Assembly (NCBI RefSeq): GCF_002277955.1
Contig: NZ_CP018477.1
Span: 186,001 to 250,000 of the forward strand
Length of the DNA: 64,000 nt
Source of the DNA: Thermogutta terrifontis
GTDB taxonomy: Bacteria > Planctomycetota > Planctomycetia > Pirellulales > Thermoguttaceae
Direction of reading: 5' to 3'
Shown here: one piece after another, positions 1-64,000 of the stretch
Position numbering within the stretch: position 1 is the stretch's first letter
Layout of the letters: each line of letters starts with the position of its first letter
Position numbers and translations under genes: made by a program
The notes under the pieces: generated by a model
Databases searched by the model: none
Seen by the model: the letters and a program-made list of their open reading frames with translations, nothing else
What the model was told of the DNA's origin: nothing

Positions 1-1
1 G

Positions 2-259
2 GACATCGTGGCCACCGATGGGAAAACGTGGATCTTTGTGGAAGTGCGTTCCCGCCGTTTGGACTCTGATCCTGATATTGCAGAAACCGTGACGACGGCC
101 AAGCAGCGTCGCGTGATCCGGGCGGCTTTGCAGTACCTGAGGTCACACGGTGGTCCACGGCGACCGATGCGGTTCGATGTGATCACCGTGCTCTGGCCGA
201 AAAACGACATCGACATTCCCAAAATCACCCATTGGGAGTCCGCGTTCGGCTGCGACTGA
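2..259 (+). CDS. YraN/UPF0102 family endonuclease-like protein (5' truncated by window edge)
   Basis: The reading frame is open from the window edge, so the true start lies upstream. The visible residues begin DIVATDGKTWIFVEVRSR, which matches the D-x-I/L-A-x-D...FVEVR core of the UPF0102/YraN family, a small restriction-endonuclease-like fold. In that fold the Asp, the E of FVEVR and a following Lys or Gln form the metal site. A later AKQRR stretch and the MRFDVITV strand also fit the family. The protein ends 86 residues after the edge, near the usual C-terminus. The cellular role of the family is not established; a DNA-processing role is usually assumed. Confidence 0.85.
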   Translation, partial: DIVATDGKTWIFVEVRSRRLDSDPDIAETVTTAKQRRVIRAALQYLRSHGGPRRPMRFDVITVLWPKNDIDIPKITHWESAFGCD

Positions 260-377
260 GGGAGCGAAAATTTTCCCCCGCTGTGCGTTCCGGGGTCAAA
301 GGGCAAACCCGGCGGTAGCAGAACACTTCAATTGCGGGAACGCTTGCAGATTGGGAATCTCTTTTCATCCCGGTCCT

Positions 378-758
378 TCAGCGCGGTTTGCGGGGAAAAC
401 CGGCCATCACGGCGGTTTCCACGTCGTCATAGACGGGAAGTCTCCGAATCAGCCCCGTCACTTCCAGGGCCCGGCGATTGTTCGGGGAGACGTGGCACAG
501 GCGAACGAGTCCTCCTCGCGCTTCCAGGTTCCTCTGCAACTTCACGAGTTGGCCAATCAAAAAAGAGTTCAACAACTGGATTCCATCCAGACAGAGGATG
601 ACCCGATTCACCAAACAGCGTTCGAGCAACTGACACAGCTCGTCGGCCAAGGGGACAAGTTCCGAAGTGCCTTCCCCGCGGGGAACAGGCCGCACGATAA
701 GCCAGCCTTCTCCCCGCATGACTTCCAGATCCCAGCCTAGCGTCGTCTGCGCGTTCAT
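378..758 (-). CDS. STAS-domain protein (anti-sigma-factor-antagonist-like)
   Basis: A 126-residue single-domain protein. The central strand VNRVILCLDGIQLLNS followed by FLIGQLVKLQ matches the STAS fold, and the Ser in LLNSFLIG sits where SpoIIAA-type antagonists are phosphorylated. The C-terminus (RALEVTGLIRRLPVYDDVETAV) is the typical last helix and strand. The frame extends 45 codons further upstream, but the ATG at 758 has a clear AAAGGAG site, so I start there. Partner-switching regulation of a sigma factor or an enzyme is the usual role. No kinase or phosphatase partner is adjacent, so the pathway is unknown. Confidence 0.8.
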   Translation of the reverse strand: MNAQTTLGWDLEVMRGEGWLIVRPVPRGEGTSELVPLADELCQLLERCLVNRVILCLDGIQLLNSFLIGQLVKLQRNLEARGGLVRLCHVSPNNRRALEVTGLIRRLPVYDDVETAVMAGFPRKPR

Positions 759-1158
759 GACCGACTCCTTTCTCCCTCCCACCAAACAACACGGACAAGA
801 CTCAAGCCCCCGGGAGCCGCTGCCAAGACAAGGATGCAACTTCAACGGCTGGTCCTGGAGATTTATTCTCGCCTTGGGGCCTCGCTGCGCCAATAACCTG
901 GCCGAGGGGGAAATCTTACCTGTATTGCCTACTCATTCCATGTTCGCAGGCCGCTTCCGAACGGTTTTCCACAACGGGGGACCAAGTGGCTTGACAGAAG
1001 GTTTTGCAGCGAAGCGAGACGCAGACCTCGCAAAGCACCACTTCAAGCTGGAAGCAACTCACGGTATCGGTCTGGGCGTGCGCGACAACCAGGCCAAGCA
1101 ATTCCAACAAGCAGAGCAGCATTCCGGTTTGGGGTTGGTCGGCACCGACCTGACTTAT
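759..1158. other. Intergenic stretch without a convincing gene
   Basis: About 400 bases between the STAS gene and the first repeat tract. A minus-strand frame of 82 codons (916-1164) begins inside the conserved arm of the repeat, has no recognisable domain and no good ribosome-binding site, so I do not call it. No tRNA, terminator with a T-run, or riboswitch was seen. Confidence 0.5.
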
Positions 1159-1603
1159 CCCCACTTTTACAAAACCCTACGACATCCCACGGGCACCACG
1201 TATCGTAGGGGCAATTCATGAATTGCCCCTACCCGGGAATCGTTTTCGTGATCTCGGCAAAACAACCGCAAGCGCGAAGGTTGTGAAGGCTAAAGCCTTC
1301 ACCGAAAAGCGGCGATGAATCGCCGCACTCCATGGAGTGCGGGGCTTTAGCCCCGCTTTCCACGCGGGACTTCAGTCCCCGGCGGGAGGGCAATGGATGA
1401 TCGAACGGTGAATGACGGACCTGACGAACGGGTGCCTCCGAGAGGGGGACCCGACGGGCAGATCCCTCCGAAATTTTTTCGGAGGGGCACGCTTGTCGTG
1501 CCCGGCGAAAGCCAGAGGATCATCCATGTTGGAACCGCGGACCTGACAAGCAGGACCCTCCACGAGGCGGACCTGACAAGCAGTGCCCGCCGGGTCGTAT
1601 TTC
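1159..1603. repeat. REP-like repeat tract 1 (palindrome, five-hairpin module, ACAAG hairpins)
   Basis: This tract contains all three repeat modules. At 1159-1204 is the conserved left arm (begins CCCCACTTTTACAAAA). It leads into a perfect 28-bp palindrome at 1205-1232, with half-site GTAGGGGCAATTCA. At 1283-1384 is the five-hairpin chain: GTGAAGGCTAAAGCCTTCAC, GGCGATGAATCGCC, GCACTCCATGGAGTGC, GGGGCTTTAGCCCC, then a GGGACT-TC-AGTCCC hairpin. From about 1416 to 1590 follow ACAAG-loop hairpins, including a perfect one at 1485-1503 (written as the CTTGT complement) and a near-perfect one at 1539-1557. Related tracts recur at seven other places in the window. Confidence 0.9.
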
Positions 1604-1876
1604 GCTCCCACGCGAACCCCTGTGAAGGTCCGCGCCCCCGTGGGCGAGGGAAAAGAGGGGATGAGTCAGGGCAATGACAGGTGGATGAGAGGACGTGTCA
1701 AACTTACAATAGCCACCGGCGTGCATGCAGGGTTCTGAGAACGAACTCGTTCTTTTCTCGGTGGAACACGGAAGTGAATTGTTTTTGCCAGGATCAAAAA
1801 GACAGGCTCTGACTCAGCATGACAGATGCGCACAGCGCGGGGTGTTACTGTGATGGTCGGGGAGAGGAGCCGTTCC

Positions 1877-3589
1877 ATGAGCAGATTCCAACCTTGGGCG
1901 TTCGTCCTCATGGTGGGCGCACTTCTGATGGGCACGGTTTGCCGCGGCCAGAGTCAGGCCGCGGAGGCCCGTCCGTCAAGGCCCAACGTGATTCTCATCA
2001 TCACCGACGATCAGGGTTACGGTGATTTGCACTGTAACGGCAATCCCCTCATCAAGACGCCCAATCTGGATCGCCTTGCCCGGGAAAGTGTGCGGTTGAC
2101 AGACTTCCATGTGGACCCCACCTGTTCGCCGACCCGCGCTGCCCTGATGACAGGACGCTATTCGTGTCGGACCGGCGTTTGGCACACCATCATGGGGCGA
2201 TCGTTACTGCGCCGGGATGAGGTGACGATGGCGCAGCTCTTCCGCCAGGCGGGCTATCGCACGGCCATTTTCGGAAAATGGCACCTGGGGGATAGCTTTC
2301 CCTATCGGCCGTGGGATCGCGGTTTCGAGGAATGTCTCATTCATTTGGGCGGGGGCATCGGTCAGGGCCCGGACTACTGGGGCAATACCTACTTTTCTCC
2401 CACGCTCTGTCACAATGGTTCGTGGGAAAAACACGAGGGGTATTGCACGGACATCTTTTTCCGTGAAGCTCTCAAATTCATCACATCACACCGGGACGAA
2501 CCATTCTTCGTCTATCTTCCCACCAATGCACCGCACGCACCGCTTCAGGTCGAGGAGCGGTACGCCCAGCCATATCGAGAGGCGGGGCTTCCCGACAACC
2601 TAGCCAGGTTTTACGGCATGATCACCAATATCGATGAGAATGTCGGCCGACTCCTGGAGAGTTTGAAGCAACTCCACTTGGAAGAGAAGACCATCCTCGT
2701 GTTCATGACCGACAACGGCACGGCAGGGGGAGGATTCAATGCCGGAATGCGGGGCAAAAAAGGTTCCATGTACGAAGGAGGGCATCGCGTTCCCTGTTTC
2801 ATCCGCTGGCCGGGAAAACTCACGCCCAAAGAGGTCCCTGGCTTGACGGCTCACCTTGACTTGCTGCCGACGCTGATGGATTTCTGCGGCGTCCCGCTTC
2901 CGAAGGATCTCAAACTGGACGGCATCACTCTGCGCCCCTATTTGGAAACTGAGCAACCAGTTCCGGAACGGACTCTGGTGGTGCAGGTAAACAGGGTGGA
3001 TCATCCTCGGCCGTGGGCCGCCTCGGCGGTGTTGGAGGGGCCCTGGCGGCTCATTGACGGAAAGGAACTCTACGATTTGCGGAGTGATCCCGGCCAGCAG
3101 CACGACGTGGCCTCGGAACATCCGGAGAAAGTCGCTGAACTCCGCGGTGCGTATGAGCGGTGGTATGCTGATGTGTCCCAACGTTTTGGGGAATATTGCG
3201 AGCTGGTCCTTGGCGCACCGGAACAGAATCCCGTGATACTCTGCTCGCATGATTGGCACGGGAACATCGTTCCCTGGGATCAAAGCCAGATGCAAAGAGG
3301 CCTCAAGGGGCAGGGTTTTTGGGCGGTGGAATTTGCTCGTCCCGGACGGTACCGATTCGAGCTTCGGGATCGGCCACCATACGTGTCCTTCAAGCTTCCG
3401 AAAGGAAGGGCTCGGCTGGTAGTCGAAGGTCTGCTGGACAAGGAAAAGCCGATCCCGCCGGATGCCGAGGGCGTTGTCTTCGAGGCCGATCTGCCGGCAG
3501 GCAAAACCAAGCTGGAGGCGCGGCACGTGGAGGAAGACGGCTCCTGGCGTGGGTTTTATTTTGTTGTCGTCACCCGCGTGGAGCCGTGA
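1877..3589 (+). CDS. Exported type-I (formylglycine) sulfatase
   Basis: A 570-residue arylsulfatase-family protein that hydrolyses a sulfate ester, probably on sulfated polysaccharide. The start at 1877 follows a GGAGAGGAG site and gives a signal peptide (MSRFQPWAFVLMVGALLMGT...). The in-frame upstream start would bury it. The N-terminal strand NVILIITDDQGYGD carries the calcium-binding Asp pair. CSPTR (C83) is the C-x-P-x-R signature whose Cys is converted to formylglycine by a maturase. GKWHLGD is the second sulfatase signature, and FMTDNGT supplies further metal ligands. The last 150 residues form a separate beta-rich C-terminal domain. Substrate cannot be predicted. Sulfatase expansion is typical of planctomycetes. 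Confidence 0.93.
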   Translation: MSRFQPWAFVLMVGALLMGTVCRGQSQAAEARPSRPNVILIITDDQGYGDLHCNGNPLIKTPNLDRLARESVRLTDFHVDPTCSPTRAALMTGRYSCRTGVWHTIMGRSLLRRDEVTMAQLFRQAGYRTAIFGKWHLGDSFPYRPWDRGFEECLIHLGGGIGQGPDYWGNTYFSPTLCHNGSWEKHEGYCTDIFFREALKFITSHRDEPFFVYLPTNAPHAPLQVEERYAQPYREAGLPDNLARFYGMITNIDENVGRLLESLKQLHLEEKTILVFMTDNGTAGGGFNAGMRGKKGSMYEGGHRVPCFIRWPGKLTPKEVPGLTAHLDLLPTLMDFCGVPLPKDLKLDGITLRPYLETEQPVPERTLVVQVNRVDHPRPWAASAVLEGPWRLIDGKELYDLRSDPGQQHDVASEHPEKVAELRGAYERWYADVSQRFGEYCELVLGAPEQNPVILCSHDWHGNIVPWDQSQMQRGLKGQGFWAVEFARPGRYRFELRDRPPYVSFKLPKGRARLVVEGLLDKEKPIPPDAEGVVFEADLPAGKTKLEARHVEEDGSWRGFYFVVVTRVEP

Positions 3590-3622
3590 GGCTACACTTT
3601 TTCTCCAAATTGATGTGTCAAA

Positions 3623-4957
3623 TCACCGCGAGCTGACGGTTTTGGCGGCGGGTTGCTCGGAGGATTGTTCCAGCCGGGCGACGTCCTGGGAGAGCCGCAT
3701 CGAGCAGAACTTTGGGCCGCACATGCTGCAGTATTTGGCATGAAGGCTGGTTCCGGGTCGGGCCGTCTCTTCCCACATCCGCCGCGCTGTCTCCGGATCG
3801 ATCGCCAGTCGGAACTGCTCTTCCCAGTCGAACCGGAAACGTGCCCGGCTGAGTTGATCATCCCAATCGCGGGCACCGGGGCGGTGTCGTGCGACATCCG
3901 CTGCATGCGCGGCAATCTTGTAGGCCACCACTCCCTGTCGGACATCTTCCAGCGTGGGCAATCCGAGGTGCTCCCGGGGGGTCACGTAGCAAAGCATGGC
4001 GGCGCCATACCAGGCGGCCATGGCTGCTCCGATCGCGCTTGCGATGTGGTCGTAGCCTGGCGCCACATCCGTGACAAGCGGTCCCAGCACATAGAAGGGG
4101 GCTTCGTCGCACCATTCCATCTGCAGGCGGATATTCCGCTCGATCTGGTCCATGGGGACGTGACCCGGACCTTCAATCATGACCTGGCAGCCTCTCGCCC
4201 GCGCCCGCCGGGCAAGCTCGCCCATCACCTTCAGTTCGGCGAACTGGGCTTCGTCGCTGGCGTCGGCGAGACATCCCGGTCGAAGTCCGTCGCCCAGGCT
4301 CCAGCTCACGTCGTACTGCCGCATGATGTCGCACAGGTCGTCAAAGTGCGTGTACAGCGGATTTTGCTCTTTATGGACCGCCATCCACTTGGCAATCAGA
4401 GACCCGCCGCGACTGACGATGCCCGTGATCCGCTTTTCCACCAGGGGCAGATGTTCGCGCAGCAAGGCGCAGTGGATGGTCATGTAATCCACGCCCTGGG
4501 CGGCCTGCTGCTCGACCACATCGAGGAAGTGTTGCGGCGTCATATCGGCGATGTCGTCGAGTTCCTCGGCCACCTGATAGATGGGCACGGTCCCCACGGG
4601 GACAGGCGACGCGTCGATGATCCGCTGGCGGATTCCCACAATATCTGGACCAGTGGAGAGGTCCATGATCGTGTCAGCCCCCAGGCTGATCGCGCAGTGA
4701 ACCTTTTGCAGCTCGCATTCGACGTCGCTTTGCAATGCCGAATTACCAAGATTGGCGTTGATCTTGGTGCGGCATGCGATGCCGATACCGATGGGCTTAA
4801 GTCCCTTTTTGAGATGAACTTTGTTGGCCGGGATGATCATCCGCCCCCGGGCGACCTCGTCCCGCACAAATTCTGGGCTGAGGTGCTCGGAGCGAGCGAC
4901 GTATTCCATTTCCGGTGTGATTTCCCCGGCCCGAGCGGCTTCGATCTGTGTGGCCAT
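3623..4957 (-). CDS. thiC: Phosphomethylpyrimidine synthase ThiC
   Basis: A 444-residue radical-SAM enzyme converting aminoimidazole ribotide to hydroxymethylpyrimidine phosphate in thiamine biosynthesis. Family landmarks are seen: NANLGNSAL near the N-terminus, [33 protein letters not shown], and the C-terminal cluster motif C410-x2-C413-x4-C418 (CSMCGPKFC). The ATG at 4957 has a GGGAGG site seven or eight bases upstream; the longer frame lacks one. The gene faces the sulfatase convergently, with only a 33-base gap. No thiamine operon partner is adjacent, and I could not find the usual THI-box (TPP riboswitch) motifs in the leader. Confidence 0.97.
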
Positions 4958-5503
4958 CTTAATGTATCCTCCCAAGCGAGGTAATCTTTCCCATGGAACC
5001 ACGCACAAAGAACTCGGCGTCCGACGCCGACTCAACCTTTATCTTATTGTGTGCCACCAGAACGGCAACCGATGCGTGGCGTGCTGGAGTCGGTTGCGTT
5101 GGTCGCATCTTGGATTCAAGCAGGGTCTGGAAAGATCGTTTGCTGCGGGAAAAATCCCTTTTTTTCGCACTTGGAGGAAATGCTGTTTTCGGGGCCGTTG
5201 GAAGTCCCTGTTGCAAGTCCGCCGTCCCGCGGTGTGCAAACACAGCAAAGGGCTCCTCGGTGGTGACGCAAGTATGGTTTTAGATGCCGTCAAATGATCC
5301 ATTTTTGAAGTGATTCTGGTTATACTGGAGGTGAATCCTCCCTGAAAGAATTGTCTTCCCCCCTTAAGTTGCATTCACAAAGTCTCGCTCAAGGCCTTTG
5401 AGAACCAAATGATACCGGCGGTGTTTGGTATCTGTAGATCGATGAGCGTACGAGGGAGCACCTCCGGAAGATGGTTGCGGTCGCCTTGCCGTGGAGTGTT
5501 TTG
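4958..5503. other. Divergent intergenic region between thiC and the RND operon
   Basis: About 545 bases that should hold the promoters of both flanking units. A TATACT box at 5321-5326 is a possible -10 element for the efflux operon, but no good -35 lies at the right spacing. A GGCGTC-CGACGCC-type inverted repeat near 5017-5030 is in the thiC leader. No riboswitch, small gene or repeat-family element was recognised. Confidence 0.4.
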
Positions 5504-6832
5504 ATGAGTATTCGGCAGAAGTTATTGGCTGTTTTGTTGGTTGCGGACAGTGTTTTCGCAATCGCTGGTTGTGAAACGGCACCCTCAGCGGCACCGCCTC
5601 CACGGCCCCCTGAAGTTGCTGTCTATACGGTGGAAACAACGAAAGTGCGTATCACCACAGAGTTGCCGGGGCGAACGGCCTCGTATCTGGTCTCGGAGGT
5701 TCGACCGCAGGTCAATGGGGTCATCTTGAAGCGGCTTTTCGAAGAAGGTTCCGAAGTCAAGGCCGGTCAGGTCCTGTATCAAATCGATCCGGCACCTTAC
5801 CAGGCGGCTTACGACATGGCGGTGGCCAATTTGGAGACAGCCAAGCAGGCGGTGGAGAAAGCTAAAGCGGCTTTGGAGGCTAGCCTCGCGGCACAAAAGG
5901 AGCAGGAGGCCCTTTTTCATCTTGCCCGCACAAATCTAGAACGGTACGAGCGGATGTACGAGGCATCGGCGACCACGGCCATGGAACGGGATCAGGCGGT
6001 GACAAATGCCGAGGTGGCTGAGGCCGCCTTGCTTGCCGCCAAGGCCCGCGTCGAAACTGATCGCAAGGCCCTGGCCGCCGCGGAGGCCGCCGTCCGTCAG
6101 GCCGAGGCCGCCCTTGAAGCGGCCAAAATCAATCTCGATTACACCAAGGTCACGGCTCCCATTTCTGGCCGCATCGGGCGATCCCGCGTCACGGAAGGTG
6201 CCATCGTCACAGCGTACCAGGCCACGCCGCTCGTCACGATCCAGCAGTTCGACCCAATTTATGTGGATATCCCTCAATCGACCAGCCAGTTATATCGTCT
6301 TCGTCGGGCACTGGAACAAGGACGATTCAAAGCGGAGGGGACCGACAAAGTTAAGATCATCCTCGAAGACGGGACTGTTTATCCACATGAAGGCATTCTG
6401 AAATTCCGCGATGTGAGCGTGGATCCCGGGACGGAATCGGTCATTGTGCGCGTCATCGTTCCCAATCCGGAGGGCGAATTGCTTCCAGGGATGTTTGTTC
6501 GGGCCGTCATTGAGCTCGGCGAGCAACAGGATGCCATTTTGGTGCCTCAGCAGGCCGTTCAGCGGGATTCCCGGGGGGAGCCTTTCGTGTGGGTTGTGGA
6601 CAAGGAGAACAAAGTCCATGTCCGCGATCTCGTCACGGATCGTGCTTTCGGAAATCGCTGGCTGGTGCTGGAAGGATTGACGGCTGGCGAGCGAATCGTG
6701 GTGGAGGGCATGCAGCGGCTCAAACCCGACATGACGGTCAACGTCGTGCCTTGGACTGAGACATCTTCCACCGCATCGCCCACCAAAGGAGAGGAATCGT
6801 CAAAAGCATCTGAGCCTACCAACGGGAGGTAG
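5504..6832 (+). CDS. RND efflux periplasmic adaptor lipoprotein (AcrA/MexA type)
   Basis: A 442-residue membrane-fusion protein linking an inner-membrane RND pump to an outer-membrane channel. The chosen start (GGAG seven bases upstream) yields a lipoprotein signal ending in the lipobox IAG-C. An alternative ATG lies 33 bases upstream. The lipoyl halves are VRPQVNGVILKRLFEEGSEVKAGQVLYQID and YTKVTAPISGRIGRSRVTEG. Between them is a long Ala-rich hairpin coiled coil (about residues 95-190). The C-terminal beta-barrel and membrane-proximal domains follow, with LLPGMFVRAVIELG and QQAVQRDSRGEPFVWVV. It stops two bases before the pump gene, so the two are cotranscribed. No TolC-like gene is present in the window. 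Confidence 0.93.
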   Translation: MSIRQKLLAVLLVADSVFAIAGCETAPSAAPPPRPPEVAVYTVETTKVRITTELPGRTASYLVSEVRPQVNGVILKRLFEEGSEVKAGQVLYQIDPAPYQAAYDMAVANLETAKQAVEKAKAALEASLAAQKEQEALFHLARTNLERYERMYEASATTAMERDQAVTNAEVAEAALLAAKARVETDRKALAAAEAAVRQAEAALEAAKINLDYTKVTAPISGRIGRSRVTEGAIVTAYQATPLVTIQQFDPIYVDIPQSTSQLYRLRRALEQGRFKAEGTDKVKIILEDGTVYPHEGILKFRDVSVDPGTESVIVRVIVPNPEGELLPGMFVRAVIELGEQQDAILVPQQAVQRDSRGEPFVWVVDKENKVHVRDLVTDRAFGNRWLVLEGLTAGERIVVEGMQRLKPDMTVNVVPWTETSSTASPTKGEESSKASEPTNGR

Positions 6833-6834
6833 CC

Positions 6835-9800
6835 GTGTTATCCCGATTTTTTCTCGATCGACCCGTTTTTGCCTGGGTGATCGCGATCATGATTATGGTT
6901 CTCGGTGGGCTGGCGATCTATCATCTGCCCATCTCGCAGTATCCGGATATCGCACCGCCGACGATCCGTATCACGGCCTTTTATCCAGGCGGGTCAGCCG
7001 AAACTGTCGAAAACAGCGTGACCCAGATCATCGAGCAGAAGATGACGGGGCTCGATGACATGATCTATTTTTCCGCCACCAGCGACTCGGCGGGTTCCTG
7101 CAATATCGAGTTGACGTTCGCTCCAGGGACAGACCCTGATCTCGCCTGGGCCAAAGTCCAGAATAAGCTGCAACTGGCCATGGCCAGCCTGCCGGAGATG
7201 GTTCAGCGCATGGGGATCACGGTCCGCAAGGCGACGCGGAACTATCTCCTGATCGCCAGTATCATCAGTCAAGATGGGCGCCTGAGGGATATCGACCTCC
7301 GGGACTATGCTCAGTCCAACCTCGAAAAAGTCCTGGCGCGTGTGCCGGGTGTTGGCGAAGTCGAGGTCTTCGGCAGCCAGTACGCGATGCGGATCTGGGT
7401 GAATCCAGACAAACTGACCGCGTACCAGTTGACCATGGAAGATGTGATCCGGGCCGTCCGGGCCTACAACGTGGAAGTTTCGGCCGGTCAATTCGGTGGA
7501 GCGCCTGCCGTTCCTGGCCAGAGGCTCAATGCCAGCATCGTCGTTCAAAATCTGCTGCAAACGCCCGAGGAATTTGCCAGTATCCCGATCGTTGTTCAGC
7601 CGGACGGTGCTATCGTCCGTATTCGGGACGTTGCGCGGGTTGAAATCGGAACGGACTCCTACGCGACCAGTATCAAGTATAACGGGATGCCGTCGGCTGG
7701 GTTGGCCGTGCGACTGGAACCGGGGGCCAATGCCCTCGACACCGCCGACCGCGTCAAGAAACGTCTGGCCGAATTGAGTCAGTACTTTCCCCCAGGGGTC
7801 AAAGTGGTCTATCCCTACGACACAACCCCGTTCATTCGTGTTGCCATTTATGAAGTCGTGAAGACACTTTTCGAAGCCGTTGGCCTGGTCTTTCTGGTGA
7901 TGCTGCTATTCCTGGGTAACCTGCGGGCAACGCTCATTCCAACAATCGCGGTACCGGTCGTCCTCCTGGGGACGTTTGCGGTCTTGGGGGCCATGGGCTT
8001 TTCGATCAATATGCTCACGATGTTCGCCATGGTGCTAGCGATTGGACTTCTGGTGGACGACGCCATCGTCGTTGTTGAAAACGTGGAACGGATCATGAGC
8101 GAAGAAGGCCTTCCCCCACGCGAGGCCACCATCAAATCCATGGAACAGATCACAAGTGCCCTGATCGGGATCGGTCTGGTCCTCTCCGCTGTTTTTGGCC
8201 CGATGGCGTTTTTCCCAGGATCGACGGGCATCATTTACCGTCAGTTTTCCGTGACCATCATTTCCGCCATGCTGCTTTCTGTGGTGGTGGCCCTGATCCT
8301 GACGCCGGTCCTCTGTGCGTCGCTTCTGAAACCTGTTCCTAAGGGACATGAACCAGGCGAAAACGCGATCTGGTTTCTGCGATGGTTCTTTGTCGGATTC
8401 GACCGGATCTTTTTCTCAATTCGCGATCTCTACGTGAAGGTTGTCCATCATTCCATCCGAAATAAACTGCCTTATCTGGTGGGTTACGTATTGATTCTGA
8501 TCCTCATTGCCGATCTCTTTCTTCGTGTTCCCACAGGATTTCTCCCTCAGGAAGACCAGGGTGTTTTGATGGCCCAGATCACCTTGCCCACCGGTTCAAC
8601 CCTGGAACAGACCCAGGCTGTGGCAGACAAAGTCCAGGAATATTTTCTGGAGAAAGAGGCGGAGGGAGTGGCCTCCTGCATGACGATCGTGGGCAGTGGT
8701 TTTTCGGGACGTGCCCAGAACAACGGTATGGTTTATATCATGCTCAAAGATTGGCATCAGCGAGAACGGAAGGACCTGCGGGCAAAAGCGATCGCGGACC
8801 GAGCCATGGCCGCCCTTTCCCAGATTCGTGAGGCCAACATCTATGTCTTTCCACCGCCGGCCATCCGAGAGCTGGGTAATGCGACAGGCTTCGATTTTCA
8901 ACTGATCGACATGGGAGGAATTGGGCATGAGGCCCTGATGGCTGCCCGCAATCAGTTGCTTGCAATGGCAGCGCGTCATCCGGCGCTGCAGCGCGTTCGA
9001 CCTAACGGCATGGAGGATGTTCCCGAATACCGTGTCGATATCGATTGGGAGCGTGCCGGCGTGCTCGGTGTTCCTATCAGTACCATCCACACGACAATCT
9101 CGGCGGCATTCGGTGGGGCTTATATCAACGACTTTATTCAGGGAGGCCGTGTCAAACGAGTTTATGTTCAAGCGGACGCACCCTATCGCATGCTGCCGGA
9201 GGATTTGGAGCGGCTCTACGTCCGCAATCAAGAGGGGAAAATGGTCCCCTTCGACTCCTTCGCCACCACGCGATGGACAAGCGGTTCTCCGCGGTTGGAG
9301 CGATACAATGGCTTTCCTTCCATGAATATCTGGGGGGAACCAGCCCCCGGCCATAGTTCCGGGGAGGCCATGAAGGCCATGGAAGAACTGATGACCAAAC
9401 TGCCGCCGGGCGTGGGCTTCGATTGGACGGGGATTTCCTATCAGGAACGGATGGCGACAACCCAGGCGCCGATCCTCTACGCCTTTTCGGTCCTGGTGAT
9501 CTTCCTCTGTGTGGCGGCGCTCTATGAGAGCTGGACGATTCCCTTCGTCAACATGTTGATGTTGCCTCTGGGGGTCTTCGGTGCGTTGACAGCGACCTAC
9601 CTTCGCGGTCTACCCAACGACGTGTATTTCCAGATCGGCTTCCTCACCACGATGGGACTTTCCACCAAAAACGCGATCCTCATCATTCAGTTCATCAAAG
9701 ACCAGTTGAGCCGCGGACAACCGCTTGTTGAAGCCACGCTGGCTGCCACACGGATTCGCTTTCGCCCGGTGGTCATGACGTCGCTGGCCTTCTTCTTCGG

Positions 9801-10023
9801 GACACTCCCACTGGCTTTGGCCACCGGAGCCGGGGCCGGGGCCATGAACGCCATCGGCACGGCGGTGACGGGCGGCATGCTTTCAGCCACCTTCATCGAT
9901 CTTATCTTTATTCCCATGTTCTTCGTGCTGATTTCGCAACTCTTTGGCAGAAAGAAGCACCGGGAACAGCAACCCGGGACAACAACCATCGCGGAATCCC
10001 AGGTGGCCGACTCAGGTGCGTGA
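6835..10023 (+). CDS. RND multidrug efflux pump, HAE1 family (AcrB/MexB type)
   Basis: A 1062-residue proton-driven inner-membrane transporter, close to the usual length of the family. It begins MLSRFFLDRPVFAWVIAIMI with the first membrane helix, followed by the LPISQYPDIAPP periplasmic entry typical of HAE1 pumps. D408-D409 in the fourth helix (GLLVDDAIVVVENVERIM) are the proton-relay pair, and the Lys of STKNAILIIQF in the tenth helix completes it. Two large periplasmic loops follow helices 1 and 7. It starts with GTG. The gene sits directly behind the adaptor; substrate range is unpredictable. The outer-membrane component must be encoded elsewhere. Confidence 0.96.
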   Translation: MLSRFFLDRPVFAWVIAIMIMVLGGLAIYHLPISQYPDIAPPTIRITAFYPGGSAETVENSVTQIIEQKMTGLDDMIYFSATSDSAGSCNIELTFAPGTDPDLAWAKVQNKLQLAMASLPEMVQRMGITVRKATRNYLLIASIISQDGRLRDIDLRDYAQSNLEKVLARVPGVGEVEVFGSQYAMRIWVNPDKLTAYQLTMEDVIRAVRAYNVEVSAGQFGGAPAVPGQRLNASIVVQNLLQTPEEFASIPIVVQPDGAIVRIRDVARVEIGTDSYATSIKYNGMPSAGLAVRLEPGANALDTADRVKKRLAELSQYFPPGVKVVYPYDTTPFIRVAIYEVVKTLFEAVGLVFLVMLLFLGNLRATLIPTIAVPVVLLGTFAVLGAMGFSINMLTMFAMVLAIGLLVDDAIVVVENVERIMSEEGLPPREATIKSMEQITSALIGIGLVLSAVFGPMAFFPGSTGIIYRQFSVTIISAMLLSVVVALILTPVLCASLLKPVPKGHEPGENAIWFLRWFFVGFDRIFFSIRDLYVKVVHHSIRNKLPYLVGYVLILILIADLFLRVPTGFLPQEDQGVLMAQITLPTGSTLEQTQAVADKVQEYFLEKEAEGVASCMTIVGSGFSGRAQNNGMVYIMLKDWHQRERKDLRAKAIADRAMAALSQIREANIYVFPPPAIRELGNATGFDFQLIDMGGIGHEALMAARNQLLAMAARHPALQRVRPNGMEDVPEYRVDIDWERAGVLGVPISTIHTTISAAFGGAYINDFIQGGRVKRVYVQADAPYRMLPEDLERLYVRNQEGKMVPFDSFATTRWTSGSPRLERYNGFPSMNIWGEPAPGHSSGEAMKAMEELMTKLPPGVGFDWTGISYQERMATTQAPILYAFSVLVIFLCVAALYESWTIPFVNMLMLPLGVFGALTATYLRGLPNDVYFQIGFLTTMGLSTKNAILIIQFIKDQLSRGQPLVEATLAATRIRFRPVVMTSLAFFFGTLPLALATGAGAGAMNAIGTAVTGGMLSATFIDLIFIPMFFVLISQLFGRKKHREQQPGTTTIAESQVADSGA

Positions 10024-10288
10024 ACACCTTTGTGGCCCCGATAAACCAATCCAGATGTTATTTGTTCCAAGCTTTGTCTGGCGCGTGCAACCTCGAGTCC
10101 GTGCTTGCGCTTATGTACACAGGCCGTAGTCTTTCAATTCGAGAACAATGTTGTTTGGACCTGGGCCAATCGATATCTTCAAATCAGAGGTCCCCATCGA
10201 AAGATACTTTTTGGGGAATGGAGGAGGTGGTTGAGGACCATAGTCTTCCGTTCCTGGTTGTGGCGTTGGCACTCTGTGGTGAAACCTC

Positions 10289-12697
10289 ATGCTCGCAATG
10301 AAATTATGGATCATCCTGAATGTGTTCCTCCTGACGGCATTTGGATTCGGGAAGGAGCCGTTGTTGGGGCAGGAATCGGGCGACACAGGTCAGTTCTCTG
10401 CGAGGGGGCCCCTACGAACGCGGTGGGCCGACCAGGTTCTTGCGGAGCGACCGCGATGTGAGCATCCGCGACCACAGCTGGCCCGTGAGGATTGGATCTG
10501 CCTCAACGGCTTGTGGGACTACGCCATTCAGGCCCGCAACCAGCTTACTCAGCCGTCCCAATACCAGGGGAAAATCCTGGTACCGTTTCCGGTTGAGTCC
10601 TCACTTTCGGGAGTGATGCGGCCGCTCAGTCCAGCGGAGAGCCTCTGGTATCGGCGGCAGTTCGAGGTTCCCGAATCCTGGAAAAACAAGCGGGTACTGC
10701 TCCATTTCGATGGGGTGGATTGGGAAACTCGTGTATGGCTCAACGGACGGTCCCTGGGGACGCATCGTGGTGGCTACGATGCCTTCTGTTTTGATATTAC
10801 CGAGTTATTGCGGCAGGATGGTCCTCAGGAATTGGTCGTGGCTGTTTGGGATCCCACTGATACGTTTTGGCAATTGCGGGGAAAACAGTCACTGCGGCCG
10901 GGAGGGTGTTCCTACTCGGCCTGCTCAGGTATCTGGCAGACGGTCTGGCTGGAAGCAGTTCCGGCCGCGTTTGTAGAAGACCTCGCGATTCGCACTGAAC
11001 TCCGAGAAGGGCAGGGGAGAGTTTACCTCAAGGTGGCTGGCCGGATGCCCCCTGACCATTCGATTCGCCTGTGGGCGGAACTTCGTGATGGGGAAACGTC
11101 CGTGGCCAGTCAGGTGGTTTCCTACCAGATTGCGCCTGCCGTGAAGCAGAATCTGGTGGACTTTTACAGGGCAGAGTCGACGTATTTTAGTATCGACATG
11201 CAACTTACCGTTGATTCCGCGAAACCGTGGTCGCCGGAAGAGCCGCATCTTTACGATCTTCTGCTTGAGCTCACTGACGAGACAGCCGGGACATCGGATA
11301 GCGTACGAAGCTACGTGGGAATCCGCGAGGTGACAATCGGTCAGGATTCCAGGGGGCGTGCTCAACTTCTCCTCAATGGTAAGCCCTACGTGCTGGTCGG
11401 GGCCCTGGATCAGGGTTACTGGCCAGACGGAATCTATACCGCCCCAACCGACGAGGCTCTCCGATTTGACATCGAGGCTGCCAAAAAACTGGGACTGAAC
11501 GCCGTGCGCAAGCATGTGAAGGTGGAGCCACAGCGGTGGTATTACTGGTGTGATCGGCTGGGGCTTTTGGTGCTTCAGGATTTTCCGTCTGGCGATGCGG
11601 GCGACGCCAGGACGGATCGCGCCCGCTCTCCCGAAGCAGCCGCGCAGTGGGAAACGGAAGTCCGGCAGATATTGCGACAGTTTGGCAACCATCCGTCGAT
11701 CATCATGTGGATTGTCTTCAATGAAGGCTGGGGCCAGTTTGATACTCTTCGCAATGCAGAATGGGTCAAGCAGATCGATCCCACCCGATTGGTTGATGAA
11801 GCCAGTGGCTTTCCGTGGCATGGGGGTGGCGACGTCATCGATTCTCACGGCGGTGTTCCCCCCAGCGATGCAAAACGGATCAGTATCACCAGTGAAGATG
11901 GCGGATGGGGGGCTTGTGCGGTCGGGCATTCATGGAATGAGACTTCGGCCTGGGCGTACAGAACGTATGAGCCGCAGACCTGGCGGCCTGTGGAGGGAAT
12001 GCAGCCGCCTTTACCACCCTTGACCGAGGATGCCCGAGATTGGCTCACAAGATGGATAAGGCGAATGTACCAGGCGTTTTGGCGCCAAAGGGAGAATGAC
12101 GGACGCAGCGGCTATTTCTACACCCAGCTTGTGGATGTTGAAACCGAATGCAATGGTCTTTTGACCTACGATCGGGCGATCTTTAAAGTGAAGCCTGAAG
12201 TGCTTCGTTCTGGGGTCGTTGGTTTGTGCGTTCTGTCGGGTGATGAACTGCTTTCCACGGCTCGCCGGGGCGGTGGAGTCTGGCGTTACACCACCCAGGA
12301 GCCATCTGCCAACTGGTTTCAGCCGGACTTTGACGATAGCACTTGGGCGCAGGGAACGGCGGGTTTCGGACGTCGGGGGACTCCAGGGGCCATTATCGGA
12401 ACCGAGTGGACCACCAAGCAGATTTGGCTCCGCCGCGAATTCCATTTGCCGGCAGAAGTCCTGATCCGGAGAGAGCAGCTTCGGCTACGAATCCATCATG
12501 ATGAAGATGTTCGGGTATATCTCAACGGGGTCGAAGCCTTCCGTGAATCGGGATTCCTCACAGATTACGACGACGTGGCAATTACTCCGGAGGCGCTCGC
12601 AGCGTTACAACCTGGGCGAAACGTGATAGCCATTACCTGCCAGCAAACCGAGGGTGGCCAGTACATTGACGCCGGTCTTGTATTGCCATCGGAATAA
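10289..12697 (+). CDS. Exported glycoside hydrolase family 2 protein (beta-galactosidase-like)
   Basis: An 802-residue secreted glycosidase. The signal sequence is MLAMKLWIILNVFLLTAFGFG. A sugar-binding jelly-roll follows (about 60-225; motifs WYRRQFEVP, VLLHFDGVDWETRVWLNG, GGYDAFCFDIT), then an immunoglobulin-like domain, then the TIM barrel from about 350. The acid/base Glu is E479 in FNEGWGQFD, and E536 in ITSEDGGWG is the likely nucleophile. The last 120 residues form an additional jelly-roll-like domain (NWFQPDFDDSTWAQGTAGFG...), a common accessory domain in planctomycete hydrolases. Exact sugar specificity is not readable. It stands alone, 265 bases after the RND pump. Confidence 0.9.
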   Translation: MLAMKLWIILNVFLLTAFGFGKEPLLGQESGDTGQFSARGPLRTRWADQVLAERPRCEHPRPQLAREDWICLNGLWDYAIQARNQLTQPSQYQGKILVPFPVESSLSGVMRPLSPAESLWYRRQFEVPESWKNKRVLLHFDGVDWETRVWLNGRSLGTHRGGYDAFCFDITELLRQDGPQELVVAVWDPTDTFWQLRGKQSLRPGGCSYSACSGIWQTVWLEAVPAAFVEDLAIRTELREGQGRVYLKVAGRMPPDHSIRLWAELRDGETSVASQVVSYQIAPAVKQNLVDFYRAESTYFSIDMQLTVDSAKPWSPEEPHLYDLLLELTDETAGTSDSVRSYVGIREVTIGQDSRGRAQLLLNGKPYVLVGALDQGYWPDGIYTAPTDEALRFDIEAAKKLGLNAVRKHVKVEPQRWYYWCDRLGLLVLQDFPSGDAGDARTDRARSPEAAAQWETEVRQILRQFGNHPSIIMWIVFNEGWGQFDTLRNAEWVKQIDPTRLVDEASGFPWHGGGDVIDSHGGVPPSDAKRISITSEDGGWGACAVGHSWNETSAWAYRTYEPQTWRPVEGMQPPLPPLTEDARDWLTRWIRRMYQAFWRQRENDGRSGYFYTQLVDVETECNGLLTYDRAIFKVKPEVLRSGVVGLCVLSGDELLSTARRGGGVWRYTTQEPSANWFQPDFDDSTWAQGTAGFGRRGTPGAIIGTEWTTKQIWLRREFHLPAEVLIRREQLRLRIHHDEDVRVYLNGVEAFRESGFLTDYDDVAITPEALAALQPGRNVIAITCQQTEGGQYIDAGLVLPSE

Positions 12698-12896
12698 CGT
12701 CACACCGCAGCGTCTGGCAGCAAACCTTTTGCGGCACCGTGCACGGAGAACAACGCCGTCATGGCGTGATTAATAAATGGCAGAACTCACCCGCGTCATA
12801 AAATCGTTCAATGACAAAAACACTAAAGGAATTCCAAATCGACAGAGCGATTATTAGGGCAACTCGATAAAAAAGATGCCAAGTTTATGTGGGATA

Positions 12897-14363
12897 TTAC
12901 ACGGATGAGTCGTTATTCGAGAGTGTGTCAAGGGAGAAAATAGTCAGTCTTTCCGTAAACGGTTGCGGCTTGCGCGCAGCAGGAGCAAATTTGGAGTCAA
13001 CATACACGAGACGTGCACCTTTTGGTGCTGCCAGGGTCCAGGCAATACTCATAATCTTTTTTCCCGGCGTAACATCGATGACCAACGAGCGTGGATCATC
13101 GCCCTGGAGTAATTCGTCCACGAGGCTGCGAAATCGGGGAACCAGCTCCTCCAGATCTCCATCCGGAAATGCTTCGACGCGAGGTTGGGATGAGCCAAGT
13201 TGTTCTTGAACTTCAGGGGATTTCAGCCATTCTTCAACTTCGGCTGCCAGTTTTGGATAGCTTTCATTTCTTCGATTGCTTTGACTTTCCTGAGTATAAA
13301 GAATCAAAGATTTTCTAGGGCGAAATACAAAGTGCATGAGATAGATCAATTCCGGGCTGTCGCTCACAATTGTGATAAAATAGCGGCACTGTAATTTTTC
13401 CGGCTCTTTGCTGAATTGATTCCGAAGTTCGTTTGCCAAATCTTCTAAAATGCAATCGAGGTAATATTTCCGACGCTCGTGATCGGAGCTAATGTCCAGG
13501 TATGTTGCCGCGCGCTCTTCCGGAGGATCAGATCTACTCGCCGGCACGCGAAGCTGCAATTTGTAGGGGCGGAGTGCCTCGTGGGGACGAGGCGTGGACC
13601 TTTCGAATGTCTTGATTTCTATGGGCCAATTATTTTCGCGGACCCATTGACGGGCTTCCTCGAAGCATGAAGCAGGAACAAAGAATTGTGTTGCATGGAA
13701 TTCGTTGGCCACGGCCAATTTCTCTTTGATCCCTTCCACGCGAGTCACGCCCGCTTGGCGATCCCAGGCGCCAGTGGCCCAAACTTTGTGGTCGGGCTTG
13801 CCTTTGTTTGCGGCCAGTATGAGGGCCCCTGCCAGCGGTGCCCAGGCGGAAGAATAGTCACCCTTGAGGAAAGGGAGGCCAGGATCGAAGAGGTTGTCGC
13901 TGGCCGGATGGAGTTCCCATTGGTCGGATTCCGCAATTGCCCGAGAAGCCTTCAGCTCGCGGACCACCTCGTCGGCAACTTCTTGCAGACCTTCGGGAAG
14001 AATGGGCGGTTTTTCTGAAAGTCCTTCTTGCCACCTGAGAGGCAGGACTATCGAATCGCGCAGCGCGGGATAGCATGTATCTTTTCGAACCGCCACAACC
14101 CAACACGCTCCCGGGCCATCGGGCAAGTAAGGCTTTCGATACTGGGAGATCTCCTCGGTTGGCCACCCGTAGGCCGCTAGTTCCAAACGCGCTTTCTCCA
14201 AGACTTCGGGTTTAAGAAGCCAGCTCGCCAACGGGCCAAGTTCTCTTGCGAGTTTAAGCGCTTCAGGATTAGTGAGCTCTTCCGGACTTTTTTGGGCCAA
14301 CCGTTCGATTCTCTCAGCGACCACTTGCGAGGGACTCATGGTCACGTGCTTTCGACCTGTCAT
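12897..14363 (-). CDS. Lon-like serine protease fused to a CARF-like nucleotide-sensor domain
   Basis: A 488-residue protein in three parts. An N-terminal helical segment occupies about residues 1-80. A Lon-type (S16) proteolytic domain follows at about 85-235. In it, DYSSAWAPLAGALILAA supplies the Ser (S171 or S172), and the strand VWATGAWDRQAGVTRVEGIKEKL supplies the Lys (K213 or K215 in GIKEK); FFVPA is the usual following strand. From about 285 is a Rossmann-like CARF-type domain: RYFITIVSDSPEL is the first strand and VIDVTPGKKIMSIAWTLAA (about 428-446) matches the conserved D-x-T-x-G-x-K ligand loop, ending GARLVYVDSKF. There is no ATPase domain, so this is not a housekeeping Lon. It is the last gene of a four-gene operon, 19 bases after the 365-aa gene. 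By analogy with CalpL (a SAVED-Lon protease), I infer cyclic-oligoadenylate-triggered proteolysis. Domain calls are by eye. Confidence 0.82.
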   Translation of the reverse strand: MTGRKHVTMSPSQVVAERIERLAQKSPEELTNPEALKLARELGPLASWLLKPEVLEKARLELAAYGWPTEEISQYRKPYLPDGPGACWVVAVRKDTCYPALRDSIVLPLRWQEGLSEKPPILPEGLQEVADEVVRELKASRAIAESDQWELHPASDNLFDPGLPFLKGDYSSAWAPLAGALILAANKGKPDHKVWATGAWDRQAGVTRVEGIKEKLAVANEFHATQFFVPASCFEEARQWVRENNWPIEIKTFERSTPRPHEALRPYKLQLRVPASRSDPPEERAATYLDISSDHERRKYYLDCILEDLANELRNQFSKEPEKLQCRYFITIVSDSPELIYLMHFVFRPRKSLILYTQESQSNRRNESYPKLAAEVEEWLKSPEVQEQLGSSQPRVEAFPDGDLEELVPRFRSLVDELLQGDDPRSLVIDVTPGKKIMSIAWTLAAPKGARLVYVDSKFAPAARKPQPFTERLTIFSLDTLSNNDSSV

Positions 14364-14382
14364 ACAGCCTCTGTGATATGGC

Positions 14383-15480
14383 TCATCGGGTATCCGGCTC
14401 TTCCTCCTCCCAAGGGATGCCGTTGATTTGGAGTGGAACCGTTCCGGGAGAATGAGCCTTTACGAATTCATAGACGTCATCCACCTTGTAAGGCATCTCC
14501 GCGTTCGGGGTGAGTTGACTTTGGACCCCAGCAAATTCGACTGCAGCCCCCGCCAATTCGGTGGCAGGCTGGTTGTCCTGAGTGCGGAAAACCCGCAATT
14601 TCAATTCTTGACCTCGTTTGTGGCAAGAAGGCCACAAAGTCGCCGCGTAGTATTGGCGATCAGGCGACCGCCAACTCAACATGGCCAAGGGTTCGACCAA
14701 GTTGGAAGTTTCCGCGGCGACGCTCAGGACCCGAGTGGCAAGAATGATTTCCGCCGTTCGCCGGGCCGCTTGTTCCCTTGCCGCCGCTGCCCCAGCACGC
14801 CGGGGAGGAAGTCTGGAAAGCCATGCACTCTTTTGTTCAAATCGTTTTTGCAATTCTTCGTCGATCTCCTCCAGCGTGCCATCAAGCCAGTACGGGGCGA
14901 ATGAACGGTAGGGTTCCACAAGCAACTGCCGCCAGTTATTGAGAAGCTCCGTTCCCACGAGCGTGGAAAGGAGTTCCAGAATCTCCCTTTGCTGCATTTG
15001 GCGGTCCACAACTTCTATTTTTTCAGCCAATCCCTGGAGTTTGTCGTGCAAGGTTTCCCATAAAGGATCGGCGTCAATAAAGGCCTCGCAAGCGGCCTCC
15101 CCGAGGGCGGCCATGGCCACCCAGAGGTCCATGCGTTGCTCAAGAAGATCGGCGCAGAGGGCGTCTTCCTCGCCAACGGGGGCATCGTCCCACCGTTGGG
15201 GAAGAGTTTCGACGGCCTCCGCCAGCTCCGCAACCCTGTCTTCTAATGCCTCGATCGCCGCGATGGCCTCAAGTGCGGGTAAAGTCCCGTCATCCTCACC
15301 CGCATCGAGCCCGAACACTCTACAGTATCCCAGGGCCACGGCCACATTGGCGGCCGCTTGTTTCGCCTCGGGACTGGGCGTCCCCGTTTGAAACTCATTT
15401 AAGGCGGGATCAGCCAAGGCTTCCCTTAGCTGATCGACATATCCGTATAAATCTTCCCTTAACGAACGAAAAGTCGTCAT
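14383..15480 (-). CDS. Helical protein of unknown function in the sigma/CARF-Lon operon
   Basis: 365 residues, not recognised. Residues 1-235 are strongly helical and acidic, with many Leu/Ala/Glu stretches (for example LEDRVAELAEAVETL and KIEVVDRQMQQREILELLSTL), suggesting coiled-coil bundles. An Ala/Arg-rich helix follows (RRAGAAAAREQAARRTAEI). The last 110 residues look like a small beta-sandwich (AMLSWRSPDRQYYAATLW, LKLRVFRTQDNQPATELAGAAVEFAG), reminiscent of C-terminal domains next to anti-sigma regions in planctomycetes. There is no membrane helix, so it is cytoplasmic. The start has an AGGA site nine bases upstream. Its position directly before the protease makes it a candidate protease substrate or anti-sigma factor; this is inference from context only. 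Confidence 0.75.
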   Translation of the reverse strand: MTTFRSLREDLYGYVDQLREALADPALNEFQTGTPSPEAKQAAANVAVALGYCRVFGLDAGEDDGTLPALEAIAAIEALEDRVAELAEAVETLPQRWDDAPVGEEDALCADLLEQRMDLWVAMAALGEAACEAFIDADPLWETLHDKLQGLAEKIEVVDRQMQQREILELLSTLVGTELLNNWRQLLVEPYRSFAPYWLDGTLEEIDEELQKRFEQKSAWLSRLPPRRAGAAAAREQAARRTAEIILATRVLSVAAETSNLVEPLAMLSWRSPDRQYYAATLWPSCHKRGQELKLRVFRTQDNQPATELAGAAVEFAGVQSQLTPNAEMPYKVDDVYEFVKAHSPGTVPLQINGIPWEEEEPDTR

Positions 15481-15521
15481 GGCGGCATTCCTGATAATCC
15501 CATGATTCTGGAACTGAGAAG

Positions 15522-16292
15522 CTAATGCAGGCGTACGCTATCAGCATCGGCACTTTCTTCCCACCGTCGCCGGGGTTTCAGCCACCGTGGGCGGGACCTG
15601 GAGTGTCTTGAGCCTTGAGCCTCTTCGGCGGCAGGCCAGGACGGCAATCGACCCCGCCACGGACAGCCCTTCAGTTCCGGTTCAAATCCCCAGTTCTCCG
15701 GCGTGATAAACTGCAAATTTTTTGCCCGCCCGGTAACTTTCCCCTCTGAGTTTCGGAGGACCACGTCTTCTTGAGGCGATGGCATAAACCATTGCGGTGG
15801 TTCACCCTTGAGAGGGACATACCGGCGGATAATCTGTCGGACGGCGGCTTTCCACCGGTGCCTTCTGTTTTTTTCTACGGCTGCCGCATGGAGATAATAA
15901 CAGGTCACCCATCGCAGGGATGGGCCTGTTCCCCTCAGAATAGCAACAGCCCCGCTTGGAAGGACAAGGTGCCAGGTCATCCAACTGGCGGACTTATGCC
16001 GAGAGCGGTAGACCAGAGCTTGCGGCCGACTCAAGGCCTCGCGCGTTTGTTCACGGAGGACGCCCAGCACGCGCGAAACCACGGCCTGACCGTCCGCCGA
16101 TTGAATCTCCAAGTTCTGCTTCAGGTGTGCCACAGTGTCCGACCCGAACTCCTCTTTCCACGGTTCAGTGCGGCTTGTCCAGTGTTTCTGGCAGTGATAC
16201 CACGCTCCCTCTGAGAACACCACATCGAGCCGGCAATGCTGTTGCTGCGGCCGGGGATCGGGCAAGTCCGGCCAACGTTGCAATACGTTCAT
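15522..16292 (-). CDS. Basic protein of unknown function between sigma factor and helical protein
   Basis: 256 residues, not recognised with confidence. The middle (about 85-150) reads REALSRPQALVYRSRHKSASWMTWHLVLPSG followed by strands AVAILRG and LRWVTCYYLHA, then a basic helix RHRWKAAVRQIIRRYVP. This alternation of helix and two to three beta strands with conserved-looking Arg, His and Lys resembles small RelE/barnase-type RNase folds, but I cannot prove it. The C-terminal tail is Arg/Ser/Trp-rich and probably disordered. It follows the sigma gene by 42 bases. In the characterised CalpL system the sigma-binding target is a MazF-like toxin homologue; this protein could occupy that slot (inference). 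Confidence 0.7.
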   Translation of the reverse strand: MNVLQRWPDLPDPRPQQQHCRLDVVFSEGAWYHCQKHWTSRTEPWKEEFGSDTVAHLKQNLEIQSADGQAVVSRVLGVLREQTREALSRPQALVYRSRHKSASWMTWHLVLPSGAVAILRGTGPSLRWVTCYYLHAAAVEKNRRHRWKAAVRQIIRRYVPLKGEPPQWFMPSPQEDVVLRNSEGKVTGRAKNLQFITPENWGFEPELKGCPWRGRLPSWPAAEEAQGSRHSRSRPRWLKPRRRWEESADADSVRLH

Positions 16293-16334
16293 CGCTTTCC
16301 CTTGTCCTCAAGCGACATGTTAGTTTCGGTATTA

Positions 16335-17099
16335 TTACGGCGAGCGGAACGAATCGAACCAGCGAAGTGAACGAATCTTGTTTTCCATTCGTTCGTAGTG
16401 CATTCTCACGCTCTGAGAGCTAACGTTGAGGCAATCCGCAAGGAAGTGGATGCGATCGTTCGGTGTCTGGCAATCCTCAATCCCGGGAGGAGGAAAGGGT
16501 TGAGGTAAACCATCGATCTTATTGACCCACGCTTGCCAGGTCTCCTTCGGCACACGGTCCCAGAGGCCTGCGACCGCAAGACCGAAGACCCTTCTTTTGA
16601 CCGGGATTTTTTCAAGCTCCTGTAGATCCTCCTCACCGAAATCGCGATCGAGGTCCATTCGCCACTGTGCCTGCGTCGCGGGGTCTGAGAGGTGATGGTC
16701 CTCGATTGGACATTCAGCCATGCCCTCGTTTGGCCGAGATTCGGCGTCAAAAACCTCAGAAATTGTCCTTTCCCGGCGTCGTCTACGTCCCTTCTTGCGG
16801 TGTTCATCAATCAACCAACGATCCAACACCTGGTAGCACCATGCGCGGAAATTGCCTCGCACTGGGTCGAAGGAGTTGAATCGCGTGTAAACTGCTGTAG
16901 GCGCTTCGTCCGCTAATTCAGAAAGCTCTTGAGGACTCAGTGCATACTTGGCCGCAATATCATACACAAGTTTACGAATAGCGGAGTCCAGTTTTCGCCA
17001 TGCCTCTTCTCTCTCCTCCGGCGTGCCGTCTTTCGCCAGCCGTGCCCATTGATTGATCTCATTCTCTTCGTGAGGGATCCCTTGTTTCCCCGCACTCAT
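16335..17099 (-). CDS. ECF-like RNA polymerase sigma factor (first gene of the CARF-Lon operon)
   Basis: A 254-residue sigma-70-family protein. Region 2 spans about residues 33-108, with the core-binding and -10-recognition stretch FDPVRGNFRAWCYQVLDRWLIDEHRKKGRRRR; region 4 is at about 160-245 with helix-turn-helix LADCLNVSSQSVRMHYERMENKIRSL. No region 1.1 or 3 is seen, as in ECF or ECF-like factors. The frame is open 52 codons further upstream, but the ATG at 17099 has a strong GGGGAG site seven bases away and gives a normal N-terminus. It heads the operon, so it probably transcribes its own cluster or a defence regulon when released. There is no membrane anti-sigma gene beside it, which points to a cytoplasmic control partner. 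Confidence 0.88.
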   Translation of the reverse strand: MSAGKQGIPHEENEINQWARLAKDGTPEEREEAWRKLDSAIRKLVYDIAAKYALSPQELSELADEAPTAVYTRFNSFDPVRGNFRAWCYQVLDRWLIDEHRKKGRRRRRERTISEVFDAESRPNEGMAECPIEDHHLSDPATQAQWRMDLDRDFGEEDLQELEKIPVKRRVFGLAVAGLWDRVPKETWQAWVNKIDGLPQPFPPPGIEDCQTPNDRIHFLADCLNVSSQSVRMHYERMENKIRSLRWFDSFRSP

Positions 17100-17379
17100 T
17101 CGATTTCTCCCCGGGTTTGCGGTGACCATCCAGAAACTCTCACTATTTTGGTCGTCAGCCAGACCTCCGGCAACTGCCGGCAAGTCCACGATCAGAAATG
17201 AGAAAATCCCTTTGGCCCTCGACAAACCAATGTGATAAAATGCATTCGCAAGCAAAGAGAAGACGAGCGGAGCAAGCCATTCCAGGTGGACAAAGCGTTT
17301 CCGTCAGGGAAGTCTGTGCCGCTGGGTGAGAAAGGTAGATCATTGCTCAGCAGTGGCAGGTTTTGGAGCAATATCAACC

Positions 17380-17637
17380 ATGGGCCTCCTGGAAAAACGG
17401 AATCCGTACGCCACGCTGACGAGCGTACTCCTGGCGGCCCTTCGGGGCGTGATCATGGGCATCGTTTTCTTTCTGCTCAACTTTAAACCCAAGTTTCAAC
17501 TGGAATGGCCAATCACGTTGCCGCCATGGCTCCTTCTGTGTGCGATCGTCTCCGCCCTGTTCGAATGGCAGGTCCCGCCGGACGACGAGGATGATGACCC
17601 CCACGATGAAAGTTTTGAGCCGACAGAACACGAATAA
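17380..17637 (+). CDS. Small membrane protein with acidic tail
   Basis: 85 residues, with two hydrophobic stretches (TSVLLAALRGVIMGIVFFLLNF and ITLPPWLLLCAIVSALF) and a very acidic C-terminus (PPDDEDDDPHDESFEPTEHE). I place the start at the ATG of MGLLEKRNPYATL; the longer frame adds 18 unlikely residues. It is divergent from the sigma/CARF-Lon operon, sharing a promoter region of about 280 bases, so co-regulation is possible. No family is recognised. It is a plausible real gene, but short enough that confidence is moderate. Confidence 0.55.
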   Translation: MGLLEKRNPYATLTSVLLAALRGVIMGIVFFLLNFKPKFQLEWPITLPPWLLLCAIVSALFEWQVPPDDEDDDPHDESFEPTEHE

Positions 17638-18103
17638 GACGGCTTAACGGCGATTGCCGTGAGGACTCTTCGATAACCCGTGAAATTCCGTTTTCGGGGC
17701 CTTTCCCTTTGATCGCGGCTGGCAGACAAACCAGTGCGCATGCCCAAAAGTGTTTGGCAAAAAGTTTGACCGCGCCCCGTGCTGTTCGGCAAGAGCGGCT
17801 TTCCTTTCCGCAGCGACAACGAGCCGTTTGCGTTGTAAACGCTTTTGCCGGAAAGGTAAGTTGGGAGATTGAAACTGGATGAATCAGGAAAAGTCACAGA
17901 AGAAAAGTCAGTGGGTGCGTGGAGCAGGGAGACTGGAAATAGGTGTGTTTTAGAGACAGGAAGCTGGTCTTTGAAGGCAAAAAATGCCGCGGATCAGTGT
18001 TTTGTTGGCTTGTGATGCACATTCCGCGCGGACCGTCATCTTGCATGAGGGTTTAAACGCTTGCACAGTTTCACAGCCTATAATGGGCTTCTCCATACAG
18101 ACC
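17638..18103. other. Intergenic stretch before repeat tract 2, no gene seen
   Basis: About 465 bases downstream of the small membrane protein. It contains several short inverted repeats, for example around 17815-17860 where a GGAAAG/CTTTCC pair brackets AACGAGCCG. No open reading frame with a ribosome-binding site, no tRNA and no clear T-run terminator was found. Confidence 0.4.
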
Positions 18104-18475
18104 GGGCACGACAAGCGTGCCCCTCTGCAAAAACCTCGGAGGGACGTGCTTCGGAGGGACCTGCTTGTCAGGTCCGTGTGTTGGAAGTCGGGAGGGATCT
18201 GCTTCTCCACACAGAACGGGTACTCACAGCGTTCACCGGTAGGGGCAATTCATGAATTGCCCCTACCAGTGAATGCTTATCGTGTTCGCGAAGTGGGAAA
18301 CGTCATTCGGGCGGTCCTGCTTGTGAGGTCCGCTTCCCAAGTTTGGATCATCCGTTTCACCAGGCAAGCCCCAACGGGTCAGTTCAGTTGCCGGTTAAAT
18401 GATGGCGGCAATTCATGAATTGCCCCTACGACACCGTGGAGCCGCGGCATCTCACAGGTTTTCGCGAAAGTGGGG
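18104..18475. repeat. REP-like repeat tract 2
   Basis: ACAAG-loop hairpins lie at 18104-18122 (stem GGGCACG/CGTGCCC) and 18157-18175 (stem GGACCTG/CAGGTCC, on the other strand). A perfect 28-bp GTAGGGGC palindrome lies at 18239-18266. A second palindrome copy at about 18404-18428 is in the opposite orientation and carries its conserved arm to its right (to 18475, ending AAAGTGGGG), so the element here is inverted relative to tract 1. The tract lies upstream of tRNA-Val. Confidence 0.88.
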
Positions 18476-18715
18476 ATGGTTCAGAGTGTGGGCCTTGCAC
18501 GATGGGGCGCTCGCCCGATAAAATCAAAGATGAGCCCTGGCCATCCGTGCCCGTCGACCAGCAACAGCGGCGACGGATGGCAGGTTTCGCGGCAGTTTGC
18601 GCAATTTTTGTCGCTGTTTGTGCACGAACGGACACAGGGCAAAAGAGCTGCGGTTCGCCGTGAAAAAGCGGAGATCAAACGAGAGTCACGGCGAAAACCG
18701 ATTGAAGCTTATTGC

Positions 18716-18789
18716 GGGCGGCTAGCTCAGTTGGTTAGAGCGCGATCCTCACACGGTCGAGGTCACTGGTTCGAATCCAGTGCCGCCCA
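18716..18789 (+). tRNA. tRNA-Val (anticodon CAC)
   Basis: A complete cloverleaf of 74 nt. The acceptor stem is GGGCGGC paired with GCCGCCC, the D stem GCTC/GAGC has the AGTTGGTTA loop, the anticodon stem is CGATC/GGTCG with loop CTCACAC, and the T arm is ACTGG-TTCGAAT-CCAGT. The anticodon CAC reads GUG valine codons. The discriminator base is A, and the 3' CCA is not encoded. A T-run terminator follows within 12 bases. Confidence 0.96.
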
Positions 18790-18800
18790 CTCGGCAGGTG

Positions 18801-18831
18801 CCCGGTTCGGTGACGGCCGGGTTTCTTTTTT
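18801..18831 (+). terminator. Intrinsic terminator of tRNA-Val
   Basis: A CCCGG/CCGGG stem with an 11-base loop is followed by TTTCTTTTTT. It lies 11 bases after the tRNA and before the convergent DUF1559 gene. Confidence 0.75.
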
Positions 18832-18936
18832 GCGCGGGTCCGACACCGATTGATTTTCCAACGGACCGGCTCTCGCAGTCTATTGCCCGCGAATCGAAGA
18901 GATTCCCGCTTTACTTCTCGTTCAGCTCTCGACGGA

Positions 18937-19974
18937 TCAGAACTGGCCGGGGGTTTCTCCGCCGTCTCGGGAGCCCAATGCCCGCCACGTTTCCAAATCG
19001 ATGGTCTGACTCACGAAGCGAACGGAGCCATCCACCATGGCCACATTAACGCCACCGGGATGGCGACTCCGGGCCATCTGCCAGAGAGAACGGAGGGGCG
19101 ACCATTTCGCGCAGTCGGGAATCCGCGAGTTCGGCTCCCACCAATGGTAATACGCACCATAGAGGACGAACCCGTCCACCCAGCGAAGTCCTCGGCTGGG
19201 CTGTGACGCCACCGGCTGACCGTATCGCGTGCACCATTCCACAGTCAGGAATGGATCACTTCTGCTGGATTCTCCCACAATGACCTGGTCCTTATTCTGT
19301 GGTGTGAGAACCACTCCACCGGAATAGGAGATGCTCTCGTCGGTGAGAACCGTTTCGGAGAACGCCGCGGTGTTGCTGGTACCGTCGGTGAAGTCGGCAA
19401 AATTGGTTGCCCGATCCTGCAAGAATAGACCATCCCCGTCAAAGATGGCGGTACCGGAACTGGTGGGAGCTCCCCGGCCCCAATTGCCCAGATAGTTGGT
19501 GGCTCCAAACTCCGGCTGGACACGACGTCGGCGGTCGCTGGGGCAGTAGAAGAAGCTGACGTCCTGCTTGACGGGCTCCACGTTGTCGGGATGGACGCCC
19601 ACGCCCGGCCCATTGTACACGCCCGTGTGACCGTAGAGCGGCACATCGAGGTTCAGCCGCTGATAGATGTTGTACTGTTCCATGTAGGGCGTGAGCATGG
19701 CGAGCGGCCCCCAGCGGTACTGCCAATCGGGAATCTGCTCATACCCCTTGCAAACCTTTTTGGGAGATCCAACGGGGAACTCCCGCCGACTGTCGTGAAA
19801 ATTATGGAGCGCGAGCACGATTTGCTTAAGATTGTTCGTGCAGCTCATTCGTCGGGCAGCCTCTCGAGCGGCCTGCACGGCCGGCAGAAGCAGGGCAATC
19901 AAAAGGCCGATGATCGCAATCACAACCAGCAGCTCAACCAGTGTAAAGCCACGAGGTTTTCCCAAGGTTTTCAT
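18937..19974 (-). CDS. DUF1559 family prepilin-like protein
   Basis: 345 residues of the large planctomycete DUF1559 family. The N-terminus is a type IV prepilin/pseudopilin signal: a short basic leader then G-FTLVELLVVIAIIGLLIALLLPAVQAAREAARR, cleaved before the Phe by a prepilin peptidase. The membrane helix precedes a globular domain with NNLKQIVLALHNFHDS. The C-terminal hallmark HPGGVNVAMVDGSVRFVSQTIDLETWRALGSRDGGE carries the conserved H...DGS motif. Members are exported and probably form surface or periplasmic fibre-like assemblies; the precise role is unknown. It is monocistronic. Confidence 0.96.
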   Translation of the reverse strand: MKTLGKPRGFTLVELLVVIAIIGLLIALLLPAVQAAREAARRMSCTNNLKQIVLALHNFHDSRREFPVGSPKKVCKGYEQIPDWQYRWGPLAMLTPYMEQYNIYQRLNLDVPLYGHTGVYNGPGVGVHPDNVEPVKQDVSFFYCPSDRRRRVQPEFGATNYLGNWGRGAPTSSGTAIFDGDGLFLQDRATNFADFTDGTSNTAAFSETVLTDESISYSGGVVLTPQNKDQVIVGESSRSDPFLTVEWCTRYGQPVASQPSRGLRWVDGFVLYGAYYHWWEPNSRIPDCAKWSPLRSLWQMARSRHPGGVNVAMVDGSVRFVSQTIDLETWRALGSRDGGETPGQF

Positions 19975-20220
19975 GCCAGCATCTCCCGGAAAGACAATAT
20001 TCGACTGGTCATCGCATGGTGTTACGTATTCGGTAATCGTAATACTAACACCCCGGCGTCACACGGTCAAGCAAGTCGACGGGAGACTGCCGCTGCCCAA
20101 TCGAAACCGACAGCGCAGGCCAGACCGGTCGAGGGAAAAGATGACCAAAGGGGACCAGCATCCGCGAAAGCCACCGAATCGCCCCGGGACGTGGGTGGTC
20201 ACCGGTTGCAGATCTGACGT

Positions 20221-21642
20221 TCAGAAGTAGAGGTCCCTTTGATCTGTTTCCTGGATCAGACGCAGCCGTTCAATGAGGGCGTTTTTTCGCGGACCGTCGG
20301 GAAGCTTTGCCAGTTCGCTTTCGATGAGTTTCATGCCGGCTGCACGCGTCTCCGGGCTGGCATAGTCCACAAGATATTCCATCAACGTGGTGAGCGCATT
20401 CGGTGTACAGAAGCGCTGGATGAAGCCCGGAATGGCAAACTCCATGAAATGTTCCCCCGTTCGCCCCAGTCGATAGCAGGCCGTGCAAAAACTGGGGATA
20501 TAGCCATCCACCAGCAGTTGGCGGATCACTTCATCCAGCGGACGGAGATCGCCCAATTCGAATTGCTCACGCTCCAGCACCTGGGCGTCACCTGCCTCAG
20601 TATAGCCGCCAACTTCGATGCGGCTTCCCGCGTCGATCTGGGAGACACCGAATTCCATAACCTCCTGCCGCAGCCAGGCCGGTTCCCTCGCCGTGAGAAT
20701 CAAGCCCGTGTAGGGCACCGCCAATCGCAGGACGGCGATGAGACGTTTGAAGTCTTCGTCGGAGACCCGATAGGTTTCATCGAGCTTGACACCCGCCGCG
20801 GGACGTAAACGGGGGAAACTGATCGTGTGTGGCCCGACATTATAGTGCTTCTGGAGGTGCCAGGCATGGCTCACCAGGCCGAGGACCTCGAACCGCCAGT
20901 CATACAGTCCGAACAGCGCCCCGATCCCCACGTCGTCGCAACCGGCTTCCATCGCCCGGCTGAGCGCATCGAGTCGCCAGAGATAATCTCCCTTGCGGGT
21001 GTTGCGGGGATGGACCTTGGCGTAGGTCTCGTGATGATACGTTTCCTGGAAGATTTGATACGTCCCGATCCCCGCGGCTTTGATTTCCGCGAATCCTTCA
21101 TGATCCATGGGAGCGGCATTGATATTGACGCGGCGGATGTTGGCCTTTGGCCGTCGCACCGCGTACACCCTCCGCACACATTCGGCGATGAATGTGGGGG
21201 AGTAGGTGGGGTGCTCGCCGAAGACGAGAATCAGCCGTTTATGGCCGCGATCAAGCAGCTGCTGGACCTGCGCCTCAATGTCCTCTGGCGTGAGGGTGCG
21301 GCGCACAACTTCCCGGTTGGAGCGGCGGAATGCGCAATACAGGCAGTCATTCGTGCACTCGCTGCCGATGTACAGCGGGGCGAACAAAACAATGCGGTTG
21401 CCGTAAACATCGCGCTTGAGTTGCCGAGCCGCCTGGAAAACCTCTTCCCAAAGCTCCGGCGATGAAATACCAAGCAGTACGGCGGTTTCCTCCACCGTGA
21501 GCGGTTCCTTGGCCAGGCTCTTCGCGATGACCTCGCGGACCTCGCCGGGGTCGCTTCTTCGCTCCAGCAAGCTCAAAAGGTAAGGTTCGTTGATGAAGTC
21601 GTACGCGCTGGTGCTCAAGCGCCGATTGGCGGTGGTGGTCAT
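20221..21642 (-). CDS. hydG: [FeFe]-hydrogenase maturase HydG
   Basis: 473 residues. HydG cleaves tyrosine to make the CO and cyanide ligands of the hydrogenase H-cluster. The radical-SAM cluster motif is C96-x3-C100-x2-C103 (CTNDCLYC). The C-terminal cluster motif that separates HydG from ThiH is complete: C386-x2-C389-x22-C412 (CTACYRLGRTGEHFMEF...C). The start at 21642 has a GAGGAG site; the longer frame would run into hydE. hydE ends four bases upstream, so the two are cotranscribed. No hydF or hydrogenase large subunit lies nearby. Confidence 0.95.
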   Translation of the reverse strand: MTTTANRRLSTSAYDFINEPYLLSLLERRSDPGEVREVIAKSLAKEPLTVEETAVLLGISSPELWEEVFQAARQLKRDVYGNRIVLFAPLYIGSECTNDCLYCAFRRSNREVVRRTLTPEDIEAQVQQLLDRGHKRLILVFGEHPTYSPTFIAECVRRVYAVRRPKANIRRVNINAAPMDHEGFAEIKAAGIGTYQIFQETYHHETYAKVHPRNTRKGDYLWRLDALSRAMEAGCDDVGIGALFGLYDWRFEVLGLVSHAWHLQKHYNVGPHTISFPRLRPAAGVKLDETYRVSDEDFKRLIAVLRLAVPYTGLILTAREPAWLRQEVMEFGVSQIDAGSRIEVGGYTEAGDAQVLEREQFELGDLRPLDEVIRQLLVDGYIPSFCTACYRLGRTGEHFMEFAIPGFIQRFCTPNALTTLMEYLVDYASPETRAAGMKLIESELAKLPDGPRKNALIERLRLIQETDQRDLYF

Positions 21643-21646
21643 GGTT

Positions 21647-22837
21647 TCACTCCTCGCGATGTTGGCCTTCTTCCGCACCGTGGAATGAACGCCCGGATGC
21701 TGGCCGGTCGTTGATGACGGACGGTGCAACCGCTTGGTCCGCGGAAGGCGTTTCAACCTGCATGCCGGTTCGCCATCGATAATTCGGGGATGCGCCGGGG
21801 CCCTGACCCACGTGACGGCCGATTGACTCAATCCGCGCTCGCAGACACGTATGGCAGGCTTCGGCGGTCTCCTGAATGCAGGCCTTGTTGGGATAAATTT
21901 CGTAATGGATGCGGTAGTGCGGCGGCGTTAAATTGGGCATGACAACATTCGCCCCACGAACCAGCCCCAGCTCCCGACCGTTCTTCCGATTGAGTGTGGC
22001 CAGGGCCGTGGTGCTGGGGATGTTCGCCCGAGGACACAAGATTCGAGACAGCGCGATGACCTTGTAGGTCATCAATTCGCTGGCGGGGACCTGCTCTTCC
22101 GCGGGAACAACTCGGCAGAATGCCGGATCGGCAAGGGGCGTTCTGGGATGGGCGATGTACGGCCCGACGCCGATCATATCCAAATCGAGCTCGCGGAAGA
22201 GCAGAAGATCATCAGCCAGATCGCCGTAGGTTTGGCCCGGCAGTCCAATCATCACGCCGCTACCCACTTCATAACCCATCTCCCTAAGCCGCCGTAACAG
22301 TGCGATGCGATCGCTGGTTTTCCCCGGTCGCGGGGGATGATAGCGGGCGTACAACTCGGGCTGCGAAGTCTCAAAGCGGAGGAGATAGCGATCTGCCCCG
22401 GCCTGCCGCCACGTCCAAAGCTCGTCCTCCTCGCGTTCGCCAAGACTCAACGTGATTGCCAGTCCAAGCTCCTGTTTGATGGCCTGAATCACTTCGGTGA
22501 TGAATTGTGTGGTTAGTCCGGGGTCTTCGCCCGATTGCAGCACGACGGTGCCGTAGCCAAGAGCCGCCGCTTTCCGGGCACAGGCGAGGATTTCGTCGAA
22601 GGACATCCGGTAACGCACCAGTTCCGTGTTGGGCGCCCGCAGGCCACAGTAGGCGCACAGCCGCACGCAATAATTGGAAATCTCGATCAGTCCGCGGAGG
22701 TGGACCTCGCCCCCAACATGAATCTGGCGGAGGTGGTCGGCCCATTGCCAGAGCTGGGCGAGCCGGGCAGGATTCTCCTCCCGAAGCCATCCAATCAATT
22801 GTTCGCGATTAAGTGATGTTTCGATTGAAAGCGGCAT
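21647..22837 (-). CDS. hydE: [FeFe]-hydrogenase maturase HydE
   Basis: 396 residues, a radical-SAM maturase acting in synthesis of the diiron subcluster of [FeFe]-hydrogenase. The motif C57-x3-C61-x2-C64 (CVRLCAYC) sits in EISNYCVRLCAYCGLRAPN, typical of HydE. GEDPGLTTQFITEVI, RFETSQPELYARYHP and GSGVMIGLPGQTYGDL are conserved family stretches. The ATG at 22837 begins MPLSIETSLNREQLI, a normal HydE N-terminus; its ribosome-binding site is weak. The last 50 residues after GRHVGQG are low-complexity and extend past the usual end. It is the first gene of a two-gene hydEG unit. Confidence 0.94.
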   Translation of the reverse strand: MPLSIETSLNREQLIGWLREENPARLAQLWQWADHLRQIHVGGEVHLRGLIEISNYCVRLCAYCGLRAPNTELVRYRMSFDEILACARKAAALGYGTVVLQSGEDPGLTTQFITEVIQAIKQELGLAITLSLGEREEDELWTWRQAGADRYLLRFETSQPELYARYHPPRPGKTSDRIALLRRLREMGYEVGSGVMIGLPGQTYGDLADDLLLFRELDLDMIGVGPYIAHPRTPLADPAFCRVVPAEEQVPASELMTYKVIALSRILCPRANIPSTTALATLNRKNGRELGLVRGANVVMPNLTPPHYRIHYEIYPNKACIQETAEACHTCLRARIESIGRHVGQGPGASPNYRWRTGMQVETPSADQAVAPSVINDRPASGRSFHGAEEGQHREE

Positions 22838-23289
22838 CGTGCAAGACCATTCGCGGAAACATATCCAATCGGTCCATTTCTGCTGCTCAGGGCCAGGGCG
22901 CCGATCGGACGTCAAACAATTATACGGCAAAACCGAGCGTTCTGTGCGGCAGCGGTCGCTGGAGGTCCGCGGGCCATCCACGTGCCGGGCTAGGCCCACC
23001 CATCATGGAGGTTGCCGCCACGCACAGTCCCGAATTTCCCACCGGCATCCAATCATCAGTGATAAGCTAGTGTTTTTTGATTGGATCCTTCACAGCGACG
23101 AGGTCTCTCCCCGCCAGCCGGTTGGGTTGTCCGCCGGGCTTTTCCGAAAAGTAGGTTTGATGTGTGAAGTGTTTTTCGATGGTAAGGTACTCATTCCTGG
23201 CGCCCCGCGAAGTCATAATGAAGGTAAACGGCCCGAGGATTGGCTTGCCAACGTCCCTCAAATCTCCGCGATCAGGCTGTGGAACGTTT
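22838..23289. other. Divergent intergenic region between hydE and the S41 protease
   Basis: About 450 bases that should contain promoters for both genes. Open frames on both strands here are extensions or antisense shadows of the flanking genes. No repeat-family element, RNA gene or convincing promoter pair was recognised. Confidence 0.4.
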
Positions 23290-24678
23290 ATGCCGCGAAA
23301 AAATGTCCAGATCCTCGTCATTGCCTGTGTGGTGTGCCTGCTGTGTGCCTACCGCAGTTCCCGCTATGCCCGGGTGGTCACCTACGCGCTGGAACAGATT
23401 GAATTCAAGGCTTTGGAACCCAAGCCGGCCCGCAAACTTGCCGAGGCGGCCATCCGCGGCATGACGGAGGTCCTCGACCCGTATTCCAGTTACATCAGCG
23501 AACAGGACCTCCCCCGATTTGCCGAGGAGCTGGATCGACAGTTTGGTGGCGTGGGCATTGAAATTTTTGTGGAGCCCAAAACCCGTAAGATTTGTGTGGC
23601 CAGTCCGTTGCCAAATACACCAGCCCAGCGAGCGGGGATTCGGCCGGGCGACATCATCATCGCCATCAACGGCGAATCGACCGAGGGTCTGTCCCTCGAC
23701 CAGGCCGCTAAAAAAATGCGCGGCGAAGCAGGGACAGAAGTCACTCTGACAATCCAAACACCCGGGGAAGAAAAACCACGCGATGTGAAACTCAAACGGG
23801 AGGTCATCAAGGCGGAAACCGTTCTGGGAGATTCGCGCAATCCGGACGGCTCGTGGAACTTTGTTCTCGAGGAGCATCCCGACATCGGTTACGTCCGCCT
23901 CCCCACCTTCGCGGAGGATTCCGACAAACGGCTTCGCGAAATCCTCGAGCAACTCCGCAAGAAGAACATTCGGGGTCTCATCCTCGACCTGCGGGATGAT
24001 CCCGGTGGGCGGTTGGAAGTGGCCGTTGCCATCTGCGATATGTTCATCAAGTCGGGCGTCATTGTCACCACGCGATACCGTGATGGTCGCATCAAGGCCC
24101 GGTATACTGCCAGTGGACGCCCGGTCTGTCCCGACCTGCCGCTTGTTGTCCTTATCAATCGCTACAGCGCCAGCGCCAGCGAAATCGTGGCGGCCTGCCT
24201 GCAGGACCATCAGCGTGCCAAAGTGGTGGGGGAACGCTCATTCGGCAAGGGGACGGTCCAGGAACTGATTCAGTTGGAACCGGGCATGGGACTGCTCAAG
24301 CTGACCACCGCTGCCTACTGGCGGCCCAGCGGCAAAAATATCCATCGCATGGTGGGGGCCGACGAATCTCAGGAATGGGGCGTGAAACCTGATCCGGGCT
24401 GGGAGGTGCCCCTGGAGAAAGAGGAACTGGAAACCCTCCTCCGCTACCGTGCCCTCCGCGATATTTACCTGCCGCCGGGATCGCCCAAGCCGGAAGGTTT
24501 CGACAAAATCCCAGAGAATTTTCGCGATCGGCAACTGGACCGGGCGGTGGAATGTTTGCAGCAGGAGATCGAGGCCGCTTCCCGGAAGGAGCCTCCCGCG
24601 AACCGCCAACTCTCGACCATTGCGTCGCCCGTGTCTACAATCGCAGGCATATCCGGCATCCGCGAAGGAGTTGGTTGA
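23290..24678 (+). CDS. S41 family C-terminal processing protease (CtpA/Prc type)
   Basis: 462 residues, with an N-terminal membrane anchor or signal (QILVIACVVCLLCAY). A PDZ domain (about 83-165: GGVGIEIFVEP...GIRPGDIIIAING) recognises C-termini. The S41 catalytic domain has S297 in RYSASASEIV as nucleophile and K320 in ERSFGKGTVQ as general base, with LILDLRDDPGG in the preceding strand. It cleaves proteins in the periplasm. The start is the ATG just before the hydrophobic stretch; the longer frame is unlikely. A 57-base gap separates it from the next gene, so cotranscription is possible. Confidence 0.94.
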   Translation: MPRKNVQILVIACVVCLLCAYRSSRYARVVTYALEQIEFKALEPKPARKLAEAAIRGMTEVLDPYSSYISEQDLPRFAEELDRQFGGVGIEIFVEPKTRKICVASPLPNTPAQRAGIRPGDIIIAINGESTEGLSLDQAAKKMRGEAGTEVTLTIQTPGEEKPRDVKLKREVIKAETVLGDSRNPDGSWNFVLEEHPDIGYVRLPTFAEDSDKRLREILEQLRKKNIRGLILDLRDDPGGRLEVAVAICDMFIKSGVIVTTRYRDGRIKARYTASGRPVCPDLPLVVLINRYSASASEIVAACLQDHQRAKVVGERSFGKGTVQELIQLEPGMGLLKLTTAAYWRPSGKNIHRMVGADESQEWGVKPDPGWEVPLEKEELETLLRYRALRDIYLPPGSPKPEGFDKIPENFRDRQLDRAVECLQQEIEAASRKEPPANRQLSTIASPVSTIAGISGIREGVG

Positions 24679-24735
24679 TTCATCGCCGGCCCAACCTGAA
24701 ATGATCCCGCCAGTGCCATTTCAAAGAGGTGGACC

Positions 24736-26406
24736 ATGACCCATCCATCCAGCCGATATTTTTCCCGCCCACGTTGCCTCCCACACATGTGGCCTGCCCG
24801 GGGCGGCACGGTTTCCACCTTCCGCCGTGCGCTCTGCCGCGTGAGTTGGTTGCCCACGCTTGTGGCGATTGGGGCCTGCCTGTTTGCTATTGGCCTTCAT
24901 CGTGCCGGTTCGGCGGCTGACCAGCCGCAATGGGGCCAGCGCTTTACCCGCAATATGGTATCCGAGGAAACCCATCTCCCTGACTCTTTCGATCCCGAAA
25001 CTGGCAAAAACATCAAATGGAGCGTGGTCCTGGGAAGTAACACCTATTCGTCACCTGTGATTGCGCAGGGACGCGTGTTCATCGGGATCAACAATGCCAA
25101 ACCGCGAGATCCCCGGCATCAGGGCGATCGCGCGATCCTGCTGTGTCTGGACGAGCAAACGGGAAAGCCCATCTGGCAGCTCGTGGTGCCCCGATTGGGC
25201 GAAGATGATCCCTATCTCGATTGGCCGCGGATCAGTATGTGTTCACCGCCGACCGTCGAGGGCGATCGCCTCTACACCGTGACCAACCGGTTTGAAGTGG
25301 TGTGTCTCGATCTGGAAGGCCAGCGCAACGGAAACGACGGTCCTTACCTGGCCGAGGGACAGCACATGGTCCCGCCGGGAGAAAAGCCGCTCGACGTCAC
25401 GCCCTTTGACGCGGACATCCTGTGGCTTTTTGACATGCCTTCGCAGGCCGGAATCTATCCCCATGATGGGGCGCATGCTTCAATCCTTCTCGATGGGCGA
25501 TTCCTCTACCTCAATTCGGGAAACGGAGTGGACAACACGCACCGCCGCATTCGCAAGCCGGATGCCCCCAGTCTCATCGTGCTCGACAAAAAGACGGGAA
25601 GGCTGGTGGCCCAGGACGCGGAACATATCGGCCCGCGGATCTTTCACGCCACCTGGTCGTCTCCGGCCCTTGCCGAGATCAACGGTCAGCGGCTCATTAT
25701 CTTTTGCGGAGGCGACGGCGTTGTTTATGCTTTTGAGGCCCTTCCCCAGGATTTTCAATCCTCCGAGGTCGCCCCTCTCCGCCTGGTCTGGAAGTTCGAC
25801 TGCGACCCCACCGCACCCAAGCAAAACGTCCATCAGTACATCACCAATCGGAAGGTCAGTCCGAGCAACATCAAAAGCATGCCGGTGGTCTATCGCAATC
25901 GGGTGTATGTGACCGTGGGAGGTGACATCTGGTGGGGGAAGCGGGAAGCCTGGCTCAAGTGTATTGATGCAACCGGCCGAGGCGATGTGACGCACACCCA
26001 TCAACTCTGGTCGTATCCCCTGAAAGAGCACTGCTGCTCGACGCCTTCCATCTGGAACGGCCTGGTGTTCGTGGCCGATTGCGGCGGATATCTGCACTGC
26101 GTGGACGCGGAAACCGGCCAGCCTTACTGGACGCACGACCTGGAGGGCGAAGTCTGGGCATCCACACTGGTGGCGGATGGGAAAGTTTGCGTGGGTACGC
26201 GTCGCGGCCTCTTCTGGATATTCAAAGCCGACAGCACCAAACAGCTTCTCGCCCGCATCGAACTGGGCGACGGCACCGCCTCCACGGCCGTGGCAGCCAA
26301 CGGGGTGCTCTACGTGACAACCCTGAGCCGCCTGTACGCGGTCGCCTATCCCCAGTCCCAACCCGCTGCCATTTCTCAAACGCCGGTTCACGAAACCGGG
26401 AAATGA
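24736..26406 (+). CDS. Exported PQQ-like beta-propeller protein
   Basis: 556 residues. A long, basic N-region precedes a hydrophobic signal (WLPTLVAIGACLFAIGLHRAGSA). The rest is a beta-propeller of PQQ-like blades, each with the W/L...D..TG pattern: LLCLDEQTGKPIWQ, LIVLDKKTGRLVAQD, LHCVDAETGQPYWTHDL. Such planctomycete proteins are called outer-membrane assembly or PQQ-binding-like, but no cofactor or substrate can be assigned. The GAGGTG site supports the start. It ends convergently with the TIM-barrel gene, with repeat tract 3 between. Confidence 0.85.
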   Translation: MTHPSSRYFSRPRCLPHMWPARGGTVSTFRRALCRVSWLPTLVAIGACLFAIGLHRAGSAADQPQWGQRFTRNMVSEETHLPDSFDPETGKNIKWSVVLGSNTYSSPVIAQGRVFIGINNAKPRDPRHQGDRAILLCLDEQTGKPIWQLVVPRLGEDDPYLDWPRISMCSPPTVEGDRLYTVTNRFEVVCLDLEGQRNGNDGPYLAEGQHMVPPGEKPLDVTPFDADILWLFDMPSQAGIYPHDGAHASILLDGRFLYLNSGNGVDNTHRRIRKPDAPSLIVLDKKTGRLVAQDAEHIGPRIFHATWSSPALAEINGQRLIIFCGGDGVVYAFEALPQDFQSSEVAPLRLVWKFDCDPTAPKQNVHQYITNRKVSPSNIKSMPVVYRNRVYVTVGGDIWWGKREAWLKCIDATGRGDVTHTHQLWSYPLKEHCCSTPSIWNGLVFVADCGGYLHCVDAETGQPYWTHDLEGEVWASTLVADGKVCVGTRRGLFWIFKADSTKQLLARIELGDGTASTAVAANGVLYVTTLSRLYAVAYPQSQPAAISQTPVHETGK

Positions 26407-26482
26407 TTCGCACGCCTTCCACGAGTTGCCTCGTCCCCTTTTCCTTTGGCGATGGAAAGGGCTGCAGAGCTTCGGCGTCATC

Positions 26483-26619
26483 GGGCACGACAAGCATGCC
26501 CCTCCGGCAGGGCGCTTCGGTGGGACGTCCTTATCAGGTGCGCCACTTCACGCTGGCTGGCGGTGGTTTTCTGTATATATTTGAGTCGCCGGTAGGGGCA
26601 ATTCATGAATGCTCCCTAC
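26483..26619. repeat. REP-like repeat tract 3
   Basis: A short tract between two convergent genes. An ACAAG-loop hairpin is at 26483-26501 (GGGCACG/CATGCCC, one G-T pair). A degenerate copy of the 28-bp palindrome is at 26592-26619, in which the right half has GCTCCCTAC instead of GCCCCTAC. Confidence 0.8.
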
Positions 26620-26696
26620 CACACATTATCAAAAGTTTGGGCAGAACCGCACGAGAAAAAGACTCGCCGGTTTCTCAAATGGGCAGCCACTGTGGC

Positions 26697-27527
26697 TCAC
26701 GTCTGGAGAAGTGACTTCAGGTATTTAATGCTCTTTTCCGCCTGTTCGATGGTGCCGCATTCCACACTGAGAACGATGTCCCGCGGAGCGCGGCGGCAGA
26801 TTTCGATGACCTTCTTCCAATCGATCACACCATCTCCACAGGCGCACCCAACGGGCGTGCCGGTGACTTTCCCACGCTCGGCCTCGGCCTGCTGCACCGA
26901 AATATCTTTGGCGTGAAGGTGCACCAGCCGATCGGCGACACGTTCCAGCCAGGCAATCGGGTCCTGTCCCGCCAGAAAGGCATTGCCTGTGTCAAAATTG
27001 ATACCGATCACCGGAGACCGCACGAGGTTGTAAATCCGATCCAGGCCGTAGGGTGTCTTGCTGTACTGCTGGTGGGGCTCCAGCCCGATGAGGATTCCGC
27101 GTCGCTCGGCCACAAAGGCCGCCTCCTGCAGTGTGTATTTCATGAGGACGAAGTCCTCTTCCTCGGTGGTCCAGTGTGGCTTGGGACCCTCGTCGGTGTT
27201 CACCACGGGGGCGCCGCACTCCGCTGCAAAGCGAATGGCCTGCTTGAGATACTCCACACTGATTTCAGGTTTGATAAGCGGACAGTGGGCCGACAAACCC
27301 GACAGCTTCACCCCCGCCTTGGCGCAGGCATCCTTGATGCGGTAGGGATCGTCGAGCATCGAAACGCTGTGGAAATAGCCCGCCTCGGAAAGGAGTTCCC
27401 GGCCCCAGTGGACCATCGGTTCCACGTATTCGTAACCCAGCTCCGCGGCCTTGGCGACCCCCCACTCAAACGGCTTGTCCGCGTGGCGAACAAATTCCAG
27501 ATTGACACCGAAAAACACCTGGCCCAT
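26697..27527 (-). CDS. Sugar phosphate isomerase/epimerase-like TIM-barrel protein
   Basis: 276 residues of the xylose-isomerase-like AP-endonuclease-2 TIM-barrel superfamily. It has a typical start, MGQVFFGVNLEFVRHADKPFEWGVAKAAELGYEYVEP. Metal-binding acidic and His residues are seen in LIGLEPHQQYS, GINFDTGNAFLAGQDP, VHLHAKDI and the C-terminal SVECGT. The start at 27527 has a GGGAG site. Members isomerise or epimerise sugars; substrate unknown. It is flanked on both sides by repeat tracts and appears monocistronic. Confidence 0.9.
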   Translation of the reverse strand: MGQVFFGVNLEFVRHADKPFEWGVAKAAELGYEYVEPMVHWGRELLSEAGYFHSVSMLDDPYRIKDACAKAGVKLSGLSAHCPLIKPEISVEYLKQAIRFAAECGAPVVNTDEGPKPHWTTEEEDFVLMKYTLQEAAFVAERRGILIGLEPHQQYSKTPYGLDRIYNLVRSPVIGINFDTGNAFLAGQDPIAWLERVADRLVHLHAKDISVQQAEAERGKVTGTPVGCACGDGVIDWKKVIEICRRAPRDIVLSVECGTIEQAEKSIKYLKSLLQT

Positions 27528-27681
27528 GGTGAACTCCCTTGTCACAAGATGCCGTTTCTTGGTTAGTGATTTCTCCGGAACGGCTGACAACGGCCGACAG
27601 ACAGATTCCCGTAGCGCTGGCCACTATTGAACCGTGTTTTGACAGCACAAGCAAGGGCTACGGCGAGGGAGAGAGTCGGAG

Positions 27682-28189
27682 GGGCACGATTGTCGTGCCC
27701 GGTGAGATGAAGATGAAATGGATAATCGAACCTGCAAGAGCGGACCTGACAAGCAGGTCCCTCCGAGATACTCTCCATTGGGTGGATTGGAGGATCGGGT
27801 GCCCCCGACCGGTGATCCTGGTTCCATCCAGGCCGACGGCAAGGTGGTGAAGGCTAAAGCCTTCACCGAAAAGCGGCGATGAATCGCCGCACTCCATGGA
27901 GTGCGGGGCTTCAGCCCCGCTTTCAGCGCGGGACTTCAGTCCCCGCTGAAACGCAATTCATGATCGAATGTTGATAAACGGACCCGACAAGCGGGTCTCT
28001 CCGAAAAAAGAATCGGAGGGGCACGCTTGTCGTGCCCGGTGTCCCCTCGCCACGGGGCGTCACCATCGTGGTAGGGGCAATTCATGAATTGCCCCTACCG
28101 AATGCGAATGAATCAGAGTGGATCATCCAAGGTTGATAAGCGGACCTGACGAGGTGGTCCCTCCCAGGGCGAACGTGACAAGCACGATT
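27682..28189. repeat. REP-like repeat tract 4
   Basis: A full modular tract. ACAAG-loop hairpins are at 27682-27700 (loop ATTGT on this strand), 27742-27760 (GGACCTG/CAGGTCC), 27980-27998 (GGACCCG/CGGGTCT) and 28019-28037 (GGGCACG/CGTGCCC). The five-hairpin chain is at 27846-27952. A perfect 28-bp palindrome is at 28071-28098. Degenerate hairpins run to about 28189. It lies between two minus-strand genes. Confidence 0.9.
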
Positions 28190-28229
28190 CTCCGAAAAAG
28201 ACAGAAAGGTGCGCTTAAGCCCGCGCCTT

Positions 28230-29678
28230 TCACGGCTGTTTGCGAACATCGTAGGCAAACAGGATGTTGCCGTGGCGGAGATAGAGTCGTCCCCCACACA
28301 CGACGGGATGGGCCCAGGATTCCGCTCGCTCTTCCGAAGGCAAACGAAATTGGTTGACCAACTCAAACTTCTCTGCGGTGGCCTTGGCTAGACCCACCGT
28401 TCTCCGCTCGCTGTACAGGTAGAGCATGCCATCGGCGTAGGTGAGCGATCCCTTGCCGATGCCCCGGTCCATGTAGCGTGTTTCCCCCGTTTTCCAATCG
28501 AGACAGCACCACCGTCCGTTGTAGCTTGATCCATACAGAAAGCCTTCGACAAGGATCACACCTCCGTGATGATTGTCCAGGTCCTTGTTGACCCAGACCT
28601 GTTCCGCCGCGATGTTCTCGCCGTCTCGTTTGAGACGGACCAACTCCGACCCGCTGCCGTAGCCGGTGCTGACGAAGACCTCACCGTTCGCATAAAGGGG
28701 CATGAACGCGTTGACGTCGTAGGCCGTTTCGTGCGGATGGCGGAAAAGTAAGCGGCCTGTCTCGGCATGGACACCGACGAGGGCCTTGGCCGTCATCGTG
28801 AGCAAAATGGGAATCCCTTCAAATTCAGCCCACTGAATGCTGGCGTAACCTGTCGTATCGCCGCCCGCCGATGCGGATTGCCAAACCGTTTCCCCCGTCA
28901 TTTTGTCCAGGCAAACGATGCACGTTTCAGGACCGCCCGGGGTGCAGTACAGGTACTTCCCACGGACGAGGACCGACTCGGCCAGACCCCATTCGGGAAC
29001 AGGTGCATGGAATCGTTCCATGATATTGGTATGCCAAATGACCGAGCCGTCCTCCACGCGAAAACAGGTCAGATCTCCCGACGCCCCGAGATGGTACACC
29101 CGATCGCCGTCAACGGTCGGCGTCCCCCGCGCTCCCGGGTAATTCTTCGTCCATGCCGGGCCATTCGGCTTCTGCCAGAGGATTCGTCCATCCATGTCCA
29201 AGGCCGTCACGACGGCATCCTTATCGATGTTTCCCGCAGTGAAAATGCGACCATCAGCGATTGTGACCCCAGCATATCCCTGGCCGATGCCCTCGGTCTT
29301 CCAGGCAAGGGGCGGTCCGTCTGCCGGCCATTCGGTGAGCAAGCCCTTGTCATCCGAGAGATTGTCTCCGCGCGGTCCATGAAATCGTGGCCAGAAGGCC
29401 TGCACTTGAGGGGAAACCGGCTTGGCCGAACCGGGGGCTGGAGCGGTCTGCGAGACTTGGGAAGCTTGGGCGGCCCCAGTGGAAGTCGGGCCAGCCGCTG
29501 GGGATTCTCCCGAGGATAACATCGGGCTGGTTTTGCCGGGCATTGGTCCCGATTCCTGGGCTGACAGCTGTTCTTCGATTTTGGCTGTCCCCTTCGGTGC
29601 CGGGGTTTCTTTTCGCGCCTGACAACTTATGGAAATTGCCAGCACAGCGATCCACAGTACGATAGCTCTCCACGCCAT
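28230..29678 (-). CDS. PQQ-like beta-propeller lipoprotein
   Basis: 482 residues. The start at 29678 has an AGAGGAAA site and gives MAWRAIVLWIAVLAISIS-C, a lipoprotein signal with a lipobox ending at Cys. A Pro/Ser/Ala-rich linker (about 20-95) leads into PQQ-type blades: WPRFHGPRGDNLSDDKGLLTEWP (typical opening of the planctomycete family), VTALDMDGRILWQ, CIVCLDKMTGETVWQ, CCLDWKTGETRYMD. Role unknown; likely a periplasmic or outer-membrane-attached scaffold. It is a different subfamily from the propeller protein ending at 26406. Confidence 0.88.
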   Translation of the reverse strand: MAWRAIVLWIAVLAISISCQARKETPAPKGTAKIEEQLSAQESGPMPGKTSPMLSSGESPAAGPTSTGAAQASQVSQTAPAPGSAKPVSPQVQAFWPRFHGPRGDNLSDDKGLLTEWPADGPPLAWKTEGIGQGYAGVTIADGRIFTAGNIDKDAVVTALDMDGRILWQKPNGPAWTKNYPGARGTPTVDGDRVYHLGASGDLTCFRVEDGSVIWHTNIMERFHAPVPEWGLAESVLVRGKYLYCTPGGPETCIVCLDKMTGETVWQSASAGGDTTGYASIQWAEFEGIPILLTMTAKALVGVHAETGRLLFRHPHETAYDVNAFMPLYANGEVFVSTGYGSGSELVRLKRDGENIAAEQVWVNKDLDNHHGGVILVEGFLYGSSYNGRWCCLDWKTGETRYMDRGIGKGSLTYADGMLYLYSERRTVGLAKATAEKFELVNQFRLPSEERAESWAHPVVCGGRLYLRHGNILFAYDVRKQP

Positions 29679-29828
29679 ACGATCACGCTTTCCTCTTGGA
29701 CAATCAATTGCCTGAGCAAGAACTGGACCTTTTACCGCGCAAGGTTCCCCCAGCCATATCCAGAAACAAGAGAATTGTAGCAGCGCCGGTGACGTGCGAA
29801 ACACTCCTCCCCGCTTTCCCAGGCGGCA

Positions 29829-30311
29829 TCAGCCCGGCGCAGCGTGCCATCCCAGTTGACGGATCGCTTCGTAAGCCGCGACGGCCACACTGACCGAGAG
29901 ATTCAAGCTTCTCACCTGGGAGCGGATGGGAATCCGCAGGCAGGCTTCTCGGTGCGCGGCAAGCAGACTCGCAGGAAGGCCCTGAGATTCACTCCCGAAC
30001 ACGAGAACGTCTCCCGGAGCATAGCTCACATCCCAGAACAGCGTGGTAGCGGTCTTCGTGAAATACCAGAACCGCTTGCCGGAGAGGGCCTTTTCCAGAG
30101 CCGACCAATCATCCACGGCCTCCCACTCCAGATACTGCCAGTAATCCAGCCCCGCCCGTTTGAGATGACGGCTCGTGATGCGGAAGCCAAGTGGTCGAAC
30201 CAGCCACAATTTGGCCCCAACGGCAACGCAGGTCCTGCCCACCGCACCCGTGTTGTGGGGAATTTCCGGCTGATAAAGGACCACGTGGAGGATCGGTTCG
30301 TAATGCGCCAT
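29829..30311 (-). CDS. trmL: tRNA (cytidine(34)-2'-O)-methyltransferase TrmL
   Basis: 160 residues, the usual length of this minimal SPOUT methyltransferase, which 2'-O-methylates position 34 of tRNA-Leu. It opens HVVLYQPEIPHNTGAVGRTCVAVGAKLWLVRPLGF. Motif 2 is DVLVFGSESQGLP, and motif 3 with the trefoil knot is LRIPIRSQVRSLNLSVSVAVAAYEAIRQ. The ATG at 30311 matches the family N-terminus. It is followed closely by no partner; folC lies 107 bases upstream on the same strand. Confidence 0.95.
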   Translation of the reverse strand: MAHYEPILHVVLYQPEIPHNTGAVGRTCVAVGAKLWLVRPLGFRITSRHLKRAGLDYWQYLEWEAVDDWSALEKALSGKRFWYFTKTATTLFWDVSYAPGDVLVFGSESQGLPASLLAAHREACLRIPIRSQVRSLNLSVSVAVAAYEAIRQLGWHAAPG

Positions 30312-30417
30312 ACCAGCCCAAGGTGTCCCGATCAATAACAACACAGAGGATTATTGGAGGAATCCGCGGATGCCGGGCGCAGTAAAAAACTGTTGCACGG
30401 GAACGACTCAGAAAAAA

Positions 30418-31923
30418 TCACGGGGCAGGCGGTGTTTCCTTGCTACCAGTTCCGGCCGTTATCAAGCCGAGTTTGCGGAGGTGGGGCTGCATCTCGGCGG
30501 CCAAAAAGAAAGAACCCGCAATGCACACCAGATCGTCTTTCCCAACACGGGGCCATAACCATTCCCATGCCGCGGCCGGATTCTCAAACGCAGAATATCG
30601 TCCTGGCATCAGTTCCTCCGCCGCCTCAACGAGCCAACTGACGGGCAAAGCTCGCGGGTTGATCGTGTATTGCGTGAGCGCCGCATGAGAGAAAAATGGC
30701 GCGAACACCCTCAGCATCCCGCGGTAATCCTTCCCCTGAGTTGTGGCGAACAGCAACCAGCATTTTTGAACCTCTAGGCACTGCTGGAGGGTCGTCACCA
30801 GGGCTTCCGCGGACGCCACATTGTGGGCGGCATCCAGGACGACCACCGGTCGCCGCCCCAGGATTTCTACCCGCGCGGGAAGCCCCGTTTCCCTCAAGGC
30901 CACCTGAATGGCCTGGGGCGAGACGGTCCAGCCCAGGCGCTGCTCCAGCCGCTTGACCGCTGCCAGCGCCACCGCACTGTTGGCCGCCTGATGCTGGCCC
31001 AGAAGCCGCAATTCCGATTCAATCTCCCAACCAGATGGACTGCCGGGCGGTGATTCCTGTGCCGATTCCCTCGGCCGCCCCCATAACGTCACGTGTCCCA
31101 ACGCGGTCTCTCGTTCGAGATGTCGGGGTGTCCGATACGCAGCGCCAAAGTCCTCCCCCAGCTCCCACAGGGCACAGCCGCGCTTCTTACAGACCCGACG
31201 AATCACCTCCCGCGGTCCCGGTTGGACCACCCCACTGACGACGGGTACGCCCCGCTTGATGATCCCGGCCTTTTCCCACGCGATTTGCTCAAGCGTCGTC
31301 CCGAGCAAATCGGTATGGTCGTAACTGATGCTGGTGATCACGGACACCTCGGGACGACAAACATTTGTGGAGTCAAGCCGCCCGCCCAGTCCGACTTCAA
31401 TCACGGCCGCGTCCACCTTTCGCCTGGCAAAATAGAGAAACGCCATGGCCGTGAGAATTTCAAAATATGTGGGCCCACTCTCACCCTGAACCGCGGCCTC
31501 CTGATCCATCGACCGAACCAGTGGAATCAACTCTTCCAAAAGCCTGGTGAATTCGTCGGCAGGGCACGGGCGGCCATCGACGGCGAGCCGCTCTTCCACC
31601 CGCTCCAAATGCGGCGACGTAAAAATTCCCACCTGTTTTCCTGAGGCCGCCAAAATCGCCCCCACCAAGGCCGCCGTGGAACCTTTTCCCTTCGTCCCGG
31701 TGATATGAACGATGGGATAACGGGTCTCGGGATTCCCCAGCCGTTCGAGAAGGGCCCGCATCCGCGTGAGCTTGAAGACTCGGGCACGGGTTCCCGACCG
31801 GGGGGGCGAATGCTCGTAGTTCGTCCGCGCAAATAGGAACTCCCGCACCGCCTGGTGGCGGCTTCCCGCAACTTCGAAGGGCAGGCTGCTTCCCGCCTGT
31901 GGTACAAATTCCGAACTGTGCAC
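30418..31923 (-). CDS. folC: Bifunctional folylpolyglutamate/dihydrofolate synthase FolC
   Basis: 501 residues, longer than the usual 420-440 because of N- and C-terminal extensions. It adds glutamate to dihydropteroate or folates. The P-loop is VHITGTKGKGSTAALV. SPHLERVEERLAVDG, VEVGLGGRLDSTNV, ITSISYDHTDLLG and LDAAHNVASAEAL are all family signatures. folP begins at the other end of the window, so folate genes are not clustered here. The start choice (31923) is uncertain within the first 30 residues. Confidence 0.95.
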   Translation of the reverse strand: MHSSEFVPQAGSSLPFEVAGSRHQAVREFLFARTNYEHSPPRSGTRARVFKLTRMRALLERLGNPETRYPIVHITGTKGKGSTAALVGAILAASGKQVGIFTSPHLERVEERLAVDGRPCPADEFTRLLEELIPLVRSMDQEAAVQGESGPTYFEILTAMAFLYFARRKVDAAVIEVGLGGRLDSTNVCRPEVSVITSISYDHTDLLGTTLEQIAWEKAGIIKRGVPVVSGVVQPGPREVIRRVCKKRGCALWELGEDFGAAYRTPRHLERETALGHVTLWGRPRESAQESPPGSPSGWEIESELRLLGQHQAANSAVALAAVKRLEQRLGWTVSPQAIQVALRETGLPARVEILGRRPVVVLDAAHNVASAEALVTTLQQCLEVQKCWLLFATTQGKDYRGMLRVFAPFFSHAALTQYTINPRALPVSWLVEAAEELMPGRYSAFENPAAAWEWLWPRVGKDDLVCIAGSFFLAAEMQPHLRKLGLITAGTGSKETPPAP

Positions 31924-32172
31924 GATCTGGACTACCGCTGCTCCGGCAAACTTTACAGGAATACCCAGGATTCTCCGTGATTATCCGCAGTCCTCCCCGG
32001 CATCTCACCGCTTCGCAGGGTGCGTCGCAAGGATACCTCGATAAACTTTATCCCATTGTGACCTACGATTGTCCACCAGCCAATGACCAGCCAACCCCCG
32101 AGACGTTGTCCAAGCTGGTGCCCTCCTGTTCCAAATGTGCAGCTTTTTCGGTTTATCTGCTCACTTTACCAG

Positions 32173-33480
32173 TCATTTCGGCAGGTCCGCCAGTTTCGGC
32201 AGGATCCCGAGGGCTGTCATGTCGGGCAAGTTTCCTTCCTCATTGAAAGGCAGCGGCCGTGGGGGGGTGAGCACCTCCAGATCGTCGCGATGCCGAGCCT
32301 CGTCGTAATAGGCGGCCGAGCACTCCACCTCCGCTAGGTGCAGGGTGTCGGAAATCCACATCAATCTCGCGTCCTGGGGCGGTGTGAGACCGATATTCGA
32401 CAGAGCCACCGACAGCATTTCGCGATCAGTGGGATAATCGAGCGGCAGCATCGCGGCCGACACATGCCCGGAAGTGATGGCATTGATCCGCGTGGCATGA
32501 ACGTCGATTTCGCGCAGAATATGGCTGCGGCAGAACTCGGCCAATCCCAGCCCAATCGCATTACCATGCGTGCCGGGGCTCAGCCCACGGACACAAATAT
32601 AGCGGATATCCGGCTTTTCCCCCGGTCCGGCGCGATGGTCGGCCAACTTTCGGCCGATGACATTCGTATCAATGCCCGCTCCACTGAGGTCCTTGCCAAG
32701 CCGATCGATCAAAAGAACGTGCGCATGGTCAAAGGGAAGTTTCGGCATCCATTCCCTGGCCAGGCGGAGAAGCTCCGGTTCCCGCGTTTCGAATTCCTGC
32801 GGCGGAATTGCCTCGATGTGAGCAGTGTCGTCGTAAGCATCTTCCACAATGGCGAGTCCCGTGAGAATCCGGCAGCGCGCGAGGACAATTCGCGCGACGC
32901 TGCGGACGACTCTGTCGAAACCGTAATCCCACGCGGCACGATGGTAAATCTCTGCTCCCCGATGCTTGCCAAGCCCGATGAGCAGCATTTTCATCAGGCC
33001 GCTTTCAATCGGCCCGGTAAACTGCGTGTGGGGCTTGATCCGATTGACCACAATGACAAAATCGGCGGCAAAGGCATGGCGATCAAAATGGACGTCGAAA
33101 CCCTCGGGCGCCTTGCCGATGATCACCGTTTCCATGCTGGATCGGATTGGACAACCCACGGTCTCTTCGGTAATCCCGTAACCGCGCAGGACCTCGCGTT
33201 GGCCCTCCGCGGTTCCGCCGCCGTGGCTTCCCATCGCAGGCACGAGGAACGGTTGCCCACCACACTGACGGACCACTTCCGCAACGGTGCGAAGAATCAT
33301 CCTGATGTTGTTGATTCCCCGACTTCCCGCAGTGATGGCAATTTGCATTCCCGGACGCACTTTCTCCCGAATCCCCACGCGATACAGCTCAGCGCGTATC
33401 CGCCCCGGAATGTCGTCCAGTTTGTGCGATGCAAAACGCTGCCGTATGCGGAAAATCTGGGGAAACAAAGGATCTTTCAT
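32173..33480 (-). CDS. Lactate-racemase-domain (LarA N-terminal/DUF2088-like) protein
   Basis: 435 residues, resembling the N-terminal domain of nickel-pincer lactate racemase. Matching stretches are ITAGSRGINNIRMILRTVAEVVRQCGGQPFLVPAMGSHGGGTAEGQREVL, then VVNRIKPHTQFTGPIESGLMKMLLIGLGKHRGAE. The His and Lys in these segments correspond to cofactor-contacting positions in LarA. No LarB/C/E cofactor-synthesis genes are nearby, so true nickel-pincer dependence is unproven. The ATG at 33480 starts MKDPLFPQIFRIRQ, without a strong ribosome-binding site. Confidence 0.82.
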   Translation of the reverse strand: MKDPLFPQIFRIRQRFASHKLDDIPGRIRAELYRVGIREKVRPGMQIAITAGSRGINNIRMILRTVAEVVRQCGGQPFLVPAMGSHGGGTAEGQREVLRGYGITEETVGCPIRSSMETVIIGKAPEGFDVHFDRHAFAADFVIVVNRIKPHTQFTGPIESGLMKMLLIGLGKHRGAEIYHRAAWDYGFDRVVRSVARIVLARCRILTGLAIVEDAYDDTAHIEAIPPQEFETREPELLRLAREWMPKLPFDHAHVLLIDRLGKDLSGAGIDTNVIGRKLADHRAGPGEKPDIRYICVRGLSPGTHGNAIGLGLAEFCRSHILREIDVHATRINAITSGHVSAAMLPLDYPTDREMLSVALSNIGLTPPQDARLMWISDTLHLAEVECSAAYYDEARHRDDLEVLTPPRPLPFNEEGNLPDMTALGILPKLADLPK

Positions 33481-33732
33481 GATCGTGCCATTGCCGTGGG
33501 AGTTGATCGCTCCGCTTGATCGCAAGGCGGCTCAACCGGAACTTCGGAACGCAAAAACCTGGCCCACCCGCCGCCCGTCCGAAAAGCCCTCGGCTTCTGT
33601 CGCCGCGTCCTGTAATTGTATGACCTGACGCTGGAATTCAGAATCGCCCCTGACGCACCCCCGCTTGTCCTCTGCCGCCAGTAAGAAGGCTGAACATCGC
33701 GGAAACCTTCCGCGCAAGCGACATTCATGCTC

Positions 33733-33970
33733 GGAGGGACCTGCCTGTCAGGTCCACTTTCGGAGGGACGTGCTCGTCGCGTCCGTTTTTTAACGTTGGA
33801 TCGTCTCTGGCGTTTCGGCGGGCACGACAGGCGTGCTCCTCCGTGTTCCGGCCGGACCCTCTTGTCAGGTCCACATTCCGACGTTGGATCCTCCATTTCA
33901 CCGACCGGGCTCCAACTGCTTCGTTGAGTCGCTGGTTAAGCAGTAGGGGCAATTCCTGAATTGTCCCTAC
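33733..33970. repeat. REP-like repeat tract 5
   Basis: ACAAG-type hairpins at 33737-33755 (GGACCTG-CCTGT-CAGGTCC), around 33766-33784 and around 33819-33860 are more degenerate than in other tracts. A palindrome copy at 33943-33970 has two internal changes. It lies in the 860-base gap between the lactate-racemase-domain gene and the broken HNH gene. Confidence 0.8.
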
Positions 33971-34339
33971 GATCCGGTACTTGGGGCGGGCAACGGGAGA
34001 TCACCCGCGATGGGCGGTCGGGCACTTTGCCGAGGTCTCCGAAAAATAACTTGACTCTCTCCAGTGGTCTCCTCGGGCATCTGCCCCGAGTCGGTAATGC
34101 TCGGGGCTTGCCGATCGGCTGGGTGCCAAGCCGTGGACTTATGCAGATGGCGCGACGCGACACAGTTAACTGCAGTGCCTGGTGACTTCAAGAAGTCGCC
34201 GGGACGAATTAGCCAGGGCCAATGTATCAACTGCCTCTCAAGTAGCTTCGTTTATATGTGAAGCCGTGCGACTATAATAGACCAGTGGGCGGTTCTAAAA
34301 AGCTCATGGCTGGTCGATTTATCAAAACGGCGTCGCGTT
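33971..34339. other. Intergenic stretch upstream of the HNH pseudogene
   Basis: About 370 bases with several hairpins not belonging to the main repeat modules. For example, GACTTC-AA-GAAGTC lies near 34182-34195, and there is an interrupted CCCCGAG/CTCGGGG pair near 34085-34108. No gene is seen. Confidence 0.4.
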
Positions 34340-35110
34340 ATGGGGAAAGCGATGGCGACCTATTTTTTGACCTTCAGTCGCAATCTGTGGGGAGAAGAGG
34401 CGGATAGCGCGATCGATGGGATTCTCGAAAGATGTGAAAAAGGAGAGAAGGACAACTGGTCGTGCGGCAGGAGGAGAAAGATTCAGCCAGGAGACCGTGT
34501 GTTTCTTATGTAACTAGGGTGCAAGATCGCGGAATTTTTGCGTCAGGTAAGACGATTTCAGGTGTCAAACGTCGTTTCCATTGGAAGTATGGCAGGAGGA
34601 AGAAGGCGCTTTATGTCAAGCTAAAATTTGATCGGGTGCTCGATCCGCGAAAAGTCCTATTGCTGTTAACCGAGCTTCGGCGAATATCGCGAAAAATGAA
34701 ATGGACCCCACAAATTTCGGGAATTGAAATCCCCAAAGATGTCGCCGCAAAATTAGAAAAACGTTGGACAGAATTCTACATGCAATTCGGAAAGAAGCTA
34801 AGAAAAAGCGCCAGATCTAGGGCGGTGAAAGAATGACTTTCAACTTCCTGAAGAAGCGGACACAAATAAAGAATTTATGCGTTTTGAGGACGTGTACGGC
34901 AAAATTGGCCGCGGGTATATTCACGTCCACCACCTTGTACCCCCTTCGGCAATCGGTAAACGCTATCGCCTGAACCCAAAAAGGGATTTGCGGCCCGTCT
35001 ATGCGAATTGTCACGCCATGATTCATCGACGCGATCCGCCTTACACAATCGACAAATTGAAGGATATTTTTAAACAAGGCAATCCGCAGGCCGCCATAAA
35101 CGGGAACTAA
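34340..35110 (+). pseudogene. Decayed HNH endonuclease with N-terminal EVE-like domain
   Basis: Three fragments in two frames add up to one gene. The first (from ATG 34340 or 34352) reads MATYFLTFSRNLWGEEAD...NWSCGRRRKIQPGDRVFLM and then hits a stop at about 34511. The second frame continues RGIFASGKTISG...YVKLKFDRVLDPRK...WTPQISGIEIP and stops at 34836. The first frame resumes about 34830 with FQLPEEADTNKEF, then RFEDVYGKIGRGYIHVHHLVPPSAIG...DLRPVYANCHAMIH. Intact relatives have, between these last two parts, a stretch with a Cys pair; it is missing here. The Cys before NCH is also replaced (VYANCH). So there are two frameshifts plus an internal deletion. The ancestor was probably a modification-dependent or defence-related nuclease. 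Confidence 0.8.
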
Positions 35111-35229
35111 AAAAGTGAAGGAACTTTTACTATAGACGTTCATAAAGAGCTTTTATGGGATAATCACCGATTAACACCGTGATCGGCCATTGGTGCGGTC
35201 GTCAAGGCGTATATTTTAGAAGCGGGCAT

Positions 35230-36072
35230 TCATGGACTACTTGGCTCCAGGCTTTGCACCAGGGCCAGCACGTGTTCGGCGAGAATATCACCTGCCCGAA
35301 GGGCGACCTCCTGCAATCGCCACAGGTCTTTGAGACTCCCCGGCCGATGCCACGCGGCGCTCACCACAGCGCCCATTTTCTCCGTCCATTTGCGCGGTCG
35401 CATGAGGTAGGCGACCTCGGGGGGAAGGGTTTCGTCAAGGCTGTCGGTGATCACTTTGACGGCGGCCATGGGGATGGCCAGGCGGCGGCAGGTTTCGGCG
35501 ACCGAGAATGTTTCCAGATCGACAGCGAAGGCATCGAATCGCCCGGCAAGTTCGCGCTTCGCCTGGGGATTGCGCACCAAATCTTGGACCGAAACGAGCC
35601 TTCCGACGTGGACCCCGGCAGGGAGTTGCTCGCCTTGCACGAGGTTGGGCAGTTTGAGCGATCGTCCCGTAATGTCGATGACTTCGTTAGGGAGGAGAAT
35701 ATGGTAGCGGCGGAGTTCATCGCGTAAGGCCCCGGCAAATCCTGCTGCCACCACCAGTCGCGGACGATGAGCCCCGACGACAGCCTCCGTCGCTTCGGCG
35801 ACCGACGCTGCTCCTGGTCCGGCGGTGACCAGGGCGACGGGCACCTGCCCGACCCGGCCAAGCACAACTTTCCCCACGGCCGCCCTGACCCATACTTTGT
35901 CTTCCAGGCGATCTTCTATCCCGCCGCCTTCCATGGCCAGCGCGCAGATAATGGCAACAGCGACCTGCGCCTCGGGGGGTTCCTGAGGATTGTTCTGCAA
36001 TTGCGCAAACTGTTCCTGCACGGCCTCGGCCGCGGTGTCTTGAACCCATTGGCGGAAAACTGTTCGCCACAT
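35230..36072 (-). CDS. Nucleoside phosphorylase/nucleosidase family protein (MTA/SAH nucleosidase-like)
   Basis: 280 residues of the PNP/UDP superfamily. After a 35-residue helical N-terminal segment come VAVAIICALAMEGGGIEDRLED (substrate-proximal strand), VALVTAGPGAASVAEATEAVV, RLVVAAGFAGALRDELR and the purine-site region FDAFAVDLETFSVAETCRRLAIPMAAVKVITDSLDETLPPE. The Glu and Asp in VDLETF and VITDS fit catalytic positions in nucleosidases. The base specificity is unclear. It appears monocistronic with a weak ribosome-binding site. Confidence 0.85.
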   Translation of the reverse strand: MWRTVFRQWVQDTAAEAVQEQFAQLQNNPQEPPEAQVAVAIICALAMEGGGIEDRLEDKVWVRAAVGKVVLGRVGQVPVALVTAGPGAASVAEATEAVVGAHRPRLVVAAGFAGALRDELRRYHILLPNEVIDITGRSLKLPNLVQGEQLPAGVHVGRLVSVQDLVRNPQAKRELAGRFDAFAVDLETFSVAETCRRLAIPMAAVKVITDSLDETLPPEVAYLMRPRKWTEKMGAVVSAAWHRPGSLKDLWRLQEVALRAGDILAEHVLALVQSLEPSSP

Positions 36073-36388
36073 CGGTGGAAAACGTGACTTAATTGACGAA
36101 AGGGTGGACTGGCACGATGGAAAAAGATCCCTATCTTACTCAGGGCGACGTATCAACCTCACTGTCCATGCCAGGTACCCGACTTTATCATGATGACCCA
36201 ATTGAGCGACAAGTTCCAGGGCTGCCGACTCGTCTTTCTTCTGCCGCTGGAGAGAATCGCAAACCTCGGCAAACGCTTGCACGGAAGTGAAATTCAGTCT
36301 TGGGAGGCATGCGCCACTCAGGGCCGCGGTAGAAGGTTGGATGATCCATTTGTCGGGCTTCCAGGTAGCTCGATTGCTGTTTAAACAT

Positions 36389-37111
36389 AAGAGCGATTCA
36401 TGAATTGCCCCTGCCGGTGGGCAGATTTCGTGGTCGCGGGAAAACACGGCAAATGGCACGGTGGTGAAGGCTAAAGCCTTCACCCAAAAGCGGCGATGAA
36501 TCGCCGCACTCCATGGAGTGCGGGGCTTCAGCCCCGCTTTCAGCGCGGGACTTCAGTCCCCGCTGAAAGGCAATTCATCATCGAACGTTGATAAACGGAC
36601 CCGACAAGCGGGTCCCTCCGAAAAATGATTCGGAGGGGCACGCTTGTCGTGCCCAAGGAAAACGAATTGATCATCGAACGTTGCACGGCGGACCTGACAA
36701 GCGGGGCCCTCCGAGATACTCTCCGCTGTGTGGATTGGAGGATCGGGTGCCCACAACCGGTCACCCTGGTTCGATCCAGGCCGAGGGCAAGGTGGTGAAG
36801 GCTAAAGCCTTCACCGAAAAGCGGCGATGAATCGCCGCACTCCATGGAGTGCGGGGCTTTAGCCCCGCTTTCAGCGCGGGACTTCAGTCCCCGCTGAAAG
36901 GCAATTCATCATCGAACGTTGATAAACGGACCCGACAAGCGGGTCCCTCCGAAAAATGATTCGGAGGGGCACGCTTATCGTGCCCAAGGAAAACGAATTG
37001 ATCATCGAACGTTGCACGGCGGACCTGACAAGCGGGGCCCTCCAAAAGGAAGCGGACCCGACGAGCGGGTCCCTCCGACGTTGGTAAAGGCGATTCATGA
37101 ATCGCCCCTAC
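36389..37111. repeat. REP-like repeat tract 6 with a 251-bp direct repeat
   Basis: The largest tract. Two near-identical 251-bp units (36462-36712 and 36793-37043, offset 331 bases, about three mismatches) each contain the five-hairpin chain followed by ACAAG-loop hairpins. In the first unit these are 36597-36615 (GGACCCG/CGGGTCC) and 36636-36654 (GGGCACG/CGTGCCC). An 80-base spacer between units matches tract 4. A degenerate palindrome lies at 36388-36415. A variant palindrome at 37084-37111 has core GGCGATTC/GAATCGCC in place of GGCAATTC/GAATTGCC, a compensated change. It sits between two minus-strand genes. Confidence 0.92.
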
Positions 37112-37320
37112 CACATGTTCAGTTGACTATTTAACCCTTGATCATCAATCCCGCTTGACCGGGCACCACAAGCAGGTCCCACTGGAGGGGATGCTCTTTC
37201 ATTCGTGTCAGCCGGAAACAATGCAGCATTTTGGATAGTCGGCAAGAGACCGGACGTCGTTCGATGGTGGCTGCGGGACAGGAAGTTATCGTCGGTGGGT
37301 TTTGGTCGATGGGCAACCCC

Positions 37321-38424
37321 TCAGTCTCCAAACAGTTCGGTGTAATAGGTGCCTGCGATTCCCACGCCCACCCGCTTGTGGTTGCCCAGCATGTTCTTGT
37401 GATGGCCGGGACTGTGGAACCAGCCCATGTTGGCGGCGTTCCCATCGCTGTAGCCTGCGGCGATATTTTCTCCGGAGGCAGAAGTGCCGAAGCGGCGGGC
37501 ACGGTCCCACGGGGTCGTTTTGCCCGGCACGGGCGATGTGTGATCGAAAAAGCCCAGGGTTTTCATGTCGTTGGAGTGATCGCGGGCAGCCGCACACAGC
37601 CGAAGGTCGATGACGAGAGGGTTCAGCCCAAGCAGGACGCGGGTCATATTGAGCGCCAGAATACAGCGTGCCTCCTCTCGCTGGAGCTGTTTGGCCAAAA
37701 TCGCGTTTTGGGCGAGGACCTGTCGAGCAGGGGGATCCATCGGCGAAACCAAAAAGGCCGCCAGGGTTTCCTCGCCCGCCAGATATTCCTCAAAACTTGG
37801 TTGAGTATCCGGGCGACTTTCGGGTGGAGCGGCGTTGTAGAGGACGCGGGCACACTCTTCCCACAAGCTGCCCCATTCGCTGAGCTTTTCCCGTTCGCTT
37901 CGCAAGGTGTCGGAGGAAGCGAGCACGACTTCTCGGGGAATGACGAGCCATTGCTGGAGTTGCTTCAATCCGGGATCGCCCACCTGCTGGATCATCTCCT
38001 TGGTGAGGTCGGGTCGCTGACGGAGAGTCAGCACCGCCTCGCGAACGGCCGCCACCTGTCGGGGATCCACCTGTCGCAAATGCTGACCTGCCTGGCGCTG
38101 GGCCTGTCGGGTGAACATCTGGCCGTATCTTTCCAGCCGCGCGGAAAGTTGTTTCTCAATGACCGGCAGCAGGGCTTCCACCCAGGCGGGGCCGCCTTCC
38201 ACCGCTTGGGCAACGAGCTGGCGACGTTCGTCCATCGTCGTGCGCGAAGATTGAAACTGACTGACGAGTTCCCGGATGGCGGGACTGGTTGAAGAACGTC
38301 GGGGTTCACCCGACAAAGCGCCCGATGTCAGCCAGAGAGCGACCATACCCGAGAAAAGAACCAAGAGGACCGCCCGCGGAGTGTGCCAGAAGACCGGTTG
38401 GACGGTACGGAAGAGGGCGCTCAC
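37321..38424 (-). CDS. Exported CAP-domain (SCP/PR1-like) protein
   Basis: 367 residues from the GTG at 38424, which has an AAGGGAG site six bases upstream; an ATG ten codons earlier is possible. A signal or anchor (AVLLVLFSGMVALWLTSGALSG) precedes a helical middle region (about 45-250) of unknown function. The C-terminal 120 residues are a CAP domain: NMTRVLLGLNPLVIDLRLCAAARDHSNDM, DHTSPVPGKTTPWDRARRFG, GENIAAGY, GWFHSPGHHKNMLGNHKRVGVGI. The two His and Glu of the CAP cavity are present. Family function in bacteria is unclear (extracellular, possibly envelope-related). It lies 117 bases after the large anchored protein of the ABC operon, so may be cotranscribed. Confidence 0.88.
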   Translation of the reverse strand: MSALFRTVQPVFWHTPRAVLLVLFSGMVALWLTSGALSGEPRRSSTSPAIRELVSQFQSSRTTMDERRQLVAQAVEGGPAWVEALLPVIEKQLSARLERYGQMFTRQAQRQAGQHLRQVDPRQVAAVREAVLTLRQRPDLTKEMIQQVGDPGLKQLQQWLVIPREVVLASSDTLRSEREKLSEWGSLWEECARVLYNAAPPESRPDTQPSFEEYLAGEETLAAFLVSPMDPPARQVLAQNAILAKQLQREEARCILALNMTRVLLGLNPLVIDLRLCAAARDHSNDMKTLGFFDHTSPVPGKTTPWDRARRFGTSASGENIAAGYSDGNAANMGWFHSPGHHKNMLGNHKRVGVGIAGTYYTELFGD

Positions 38425-38541
38425 GCGCGTCTCCCTTTTTGATTGGAAAACCATCTTCGGTTCGCCCGCCCCATAAACCTCGGCCACCAAACGCCGTGCG
38501 GGTTGTGACGTGCCGTGCACGGGGGAGTGTCCCACCACTGG

Positions 38542-40710
38542 TCACGTCTTGGACGAACTTCCGGACGTTGCGGAGCTGGGCTGCGTCTCCGGCTGGGCGG
38601 GTTCCGAGTACTCTTTTTCGAGGATGGGCACGACTTTTTCGTGGAATTCACGGAGCGGATAGTCAGCCGGGAGGCTTTCGCCAATTGTGCTGAGCAATCG
38701 GTTGTAATTGATATCCAGCTCAGCGAGTTCCGTGGCGGTTCGCCGATCCGAGAGCCGCGCCAGGTGAGGGACTTTCTTGAGCAAGGCGGCAGCCTGGGGA
38801 AGGGCCTGTTCGAACTCCGCCCGCGCCTTCGCCAGGTTGGCAGGATTGACCCCGGCGGTGAGGATGGAATTGGCCATGGCCGCGTGCCGCTTGATGGCCA
38901 CCAGTTCAGGAGTGTGCAGGCACTGGATGCGGATGATATCGGCCAGCACAAAATTCCGCGGGAAGACATCTCCCAGTTTGACCATCACTGCGTCGTAGAG
39001 GTCGATGGCGTTCATCATATCGTTGATGGTTTGTCGGTCGGACAGCAATTTCAGGCTTTTCACCAGTTCGGTCAATTCGTGGAAGCGGCTGAAGGCCTCT
39101 TCCAGATTGGAGCGTGCCTGGCCCAAATCTCCCGCCCGGATGGCCTTTTGTGCAGCGGCCACTTTTTCCATGGCGATCTGATATTCCGGCCGCCGCTTCA
39201 CCCGACGGCGAATAATGTCCTGGAGCGCGAAATCTTCAGGAAAGACTTCGTCCAGTTGGTCCAGGATTCGCATGTATCGGTCAGTGATCTCGGATAGGTC
39301 GCTGACAAAGGCGTCGTCATATTGAATATCGGGGTTCTTTTCGATAACTTTCTTCCATCGTCGCGCGGCTTCCAGGAAAATCTCCATGGCCGTGATGTGA
39401 TCGTTGTTGTGATAGGCTTCCAGGGACTGGAACATGGCTTCCCGGGCAGCGACGGCTTCAGGCTGCTGTTCCACTTCCGCGTGTCGTTTCCAGTAGTCGT
39501 AATTGACGATGGTGCGGTTGTGTTCGACGATCTGCGCCCGACGTTCCAGCTCCATGGCCTTGCGGGCAAGTTCCAGGGCTTTCTTTCGCTTGGCCGGATC
39601 TTTGATGCGACGCGCCACCTGCTCGTGGGTGAGCCGCATTTTGATTTCGGCGGATAGCGCGAGGTCCGCCTGTCGGGCCGTACGATCATACGGCGGGGTG
39701 TCGTAGGCCTCCCGTTCTTCCGGCGTCAGCTCTTTGCGACGTTCGGCGAGCAGTTGCTCGCGGAGTCCGGGTTCGAGTTCGTCGATCTGCTGGGCGAGTT
39801 CCCGTGCCTGCTGGAGGAGAAGCTCGCGCTCATAGAGGCGGATGATGGGAAAATCCTCGTAACCACTGGGAAGTTCCCGGTGACCGAACTCGTTGACGAA
39901 CTCGTGCCATCCGGTTTTCCAGGCATCCATCGCCGTTTCACCAAAGGTGCCCTCTTTTTCGATGGCTTCCGCATAGTTCATCTGGAATTTAGGCCGGTGG
40001 GAATAGAAGATCAGCGGAGTGGTGCGCAGAATGGCCCCCTGGTCGGTGAGGCGCTCGGCTTCTCGATACCAATCTTTCCCCACCAGCCAGTTGTCACGTG
40101 GGGGACGCCCCTGGTGAATTTCATAGGGGTCGGCAGGATCCATAAACAGTCGCCGGAATTGCTTGCTTTCGTCGGCCATTCCGATCTTCCAGCCGTAGGT
40201 CCAACCCACGTCGCCGTAGAGGACGGGCTCGCGCTCGTTGTAGCGAATGCCCTCCTGGAGGAATTTGATCCCGCGGATCACCCAGCGAAACCGTTCACGG
40301 TAGTCGTCGAATTCCACAGAGACGTTGAAAGAGAGATTCCATCCCTGATGGCGCCACACGGTGACGAAATGCGGCTCCAGTTTGACCATCTGCTCCAGGG
40401 CGGCGGAGAGATTCGTCCAGTCTTTGCGCCGTTTGTAGTCCTCCGCCTTCATCCAGAGGATGTGGACGGCCACGCCCCGCATTCCCAGCGTCGCCAGCTT
40501 GATCGCTTCGCCGCTGGGATCGAGCTGGCCAAGTTGCGTGGGCGTCAGACCCTCCTTTTCGCGGACCTGGGCCAGCACTCCGCCGGGACTGCTCCTTTGA
40601 GGATCCCGCGAAGGGGCCGCCGGCGTCCCCAAATAGGCGAGTACCCCCAGCAGGACCGCCATGATGACCAGGTAGACAATCTTTCTTAAAAACTGCTGAC
40701 GCGAGGTCAT
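38542..40710 (-). CDS. Large membrane-anchored helical protein of the ABC operon
   Basis: 722 residues with one N-terminal membrane helix (IVYLVIMAVLLGVLAYLGT), then a periplasmic or cytosolic region that is almost entirely helical. Residues 60-240 contain tetratricopeptide-like pairs (LSAALEQMVKLEPHFVTVWRHQGWNLSFN). Residues 290-700 are charged coiled coils rich in Glu, Arg and Lys. I do not recognise a characterised family. Its ATG overlaps the permease stop (ATGA), so translation is coupled and it probably works with the transporter, perhaps as a partner or substrate-handling subunit. Inference only. Confidence 0.85.
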   Translation of the reverse strand: MTSRQQFLRKIVYLVIMAVLLGVLAYLGTPAAPSRDPQRSSPGGVLAQVREKEGLTPTQLGQLDPSGEAIKLATLGMRGVAVHILWMKAEDYKRRKDWTNLSAALEQMVKLEPHFVTVWRHQGWNLSFNVSVEFDDYRERFRWVIRGIKFLQEGIRYNEREPVLYGDVGWTYGWKIGMADESKQFRRLFMDPADPYEIHQGRPPRDNWLVGKDWYREAERLTDQGAILRTTPLIFYSHRPKFQMNYAEAIEKEGTFGETAMDAWKTGWHEFVNEFGHRELPSGYEDFPIIRLYERELLLQQARELAQQIDELEPGLREQLLAERRKELTPEEREAYDTPPYDRTARQADLALSAEIKMRLTHEQVARRIKDPAKRKKALELARKAMELERRAQIVEHNRTIVNYDYWKRHAEVEQQPEAVAAREAMFQSLEAYHNNDHITAMEIFLEAARRWKKVIEKNPDIQYDDAFVSDLSEITDRYMRILDQLDEVFPEDFALQDIIRRRVKRRPEYQIAMEKVAAAQKAIRAGDLGQARSNLEEAFSRFHELTELVKSLKLLSDRQTINDMMNAIDLYDAVMVKLGDVFPRNFVLADIIRIQCLHTPELVAIKRHAAMANSILTAGVNPANLAKARAEFEQALPQAAALLKKVPHLARLSDRRTATELAELDINYNRLLSTIGESLPADYPLREFHEKVVPILEKEYSEPAQPETQPSSATSGSSSKT

Positions 40711-42632
40711 GCTGCCACCTCACGAGATCGCAGGAAGAAATGGCCGGCCACGATGAGCAACACCAGATAGCCTGCCACGGTGATGATATTCACAGCCAGT
40801 AAACTGGGACTGACGTTGTATCCGTACGCCACGAAGTCGATGAATCCCAGTCGGTCCATCGGCGGGATGATGTACGAAAGCAGGTCGAGCCAGGCCAGGA
40901 AGACTGAGTCGATAGCCCGGGCCACCATCAGACCCACCGTGCGAGGAATTTCCACCATCACGCCTTCCTGGGTGAATAAACGGATGGACGACTCGATGGG
41001 GCCGAATCGGGCGGGTGTTTCCACTCCCGGATACAGCTCACCCGTCACAATCTGCCGCATGAACTGGTGGGCCATCCCAGCAATCGTGACACCCAGCGTG
41101 GAAACCAGCGTGACCGGCGTTCCCAGGAAGGTGCTGAGCGTCACTCCAAAGCCGATGGCCAGCACCATTTGCAGCCAGATGCCTAAATAGCCTTTGAACA
41201 GGTTCAGGAAGAACGAACGGTTTCCTGCCCGAATGTACAAATCCGGTTTGGCCATGCCAAAGTACTGGCCACTTTCCAGACAGCGGATCCAGATCTCGAT
41301 CTTTCCGTCCGAGGATGTGAAGTCCCGGAAAAGGTCAAATTCTTTCTGGGAAAGGACTTGGGGGTCCACGGGCTTGAGCCTGACGTATTCGATGGTGCCG
41401 TCGGCATGTTTGATTTTGCGGGGCTCCACGCGGACGCTGGAAAACCGGGTGATTTTCTTGGGGATATCCAGCGCCAGGATGCTGAACTCCTTCGACTCAA
41501 AGACCTGCAGTTCCACCATCAGGCCATTTTCCGGATTGCGGACCGAGAGACTCCCCAAAATTCCCCGTTCGATGTCTCCCTTATGGGTACGGAAGACGCC
41601 AAGGTTCATTTCGATGGGGATGGTGTCTCCGGGGAATTCATCCGGTTTGAGGTCCTTGAACGTCCAGATGGCAGCCGCCTGGGAAGCCCCTTCGATGTAA
41701 CTCCGATATGTCCACTCATCACCGACGCTGATTCCCTTTTCGACGTCGAAGCCGTTCCGGTCACGAAACACGAGGCTGCCGTAGATGGGGACCCGGGCGA
41801 CCAATTGCCCTTCCGGTCCGCCCAGGCGATACGTCACTTTGCCATCGGCTGACTTCTCCACCCGCACCGAATGCGTGTGCCCCCGTTCCATATCCACGCG
41901 GGGATTCCCGTTGGCGTCCACGAAAAACCGGTGGCGGTGACCCCAGGTCGGTTCGGTCCAGCCCTGAAGGGCCTGGCCCTGCGAGCCGTCAGGGAGGGTG
42001 ACCGGCTCACCCAGGGGACGCAAATCCGCCGGGTTCACAACGTGCGTGTGATGGAGCCCGCGGACGACAAACGGATAACTGATGATCCACATCGTTCCCA
42101 GGATGAAGCTGCCCACTGCCACCAAACCCAGAATCTGGCCGGTGACAATCTCGGAGGTGCGGACCGGCTTGGTGAGAACGGTGAAAATCGTTTTGTTTTG
42201 AATATCACCGGGCAGCCGGAATGCCGCCAGGAAGATGACCAAAAGGATAACCAGGTAATTCGTAGTGCCCAGCACGAAATTGAGATACAGCCGATGGGGC
42301 TCGGAACTGGTGGGGTCGAGAAACCAACCGGCAAAAAGAAGGCTGACACAGAACAGCAGGACCACGACGGTCACCTTACGGCCAAAGGCTTCCTTGATTG
42401 TAAGCCAGGCCAGAGCCCCGATGCGGCGCGGGCTGACCAGGACCAGGTCGATCACGCCCGAACGCAGCAACTCCCAAAAGCGCCGCGGTGCCCGCCGGCC
42501 ATAGAGAAGCAGACACCAGAGAAAGCCGATCAGGCCGCACAGGGTTATAAGGCCAAGTGCCGCACTCAGCCACGCGAGGAACGCGGGGCCAATCCAGCTA
42601 GAAAGTTGGGGCAATTCAATTTCGATCGGCAT
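40707..42632 (-). CDS. ABC transporter permease (ABC-2 type)
   Basis: 641 residues. The start at 42632 has a GAGGTG site and overlaps the ATPase gene by 17 bases; the longer frame is antisense-like and rejected. It has membrane helices at about 12-40, 83-103 ([19 protein letters not shown]), 120-140 ([17 protein letters not shown]) and 160-185. A large soluble insert (about 190-470) follows, with beta-rich content and no recognised domain. The C-terminus holds further helices ([23 protein letters not shown] and the final [24 protein letters not shown]). [25 protein letters not shown] is the typical ABC-2 coupling region. Substrate unknown. Confidence 0.88.
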
Positions 42633-43572
42633 GGCCGTCACCTCGTCCGTGTGCTCGCAGTCCCGGATGTTCTTCGCTTTCCCGGATGATCCGCAGGAAC
42701 AGATGTTCCAGGGTGGTGGTGGGATTTCCCCAGGAAAGGATTTCCAGGCCGTGCTTGGCCAGAACGGCTTTGACCTCAGACTCCGCTTCGGGGGACATCC
42801 TGGGGACACGGATTTCTGTGACGTCCCGCATGGCGAGAAGCTGATCGACCCGCCCCAGTTCCTTCAACTCTCCCTGATAAAGAATGCCGATTCGGTCGCA
42901 GACGTCCTGAACGTCGGCGAGGAGGTGGCTGCACATCACGACGGTCTTGCCCTGATCTCGCAGGCGAAGGATGAGATCCTTCATCTCTCGCGTTCCGATC
43001 GGATCCAGCCCGGAAGTCGGCTCATCCAGCAGAATGAGGTCCGGATCGTTGATGAGGGCCTGCGCCAGCCCGATTCGGCGGGTCATGCCCTTGGAATATT
43101 CTTTCAGCGGCCGTTTCTTGGCCCAGGTCAGTCCGACCATTTCAATAAGGTCCGCCACCCGCTGTCGCCGGACAGATCGCGGCATATTGAACAGGCGACC
43201 GTAGAAATCGAGCGTCTCTTCCGCGTTGAGAAAGCGGTAGAGGTAAGATTCTTCCGGGAGGTAGCCGATGCGCTCGTTTTTTGAGACATCGGTGGCGGGT
43301 CGACCGAACACGTAGACCTCACCGGAGGTCGGCAGCAGAAGCCCCAGGAGCAGCTTCATCGTGGTCGTTTTGCCGGAGCCATTGGGTCCCAGCAATCCAA
43401 ACACCTCACCACGATAAATCTGCAAATCAAGGGCTTTGAGGGCCTGCACCTTGGTGCGTCCCCAGAAGTCGCGATACACCTTGGAGAGGGTTCGCGTCTC
43501 GATGACGACTTCCGGCGGTGACTGGCCGGTTTCCGACGGCCGGGCGGCCGGACTCACTTGTGCCTCGCTCAT
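42616..43572 (-). CDS. ABC transporter ATP-binding protein
   Basis: 318 residues of the ABC-2 ATPase type. Walker A is [13 protein letters not shown], the Q-loop region is [11 protein letters not shown], the signature is [15 protein letters not shown] (a variant of LSGGQ), Walker B is [13 protein letters not shown] and the switch His is in MCSHLL. The C-terminal 80 residues form a regulatory tail. Two ATGs lie six bases apart; AAGGGA is better spaced for the second, which I use. It is the first gene of the ATPase-permease-anchored protein operon. Confidence 0.95.
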
Positions 43573-44090
43573 CGCCATATCCCTTTATCGTTGGCCATTG
43601 GATTTGTGGCAACCTCTCTCACACCGGCAAGGGGGCTGGTGCGCTCTACGCGGTCGATCGGTGAGCTGTTCAACCGGTTTGGGAAACCCAATTCCCGATG
43701 ACTTCAGCCAGGCCCGCGTCATGATTAATGCCCCGCCTGCACTGGTTGCCCCTTTCTGGAACAGCCCCGGTCACGCTGCCCCCGCCAGTGCCCGGTAAAA
43801 CCAGCGAGCCCCACTGGCGAGTACCGGGAGCAGTCCACAAAGCGAACACATCTTGATCCACAGGGGTTTTTAACCACTCTATGGTAGTATTAATTCTTTT
43901 GCCGAGGTTTTCAGTGTCGACTCTTTCCGAATTCGCGAGCCCCGTTCTGCAGCCCATCCTCATATTATGAGGGGTGCGAAACTACACTGCGGTGGTAATG
44001 TAACCCTTTTGTCTCTCCCGTGCGGATGGGGATAGCTTCTTTCTACTATAAATCCGACTGGAGGGCGGAACAACGAATTGGCACACTGAT
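43573..44090. other. Divergent intergenic region between the ABC operon and nusA (left part)
   Basis: About 520 bases upstream of the ABC operon, with no convincing gene. An A/T-rich stretch near 43860-43900 is a possible promoter area. A palindrome copy and the nusA promoter follow to the right. Confidence 0.4.
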
Positions 44091-44162
44091 CCATTCTCGC
44101 AAGAACCGCTGAGATGGCGGGGATGCAATTGGTTGTAGGGGCAATTCATGAATTGCCCCCAA
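44091..44162 (+). repeat. REP-like element 7 (arm plus palindrome)
   Basis: A single element consisting of the conserved left arm (44091-44134; contains CTGAGATGGCGGGGATGCAA) and the GTAGGGGC palindrome at 44135-44162, whose last bases are changed (GCCCCCAAC). No ACAAG hairpin accompanies it. Confidence 0.8.
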
Positions 44163-44372
44163 CGAGGTCCCTGCGGCTTGAATCCCGGTTCCACGCAAGC
44201 CCGTGGGGACATTAGCGTCCCCATCGGCCGAGTGAAAAGTGCGGATGGTGTCAGGTTTGGCATAAATCTTGTGCGGGGACCTCGCAGACCAGGTTTTTGG
44301 GAAGGAAGTCCTGTTGCGGTCGTTAAGGGAATTCGTTAAGGGAATCTGAAATTCGAAAACTTCCATTGACAC

Positions 44373-44401
44373 TTGACAGGTGGCCGGCAGCCGGGTATGG
44401 T
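44373..44401 (+). promoter_or_regulatory. Probable sigma-70 promoter of the nusA-infB-rbfA operon
   Basis: A perfect TTGACA at 44373-44378 is followed, after a 17-base spacer, by TATGGT at 44396-44401. It lies about 210 bases before the nusA start, so the leader is long. The leader contains a CTGCCTAGGCAG palindrome just after the promoter and a GC-rich, structured stretch ending in ACGGTTTTTTGT, which might act as an attenuator. Confidence 0.6.
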
Positions 44402-44614
44402 GAACAAACACTGCCTAGGCAGATAAGTTGCCGCCAGCTTTGCAGGGTGAACGGCCCCGCGCAAGCGGAGGGCTGCGCGGACGCGGCTTGAGATCGCAGT
44501 ATAGTTTTGGGAACCGTCGCAAGCCGGGTGTGCGGCGACTTGCTGCACGACGGCGGCGGACGGTTTTTTGTTATTTAGTAGCTCGAACGTCTGTCGGACG
44601 CACGCAGGTTGTCA

Positions 44615-45949
44615 ATGAACCCCGACGAACTGCTGAGGATCGTCGACGCGATCCACCGGGACAAAAACATCGATAAAGAGGTCGTCTTCAGAAGTATTGA
44701 GGCGGCCCTCACTTCGGTTGCGCGCAAACGGTTTGGTGAGCATGAGGAAATCAAAATCGTCATCGACCGCAAAACCGGTTTGATTACCGGTTATCGGGGC
44801 GAACAATCCATCGATCCGGAACAACTGACACGGATCGGTGCCCAGGCTGCCAAGCAGGTCATCCTCCAGAAAATCCGCGAAGCGGAACGCGACGTCCTCT
44901 ATGATGAATATCAGGAGCTTCTGGATCAGATTGTGACGGGCACGGTGCAAAAGGTCGAGCCCCGTGCCGTCATCGTCAGCCTCCCGCGGACAGAAGCGAT
45001 TCTTCCCAAAAGTGAACAGATTCCTGGCGAATCACGCCATCCGAATGAACGCATCCGTGCCCTGGTCACCGAAGTGAAAAAGGTGGGACCGCGGCTTAAG
45101 GTGGTTCTCAGCCGCATTCGTCCTACTTTTGTCGTGCGACTTTTCGAGCAGGAAGTCCCTGAAATCAGCGACGGCATTATCGAGATCAAGTCGATTGCGA
45201 GGGAACCCGGTTATCGCACCAAGGTAGCCGTCGTCAGTCTGGACCAGCGGGTCGATCCCGTGGGAGCCTGCGTGGGACTCCGCGGCAACCGCATCCGCAA
45301 CATCGTGGAGGAATTGAACGGGGAACGGATTGACATCATCCGCTGGGACGATGATCTGATGGTGCTGATTCCCAACGCCCTCCAGCCAGCCAAGGTGGAG
45401 GAGGTGATTCTCTGCCAGATGCTGGGACGGGCCATCGTCCTGGTTCCGGAAGACCAGCTCTCCCTGGCCATCGGTCGATGGGGACAGAATGTGCGTTTGG
45501 CCAGCAAGCTGGTGGGATGGGACATCGAGATCATGACCCGCGACGAGCTCAATGAGCAGCTCGAACAGGCCCTACTCGGCTTCGCTTCCCTGGACGGCGT
45601 GTCGGAAGAACTGGCAGACCGGCTGGTGGGGGAAGGTTTTCTCTCCTACGATGACCTTTCCGTGATCGAGCCGGAGGATCTGATGGAAATGGGAGGCCTG
45701 ACCGAGGAACAGGCCATGCATATCATTGCTCAAGCGGAAGCGAAGGCGGAAGAAGCGGAACAGCTTGCGGCCGAGGAACGGCGACGCCAGCGCCAGCTTG
45801 AACGTGAGCGGGCGGCCGCCCAGGCCGAAGGAGCACCCCCCGAGCCACCTGCCCCCTCCCCGGAGGAAATAAGCGAGGGTGACGCGGCTGCCGAAGAAGA
45901 CTCCACGGCCGAGGGTGTGACTTCCGAGTCAGAGGAGGCATCGGCCTGA
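44615..45949 (+). CDS. nusA: Transcription termination/antitermination factor NusA
   Basis: 444 residues. It binds RNA polymerase and RNA, controlling pausing, termination and antitermination. The N-terminal domain opens [38 protein letters not shown]. The S1 domain follows ([31 protein letters not shown]), then KH1 and KH2 ([56 protein letters not shown]). A helix-hairpin-helix-like region ([24 protein letters not shown]) and a very acidic Glu/Ala tail end the protein. The ATG at 44615 has an AGG six bases upstream. rimP, the usual upstream neighbour, is absent. Confidence 0.97.
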
Positions 45950-46336
45950 GGGGAGAACATGGGGCAGCCTGCCTTTTTGGCTGCTAAACCGCCTTTTTGG
46001 GCTGGTCATGGAGCTGCCAAGGCGGAAGGAAAGAAGGCTACCGAAGTAGAGGGTTCCCCTCGCCTACGGAACGGGGCGGGCAAAAAAGCCTCGCGATAAC
46101 ACTCCCCATGGATTTTGGAGCCGGTAAATCGTCTCTCCTGGGCCGATAAACAAAAAGAGGGATACCGGGTAAACTGGATAGGGAAAGGCAACATCCGATC
46201 CCACTCCGAGCGCTCCACGGGGTGGGTTGTCTGCGGATCGATCCGCGGTCTGGCGGAGGAGGCTGCCGATGCATAGGTAAAGGTCAAACAGGAGACGGGA
46301 TTTCGCGAAACATCGCCGAAATCCGGAGGGGTTTAC
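45950..46336. other. nusA-infB intergenic region
   Basis: About 390 bases without a gene, unusually long for a nusA-infB operon. A GCAGCC/GGCTGC hairpin lies at 45964-45984, and GCCTTTTTGG occurs twice around it. Antisense open frames here have no domain or good start. Confidence 0.45.
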
Positions 46337-49300
46337 GTGGCGCAACGGATCTTCAATCTCGCGAAAGAGCTCAAAATCGAGACCAAAGAATTGCTGGAGG
46401 TCTGCCAGGAGTTGAAGCTCCAGAAGACCTCCGCTTTGGCCAGCCTCACTGACGAAGAAGTCTCTCTTGTCAAGGAGTACCTCAAGCGCGGCAAGGGCGG
46501 GCGAGATCGGATGGCCGCCACGGCGGGCCCGACGGCTGGCCCCATTCCGGCCTTTCGCCGGGAAGATTACATTCCCCCGGCAGGCACGGCCCTGGGAAAG
46601 GTGCCCGTCCTTGACAAAAAAGTCGAGAAACTAGCGCCGACTCCAACCCAGCGCAAAGAACCTGAGAAACCAGAAAAGAAAGAGGAACCGAAGCCGGTCG
46701 CACCTGCGGTACCCACCCCCGTTCCAGAAGAAGTCCCGGTCGCTTCCGTGGCGGTAGAAACGGCGCCACCTCAAGAGACGCCCGAGGTCGCCCCCCTAGC
46801 AGAAGCCGTTCCGCCCGAGGCTTCGCCGCCTGTTGTGACTGCGGAAGTGACCGCGGGACCGACAGAGGCAGCAGCTGCGGAGGCACCGCCGCCGGAAATG
46901 CCGCCTGTGGCCGAGCCCGTTGTCTCCGTCGAGACAATTCCCCCGGGTGAGGTCCTGGAGAGCGAGCTTGTTGTTGAGCAAGAGAGGGCGACGGCCGCTT
47001 CGACTCCCCCGGTCCCCCAGGCCGAGGAGACTACTCCAGCGGGGGCCCAAGTGGAGGTTCCCCCAGCAGGCGCGGACATTGGGGCGGCACCTGCGGTCCC
47101 CGTCGCGGAAAGTCAGGCTGAAGCGGTGGCCACGGCTCCCGCGGAACCCTCAGAAAAAGCAGCGGAAGGTCAGCCCCCCTCCGAAACTGCTCCGCCCAAG
47201 CCCAGTGTCCCGCCGATCGATCCTGAACGGATCGCCGCGATTCGCCCCATTCCCGAGTTGCGTCGTACCAGACGCGAGGGTACCACTCCGCCCGGTACCC
47301 CCAAAAAGGAGAAAAAAGGCAAATCCGAACCGCCTCTTCCGCGGTTAGTTAAATTGGCGCCGATGCCGCAGCCTAAACCGGCGCCAGTGGCAAAACCGAA
47401 GGAGCCACCCCCGCAAAAACCGGAGATCCGTCTGCCTCCGGATGCCATTCGGGCATCAAAGATGGGGGCAATGCCGCTGGCAGGGCATCTGCTGCGGCAA
47501 CAGGAGGAAAAACGAAAGGGCAAGAAAAAAGAGGAAAAGGAGAGCCCCGAGGAAGCCCTGCCGGTCCTCCCCCGGCAAAAGGGACGCCGTGGTAAAGTAG
47601 AGGATAAAGAGGAGCTCCTGGAAAAGGAGGCCACGCCAGGCAAGCTCAAGCGTAAGAAAGAGGTGGTCGCGGTCGAGGAGGAGGAAGACCTCGAACCCGA
47701 AACGACCACCACGCAACAGACCCGACTCCGTCGTACACGGAGTGTCTCAACGGCCGCACCTCGGAAAAGCAGCGTGGTTTTGGAACTCCCTTGCACGGTT
47801 CGTTCGTTTGCGGAAGCCCTGGGCCTCCCCGCTCAGAAGGTCCTCGCCAAGCTCTTTGAAATGGGGACCCTCGCCAACATCAATGCCACTCTGGATCAGG
47901 CGACGGCCGAGCTGCTCGCCGCCGAACTGGGAGTGGACGTCACCTTCCGCGCCGAAGCCGATCCGGAAGAAGAAATTGAAGCCATCTGGAACGCCCCTGA
48001 TCCAGAAGAGTCGCTCCGGCCGCGGCCTCCTGTCGTCACGTTCCTCGGTCACGTGGACCACGGTAAGACATCCCTTCTGGATAAAATCCTGGGCCTCAAC
48101 GTGGCCGCCAAAGAGAAGGGTGGAATCACCCAGCATATCCGCGCTTATCAGGTGGAAAAGAACGGCCGCCCAATCACGTTTTTGGATACCCCCGGGCATG
48201 AAGCATTCACGGCCATGCGGGCCCGCGGTGCCAACTGCACGGATATTGTGGTCCTTGTGGTGGCGGTGGACGACGGGGTGATGCCTCAAACAGAAGAGGC
48301 GATCAGCCACGCCCGGGCAGCTGGTGTTCCCATCGTGGTGGCGCTAAACAAGGTAGACCTCCCCGGTACGCGACCGGAACGCGTGATGCAGCAGTTGACG
48401 GGTCTGGGATTGGTCCCCACCGAATGGGGCGGCGATGTGGAAATGGTGCGGACCAGTGCCCTCACCGGGCAGGGCATTCCGGAACTGCTCGATACACTGA
48501 TCACGCTGGGCGATATCTTCGAGTTGAAAGCCAACTACGATCGGCCCGCGTGCGGTACCTGTCTGGAAGCCTCTCTCCAGCCCGGTCGGGGCGTGGTGGC
48601 CAAATTCCTGGTGCAGAAGGGAACCTTGCGGCCGGGGGATATCGTGGTCTGTGGCACGGCCCACGGTCGTATCAAGGCGATGTACGACCCACTCCAGCCG
48701 CACAAACGGGTTCAGGAGGCCCCGCCTGCGCGTCCTGTCGATGTCATTGGGCTGGATAATGTTCCCGAGGCGGGAAGTCGCTTTGTGGTCCTGGAAGACA
48801 TTGCGAAAGCCCGCAAAATCGCCGAACATCGGATGGAGATGGCCCGCCAGCGCGAGCTGGCCCAGGTCCGTTCCCATGTCACCCTGGAGAATCTCTTCGA
48901 GCGGCTCAGCCAGAAGGAGAAGAAAACGCTGCACATTATTCTGCGGGCGGACACCCGGGGCTCCATCGAGGCCATCCTCAAGGAAATCGCCAAACTGGAG
49001 CATCCCGAGGTCAAGATCGAGGTCATCCAGGCTCTGGTGGGTGGAATCACCGTGGCGGACGTCCATCTGGCGGATGCTTCCGACGCCGTCATCATCGGCT
49101 TCAACGTGGTTCCGGACGAGGATGCCCGCCAGCTTGCCGAACAGCTCAACGTGCAGATCCGACGGTACGACATCATTTACCAGGTGGCGGACGACCTCAA
49201 GGCAGCCCTGGAAGGTATGCTCCAGCCGGAAAAACGCGAGGTCGAACTGGGCCGCGCCCTGATTCAGAAAGTGTTCCGTATCAGCAAGGTGGGAAACGTG

Positions 49301-49558
49301 GCCGGTTGCCGTGTGCTGTCCGGCATCATCACCCGCGATGCCCGTCTCCGCGTGATTCGCCAGAACCGCATTGTAGGGGACTACCCAATCGAGTCTCTCC
49401 GCCGCGAAAAGGACGATGTGCGGGAGGTCCGCGAAGGCTACGAATGCGGTATCAGACTCGCCGGTTTCGACGATATCAAGGAAGGGGATATTCTCGAGGC
49501 TTATCGTGTGGAGGAAGTCAAGCGCAGCTTCGAAGCAGTGGGACAATCCGCCTCGTAG
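46337..49558 (+). CDS. infB: Translation initiation factor IF-2
   Basis: 1073 residues. This GTPase places initiator tRNA on the ribosome. An IF2N domain (residues 1-50, [26 protein letters not shown]) precedes a 400-residue Pro/Ala/Glu-rich linker. A second IF2N-like domain is at about 475-530. The G domain has [17 protein letters not shown] and NKVDLPGT. The beta-barrel and C-terminal domains follow, ending [33 protein letters not shown]. The GTG start follows GGAGGGG. The linker is long and compositionally extreme, as in many planctomycetes. Confidence 0.98.
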
Positions 49559-49672
49559 TCGGGTGGGTCGTCCCGAAACACCTCCCCGCGTGGCGGACTG
49601 TCGTCATTCCCGTTTCCGTAATAATGTAAAGAACACAGGCAATCCGTCCTTTTGCCCGGAGAGGAAATCGCT

Positions 49673-50170
49673 ATGAGCTCGCGACGTGCCCTGAAACTCG
49701 CCGAAGCGGTACGACATGTCGTCAGTTCGGCGATCCTCTTCGAATTGAAGGATCCCCGTGTGAGGGACGTCACCGTCACCTACGTCGAGGTTTCAGAGGA
49801 TCTCCGCTTCGCCAAGGTCCACGTTTCCGTAATGGGAGATGAAAAGCGGCAGCGATTGACACTCCGCGGATTGCAAAGCGCTGCTGGCTTCCTGCAGGCC
49901 AAATGCGCAGAAAAGATCGAAACCCGGTGGACGCCCAAGCTGACGTTTGTGCTGGACCAGGGCGTCAAGCATTCCATCGAGATCTCCCGAATTCTCGCCG
50001 AGGTTCTTCCGCGACCTGCTGCCGCAGATGAAGGAAAGCCTTCAGCGGAGGAAGAAACCGAAACGGCTCCGGACAGCAATGCGGAGTCGGTGGTACCAGA
50101 TTCGTCGGCGGATAAGCGCGAAATTGCGGAGGCGAGTTCCGAGCCGGAGTCCCATCCGCAATCGGCGTAA
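49673..50170 (+). CDS. rbfA: Ribosome-binding factor A
   Basis: 165 residues. RbfA binds the 30S subunit and helps mature the 5' end of 16S rRNA. The KH-like domain is complete: SRRALKLAEAVRHVVSSAILFELKDPRVRDVTVTYVEVSEDLRFAKVHVSVMGDE...LTFVLDQGVKHSIEISRILAEV. The last 50 residues are an acidic, disordered extension absent from the E. coli protein. The start has a GGAGAGGA site. It is the third gene of nusA-infB-rbfA. Confidence 0.95.
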   Translation: MSSRRALKLAEAVRHVVSSAILFELKDPRVRDVTVTYVEVSEDLRFAKVHVSVMGDEKRQRLTLRGLQSAAGFLQAKCAEKIETRWTPKLTFVLDQGVKHSIEISRILAEVLPRPAAADEGKPSAEEETETAPDSNAESVVPDSSADKREIAEASSEPESHPQSA

Positions 50171-50223
50171 AATCCAACACGGTACCGTTTCGGCAGGGTC
50201 TCTTCCCAGGGGTGAGGATGGCC

Positions 50224-51339
50224 ATGGCCCGAGGACAGTCGAGTTCAACCAGGACTTCAGGAAGAATGACCACACCGAGTCGCACCCAGCAATTCACCCG
50301 CCTGCATGAACTTTTGGCTCGGCAGTATAAGCCCAGGCCCGCTGATCCAGGGCTGCCCGTTCTCGAACACCTGATGTTTGCAGCCGTGCTGGAAAACGCC
50401 CGGCACGCGGTGGCGGAGCGGGTCTTTCAGGTGCTCAAAACCGAGTTTTTCGACTGGAACGAAATTCGGGTATGTACAATTCGTGATCTTTCCGAGGCCG
50501 GCGAAGGATTGCCCGATCCCGCGGCCGCGGCGACGCGCATCAAGTATCCTCTTCAGCACATCTTTGAATCGACCTATTCTTTCGACATGGAGGACTTGCG
50601 GAAATTGACGCTGGGGCAGGCAATCGAACGGCTGCAGAAAATCGAGGGCGTCTCCCGCTTCATGGTCTCCTATGTGGTACAAAACGCCCTGGGCGGGCAT
50701 ACGATTCCCCTCGATATGGCCAGTTTGCGGGTGCTGAACCTGCTTGGCCTGGCGGACGAATCGGAAGTGGCCTCGGGCACGGTGGCGGGCCTGGAACGGG
50801 CAATTCCCAAAAGTAAGGGCGTCGAATTCGCCTGGCTGCTGCATGAATTCGCTGCCGAGTTCTGGGCGGATCATCACGCCCCGGTGGTGGCGAAAGTGTT
50901 TAAGGCTCTCGATCCGCAGGCACTGGAGCGGTTGGAGGCCTGGGAGCAGGGACAATTGCAACCGGCAACCACCGCCGCTGCCGAAACTGCGCCGCCTCCC
51001 ACTCCTGTTGCCCAAGCGGAAGCTACGCGGGTTGTCGAGCCCAAACGCCGGGGACGACCGAAAAAAGTCGAGGGAGCTCCCTCAACGTCGGAACAACCTT
51101 CCGAGGCCGAGAAACTGGCCAGCGGGCAGCCGGCCGACGCTATGGGAGCACAGCCAGTGGAAGCGGAACCGGCTGGCGAAGCGGCTGGCTCGCCGCCCAA
51201 AAAGGCATCCAGAAAGAAGTCAGAATCCAAGCCCAAAACCGCGCGTGCTAAAAGCGCCAAGACGTCCCGAAGTGCCACTGAGGAAAAAGCGGCAAAAGGC
51301 GAAAAAAAGAAAAAGCGTGGCGGAAGCCAGCGCGGTTGA
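50224..51339 (+). CDS. Endonuclease III-like HhH-GPD protein lacking the catalytic Lys, with a basic AT-hook-like tail
   Basis: 371 residues. Residues 20-235 match the endonuclease III fold, with the helix-hairpin-helix and the following Asp: EGVSRFMVSYVVQNALGGHTIPLDMASLRVLNLLGL. In Nth the hairpin reads GVGRKTAN with a catalytic Lys; here that position is F146. The catalytic Asp is kept as D164. There is no four-Cys iron-sulfur cluster loop after the domain. The C-terminal 130 residues are Ala/Pro/Lys-rich with KRRGRPKK, an AT-hook-like motif, and a very basic end. The start is one of several close candidates (50212, 50218, 50224). It is 53 bases after rbfA, so may be part of that operon. 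It may bind DNA without glycosylase-lyase activity. Confidence 0.82.
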   Translation: MARGQSSSTRTSGRMTTPSRTQQFTRLHELLARQYKPRPADPGLPVLEHLMFAAVLENARHAVAERVFQVLKTEFFDWNEIRVCTIRDLSEAGEGLPDPAAAATRIKYPLQHIFESTYSFDMEDLRKLTLGQAIERLQKIEGVSRFMVSYVVQNALGGHTIPLDMASLRVLNLLGLADESEVASGTVAGLERAIPKSKGVEFAWLLHEFAAEFWADHHAPVVAKVFKALDPQALERLEAWEQGQLQPATTAAAETAPPPTPVAQAEATRVVEPKRRGRPKKVEGAPSTSEQPSEAEKLASGQPADAMGAQPVEAEPAGEAAGSPPKKASRKKSESKPKTARAKSAKTSRSATEEKAAKGEKKKKRGGSQRG

Positions 51340-51863
51340 GAAAGCCGATGGACGGAAAAAGCCGCATCATGGCCTTTTCCTGGTAGCCCATGCGCCCGTA
51401 GAGATCGCCGTTAAAAACGGGCGGAAACAATCGGGGTAACTTGAGTAGATGCGGGACATACCGTTCCCAGGGAAAAATTGCGGCGATTGCCGTCTACGGC
51501 AACTGCAAGTTGTGGGGCAAGAATTCCGATCGCGCAACATGAGGAATTGGCGGCCGATCGCGAAACAGAACCGCAGCAGAAAACGAGATGACGTAACCAT
51601 TGCTAGGCAAGCAAGTTAAAGGCGAAAAACTCGTATTGACAGGGATTTTGGTGAAAGTATAATGAGCGGCGGTTGGCAAATTCGGTAAAGTCGGCAGGAC
51701 CGGATGAGCCTGCTGCTCGTAGGCAGCTACGGGAGGTGCAGAGTTTGCGAACTTTCGCGAACTCGCCGCCTGTTTCCCGGATAGTGGTGACACGGAGGAC
51801 CAGAGACCCGCAGCCAACTGCCGACCATCGGGCTGGGGTTTCGTTGACTTTCCGGCGAGAACC
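51340..51863. other. Leader region of the HTH-receiver/kinase pair
   Basis: About 525 bases without a gene. It carries a perfect-consensus promoter (separate entry) and about 200 bases of leader after it. Minus-strand open frames have no recognisable content. No repeat-family element is present. Confidence 0.5.
51636..51663 (+). promoter_or_regulatory. Consensus sigma-70 promoter
   Basis: TTGACA at 51636-51641 and TATAAT at 51658-51663 are exact consensus hexamers with a 16-base spacer. Transcription would begin near 51670, leaving a leader of about 195 bases before the HTH-receiver gene. Confidence 0.75.
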
Positions 51864-52481
51864 GTGGCGAAGAAAAGGAACAGCCAATCACCGCTCGCAA
51901 GCAAGACTGTATTCACGACGGGAGAAGCAGCGAAGATCTGCAAAGTGAGCCAGCAGACCATCATTCGCTGCTTCGATTCCGGTCAATTGAAGGGATTCCG
52001 CGTTCCGGGAAGCCGTTTCCGTCGTATTCCCCGCGATGCTCTGATTAACTTCATGCGGGAAAATGGCATCCCATTGGATGCCCTCGAAAACACCAAACAC
52101 CGCATCCTCATCGTCGATGACGATGAGGAGCTAGTGGAACTCATTCGGGATGTGCTCCTCCGCGATGGTCGCTTCGAGGTCCGCACCGTTAATAACGGAT
52201 TTGAGGCCGGGATGGCCGTCAAGGAGTATCATCCCGACCTCATCGTCCTTGACATCATGCTTCCCGACATCAACGGGAAGGATGTCTGTCAGGTGGTGCG
52301 GTCCGATCCCAACATGAACGATATCCGCATCATCTGCATATCGGGCATGGTGGAAGAGGACCGCATTCAGGAGCTCAAAGCGGTGGGGGCCGACGATTTC
52401 CTCCACAAACCGTTTGAGATCGAGCAACTCGTCGATCGCATTTGCCAGTTGCTCGATATTCCCTCGCGGTCCCACGTTTGA
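51864..52481 (+). CDS. HTH DNA-binding domain fused to a response-regulator receiver
   Basis: 205 residues in reversed order compared with ordinary response regulators. An excisionase/MerR-like helix-turn-helix (residues 15-70: VFTTGEAAKICKVSQQTIIRCFDSGQLKGFRVPGSRFRRIPRDAL) is followed by a receiver domain (78-200). In the receiver, acidic D85-D87, phosphoacceptor D130 in LIVLDIMLPDINGKD, and Lys in FLHKPFE are intact. It starts with GTG. The kinase gene begins 86 bases downstream, making it the likely phosphodonor. A consensus promoter lies about 200 bases upstream. Confidence 0.9.
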   Translation: MAKKRNSQSPLASKTVFTTGEAAKICKVSQQTIIRCFDSGQLKGFRVPGSRFRRIPRDALINFMRENGIPLDALENTKHRILIVDDDEELVELIRDVLLRDGRFEVRTVNNGFEAGMAVKEYHPDLIVLDIMLPDINGKDVCQVVRSDPNMNDIRIICISGMVEEDRIQELKAVGADDFLHKPFEIEQLVDRICQLLDIPSRSHV

Positions 52482-52567
52482 ACGGTGAACCGGCGGAGCC
52501 GGGGCTCTCTTCCCTCGCGGCTGACCGGGGAGGATTTTTCCGCGCAGGGTTCTCAGGTGTATCCCTG

Positions 52568-54178
52568 ATGTTCGAAGTATTCACATGTTCTCCGGCCGAG
52601 AGGACCTTCTGGATTGCTGATGCCACCCTCGTGGGGGTCAGTCGCGCGGTGTTTCGCCATGTCGACCGGCTGATCGACGCCGCACCCGCCTGGCGCGAGC
52701 TCGGTTCCGATTTTCACCGCCCGCTCGGTGCGGAACTGCTTCATGTCTTGCTCCGCGATCCGCTGGCGCTGGCGGCCGTCCTGAAAGACCTTGCCTCGGA
52801 CAGTGCGTCTCTTCTCCCGGCAAATCCGACGGACGTGTTCCTCGCTTTAGAATCACGCCTCATCGATGCATTTGTGAGGAGCCTTAAAGACTCACCCGAA
52901 GCAACCCCGTTGTTGAGACTCCACCCTGTTCGGTACCGGTCCGGCTACCGAAACATTGAGCAACTGGATCAGCGGTTTCCGGACGAGCTTCTGGTGCAGC
53001 GGGTGTTTCTGACGAGCCTGTTGACCCGATTGTGGCTGAAGTCCGAGAATCCGGGACTGCTCCGAGTGGGGGACCTCGCGGTGGCCTTTCTGGCGGCGAT
53101 CGACACGATCGATGACGGCGAGTCGGATTTGCCGAGTGAAACGCCTCGTTCCCTGAGCGAGGTACTCTCGATTGTTCGTGCCGTGTGGCGTATTGTGTGT
53201 TATCTTCCGGAACTAAATTTCACGCTTTTCTGCACGCAGTTAGCGCAGAAGGATTGGCCACGAATTTGGGAACTATTGCTCGAGAAAGCGAGCGTCCTCC
53301 CGGAAACCCGAACGTTCATTGGCCGGGTTGTCGGTCAAAAAACTCGGAGAAAAGTTCACGAAGCGACAATTGTCCTTCTTCGGTGGGAAAGCTGGTGGCA
53401 GACGATCACTGGGGCCCGCGAGTTGTATCTCACTGCCCTCCATATCCTTCGCAAATCTTTGGCACTTCCAGGCCGATTGGCGGAGGTCCTGGAAACTCTG
53501 AAGCTGGACGCCCTGGCCGACTTCGCCGCCGGCGCTGCCCACGAGATCAACAATCCCCTCGCCGTGATCGGTGGTCACGCCCAGCTTCTTCTTCGGGATG
53601 CCAAAGACCCGGATACCCGGCGCACCCTCGCGACGATTCTTGCACAGGTGCAACGAGCCCACGAAATGATTGCCGACACACGGCTTTTTGCGCGGCCTCC
53701 ACAACCGAACACCGCACCCGTGAACCTTGCCGAACTGCTGGAGACGGCGATTGCCGAGTTGACGCCGCTGGCCCAGGAAAGGGGCGTTCGCCTTACTGCG
53801 TCGAGTGCGTCGCCGGCGGAAGGAGCAGTAGTGAATGCCGACCGCAACCAATTGCTCATCGCTTTCGAGGCGATTGCCAAGAACGCCATTGAGGCTTGTG
53901 GCAACGGCGGGGAAGTCCGATTCGGCTGGGTGAACACATCAGCAGAAGTGGTGATCGAAATCGCGGACACCGGGCCGGGAATTCCCGAGGAACATCGGCC
54001 GCACATCTTCAATCCGTTTTATTCGGCCCGGCAAGCGGGGCGAGGTTTGGGAATGGGTCTGCCCAAGGCTTGGCGGATCGTGCATCAACATGGGGGACGA
54101 ATCGAAGTCTCGTCCCCTCCCAGCGGCGGAGCCCTGTTTCGGATTCATCTGCCATGCTTGAACGAGTTGGCTGAATGA
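52568..54178 (+). CDS. Soluble sensor histidine kinase
   Basis: 536 residues without membrane helices. The N-terminal 300 residues are helical and of unknown fold; parts (FPDELLVQRVFLTSLLTRLWL, LLRVGDLAVAFLAAI) look like a degenerate HDOD-type sensor, which I cannot confirm. The dimerisation H-box is AAGAAHEINNPLAVIGGHAQLL with H325. N-box (FEAIAKNAIEACGNGGEV), G1 (IADTGPGIPE), F (IFNPFYSARQAGRGLGMGL) and G2 boxes are complete. The ATG at 52568 follows a weak AGG site. It should phosphorylate the HTH-receiver protein encoded just upstream. Confidence 0.9.
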   Translation: MFEVFTCSPAERTFWIADATLVGVSRAVFRHVDRLIDAAPAWRELGSDFHRPLGAELLHVLLRDPLALAAVLKDLASDSASLLPANPTDVFLALESRLIDAFVRSLKDSPEATPLLRLHPVRYRSGYRNIEQLDQRFPDELLVQRVFLTSLLTRLWLKSENPGLLRVGDLAVAFLAAIDTIDDGESDLPSETPRSLSEVLSIVRAVWRIVCYLPELNFTLFCTQLAQKDWPRIWELLLEKASVLPETRTFIGRVVGQKTRRKVHEATIVLLRWESWWQTITGARELYLTALHILRKSLALPGRLAEVLETLKLDALADFAAGAAHEINNPLAVIGGHAQLLLRDAKDPDTRRTLATILAQVQRAHEMIADTRLFARPPQPNTAPVNLAELLETAIAELTPLAQERGVRLTASSASPAEGAVVNADRNQLLIAFEAIAKNAIEACGNGGEVRFGWVNTSAEVVIEIADTGPGIPEEHRPHIFNPFYSARQAGRGLGMGLPKAWRIVHQHGGRIEVSSPPSGGALFRIHLPCLNELAE

Positions 54179-54207
54179 TGAGACCGGAAAAACGGGCCAT
54201 TGCTCGT

Positions 54208-55227
54208 TTATGAAGCTTCTGATTGACAATCCATTTGCGATGTGCTGTTCGCTGTGCGAGAGGATCTTTGTTTGCCCGCCGAGGATGGGGGAATGGGAAA
54301 ACTGGCCATCCAACGGGAAAGCAGGGTCCCCGTGAACATGCATCCAAAGGTATAGAGGGCGCAGGGAATGGCGGCCTGCGGCTGATCGGGAAAGAGGCTT
54401 AAAGCGAGCGTCGTTCCCAGACCAGCGTTTTGCATACCGATTTCCAGTGTGAGGGCCCGGCGCATGCCCACCGGCAGTCTCGCGGCGATGGCCGCCAGAT
54501 AACCAGCCGCATATCCGCCGAAATTGATCATCCCCAAAGCTGCCACCAGGATGCCGTTCACAGCGTACAACTGCGTGCGATTAGCGGCCACCACCACGGC
54601 GATGATCCAAAGGATGACGAGGTTAGCAATGATCGGCCCGATCTTTTCTGCGGTTTTTCGCCATAACGTTGAAAACTGAGACAGGGCGAACCCCACGGCC
54701 ACGGGCAAAACCACCATGAAAAGGAGCTCAACACCGGTACGAACGACCGGAAACTTAGCAAATCGGCCCACCGTCAGCCACATGACGAACGGCACAACGA
54801 GCGGCGAAAGAAGCGTGGCGCTTGTGGTCAGGCTGACAGAATAGCTGACGTTTCCCCGGGCAATCAACGTCAATACATTGGACGCCATGGCACCTGGCAC
54901 ACAGCCCACCATGAGGCAGCCGATCAGCCAGGGGCCCTTCAGTCCCCACACTTGTGAGGAAAGGTAGGCGAGGGCGGGCATCGAGCTGTACTGAACAGCT
55001 GTTCCGAAAAACACGAGCGGCCAGCGTTGAAACACTCCCAAAAGCTCTTCTCGGGCCAGCAACGAGCCGATCGCCAGCATGGTTAATGCGATCAGGTGCG
55101 GTAAATAAGGCCTGCTGAGGAGGAAGGGGTCGGGTTGTTGGGCCGACTGTTTGGACCAGACGAAAGCCACCAGGCAAAGCAGGACGAGCCACACGGGGAG
55201 AAAACGCTCCAGGTAATGGCGAAGCAT
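54208..55227 (-). CDS. Bile acid:sodium symporter (BASS) family transporter
   Basis: 339 residues with about ten membrane helices, of the BASS/SBF family of sodium-coupled organic-anion importers. VQYSSMPALAYLSSQVW, GCLMVGCVPGAMASNVLTLIARGNVSYSVSLTTSATLLSPL (with the unwound crossing-helix motif) and RRALTLEIGMQNAGLGTTLAL are characteristic. The substrate may be pyruvate, pantoate or another small acid; not readable. The last 30 residues are a polar tail. The start has a GGAG site. Convergent with the histidine kinase gene, 29 bases apart. Confidence 0.92.
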   Translation of the reverse strand: MLRHYLERFLPVWLVLLCLVAFVWSKQSAQQPDPFLLSRPYLPHLIALTMLAIGSLLAREELLGVFQRWPLVFFGTAVQYSSMPALAYLSSQVWGLKGPWLIGCLMVGCVPGAMASNVLTLIARGNVSYSVSLTTSATLLSPLVVPFVMWLTVGRFAKFPVVRTGVELLFMVVLPVAVGFALSQFSTLWRKTAEKIGPIIANLVILWIIAVVVAANRTQLYAVNGILVAALGMINFGGYAAGYLAAIAARLPVGMRRALTLEIGMQNAGLGTTLALSLFPDQPQAAIPCALYTFGCMFTGTLLSRWMASFPIPPSSAGKQRSSRTANSTSQMDCQSEAS

Positions 55228-55489
55228 AGCAACTCCATTGCGTTGGCGAGAGGAATGCTAGACGCCGAGCCGGCCTAGCAGAAAAACCCGTAGCCTGCCC
55301 GCCTGACCCGGCCGTTCCACCGCTCAGAAATAGGCTTTATTGTCAGCGCCGAAAGAAGCAAAGACAAGAACATTCGGCGCCCCCACTCAAGCTGGCCCCG
55401 AAGAATCCCAGCATGTTGGAAGATTGCTTACCTGCACAATAAAAATCCGCGCCGGTTTTGACTAGCTTCGCGGCGTGTTCTTTGGATGA

Positions 55490-55957
55490 CTACCGCTGGA
55501 TGGCGGGATCAGGCTGGGGCGAAAGCCCGGGTTGAACTTCCACGGCATCCATGGTGAGCACCTCACCCTGGCCACTGCGAAGCGGCTGCGGTTCGTTCGG
55601 TTGGGCGTGCCAGGGATACTCAAAAAGGTGCCGGTAATTGTAAGGACTGCGATAGTAATATCCGTGGAAAGCGGGATAGCGGTGGATCGTCCGCGGATTG
55701 CCCGGATAACAGCCGAACCGCGGCTGGTAGCAGGTTTGCGGCATTGGGCCAAACCAATCCACAATCCAACCGTGACCCGTCGCTGTCGGGCGATGGCCAA
55801 TAGGCTTCCCGACCTCGATAGGAGATATCTCGGGGACGGTTTCGACGACGACCGTTTCGTTGGGCGGAAGAGGGGCCGCCTGCGATCCTCCCATGGACTC
55901 TTGAGATGCCCCCCCACTGAGAATGGAAAATGCCAGGGCGATAACCCACGTATTCAT
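55490..55957 (-). CDS. Small exported protein rich in Pro, Tyr and His
   Basis: 155 residues, with a signal peptide (MNTWVIALAFSILSGGASQ) and a GAGGA ribosome-binding site. The mature part is Pro-rich with a central segment GWIVDWFGPMPQTCYQPRFGCYPGNPRTIHRYPAFHGYYYRSPYNY, suggesting an unstructured or wall-associated protein. Two Cys could form a disulfide. Similar short exported proteins are common in planctomycetes, but I recognise no family. It stands alone. Confidence 0.7.
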   Translation of the reverse strand: MNTWVIALAFSILSGGASQESMGGSQAAPLPPNETVVVETVPEISPIEVGKPIGHRPTATGHGWIVDWFGPMPQTCYQPRFGCYPGNPRTIHRYPAFHGYYYRSPYNYRHLFEYPWHAQPNEPQPLRSGQGEVLTMDAVEVQPGLSPQPDPAIQR

Positions 55958-56378
55958 GAAACAGTCCTCATCTTTCTGGTTTGCAACTGGTTGTTGTGTT
56001 TCAGAAGCCTCAGGTTGATCGGTTGGCGATGGCTTCGTCCCGCAGATCGAGCGGAGCGCAACATCCTTAACATCCTATCGGGAATCCAGCCCGGGGAAAT
56101 CGCGGCAGGTTTGCTTCATCCGGCAAAACTTGCCCAATTTGTTCGGCGCCCTCGAGCTTTTTGTCGGATTGAGCTTGAGTATATCCGGCTTTCAACTAAA
56201 ATGGGCAAGATAGATAAAGAGGATAAACGTATCTGTTTCGCTTGGAAAACGTTCGACGCTCGAGGGAATCGTGGGGCTGTGACAAGGTGGACCTCGTCGG
56301 TGTTCCTCTCGTCTTCAACCGACCCCATGATTTCAGCACCCTTGGCCCGTTGTCACGTTGGTTTCCTTTGGTTTGGCG
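55958..56378. other. Divergent intergenic region before the sigma-54 activator
   Basis: About 420 bases with no convincing gene. It should contain promoters for the small exported protein and the activator. No repeat-family element or riboswitch was recognised. Confidence 0.4.
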
Positions 56379-57803
56379 ATGTCTATGATGTACCGACCGT
56401 CTCTTCTCGTTGTGAGCGGTGACCGCGAATTCATCAGTCAGCTGGAGTCGGCGCTTGCTTGGCGATTCGCCGTGATGCCGGTGGCCAAGATGAGTGATGT
56501 TTCCGGAGTCCACAGCGGACCGGAATGTATCGCCGTGGTGCTGCACGTTCACCATCCGGTGATTAACGGCTATTCGGTGAGCGAGTTATCGAAACAGATT
56601 CAGCAACTGGCCACGGTGGCGCCGGTTGTGGCGGTGTTTGATCGCGAGGTGCAAGATGCGATCGCGGAGTGCACGCAGCCGTTTTGCCGCAGTATTTTGG
56701 ACCGCCGGAAAGGTGTGGACGAACTCGTGCGGACGCTGGCCGCCGCTTCCCCCCTGGAGTGGGATCTGGCCGACTTTTATCTCCATCGGCCGCACGCAGT
56801 CCTGGCGGGAAAAACCCGCTGCTGGACTACGTTCACACCGGCCGTCTTCCCTATGGTGGAGGAGCTGCGGGTGGCAGCCGCGCATGACGTCACGCTGCTT
56901 CTCATAGGCGAAACAGGGGCGGGCAAAACGTTTCTGGCGCGGACGATTCATGAGCTATCCCCGCGGGCGGGAAAGCGTTTTCTCACTGTAGCCTGCGGGG
57001 CTTTGCCTCCGGATCTCATCGAAAGTGAACTTTTCGGATATGTTAAAGGTGCTTTCACGGGAGCTGATGTTGACAAACCGGGCAAATTCGCCGCGGCTGA
57101 GGACGGAACGCTTCTTTTGGACGAAATCGATGTCCTGGCTCCCGATCAGCAGGCAAAACTCCTCCGCGTCATTGAAACCGGCGAATATGAACCTGTGGGG
57201 AGCAACGAGACCCGAATTTCTCGTGCCCGACTTATCGTGGCTTCCAACGTGGATCTGGCCCAACTGGTAGAACAGGGAAAGTTTCGGCGGGACCTGTATT
57301 ACCGTCTGAACATGCTCAGCTTTTTCATCCCGCCACTTCGGGAACGGCCGTTCGACGTGGAGTACCTGGCGCGGAAATTCGCGATTCAGCAAGCGCGGTC
57401 GCTGGGAATCCCGCTCCGCGGTATAGAACCGGCTTTTCTGGCTGCTTTGCGTAATTACTCCTGGCCGGGCAACGTGCGAGAACTCGAGAATATTATTCGA
57501 CGGGCGGTCCTCTACTGCCGGGATGGGGTGCTCCGGGTCAACGATTTGCCGAGCATGCTTCGGCCTCAGAGTTTCCACGAACTTCCGGTGACCGTTCCCG
57601 ATATTCCGGTAAGGTGGACCCTGGAAAAGCGTCTCGAAGAGGCGGAACGTCAGATTCTGGAGGAAACGCTTCGCCGACACGGCTATCGGCGAATCGAAAC
57701 AGCCCGCGAACTCGGCATCAGTCGGATCACTCTGTATCACAAAATGAAGAAGTATGGATTACTCCGGCGGATTCCTGAGAATTCGGTCACGGCTGCTGAC
57801 TGA
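56379..57803 (+). CDS. Sigma-54-dependent transcriptional activator with a pseudo-receiver
   Basis: 474 residues. The AAA+ domain has Walker A GETGAGKT (177-184), the sigma-54-contacting loop GAFTGA (224-229), Walker B TLLLDEIDVL and the arginine-finger region FRRDLYYRLN, so it can remodel sigma-54 holoenzyme. The C-terminus is a Fis-type helix-turn-helix (TARELGISRITLYHKMKKYGL). Residues 1-120 look like a receiver domain, but the phosphoacceptor position reads VVLHVHHPVINGY, with His instead of Asp. So it is probably not controlled by phosphorylation. The start is taken at the ATG of MSMMYRP; an upstream TTG is possible. Confidence 0.92.
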   Translation: MSMMYRPSLLVVSGDREFISQLESALAWRFAVMPVAKMSDVSGVHSGPECIAVVLHVHHPVINGYSVSELSKQIQQLATVAPVVAVFDREVQDAIAECTQPFCRSILDRRKGVDELVRTLAAASPLEWDLADFYLHRPHAVLAGKTRCWTTFTPAVFPMVEELRVAAAHDVTLLLIGETGAGKTFLARTIHELSPRAGKRFLTVACGALPPDLIESELFGYVKGAFTGADVDKPGKFAAAEDGTLLLDEIDVLAPDQQAKLLRVIETGEYEPVGSNETRISRARLIVASNVDLAQLVEQGKFRRDLYYRLNMLSFFIPPLRERPFDVEYLARKFAIQQARSLGIPLRGIEPAFLAALRNYSWPGNVRELENIIRRAVLYCRDGVLRVNDLPSMLRPQSFHELPVTVPDIPVRWTLEKRLEEAERQILEETLRRHGYRRIETARELGISRITLYHKMKKYGLLRRIPENSVTAAD

Positions 57804-57880
57804 GTGCTTGAGGTGTTTGCATCGGTTGTGGTGACCGCGAACGCGGGCAAAGGGGCCGGGCTTTTCTCACCCTGGAAGTA

Positions 57881-58276
57881 TCACGCTAATAGACAGGCCA
57901 GGAGAGCGACAAGGCGAGGCCCAAAGATAATCAGTCCGATCACGGCGGAGCCGATGGAGGCCACCAGGACTGCGGCACTTGCTACGTTGAGCGCGGTTTC
58001 GATATACCGGTCATACTCCTGGGTAATGGCGGGTGCCAGCCACTCCAGAGCGCTGTTGAAGAGCTCGGCACTCATTACCACCGTGATACTAAGGATGAGG
58101 ATACACCATTCCGTCTCCCGCACCCGAAAAAGAGCCGCCACCAGAATGACCGTGATAGCCACGGCAAAATGCACCGCGAAGCTACTTTGGCCGACGATGC
58201 CGTACCAGAGACCTCGAAAGGCCGCGGAGAATTTTTCCCACCATGAGCGACGTTGTTTTACCGGCGGACGTGCCAT
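57881..58276 (-). CDS. Diacylglycerol/undecaprenol kinase (DgkA family)
   Basis: 131 residues with three membrane helices, the small DgkA type. It opens WWEKFSAAFRGLWYGIVGQSSFAVHFAVAI and has the signature ILSITVVMSAELFNSALEWL, containing the catalytic-site Glu, Asn and Glu. The Gram-positive and planctomycete versions often phosphorylate undecaprenol. The ATG at 58276 is 10 bases after AAGGA; an upstream ATG in frame is less likely. Convergent with the sigma-54 activator gene. Confidence 0.92.
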   Translation of the reverse strand: MARPPVKQRRSWWEKFSAAFRGLWYGIVGQSSFAVHFAVAITVILVAALFRVRETEWCILILSITVVMSAELFNSALEWLAPAITQEYDRYIETALNVASAAVLVASIGSAVIGLIIFGPRLVALLACLLA

Positions 58277-58787
58277 AGGTCGAATTTCCTTTTCAAAAAA
58301 AGCGTCAACCGGAGGCCGAGATTCCACATCCTTCAGGAAGATGCGAAGCGTTTGGTGGCCTTGATTGTCCAGGGTCCATCGATTGTGAATCCTGTATGGT
58401 GTGGTGCCCTCTGGACAGTGGGCACTTCCATGTTGACGCCTCTTTCTTACTGTAGCTCATCTCCCACGGTATCGAATATGTCAAATTGAGAGGATGGAGC
58501 GGCTGTAAGGTCTATTGGTGAAGACTGAGCGGTGATTTGTTTTGCGTTACAATGGGACGATGGCCTGTAGTGGCAAAGACCGATGGCACACGGTCTGCGA
58601 TGAAGACTGCCGACAAGGTTGGAATCGGGATGCAGTCGTCAGCTTTGCCGGGCATAATCAAACTGCCGGTAGTGGTTGGGGGGCGGGGGCATTCGATTAG
58701 TGAATACTTACGGAATCGCGCACTGTGATTTACAAAAAGGGGGCCGGGTGATTTCGGACGAACGTGTTCGCCCGGTGGAAAAAGATC
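58277..58787. other. Intergenic region between dgkA-like gene and the CinA/NMNAT fusion
   Basis: About 510 bases. A plus-strand frame of 63 codons (58537-58728) has no domain, signal or ribosome-binding site and I do not call it. No repeat element, promoter pair or RNA gene was recognised. Confidence 0.4.
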
Positions 58788-59960
58788 ATGGCCGTTGAAG
58801 ACATTGTTCGTAGAATTCATGAAACCCCCTGGCAGACGGTTCTGGTGGCGGCGGGAGGGGGTTCGCAGGCGATTGCCGATCTGCTGAAAGTTCCGGGGGC
58901 CTCGCGAACCGTCCTCGAGGCGCGCATTCCATACTCTCCCGCTTCGCTGCAGGATTGGTTAGGCGGTCCGCCCGAACATGCGTGTTCGGAGGGCACCGCG
59001 CGGGCCATGGCGATGGCGGCATTTCTTCGGGCCCGTGAGCTGTGTCTTTCCGAGCATCCGGAGGGCGGTAACAACGTGCTGGTGGCCGGGGTCTCCTGCA
59101 CGGCGTCCCTGGCAACGGATCGGCCTAAAAAGGGTCCCCACCGCATTCACGTGGCGGTCCAGCGAGTCGAATTTACGCGGAGTTATTCACTGGTCCTCAA
59201 CAAAGGGGCACGGTCGCGGGGGGAAGAGGAAGAGGTGGCCCGTCGGCTGTTTCTCCAGGGCATCGCCGCAGCGTGTGATGTCCAGTTCAATGAAGAGATT
59301 CCGCTCCTGACCGGGGAGTCGATCGAACATCGCCAGGCCGAGGCACCACCCGCCTGGGGGTCGCTGTTGCTGGGCGAAGTGGATGCCGTTTCGGTGGGCG
59401 TGCCCCACGATTGGGAAAAGGGCCGTCCGCCGCTCATATTTCCCGGAGCCTTCAATCCGCTCCATGAGGGGCATCTCCGGATGGCGCGACTGGCCGAGGC
59501 CCGGCTGGGACGCCCCGTCGAATTTGAAATCTCGATACTGAATGTGGATAAGCCGCCCCTGGATTACGTGGAAATGAAGCATCGGGTGGAGCAGTTCTCT
59601 CTTCAGGAGCGCGTTTGGCTTACCCGGTTGCCCACTTTTTTGGAGAAAGCACGGCGGTTTCCCGGCTGCACATTTGTGGTGGGGATCGACACTCTTCTGA
59701 GGATTGCCGATCCACGTTATTACAGGCATGAACCGGGCCTGCGCGATCGGGCAATCGCGGAGATTTCTCAACTGGGGTGCCGGTTTCTGGTATTCGGACG
59801 GGTTGTGCAGGGACGGTTCGTCACTCTTGATGAGGTCGACATCCCGCCGCAACTGCGTGCCTTGTGCGAGGGTCTCCGCGAATCCGAATTCCGCCACGAC
59901 ATCTCATCTACCGAAATTCGCAGGACAGGCCAGAATCCAACGCAAATTCCCGGTGTTTAA
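58788..59960 (+). CDS. CinA-like amidase domain fused to an NMNAT-like nucleotidyltransferase
   Basis: 390 residues. The first 200 resemble the CinA C-terminal (nicotinamide-nucleotide amidase) domain: VLVAAGGGSQAIADLLKVPGASRTVLEARIPYS, ACSEGTARAMAMAAFLRA, VAGVSCTASLATDRPKKGPHRIHVAV. Residues 216-380 are a nucleotidyltransferase: LIFPGAFNPLHEGHLRMA has the GxFNPxHxGH motif, VVGIDTLLRIADP follows, and ISSTEIRR (372-379) is the C-terminal ATP-binding motif. The likely chemistry is NMN deamidation plus adenylation, or salvage of a related nucleotide; unproven. GGTGGAAA precedes the ATG. Confidence 0.88.
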   Translation: MAVEDIVRRIHETPWQTVLVAAGGGSQAIADLLKVPGASRTVLEARIPYSPASLQDWLGGPPEHACSEGTARAMAMAAFLRARELCLSEHPEGGNNVLVAGVSCTASLATDRPKKGPHRIHVAVQRVEFTRSYSLVLNKGARSRGEEEEVARRLFLQGIAAACDVQFNEEIPLLTGESIEHRQAEAPPAWGSLLLGEVDAVSVGVPHDWEKGRPPLIFPGAFNPLHEGHLRMARLAEARLGRPVEFEISILNVDKPPLDYVEMKHRVEQFSLQERVWLTRLPTFLEKARRFPGCTFVVGIDTLLRIADPRYYRHEPGLRDRAIAEISQLGCRFLVFGRVVQGRFVTLDEVDIPPQLRALCEGLRESEFRHDISSTEIRRTGQNPTQIPGV

Positions 59961-60088
59961 ACACGCGTTGATGTATTTCTCCGGTTTGAAGGAACGGCGA
60001 AAAGGACAGCGTTTCACGTCAGCCCAAGCAAGTTTGTTGGGGAACCAGTCCGGGCGATTGAATGGGCGCCGTTCGACGCGTGAGCCAT
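59961..60088. other. Short gap before repeat tract 8
   Basis: Downstream of the fusion gene. No T-run terminator and no gene. Confidence 0.35.
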
Positions 60089-60253
60089 CCCCACTTTTGT
60101 AAAACTCTGAGATGCCGGGGGTGCAACGTGTCGTCGGGGCCATTCATGAATTGCCCCGACCGAAACGCGAGCGAATTGGGGTGGATCATCCAAGTTTGAC
60201 AGGCGGACGTGACAAGCACGTCCCTCCGAATACGGACCCGACAAGCGGGTCCC
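60089..60253. repeat. REP-like repeat tract 8
   Basis: The conserved left arm (60089-60132, CCCCACTTTTGTAAAACTCTGAG...) leads to a palindrome at 60133-60160. Its outer pairs read GTCGGGGC/GCCCCGAC instead of GTAGGGGC/GCCCCTAC, a compensated change. Two perfect ACAAG-loop hairpins follow: 60205-60223 (GGACGTG/CACGTCC) and 60234-60252 (GGACCCG/CGGGTCC). Confidence 0.9.
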
Positions 60254-60510
60254 TCCGGGCTGAGGTGAACCCGTGTGCACGTCCGCGCCGATTGCCGAGG
60301 GAAAACTGGGGAGGTATCAGGGTTCGTCGGAAATGGGCGAGGCGGGTAGCGCATGCTAAAATATCCATTTTAAGGTGGGAATCAGCGTGACTTTTGTTGT
60401 GATCAGTAATCTGCTTGGCCCAAAATGTGGGAAACCTTTGCAGGTTACCCGCGCATGTTGCTGGGGCTGCTGGGCGGGCTGCGACATTCTAATTTTTTGA
60501 AAGACAAGGC

Positions 60511-60996
60511 ATGGCTGTTGAAAAAATCCGTGAGCCAGAAGAACACATTGTGAAAACCGTCTGGCCGTCGATTGCGGCCTTCCGTCTCGGTCGGTGGATC
60601 GGGCGGGTATGGGAACGGGCCGTAAGCAAGGGACCCTGGGCGGCCATTCTCGCCGGAGTCTTTCTCGCGCCTCTGGCAGCGGCGGCCTACTTGTGGCGTT
60701 TACGTCCCGGGGGTGCCCGGCGTTACGTGGTCACCGACCGCAGAGTGATCATCATGGAGGGCATCATTCCCAAAGAGGTGGCGGCCGTCGGATGGGACGA
60801 AGTTGATCGTATCGACGCCCAGCCGCAGCCGGGACAAGCGGCTCTGCGAGCGGCTGACGTCGTGTTCTTCAAGGGTGATCAGCCTGTCCTGGTGTTGCCA
60901 GGCGTGTCGCTGGCCGAAAACTTTGTCCGCTTGTGTCGTCGCACCCGGCAGGCGTTTCTGGATATCGAAGCTCTGCGGCAGCGGGCCGCGTCGTGA
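60511..60996 (+). CDS. Membrane-associated bacterial PH-domain protein
   Basis: 161 residues. Two hydrophobic helices (about 15-35 and 43-63, AAILAGVFLAPLAAAAYLW) are followed by a bacterial PH-like domain: ARRYVVTDRRVIIMEGIIPKEVAAVGWDEVDRIDAQPQPGQAALRAADVVFFKGDQPVLVLPGV. The RYxVTDRR and I-x-x-V-D strands are the usual landmarks. Role unknown. The next gene starts 28 bases later, so cotranscription with the uracil-DNA glycosylase and flippase genes is likely. Confidence 0.85.
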   Translation: MAVEKIREPEEHIVKTVWPSIAAFRLGRWIGRVWERAVSKGPWAAILAGVFLAPLAAAAYLWRLRPGGARRYVVTDRRVIIMEGIIPKEVAAVGWDEVDRIDAQPQPGQAALRAADVVFFKGDQPVLVLPGVSLAENFVRLCRRTRQAFLDIEALRQRAAS

Positions 60997-61024
60997 CCAA
61001 AGGCGAGATCATTGACGGGCGTCC

Positions 61025-62059
61025 ATGACCGATCATCACCAGGATAACGCCATTTCTCGTTCCGCGGCGGATACGCCGTCGGGTGGGTTTCCCCCGAAGG
61101 AGGCCATCTTGCGTGGCCTCCGGCTCTACTTCGAGGACCTCCAGCGGGCGGGTGTCCAGCACCTGCTGATGCCGGTTTCCTCGGGGGTTGTCGGAGGTTG
61201 GACAGGGGAACCTGCCGACTCGAACGCGCAGAGGGATGCGGCGACACCGTCGCCTGGGGAGACCGGCCCGTCAACGTCCGCTGACTCCGCCTCAATCCCA
61301 GCACCCGAACCGGTTTCTCCCGCCATGCCTAAAAAACAACGTGCCCGGGAAACAGCGTCCCGCAAAGAACCTCCCGCTGAATCCACAGCGGTGCCGGGAG
61401 CGGAACAACTGTCGCTTTTGAGGGGGACTGGGCAGGGATGGCAGAGTGTGCGTTTGCCGGAGGGCAAGTCCCGTGAGGAAATCCTGGCCGAGTTAGCCCG
61501 ACAGGTTGCTCAGTGTGTCCGCTGCCCCGCACTGGTGGCCAACCGTACGCAGACCGTGTTTGGGGTGGGCAATCCCTACGCGGAGCTGGTGTTTATCGGA
61601 GAAGCCCCGGGCTACGACGAAGATGTTCAGGGCTTTCCGTTTGTCGGCCGGGCAGGGCAACTTCTGACGGCAATGATTACAAATGGGATGGGCATGCGTC
61701 GGGAGGATGTGTATATCTGCAACATTCTTCGCTGTCGGCCGCCCAATAACCGCACGCCGACCCGCGAAGAGGCGGCTAACTGCCGTCCCTGGTTGGATGC
61801 GACCCTGGCGGTCATTCAGCCCAAATTTATCTGCTGCTTGGGTAATGTGGCCGCGCAGAACCTGCTGGGCACTGACCTGACCATCGGACGCTTGCGGGGA
61901 AAAGTATGGGAGTATAACGGGGCAAAGGTGATCTGCACCTATCACCCGGCTTTTCTTCTCCGCAATCCGGCGATGAAGCGGGAAGCCTGGGAGGACCTGA
62001 AATTGCTCCTCCAGGTGATGGGGCGCCCTATTCCCCGTCGCGCCACCCCCGAGACCTGA
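61025..62059 (+). CDS. Family 4 uracil-DNA glycosylase
   Basis: 344 residues, an iron-sulfur enzyme that removes uracil from DNA. A 140-residue Pro/Ser/Ala-rich N-terminal extension precedes the catalytic domain. This starts [49 protein letters not shown], containing the uracil-binding GEAPG motif. The four cluster Cys are the CVRC pair and those in [13 protein letters not shown]...ANCRPW. The second active-site motif is [12 protein letters not shown]. Family 4 is common in thermophiles, consistent with but not proof of a thermophilic host. Confidence 0.95.
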
Positions 62060-62075
62060 TGAGAGGGACCGCCAG

Positions 62076-63599
62076 ATGACGCGGGATGACCCGTCGCTGC
62101 GATCGCTGGGAGGGAAATCACTTTCCCGCGCGGTGCAGCGGGGAAGCACCGCCATCTTTCTCGCCCAGCTCGTTTCCCAGATTCTTTCTCTGGTCGCGCT
62201 TGGGATTCTTTTGCGAAGGCTGGGCCTGGAACCGTATGGCTTGCTGGGTATGGTGTTACCGCTTTTGGCATTTGTTCGAATCTTTGTGTATTCCGGCCTG
62301 GATGTGGCGGCCATCCAGCACACGGAGCTCAGCGACGAGCAGGCCTCGGCGCTTTTCTGGACGCAGCAAATCCTGGGTATTGCGGGGGCCATCTTCATCG
62401 CCTGTGCCGCACCGTGGATTGCCCGATTCTACGGTCGGCCCGAGTTGCTCACATTAACGCTGGCCCTGTCGGGAACCACGCTGGCCACCACTCTCGGCGC
62501 CCAGCACCAGGCCATGCTCCAGCGAAAGATGGCTTTACCCACACTGTCCGCAATTCGTGTCCTTTCCCAGTTGGTGGGCGCTGGAGTCGCCGTGGTGGCG
62601 GCTCTCCTGGGGGCGGGTGTGTGGACCCTCATCATTCAGCAATATGCGGAGCCACTGGCCAGTACCTTCCTCGCATGGGGAGTCACCGGATGGCGACCGA
62701 AATGGATCCTGCGGCGAACCGGCAGCCGCGAGCTTCTCCGCTTCGGGGGACATTACACGCTCAGCAGTCTCCTTCTCTTTCTTGTCAGTAATGTTGACAA
62801 AATCCTGGTGGGACGGTTTCTGGGAACGCAGGCCATGGCCCTTTACGGTCAGGCCTTCAATCTCGCCCAGAAGCCAGTGAGCCTGGTGGTTTCACCCCTG
62901 ACGGGAATCATGCTGCCGGCGCTGGCCCATGCTCGTTCTCATCCAGAAGAGTACCGTGCCTACGCGGCAGGGTTTTTTCGGTTTCTCGCCTGGAGTATGC
63001 TCCCCTGCGGGATCGGGCTGGCGCTTGTCGGGCGGGAAACGATGATCGTGCTGGGGGGACCGCAGTGGGAGTCTGCGGGACCTGTCCTCCAGATCCTCGC
63101 CCTTCTTATTCCCGCTCAGGCCATCTTCAACGTGATGGGGAGCCTCTACTCCTCCGTCGGTCGCGCTGACCAGATGGCCCAGGCCTGCATCCCGGTGGCG
63201 GCTGTGACTTCCCTGTCCTTTTTGGTGGCGGTTCTTGCCTCCCCGGGAGAACTCAACGGGGTAATCCTCCTTGCGTGGGTGTATCTGATCGTCTTTGGTT
63301 TGCTGGTTGTGCCGGCCTACGTTGCGTGGGCGTTTCGCTGTGCAGGCCTGCCCCTGGGCTTGCTTGTGACTGCGGCCCGGCCGGCGATCGGTGGTTCCCT
63401 CCTGATGGCCGTGGCCGTCATGGCAGCCGACGTTGGCCTTCGCTATTGGGGAATCTCCTCACCCTGGATCACCTTGCCGGTGAAGATCGTCCTCGGTTGC
63501 AGCGTGTACTTCCTCGCCACGCGGAGAGAACTGCTGTACTATGCGAAAGGGGCCATCGGGGGTATTCGGCCCCTCCGTGAACAGCAGCAATCCCCATGA
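62076..63599 (+). CDS. MOP-superfamily lipopolysaccharide/polysaccharide flippase (Wzx/RfbX-like)
   Basis: 507 residues with about 12-14 membrane helices. The opening FLAQLVSQILSLVALGILLRRLGLEPYGLLGMVLPLLAF and the central RFGGHYTLSSLLLFLVSNVDKILVGRFLGTQAMALYGQAFNLAQKPVSLVVSPL (YGQA...NL..P and VDK-ILVGR) are typical of polysaccharide flippases. It probably moves lipid-linked oligosaccharide across the inner membrane. GAGAGGGA precedes the ATG. It follows the uracil-DNA glycosylase gene by 16 bases. Confidence 0.9.
   Translation: MTRDDPSLRSLGGKSLSRAVQRGSTAIFLAQLVSQILSLVALGILLRRLGLEPYGLLGMVLPLLAFVRIFVYSGLDVAAIQHTELSDEQASALFWTQQILGIAGAIFIACAAPWIARFYGRPELLTLTLALSGTTLATTLGAQHQAMLQRKMALPTLSAIRVLSQLVGAGVAVVAALLGAGVWTLIIQQYAEPLASTFLAWGVTGWRPKWILRRTGSRELLRFGGHYTLSSLLLFLVSNVDKILVGRFLGTQAMALYGQAFNLAQKPVSLVVSPLTGIMLPALAHARSHPEEYRAYAAGFFRFLAWSMLPCGIGLALVGRETMIVLGGPQWESAGPVLQILALLIPAQAIFNVMGSLYSSVGRADQMAQACIPVAAVTSLSFLVAVLASPGELNGVILLAWVYLIVFGLLVVPAYVAWAFRCAGLPLGLLVTAARPAIGGSLLMAVAVMAADVGLRYWGISSPWITLPVKIVLGCSVYFLATRRELLYYAKGAIGGIRPLREQQQSP

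Positions 63600-64000
<401 letters not shown>

Follow-up and report, generated by a model that had tools for sequence, protein, structure and literature searches.

A predicted RelE/barnase-class RNase-like protein in a sigma factor/CARF-Lon cassette tied to type III CRISPR in Thermogutta terrifontis

A basic 256-aa protein of Thermogutta terrifontis, here called slot2, is a candidate RNase-like protein of the BECR (RelE/barnase-class) fold, an assignment supported, though not proven, at modest structural confidence. Its gene lies in an operon with genes for a sigma factor, a second protein (slot3) and a protease that carries a CARF sensor (CARF-Lon; Table 1), and relatives of this cassette recur in genomes that also encode type III CRISPR systems. 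Taken as a whole, the best explanation, to which we give a little less than an even chance, is that slot2 would be the BECR RNase-like member of a sigma/slot2/slot3/CARF-Lon output module of type III CRISPR. Coordinates refer to the window, that is, the whole 64,000-nucleotide stretch analysed (contig NZ_CP018477.1, positions 186,001 to 250,000).

Table 1. Cassette features in the window, with the evidence for each where available.
Feature	Coordinates	Strand	Basis
Sigma-70 family (ECF-like) sigma factor	16335..17255	-	Pfam Sigma70_r2 E 9e-9
slot2, 256-aa basic protein, predicted BECR-fold RNase-like domain and basic C-terminal tail	15522..16292	-	
Predicted BECR-like core of slot2, residues 20-138 (helices, then four-stranded meander)	15879..16235	-	predicted models
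slot3, 365-aa protein	14383..15480	-	family of 32 ORFs
CARF-Lon protease, N-terminal Lon-type protease domain and C-terminal CARF sensor	12897..14363	-	PADLOC PDLC01981
Span from Ser172 (13848-13850) to Lys215 (13719-13721) of CARF-Lon	13719..13850	-	Lon dyad conservation

The slot2 reading frame exists where the original prediction had placed it (no strand was given there), starts with ATG and contains the peptides that were quoted from it. It does lie directly behind the sigma factor gene, with 42 nt between the sigma stop codon and the slot2 start and a GAGGACAAGGG stretch immediately 5' of that start, and its product is indeed basic (pI 10.2; 41 Lys and Arg, 10 His, 26 Asp and Glu). Downstream, slot3 starts 41 nt after slot2 and CARF-Lon 19 nt past slot3; upstream, the sigma factor itself likely starts at 17129 or 17099, rather than at the TTG at 17255. 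A search of the organism's single 4.81 Mb contig found one copy of slot2, and its nearest relative (55% identity) comes from another Thermogutta assembly in which the gene order is identical. At the family level, the window-type slot2 (slot2A) was found in 10 out of 101 genomes, with that of the window counted in, and none of these 10 held a solitary slot2A. Conservation rules out a chance reading frame, and we also rejected a stand-alone type II toxin-antitoxin pair, given the length of the protein (256 aa) and its occurrence with the sigma factor and slot3.

Scattered across positions 1199-60162 of the window (e.g. 18233-18268) are about 10 copies of a palindromic interspersed repeat of the TAGGGGCAATTCATGAATTGCCCCTA type and 16 of a second such repeat, of the CGGACCnGACAAGCnGGTCCCTCCG type. 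Two adjoining minus-strand reading frames at 20221-22999 look by eye like hydrogenase maturases of the radical-SAM HydG/HydE type.

Slot2 has no significant match in Pfam, NCBIfam, PHROGs or PDB profiles, and no RelE/ParE-type Pfam family was listed at E 1 for 12 members of slot2A and 12 of a second type, slot2B. Profiles of Ntox35 and PBECR2 matched nothing in any genome scanned, control genomes included, and that of PBECR4 matched in just one genome, a control. An hhalign comparison relates slot2A to slot2B (probability 73%, E 3e-5) along some 107 columns, among them those of the His region and of the final strand discussed below, and by the same method neither resembles slot3. A MazF-like partner was considered and dropped, as profile searches gave no sign of one: for slot2A, slot2B and slot3 alike there was neither a MazF family in Pfam nor a MazF/CalpT entry among PDB profiles, results that still leave room for a distant relation.

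The fold was modelled with AlphaFold2 from an alignment of two sequences (the window protein and that of locus L002), with a mean pLDDT of 42.8 at full length and 51.0 over a core of residues 20-161. Both models consist of helices and then four strands, in agreement with the helix followed by Arg/His-rich strands that had been proposed from the letters. At these pLDDT values, their topology is that of the barnase/EndoU/colicin/RelE (BECR) fold, defined in the available text of PMC3482391 by an N-terminal helical segment and a four-stranded meander, often with Ser or Thr in strand 4. Against the PDB, Foldseek placed toxin entries in all of its rows 1-21 for the core model (YoeB, YafQ, HigB, ParE2, CDI-toxin complexes, HP0892 and one pneumococcal toxin-antitoxin complex, the last identified by title only), and row 22 was unrelated. 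Among these, HP0892 is presumably RelE-like. The best match had a probability of 0.84 and E 0.055, and none reached E 0.001; the full-length model returned the same toxin matches. By VIA-align, the core was closest to the CDI toxin 6cp9_C (Z 6.6, rmsd 2.9, 91 residues) and weakly matched the CRISPR effector Cami1 (8phj_X; Z 4.2, rmsd 4.3, 85 residues), values that fall under the tool's warnings about low-confidence models and about a Z under 8, which may mean just a common arrangement. Barnase, EndoU and MazF were unlisted by VIA-align, which is no ground for excluding them. A library of viral structures held no meaningful match to the slot2 model.

A mean pLDDT of about 51, Foldseek E values that are all above 0.05, VIA Z scores under 8 and a protein without a significant sequence family could also mean that slot2 has no nuclease fold, and that a low-confidence model landed by chance in a common alpha-plus-meander arrangement. 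We consider this improbable, since the top 21 Foldseek rows belong to one superfamily, the full-length and core models agree, and the conserved His and Thr columns fit the published BECR pattern.

These columns form a putative active site. In the model, H33 and H37 (H33-x3-H37) lie in the first helix of slot2, and T130 and Y132 in strand 4. Among 18 slot2A sequences, a set that leaves out L094 (broken) and L095 (a duplicate), H37 and T130 are each conserved in 16, and H33 in 14. L056 and L063 both lack H37 and also T130, the rest being kept; random placement would put the two losses in the same two sequences with a chance of 1 in 153. On the best tree this co-loss took place in two separate events, although the starred branches require just one. 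All 12 slot2B sequences have the His pair, and the matching strand residue is Thr in 10 and Ser in 2 (12/12 Thr or Ser). For the Ntox35 clade, the available text of PMC3482391 gives a pattern of 'H, KH', two N-terminal His, plus a Ser or Thr in strand 4.

The BECR reading of slot2 thus draws on three lines together, namely the predicted topology, the toxin entries in Foldseek rows 1-21, and the conserved His pair and strand-4 Thr. An RNase-type fold had been suggested from the sequence alone, with structure prediction, Foldseek and the conserved residues of homologues named as the means of checking it, and at modest confidence that suggestion holds: the model has helices and a four-strand meander, RelE/ParE-type and CDI toxins come out on top with no match significant by itself, and the residues match the published BECR pattern. 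As the window protein has the full His/Thr set, it is predicted to be RNase-active. On the other hand, the two slot2A members without H37 and T130 suggest that the putative catalysis may be dispensable. Nor does a BECR fold by itself imply a nuclease: ParE has the fold without the RNase residues (as described in the available text of PMC11980606), ParE2 chains are among the Foldseek matches, and the basic C-terminal tail of slot2 could bind nucleic acid, all of which would suit a ParE-like non-RNase binder (e.g. of RNA polymerase, ribosome or gyrase) or an RNA-binding adaptor. We hold this to be quite unlikely, as the conservation of the His pair and of the strand-4 Thr, together with their joint loss in two members, suits an enzyme better.

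The protease of the cassette clearly belongs to the CARF-Lon effectors. Its residues 15-477 match the PADLOC model PDLC01981 (CARF_m2--CARF_LON) at E 3.9e-152, and more CARF models match the C-terminal part, so that CARF and Lon stand in one chain; among the 25 models listed of the 29 matching PADLOC models none was a SAVED model, the best being CARF_m2 CARF_LON. The Ser-Lys dyad is intact: all 38 sequences that extend to Ser172 keep it, and Lys215 is kept in 39/39. Their distance of 43 residues is, we take it, the Lon dyad spacing. Neither a plasmid search with CARF-Lon nor scans of viral contigs gave a match. Slot3 likely has a mostly helical N-terminal part and a beta-rich C-terminal part (alignment A6, 24 of the 32 slot3 ORFs), and it found no significant or convincing match in Pfam or PDB profiles.

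Of 347 genomes of the class searched with a CARF-Lon profile made from six proteins (that of the window and five relatives), 38 had a match with an E of at most 0.001, and in 26 of the 38 it scored at least 100 bits. Cas10 (TIGR02577) occurs in 50 of the 347 genomes; it is present in 24 of the 26 CARF-Lon genomes at the level of at least 100 bits, as opposed to 26 of the 321 others (hypergeometric 5e-21, uncorrected for relatedness). Eight CARF-Lon loci lie on the same contig as a Cas10 match and no more than 10 kb from it, and a type III locus with a GGDD-bearing Cas10 is present in the genome of the window, though its distance from the cassette, about 59 kb, counts against the link. On the whole, these data support a tie between the CARF-Lon/sigma unit and type III CRISPR, and with it the expectation of the original prediction that the family is broader than described, as the unit is not of the Lon-SAVED kind known from Calp-like systems.

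Several further features were noted. Downstream of the organism's own type III genes lies a 485-aa CARF-like protein (L100:16877 to L101:334, G000:C1:266877-268334, by eye), possibly a second cyclic-oligoadenylate effector. At L066:10606-11494 a CRISPR-like repeat array, whose translation repeats FGHGGEPWVT, adjoins CARF-Lon and cmr-like genes. Proteins that by eye are Cas6-like stand beside CARF-Lon at L047:2341-3306, L011:1456-2622 and L050:2546-3427, those of L047 and L011 with a cysteine-rich motif of the CPHQxxCxY type.

The flanks of the CARF-Lon loci were searched with iterated profiles, which found slot2A at 12 loci, slot2B at 12 loci, slot3 in 32 ORFs and the sigma factor in 32 ORFs. 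The genes normally follow one another as sigma, slot2, slot3, CARF-Lon, with sigma homologues upstream of slot2/slot3 at other loci as in the window; slot2 precedes sigma in L058, L062 and L068, and sigma and slot3 come after CARF-Lon in L071. Among the 38 CARF-Lon loci whose upstream sequence extends for 2.6 kb or more, a count by hand puts the sigma factor in 34 (33 by profile, L060 by eye), slot3 in 33 and slot2 in 27, the last including L094, whose slot2 is broken by stop codons. Left out of this count were L002, L047, L057, L067 and L075 (contig edges) and L095, a duplicate of L002 (a 3620-base contig in both, with the same four matches); L091, L092 and L093 had no CARF-Lon match in the piece examined, and L091 and L092 end at a contig edge. 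Slot3, on which the original prediction is silent, accompanies sigma in 33 of the 34 sigma-bearing loci. Slot2 is missing from seven of them (L045, L050, L060, L066, L071, L072 and L074), and in L066 slot3 is missing along with it.

As a point against the proposed module, four loci (L051, L055, L059 and L069) have no sigma, slot2 or slot3 near CARF-Lon on the same strand. In L051 (7953-9344), L055 (8819-10228) and L059 (3168-4517) CARF-Lon stands alone amid housekeeping-type genes, and these solitary genes may have partners elsewhere or other substrates. Conversely, a sigma-slot2-slot3 set at L093:4967-8110 has no adjoining CARF-Lon, and a lone CARF-Lon is found elsewhere in the same genome (L055).

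Trees of the three partners were compared for the type of slot2 (A or B) found with each. The slot3 tree calls for a single change of label, that of sigma for two and that of CARF-Lon for six; all three are quick trees and have long branches, and the one of CARF-Lon may be poorly resolved. On the slot3 tree, 19 A-labelled rows (the broken L094 included) fall on one side and 12 B-labelled rows on the other, and the rows without slot2 are scattered (6 changes for 6 rows). The tree with the fewest changes being that of slot3, slot2 appears to travel with slot3. Together with the scatter of the slot2-less rows, the label changes give sigma, slot2 and slot3 the look of a single module, from which slot2 would have been lost repeatedly, with the protease swapping between modules.

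The design resembles that of Calp (CalpL/T/S), in which, according to the available text of three accounts, cyclic tetra-adenylate activates the Lon-SAVED protease CalpL to cut the anti-sigma factor CalpT, and a MazF-like 23-kDa part of CalpT remains on the sigma factor after cleavage (PMC11417357, PMC12751052, PMC9704534). Both systems have a fusion of a Lon protease to an oligoadenylate sensor, a sigma factor, a protein predicted or known to have a toxin fold, and a tie to type III CRISPR; the sigma factor, a mark of Calp, is found in 34/38 of our loci. They differ in the sensor (SAVED in Calp, CARF here), in the toxin-fold partner (MazF-like in Calp, predicted RelE/barnase-class here), and in that the cassette has a fourth, more constant protein, slot3, and an optional slot2. 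We read the cassette as best described as a CARF-sensing counterpart of Calp, a variation of a known design and no new category. No report of it was found in the open literature searched, which omits most subscription papers.

By analogy with CalpT, slot2 itself could bind and silence the sigma factor and be cut by CARF-Lon to release it, its catalysis lost or secondary. Slot2 does adjoin sigma in most loci, its type changes just twice on the sigma tree, two slot2A members lack H37 and T130, and in Calp it is the MazF-like part that stays sigma-bound. Yet of the 34 loci with sigma, seven have no slot2 and one more has a broken copy, whereas 33 have slot3, and the putative active site is conserved in most slot2 members, so that we regard this reading as rather unlikely. 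The same figures dispose of slot2 as an indispensable anti-sigma factor. That slot2 is a sigma-bound protease target, as first supposed, is thus a point on which the evidence, including the way slot2 tracks slot3, points elsewhere.

Since slot3, unlike slot2, almost matches sigma in constancy, we propose instead that slot3 acts as anti-sigma factor and protease substrate, and that slot2 is an RNase held by slot3. On constancy alone slot3 would be the likelier of the two for the former role, and slot2 is best read as an optional RNase arm. In the resting cell, slot3 would keep sigma inactive and hold the BECR protein. Upon infection, the genome's type III complex would produce cyclic oligoadenylate, the CARF domain of CARF-Lon would bind it, and the Lon domain would then cleave slot3, leaving sigma free to redirect transcription and the RNase-like slot2 free to cut RNA. 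In its full form, with slot3 as both anti-sigma factor and antitoxin, both partners freed by its cleavage and the set exchanged between proteases, such a dual-output switch is possible but doubtful. More generally, the four-gene unit raises the prospect of a single antiviral alarm that could turn on gene expression as well as RNA cutting.

Other known systems share single parts of the cassette. For CARF-Lon effectors, a term that a single paper in the open literature searched was found to use, the available text of PMC9704534 speculates that they kill by cleavage of essential or of many host proteins, and the CARF-Lon account in that text makes no mention of sigma factors. The presence of a dedicated sigma/slot3/slot2 set at most CARF-Lon loci speaks for a regulatory switch, as opposed to killing by proteolysis. 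With Cami1, a CARF-RelE effector, slot2 would share the use of a BECR/RelE-class domain as an output of type III CRISPR (the structural match being weak, Z 4.2), but that domain is fused to CARF in Cami1, whereas in the cassette it would be a separate protein beside a CARF protease. With the BECR toxins (the RelE/ParE superfamily and Ntox35-like polymorphic toxins) slot2 shares the helices and four-stranded meander of its model and the His pair/strand-4 Ser or Thr pattern. In contrast to them, it has no significant sequence match, a long basic C-terminal extension, and neither a classical antitoxin gene nor a secretion context.

CRISPR signalling via a sigma factor is known from Calp. A CARF-based counterpart, if true, would mean that the design of sensor protease, sigma factor and toxin-fold protein has been assembled from different parts, here with a protein of the RelE/barnase class and a constant partner that is new, and has spread through one bacterial class. 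CARF-Lon would gain concrete candidate substrates, where the literature searched offers only speculation. It would also become testable why toxin folds adjoin sigma factors in such switches, whether as binding relics or as live RNases. If the dual-output switch holds as well, the same alarm would both rewrite transcription and degrade RNA.
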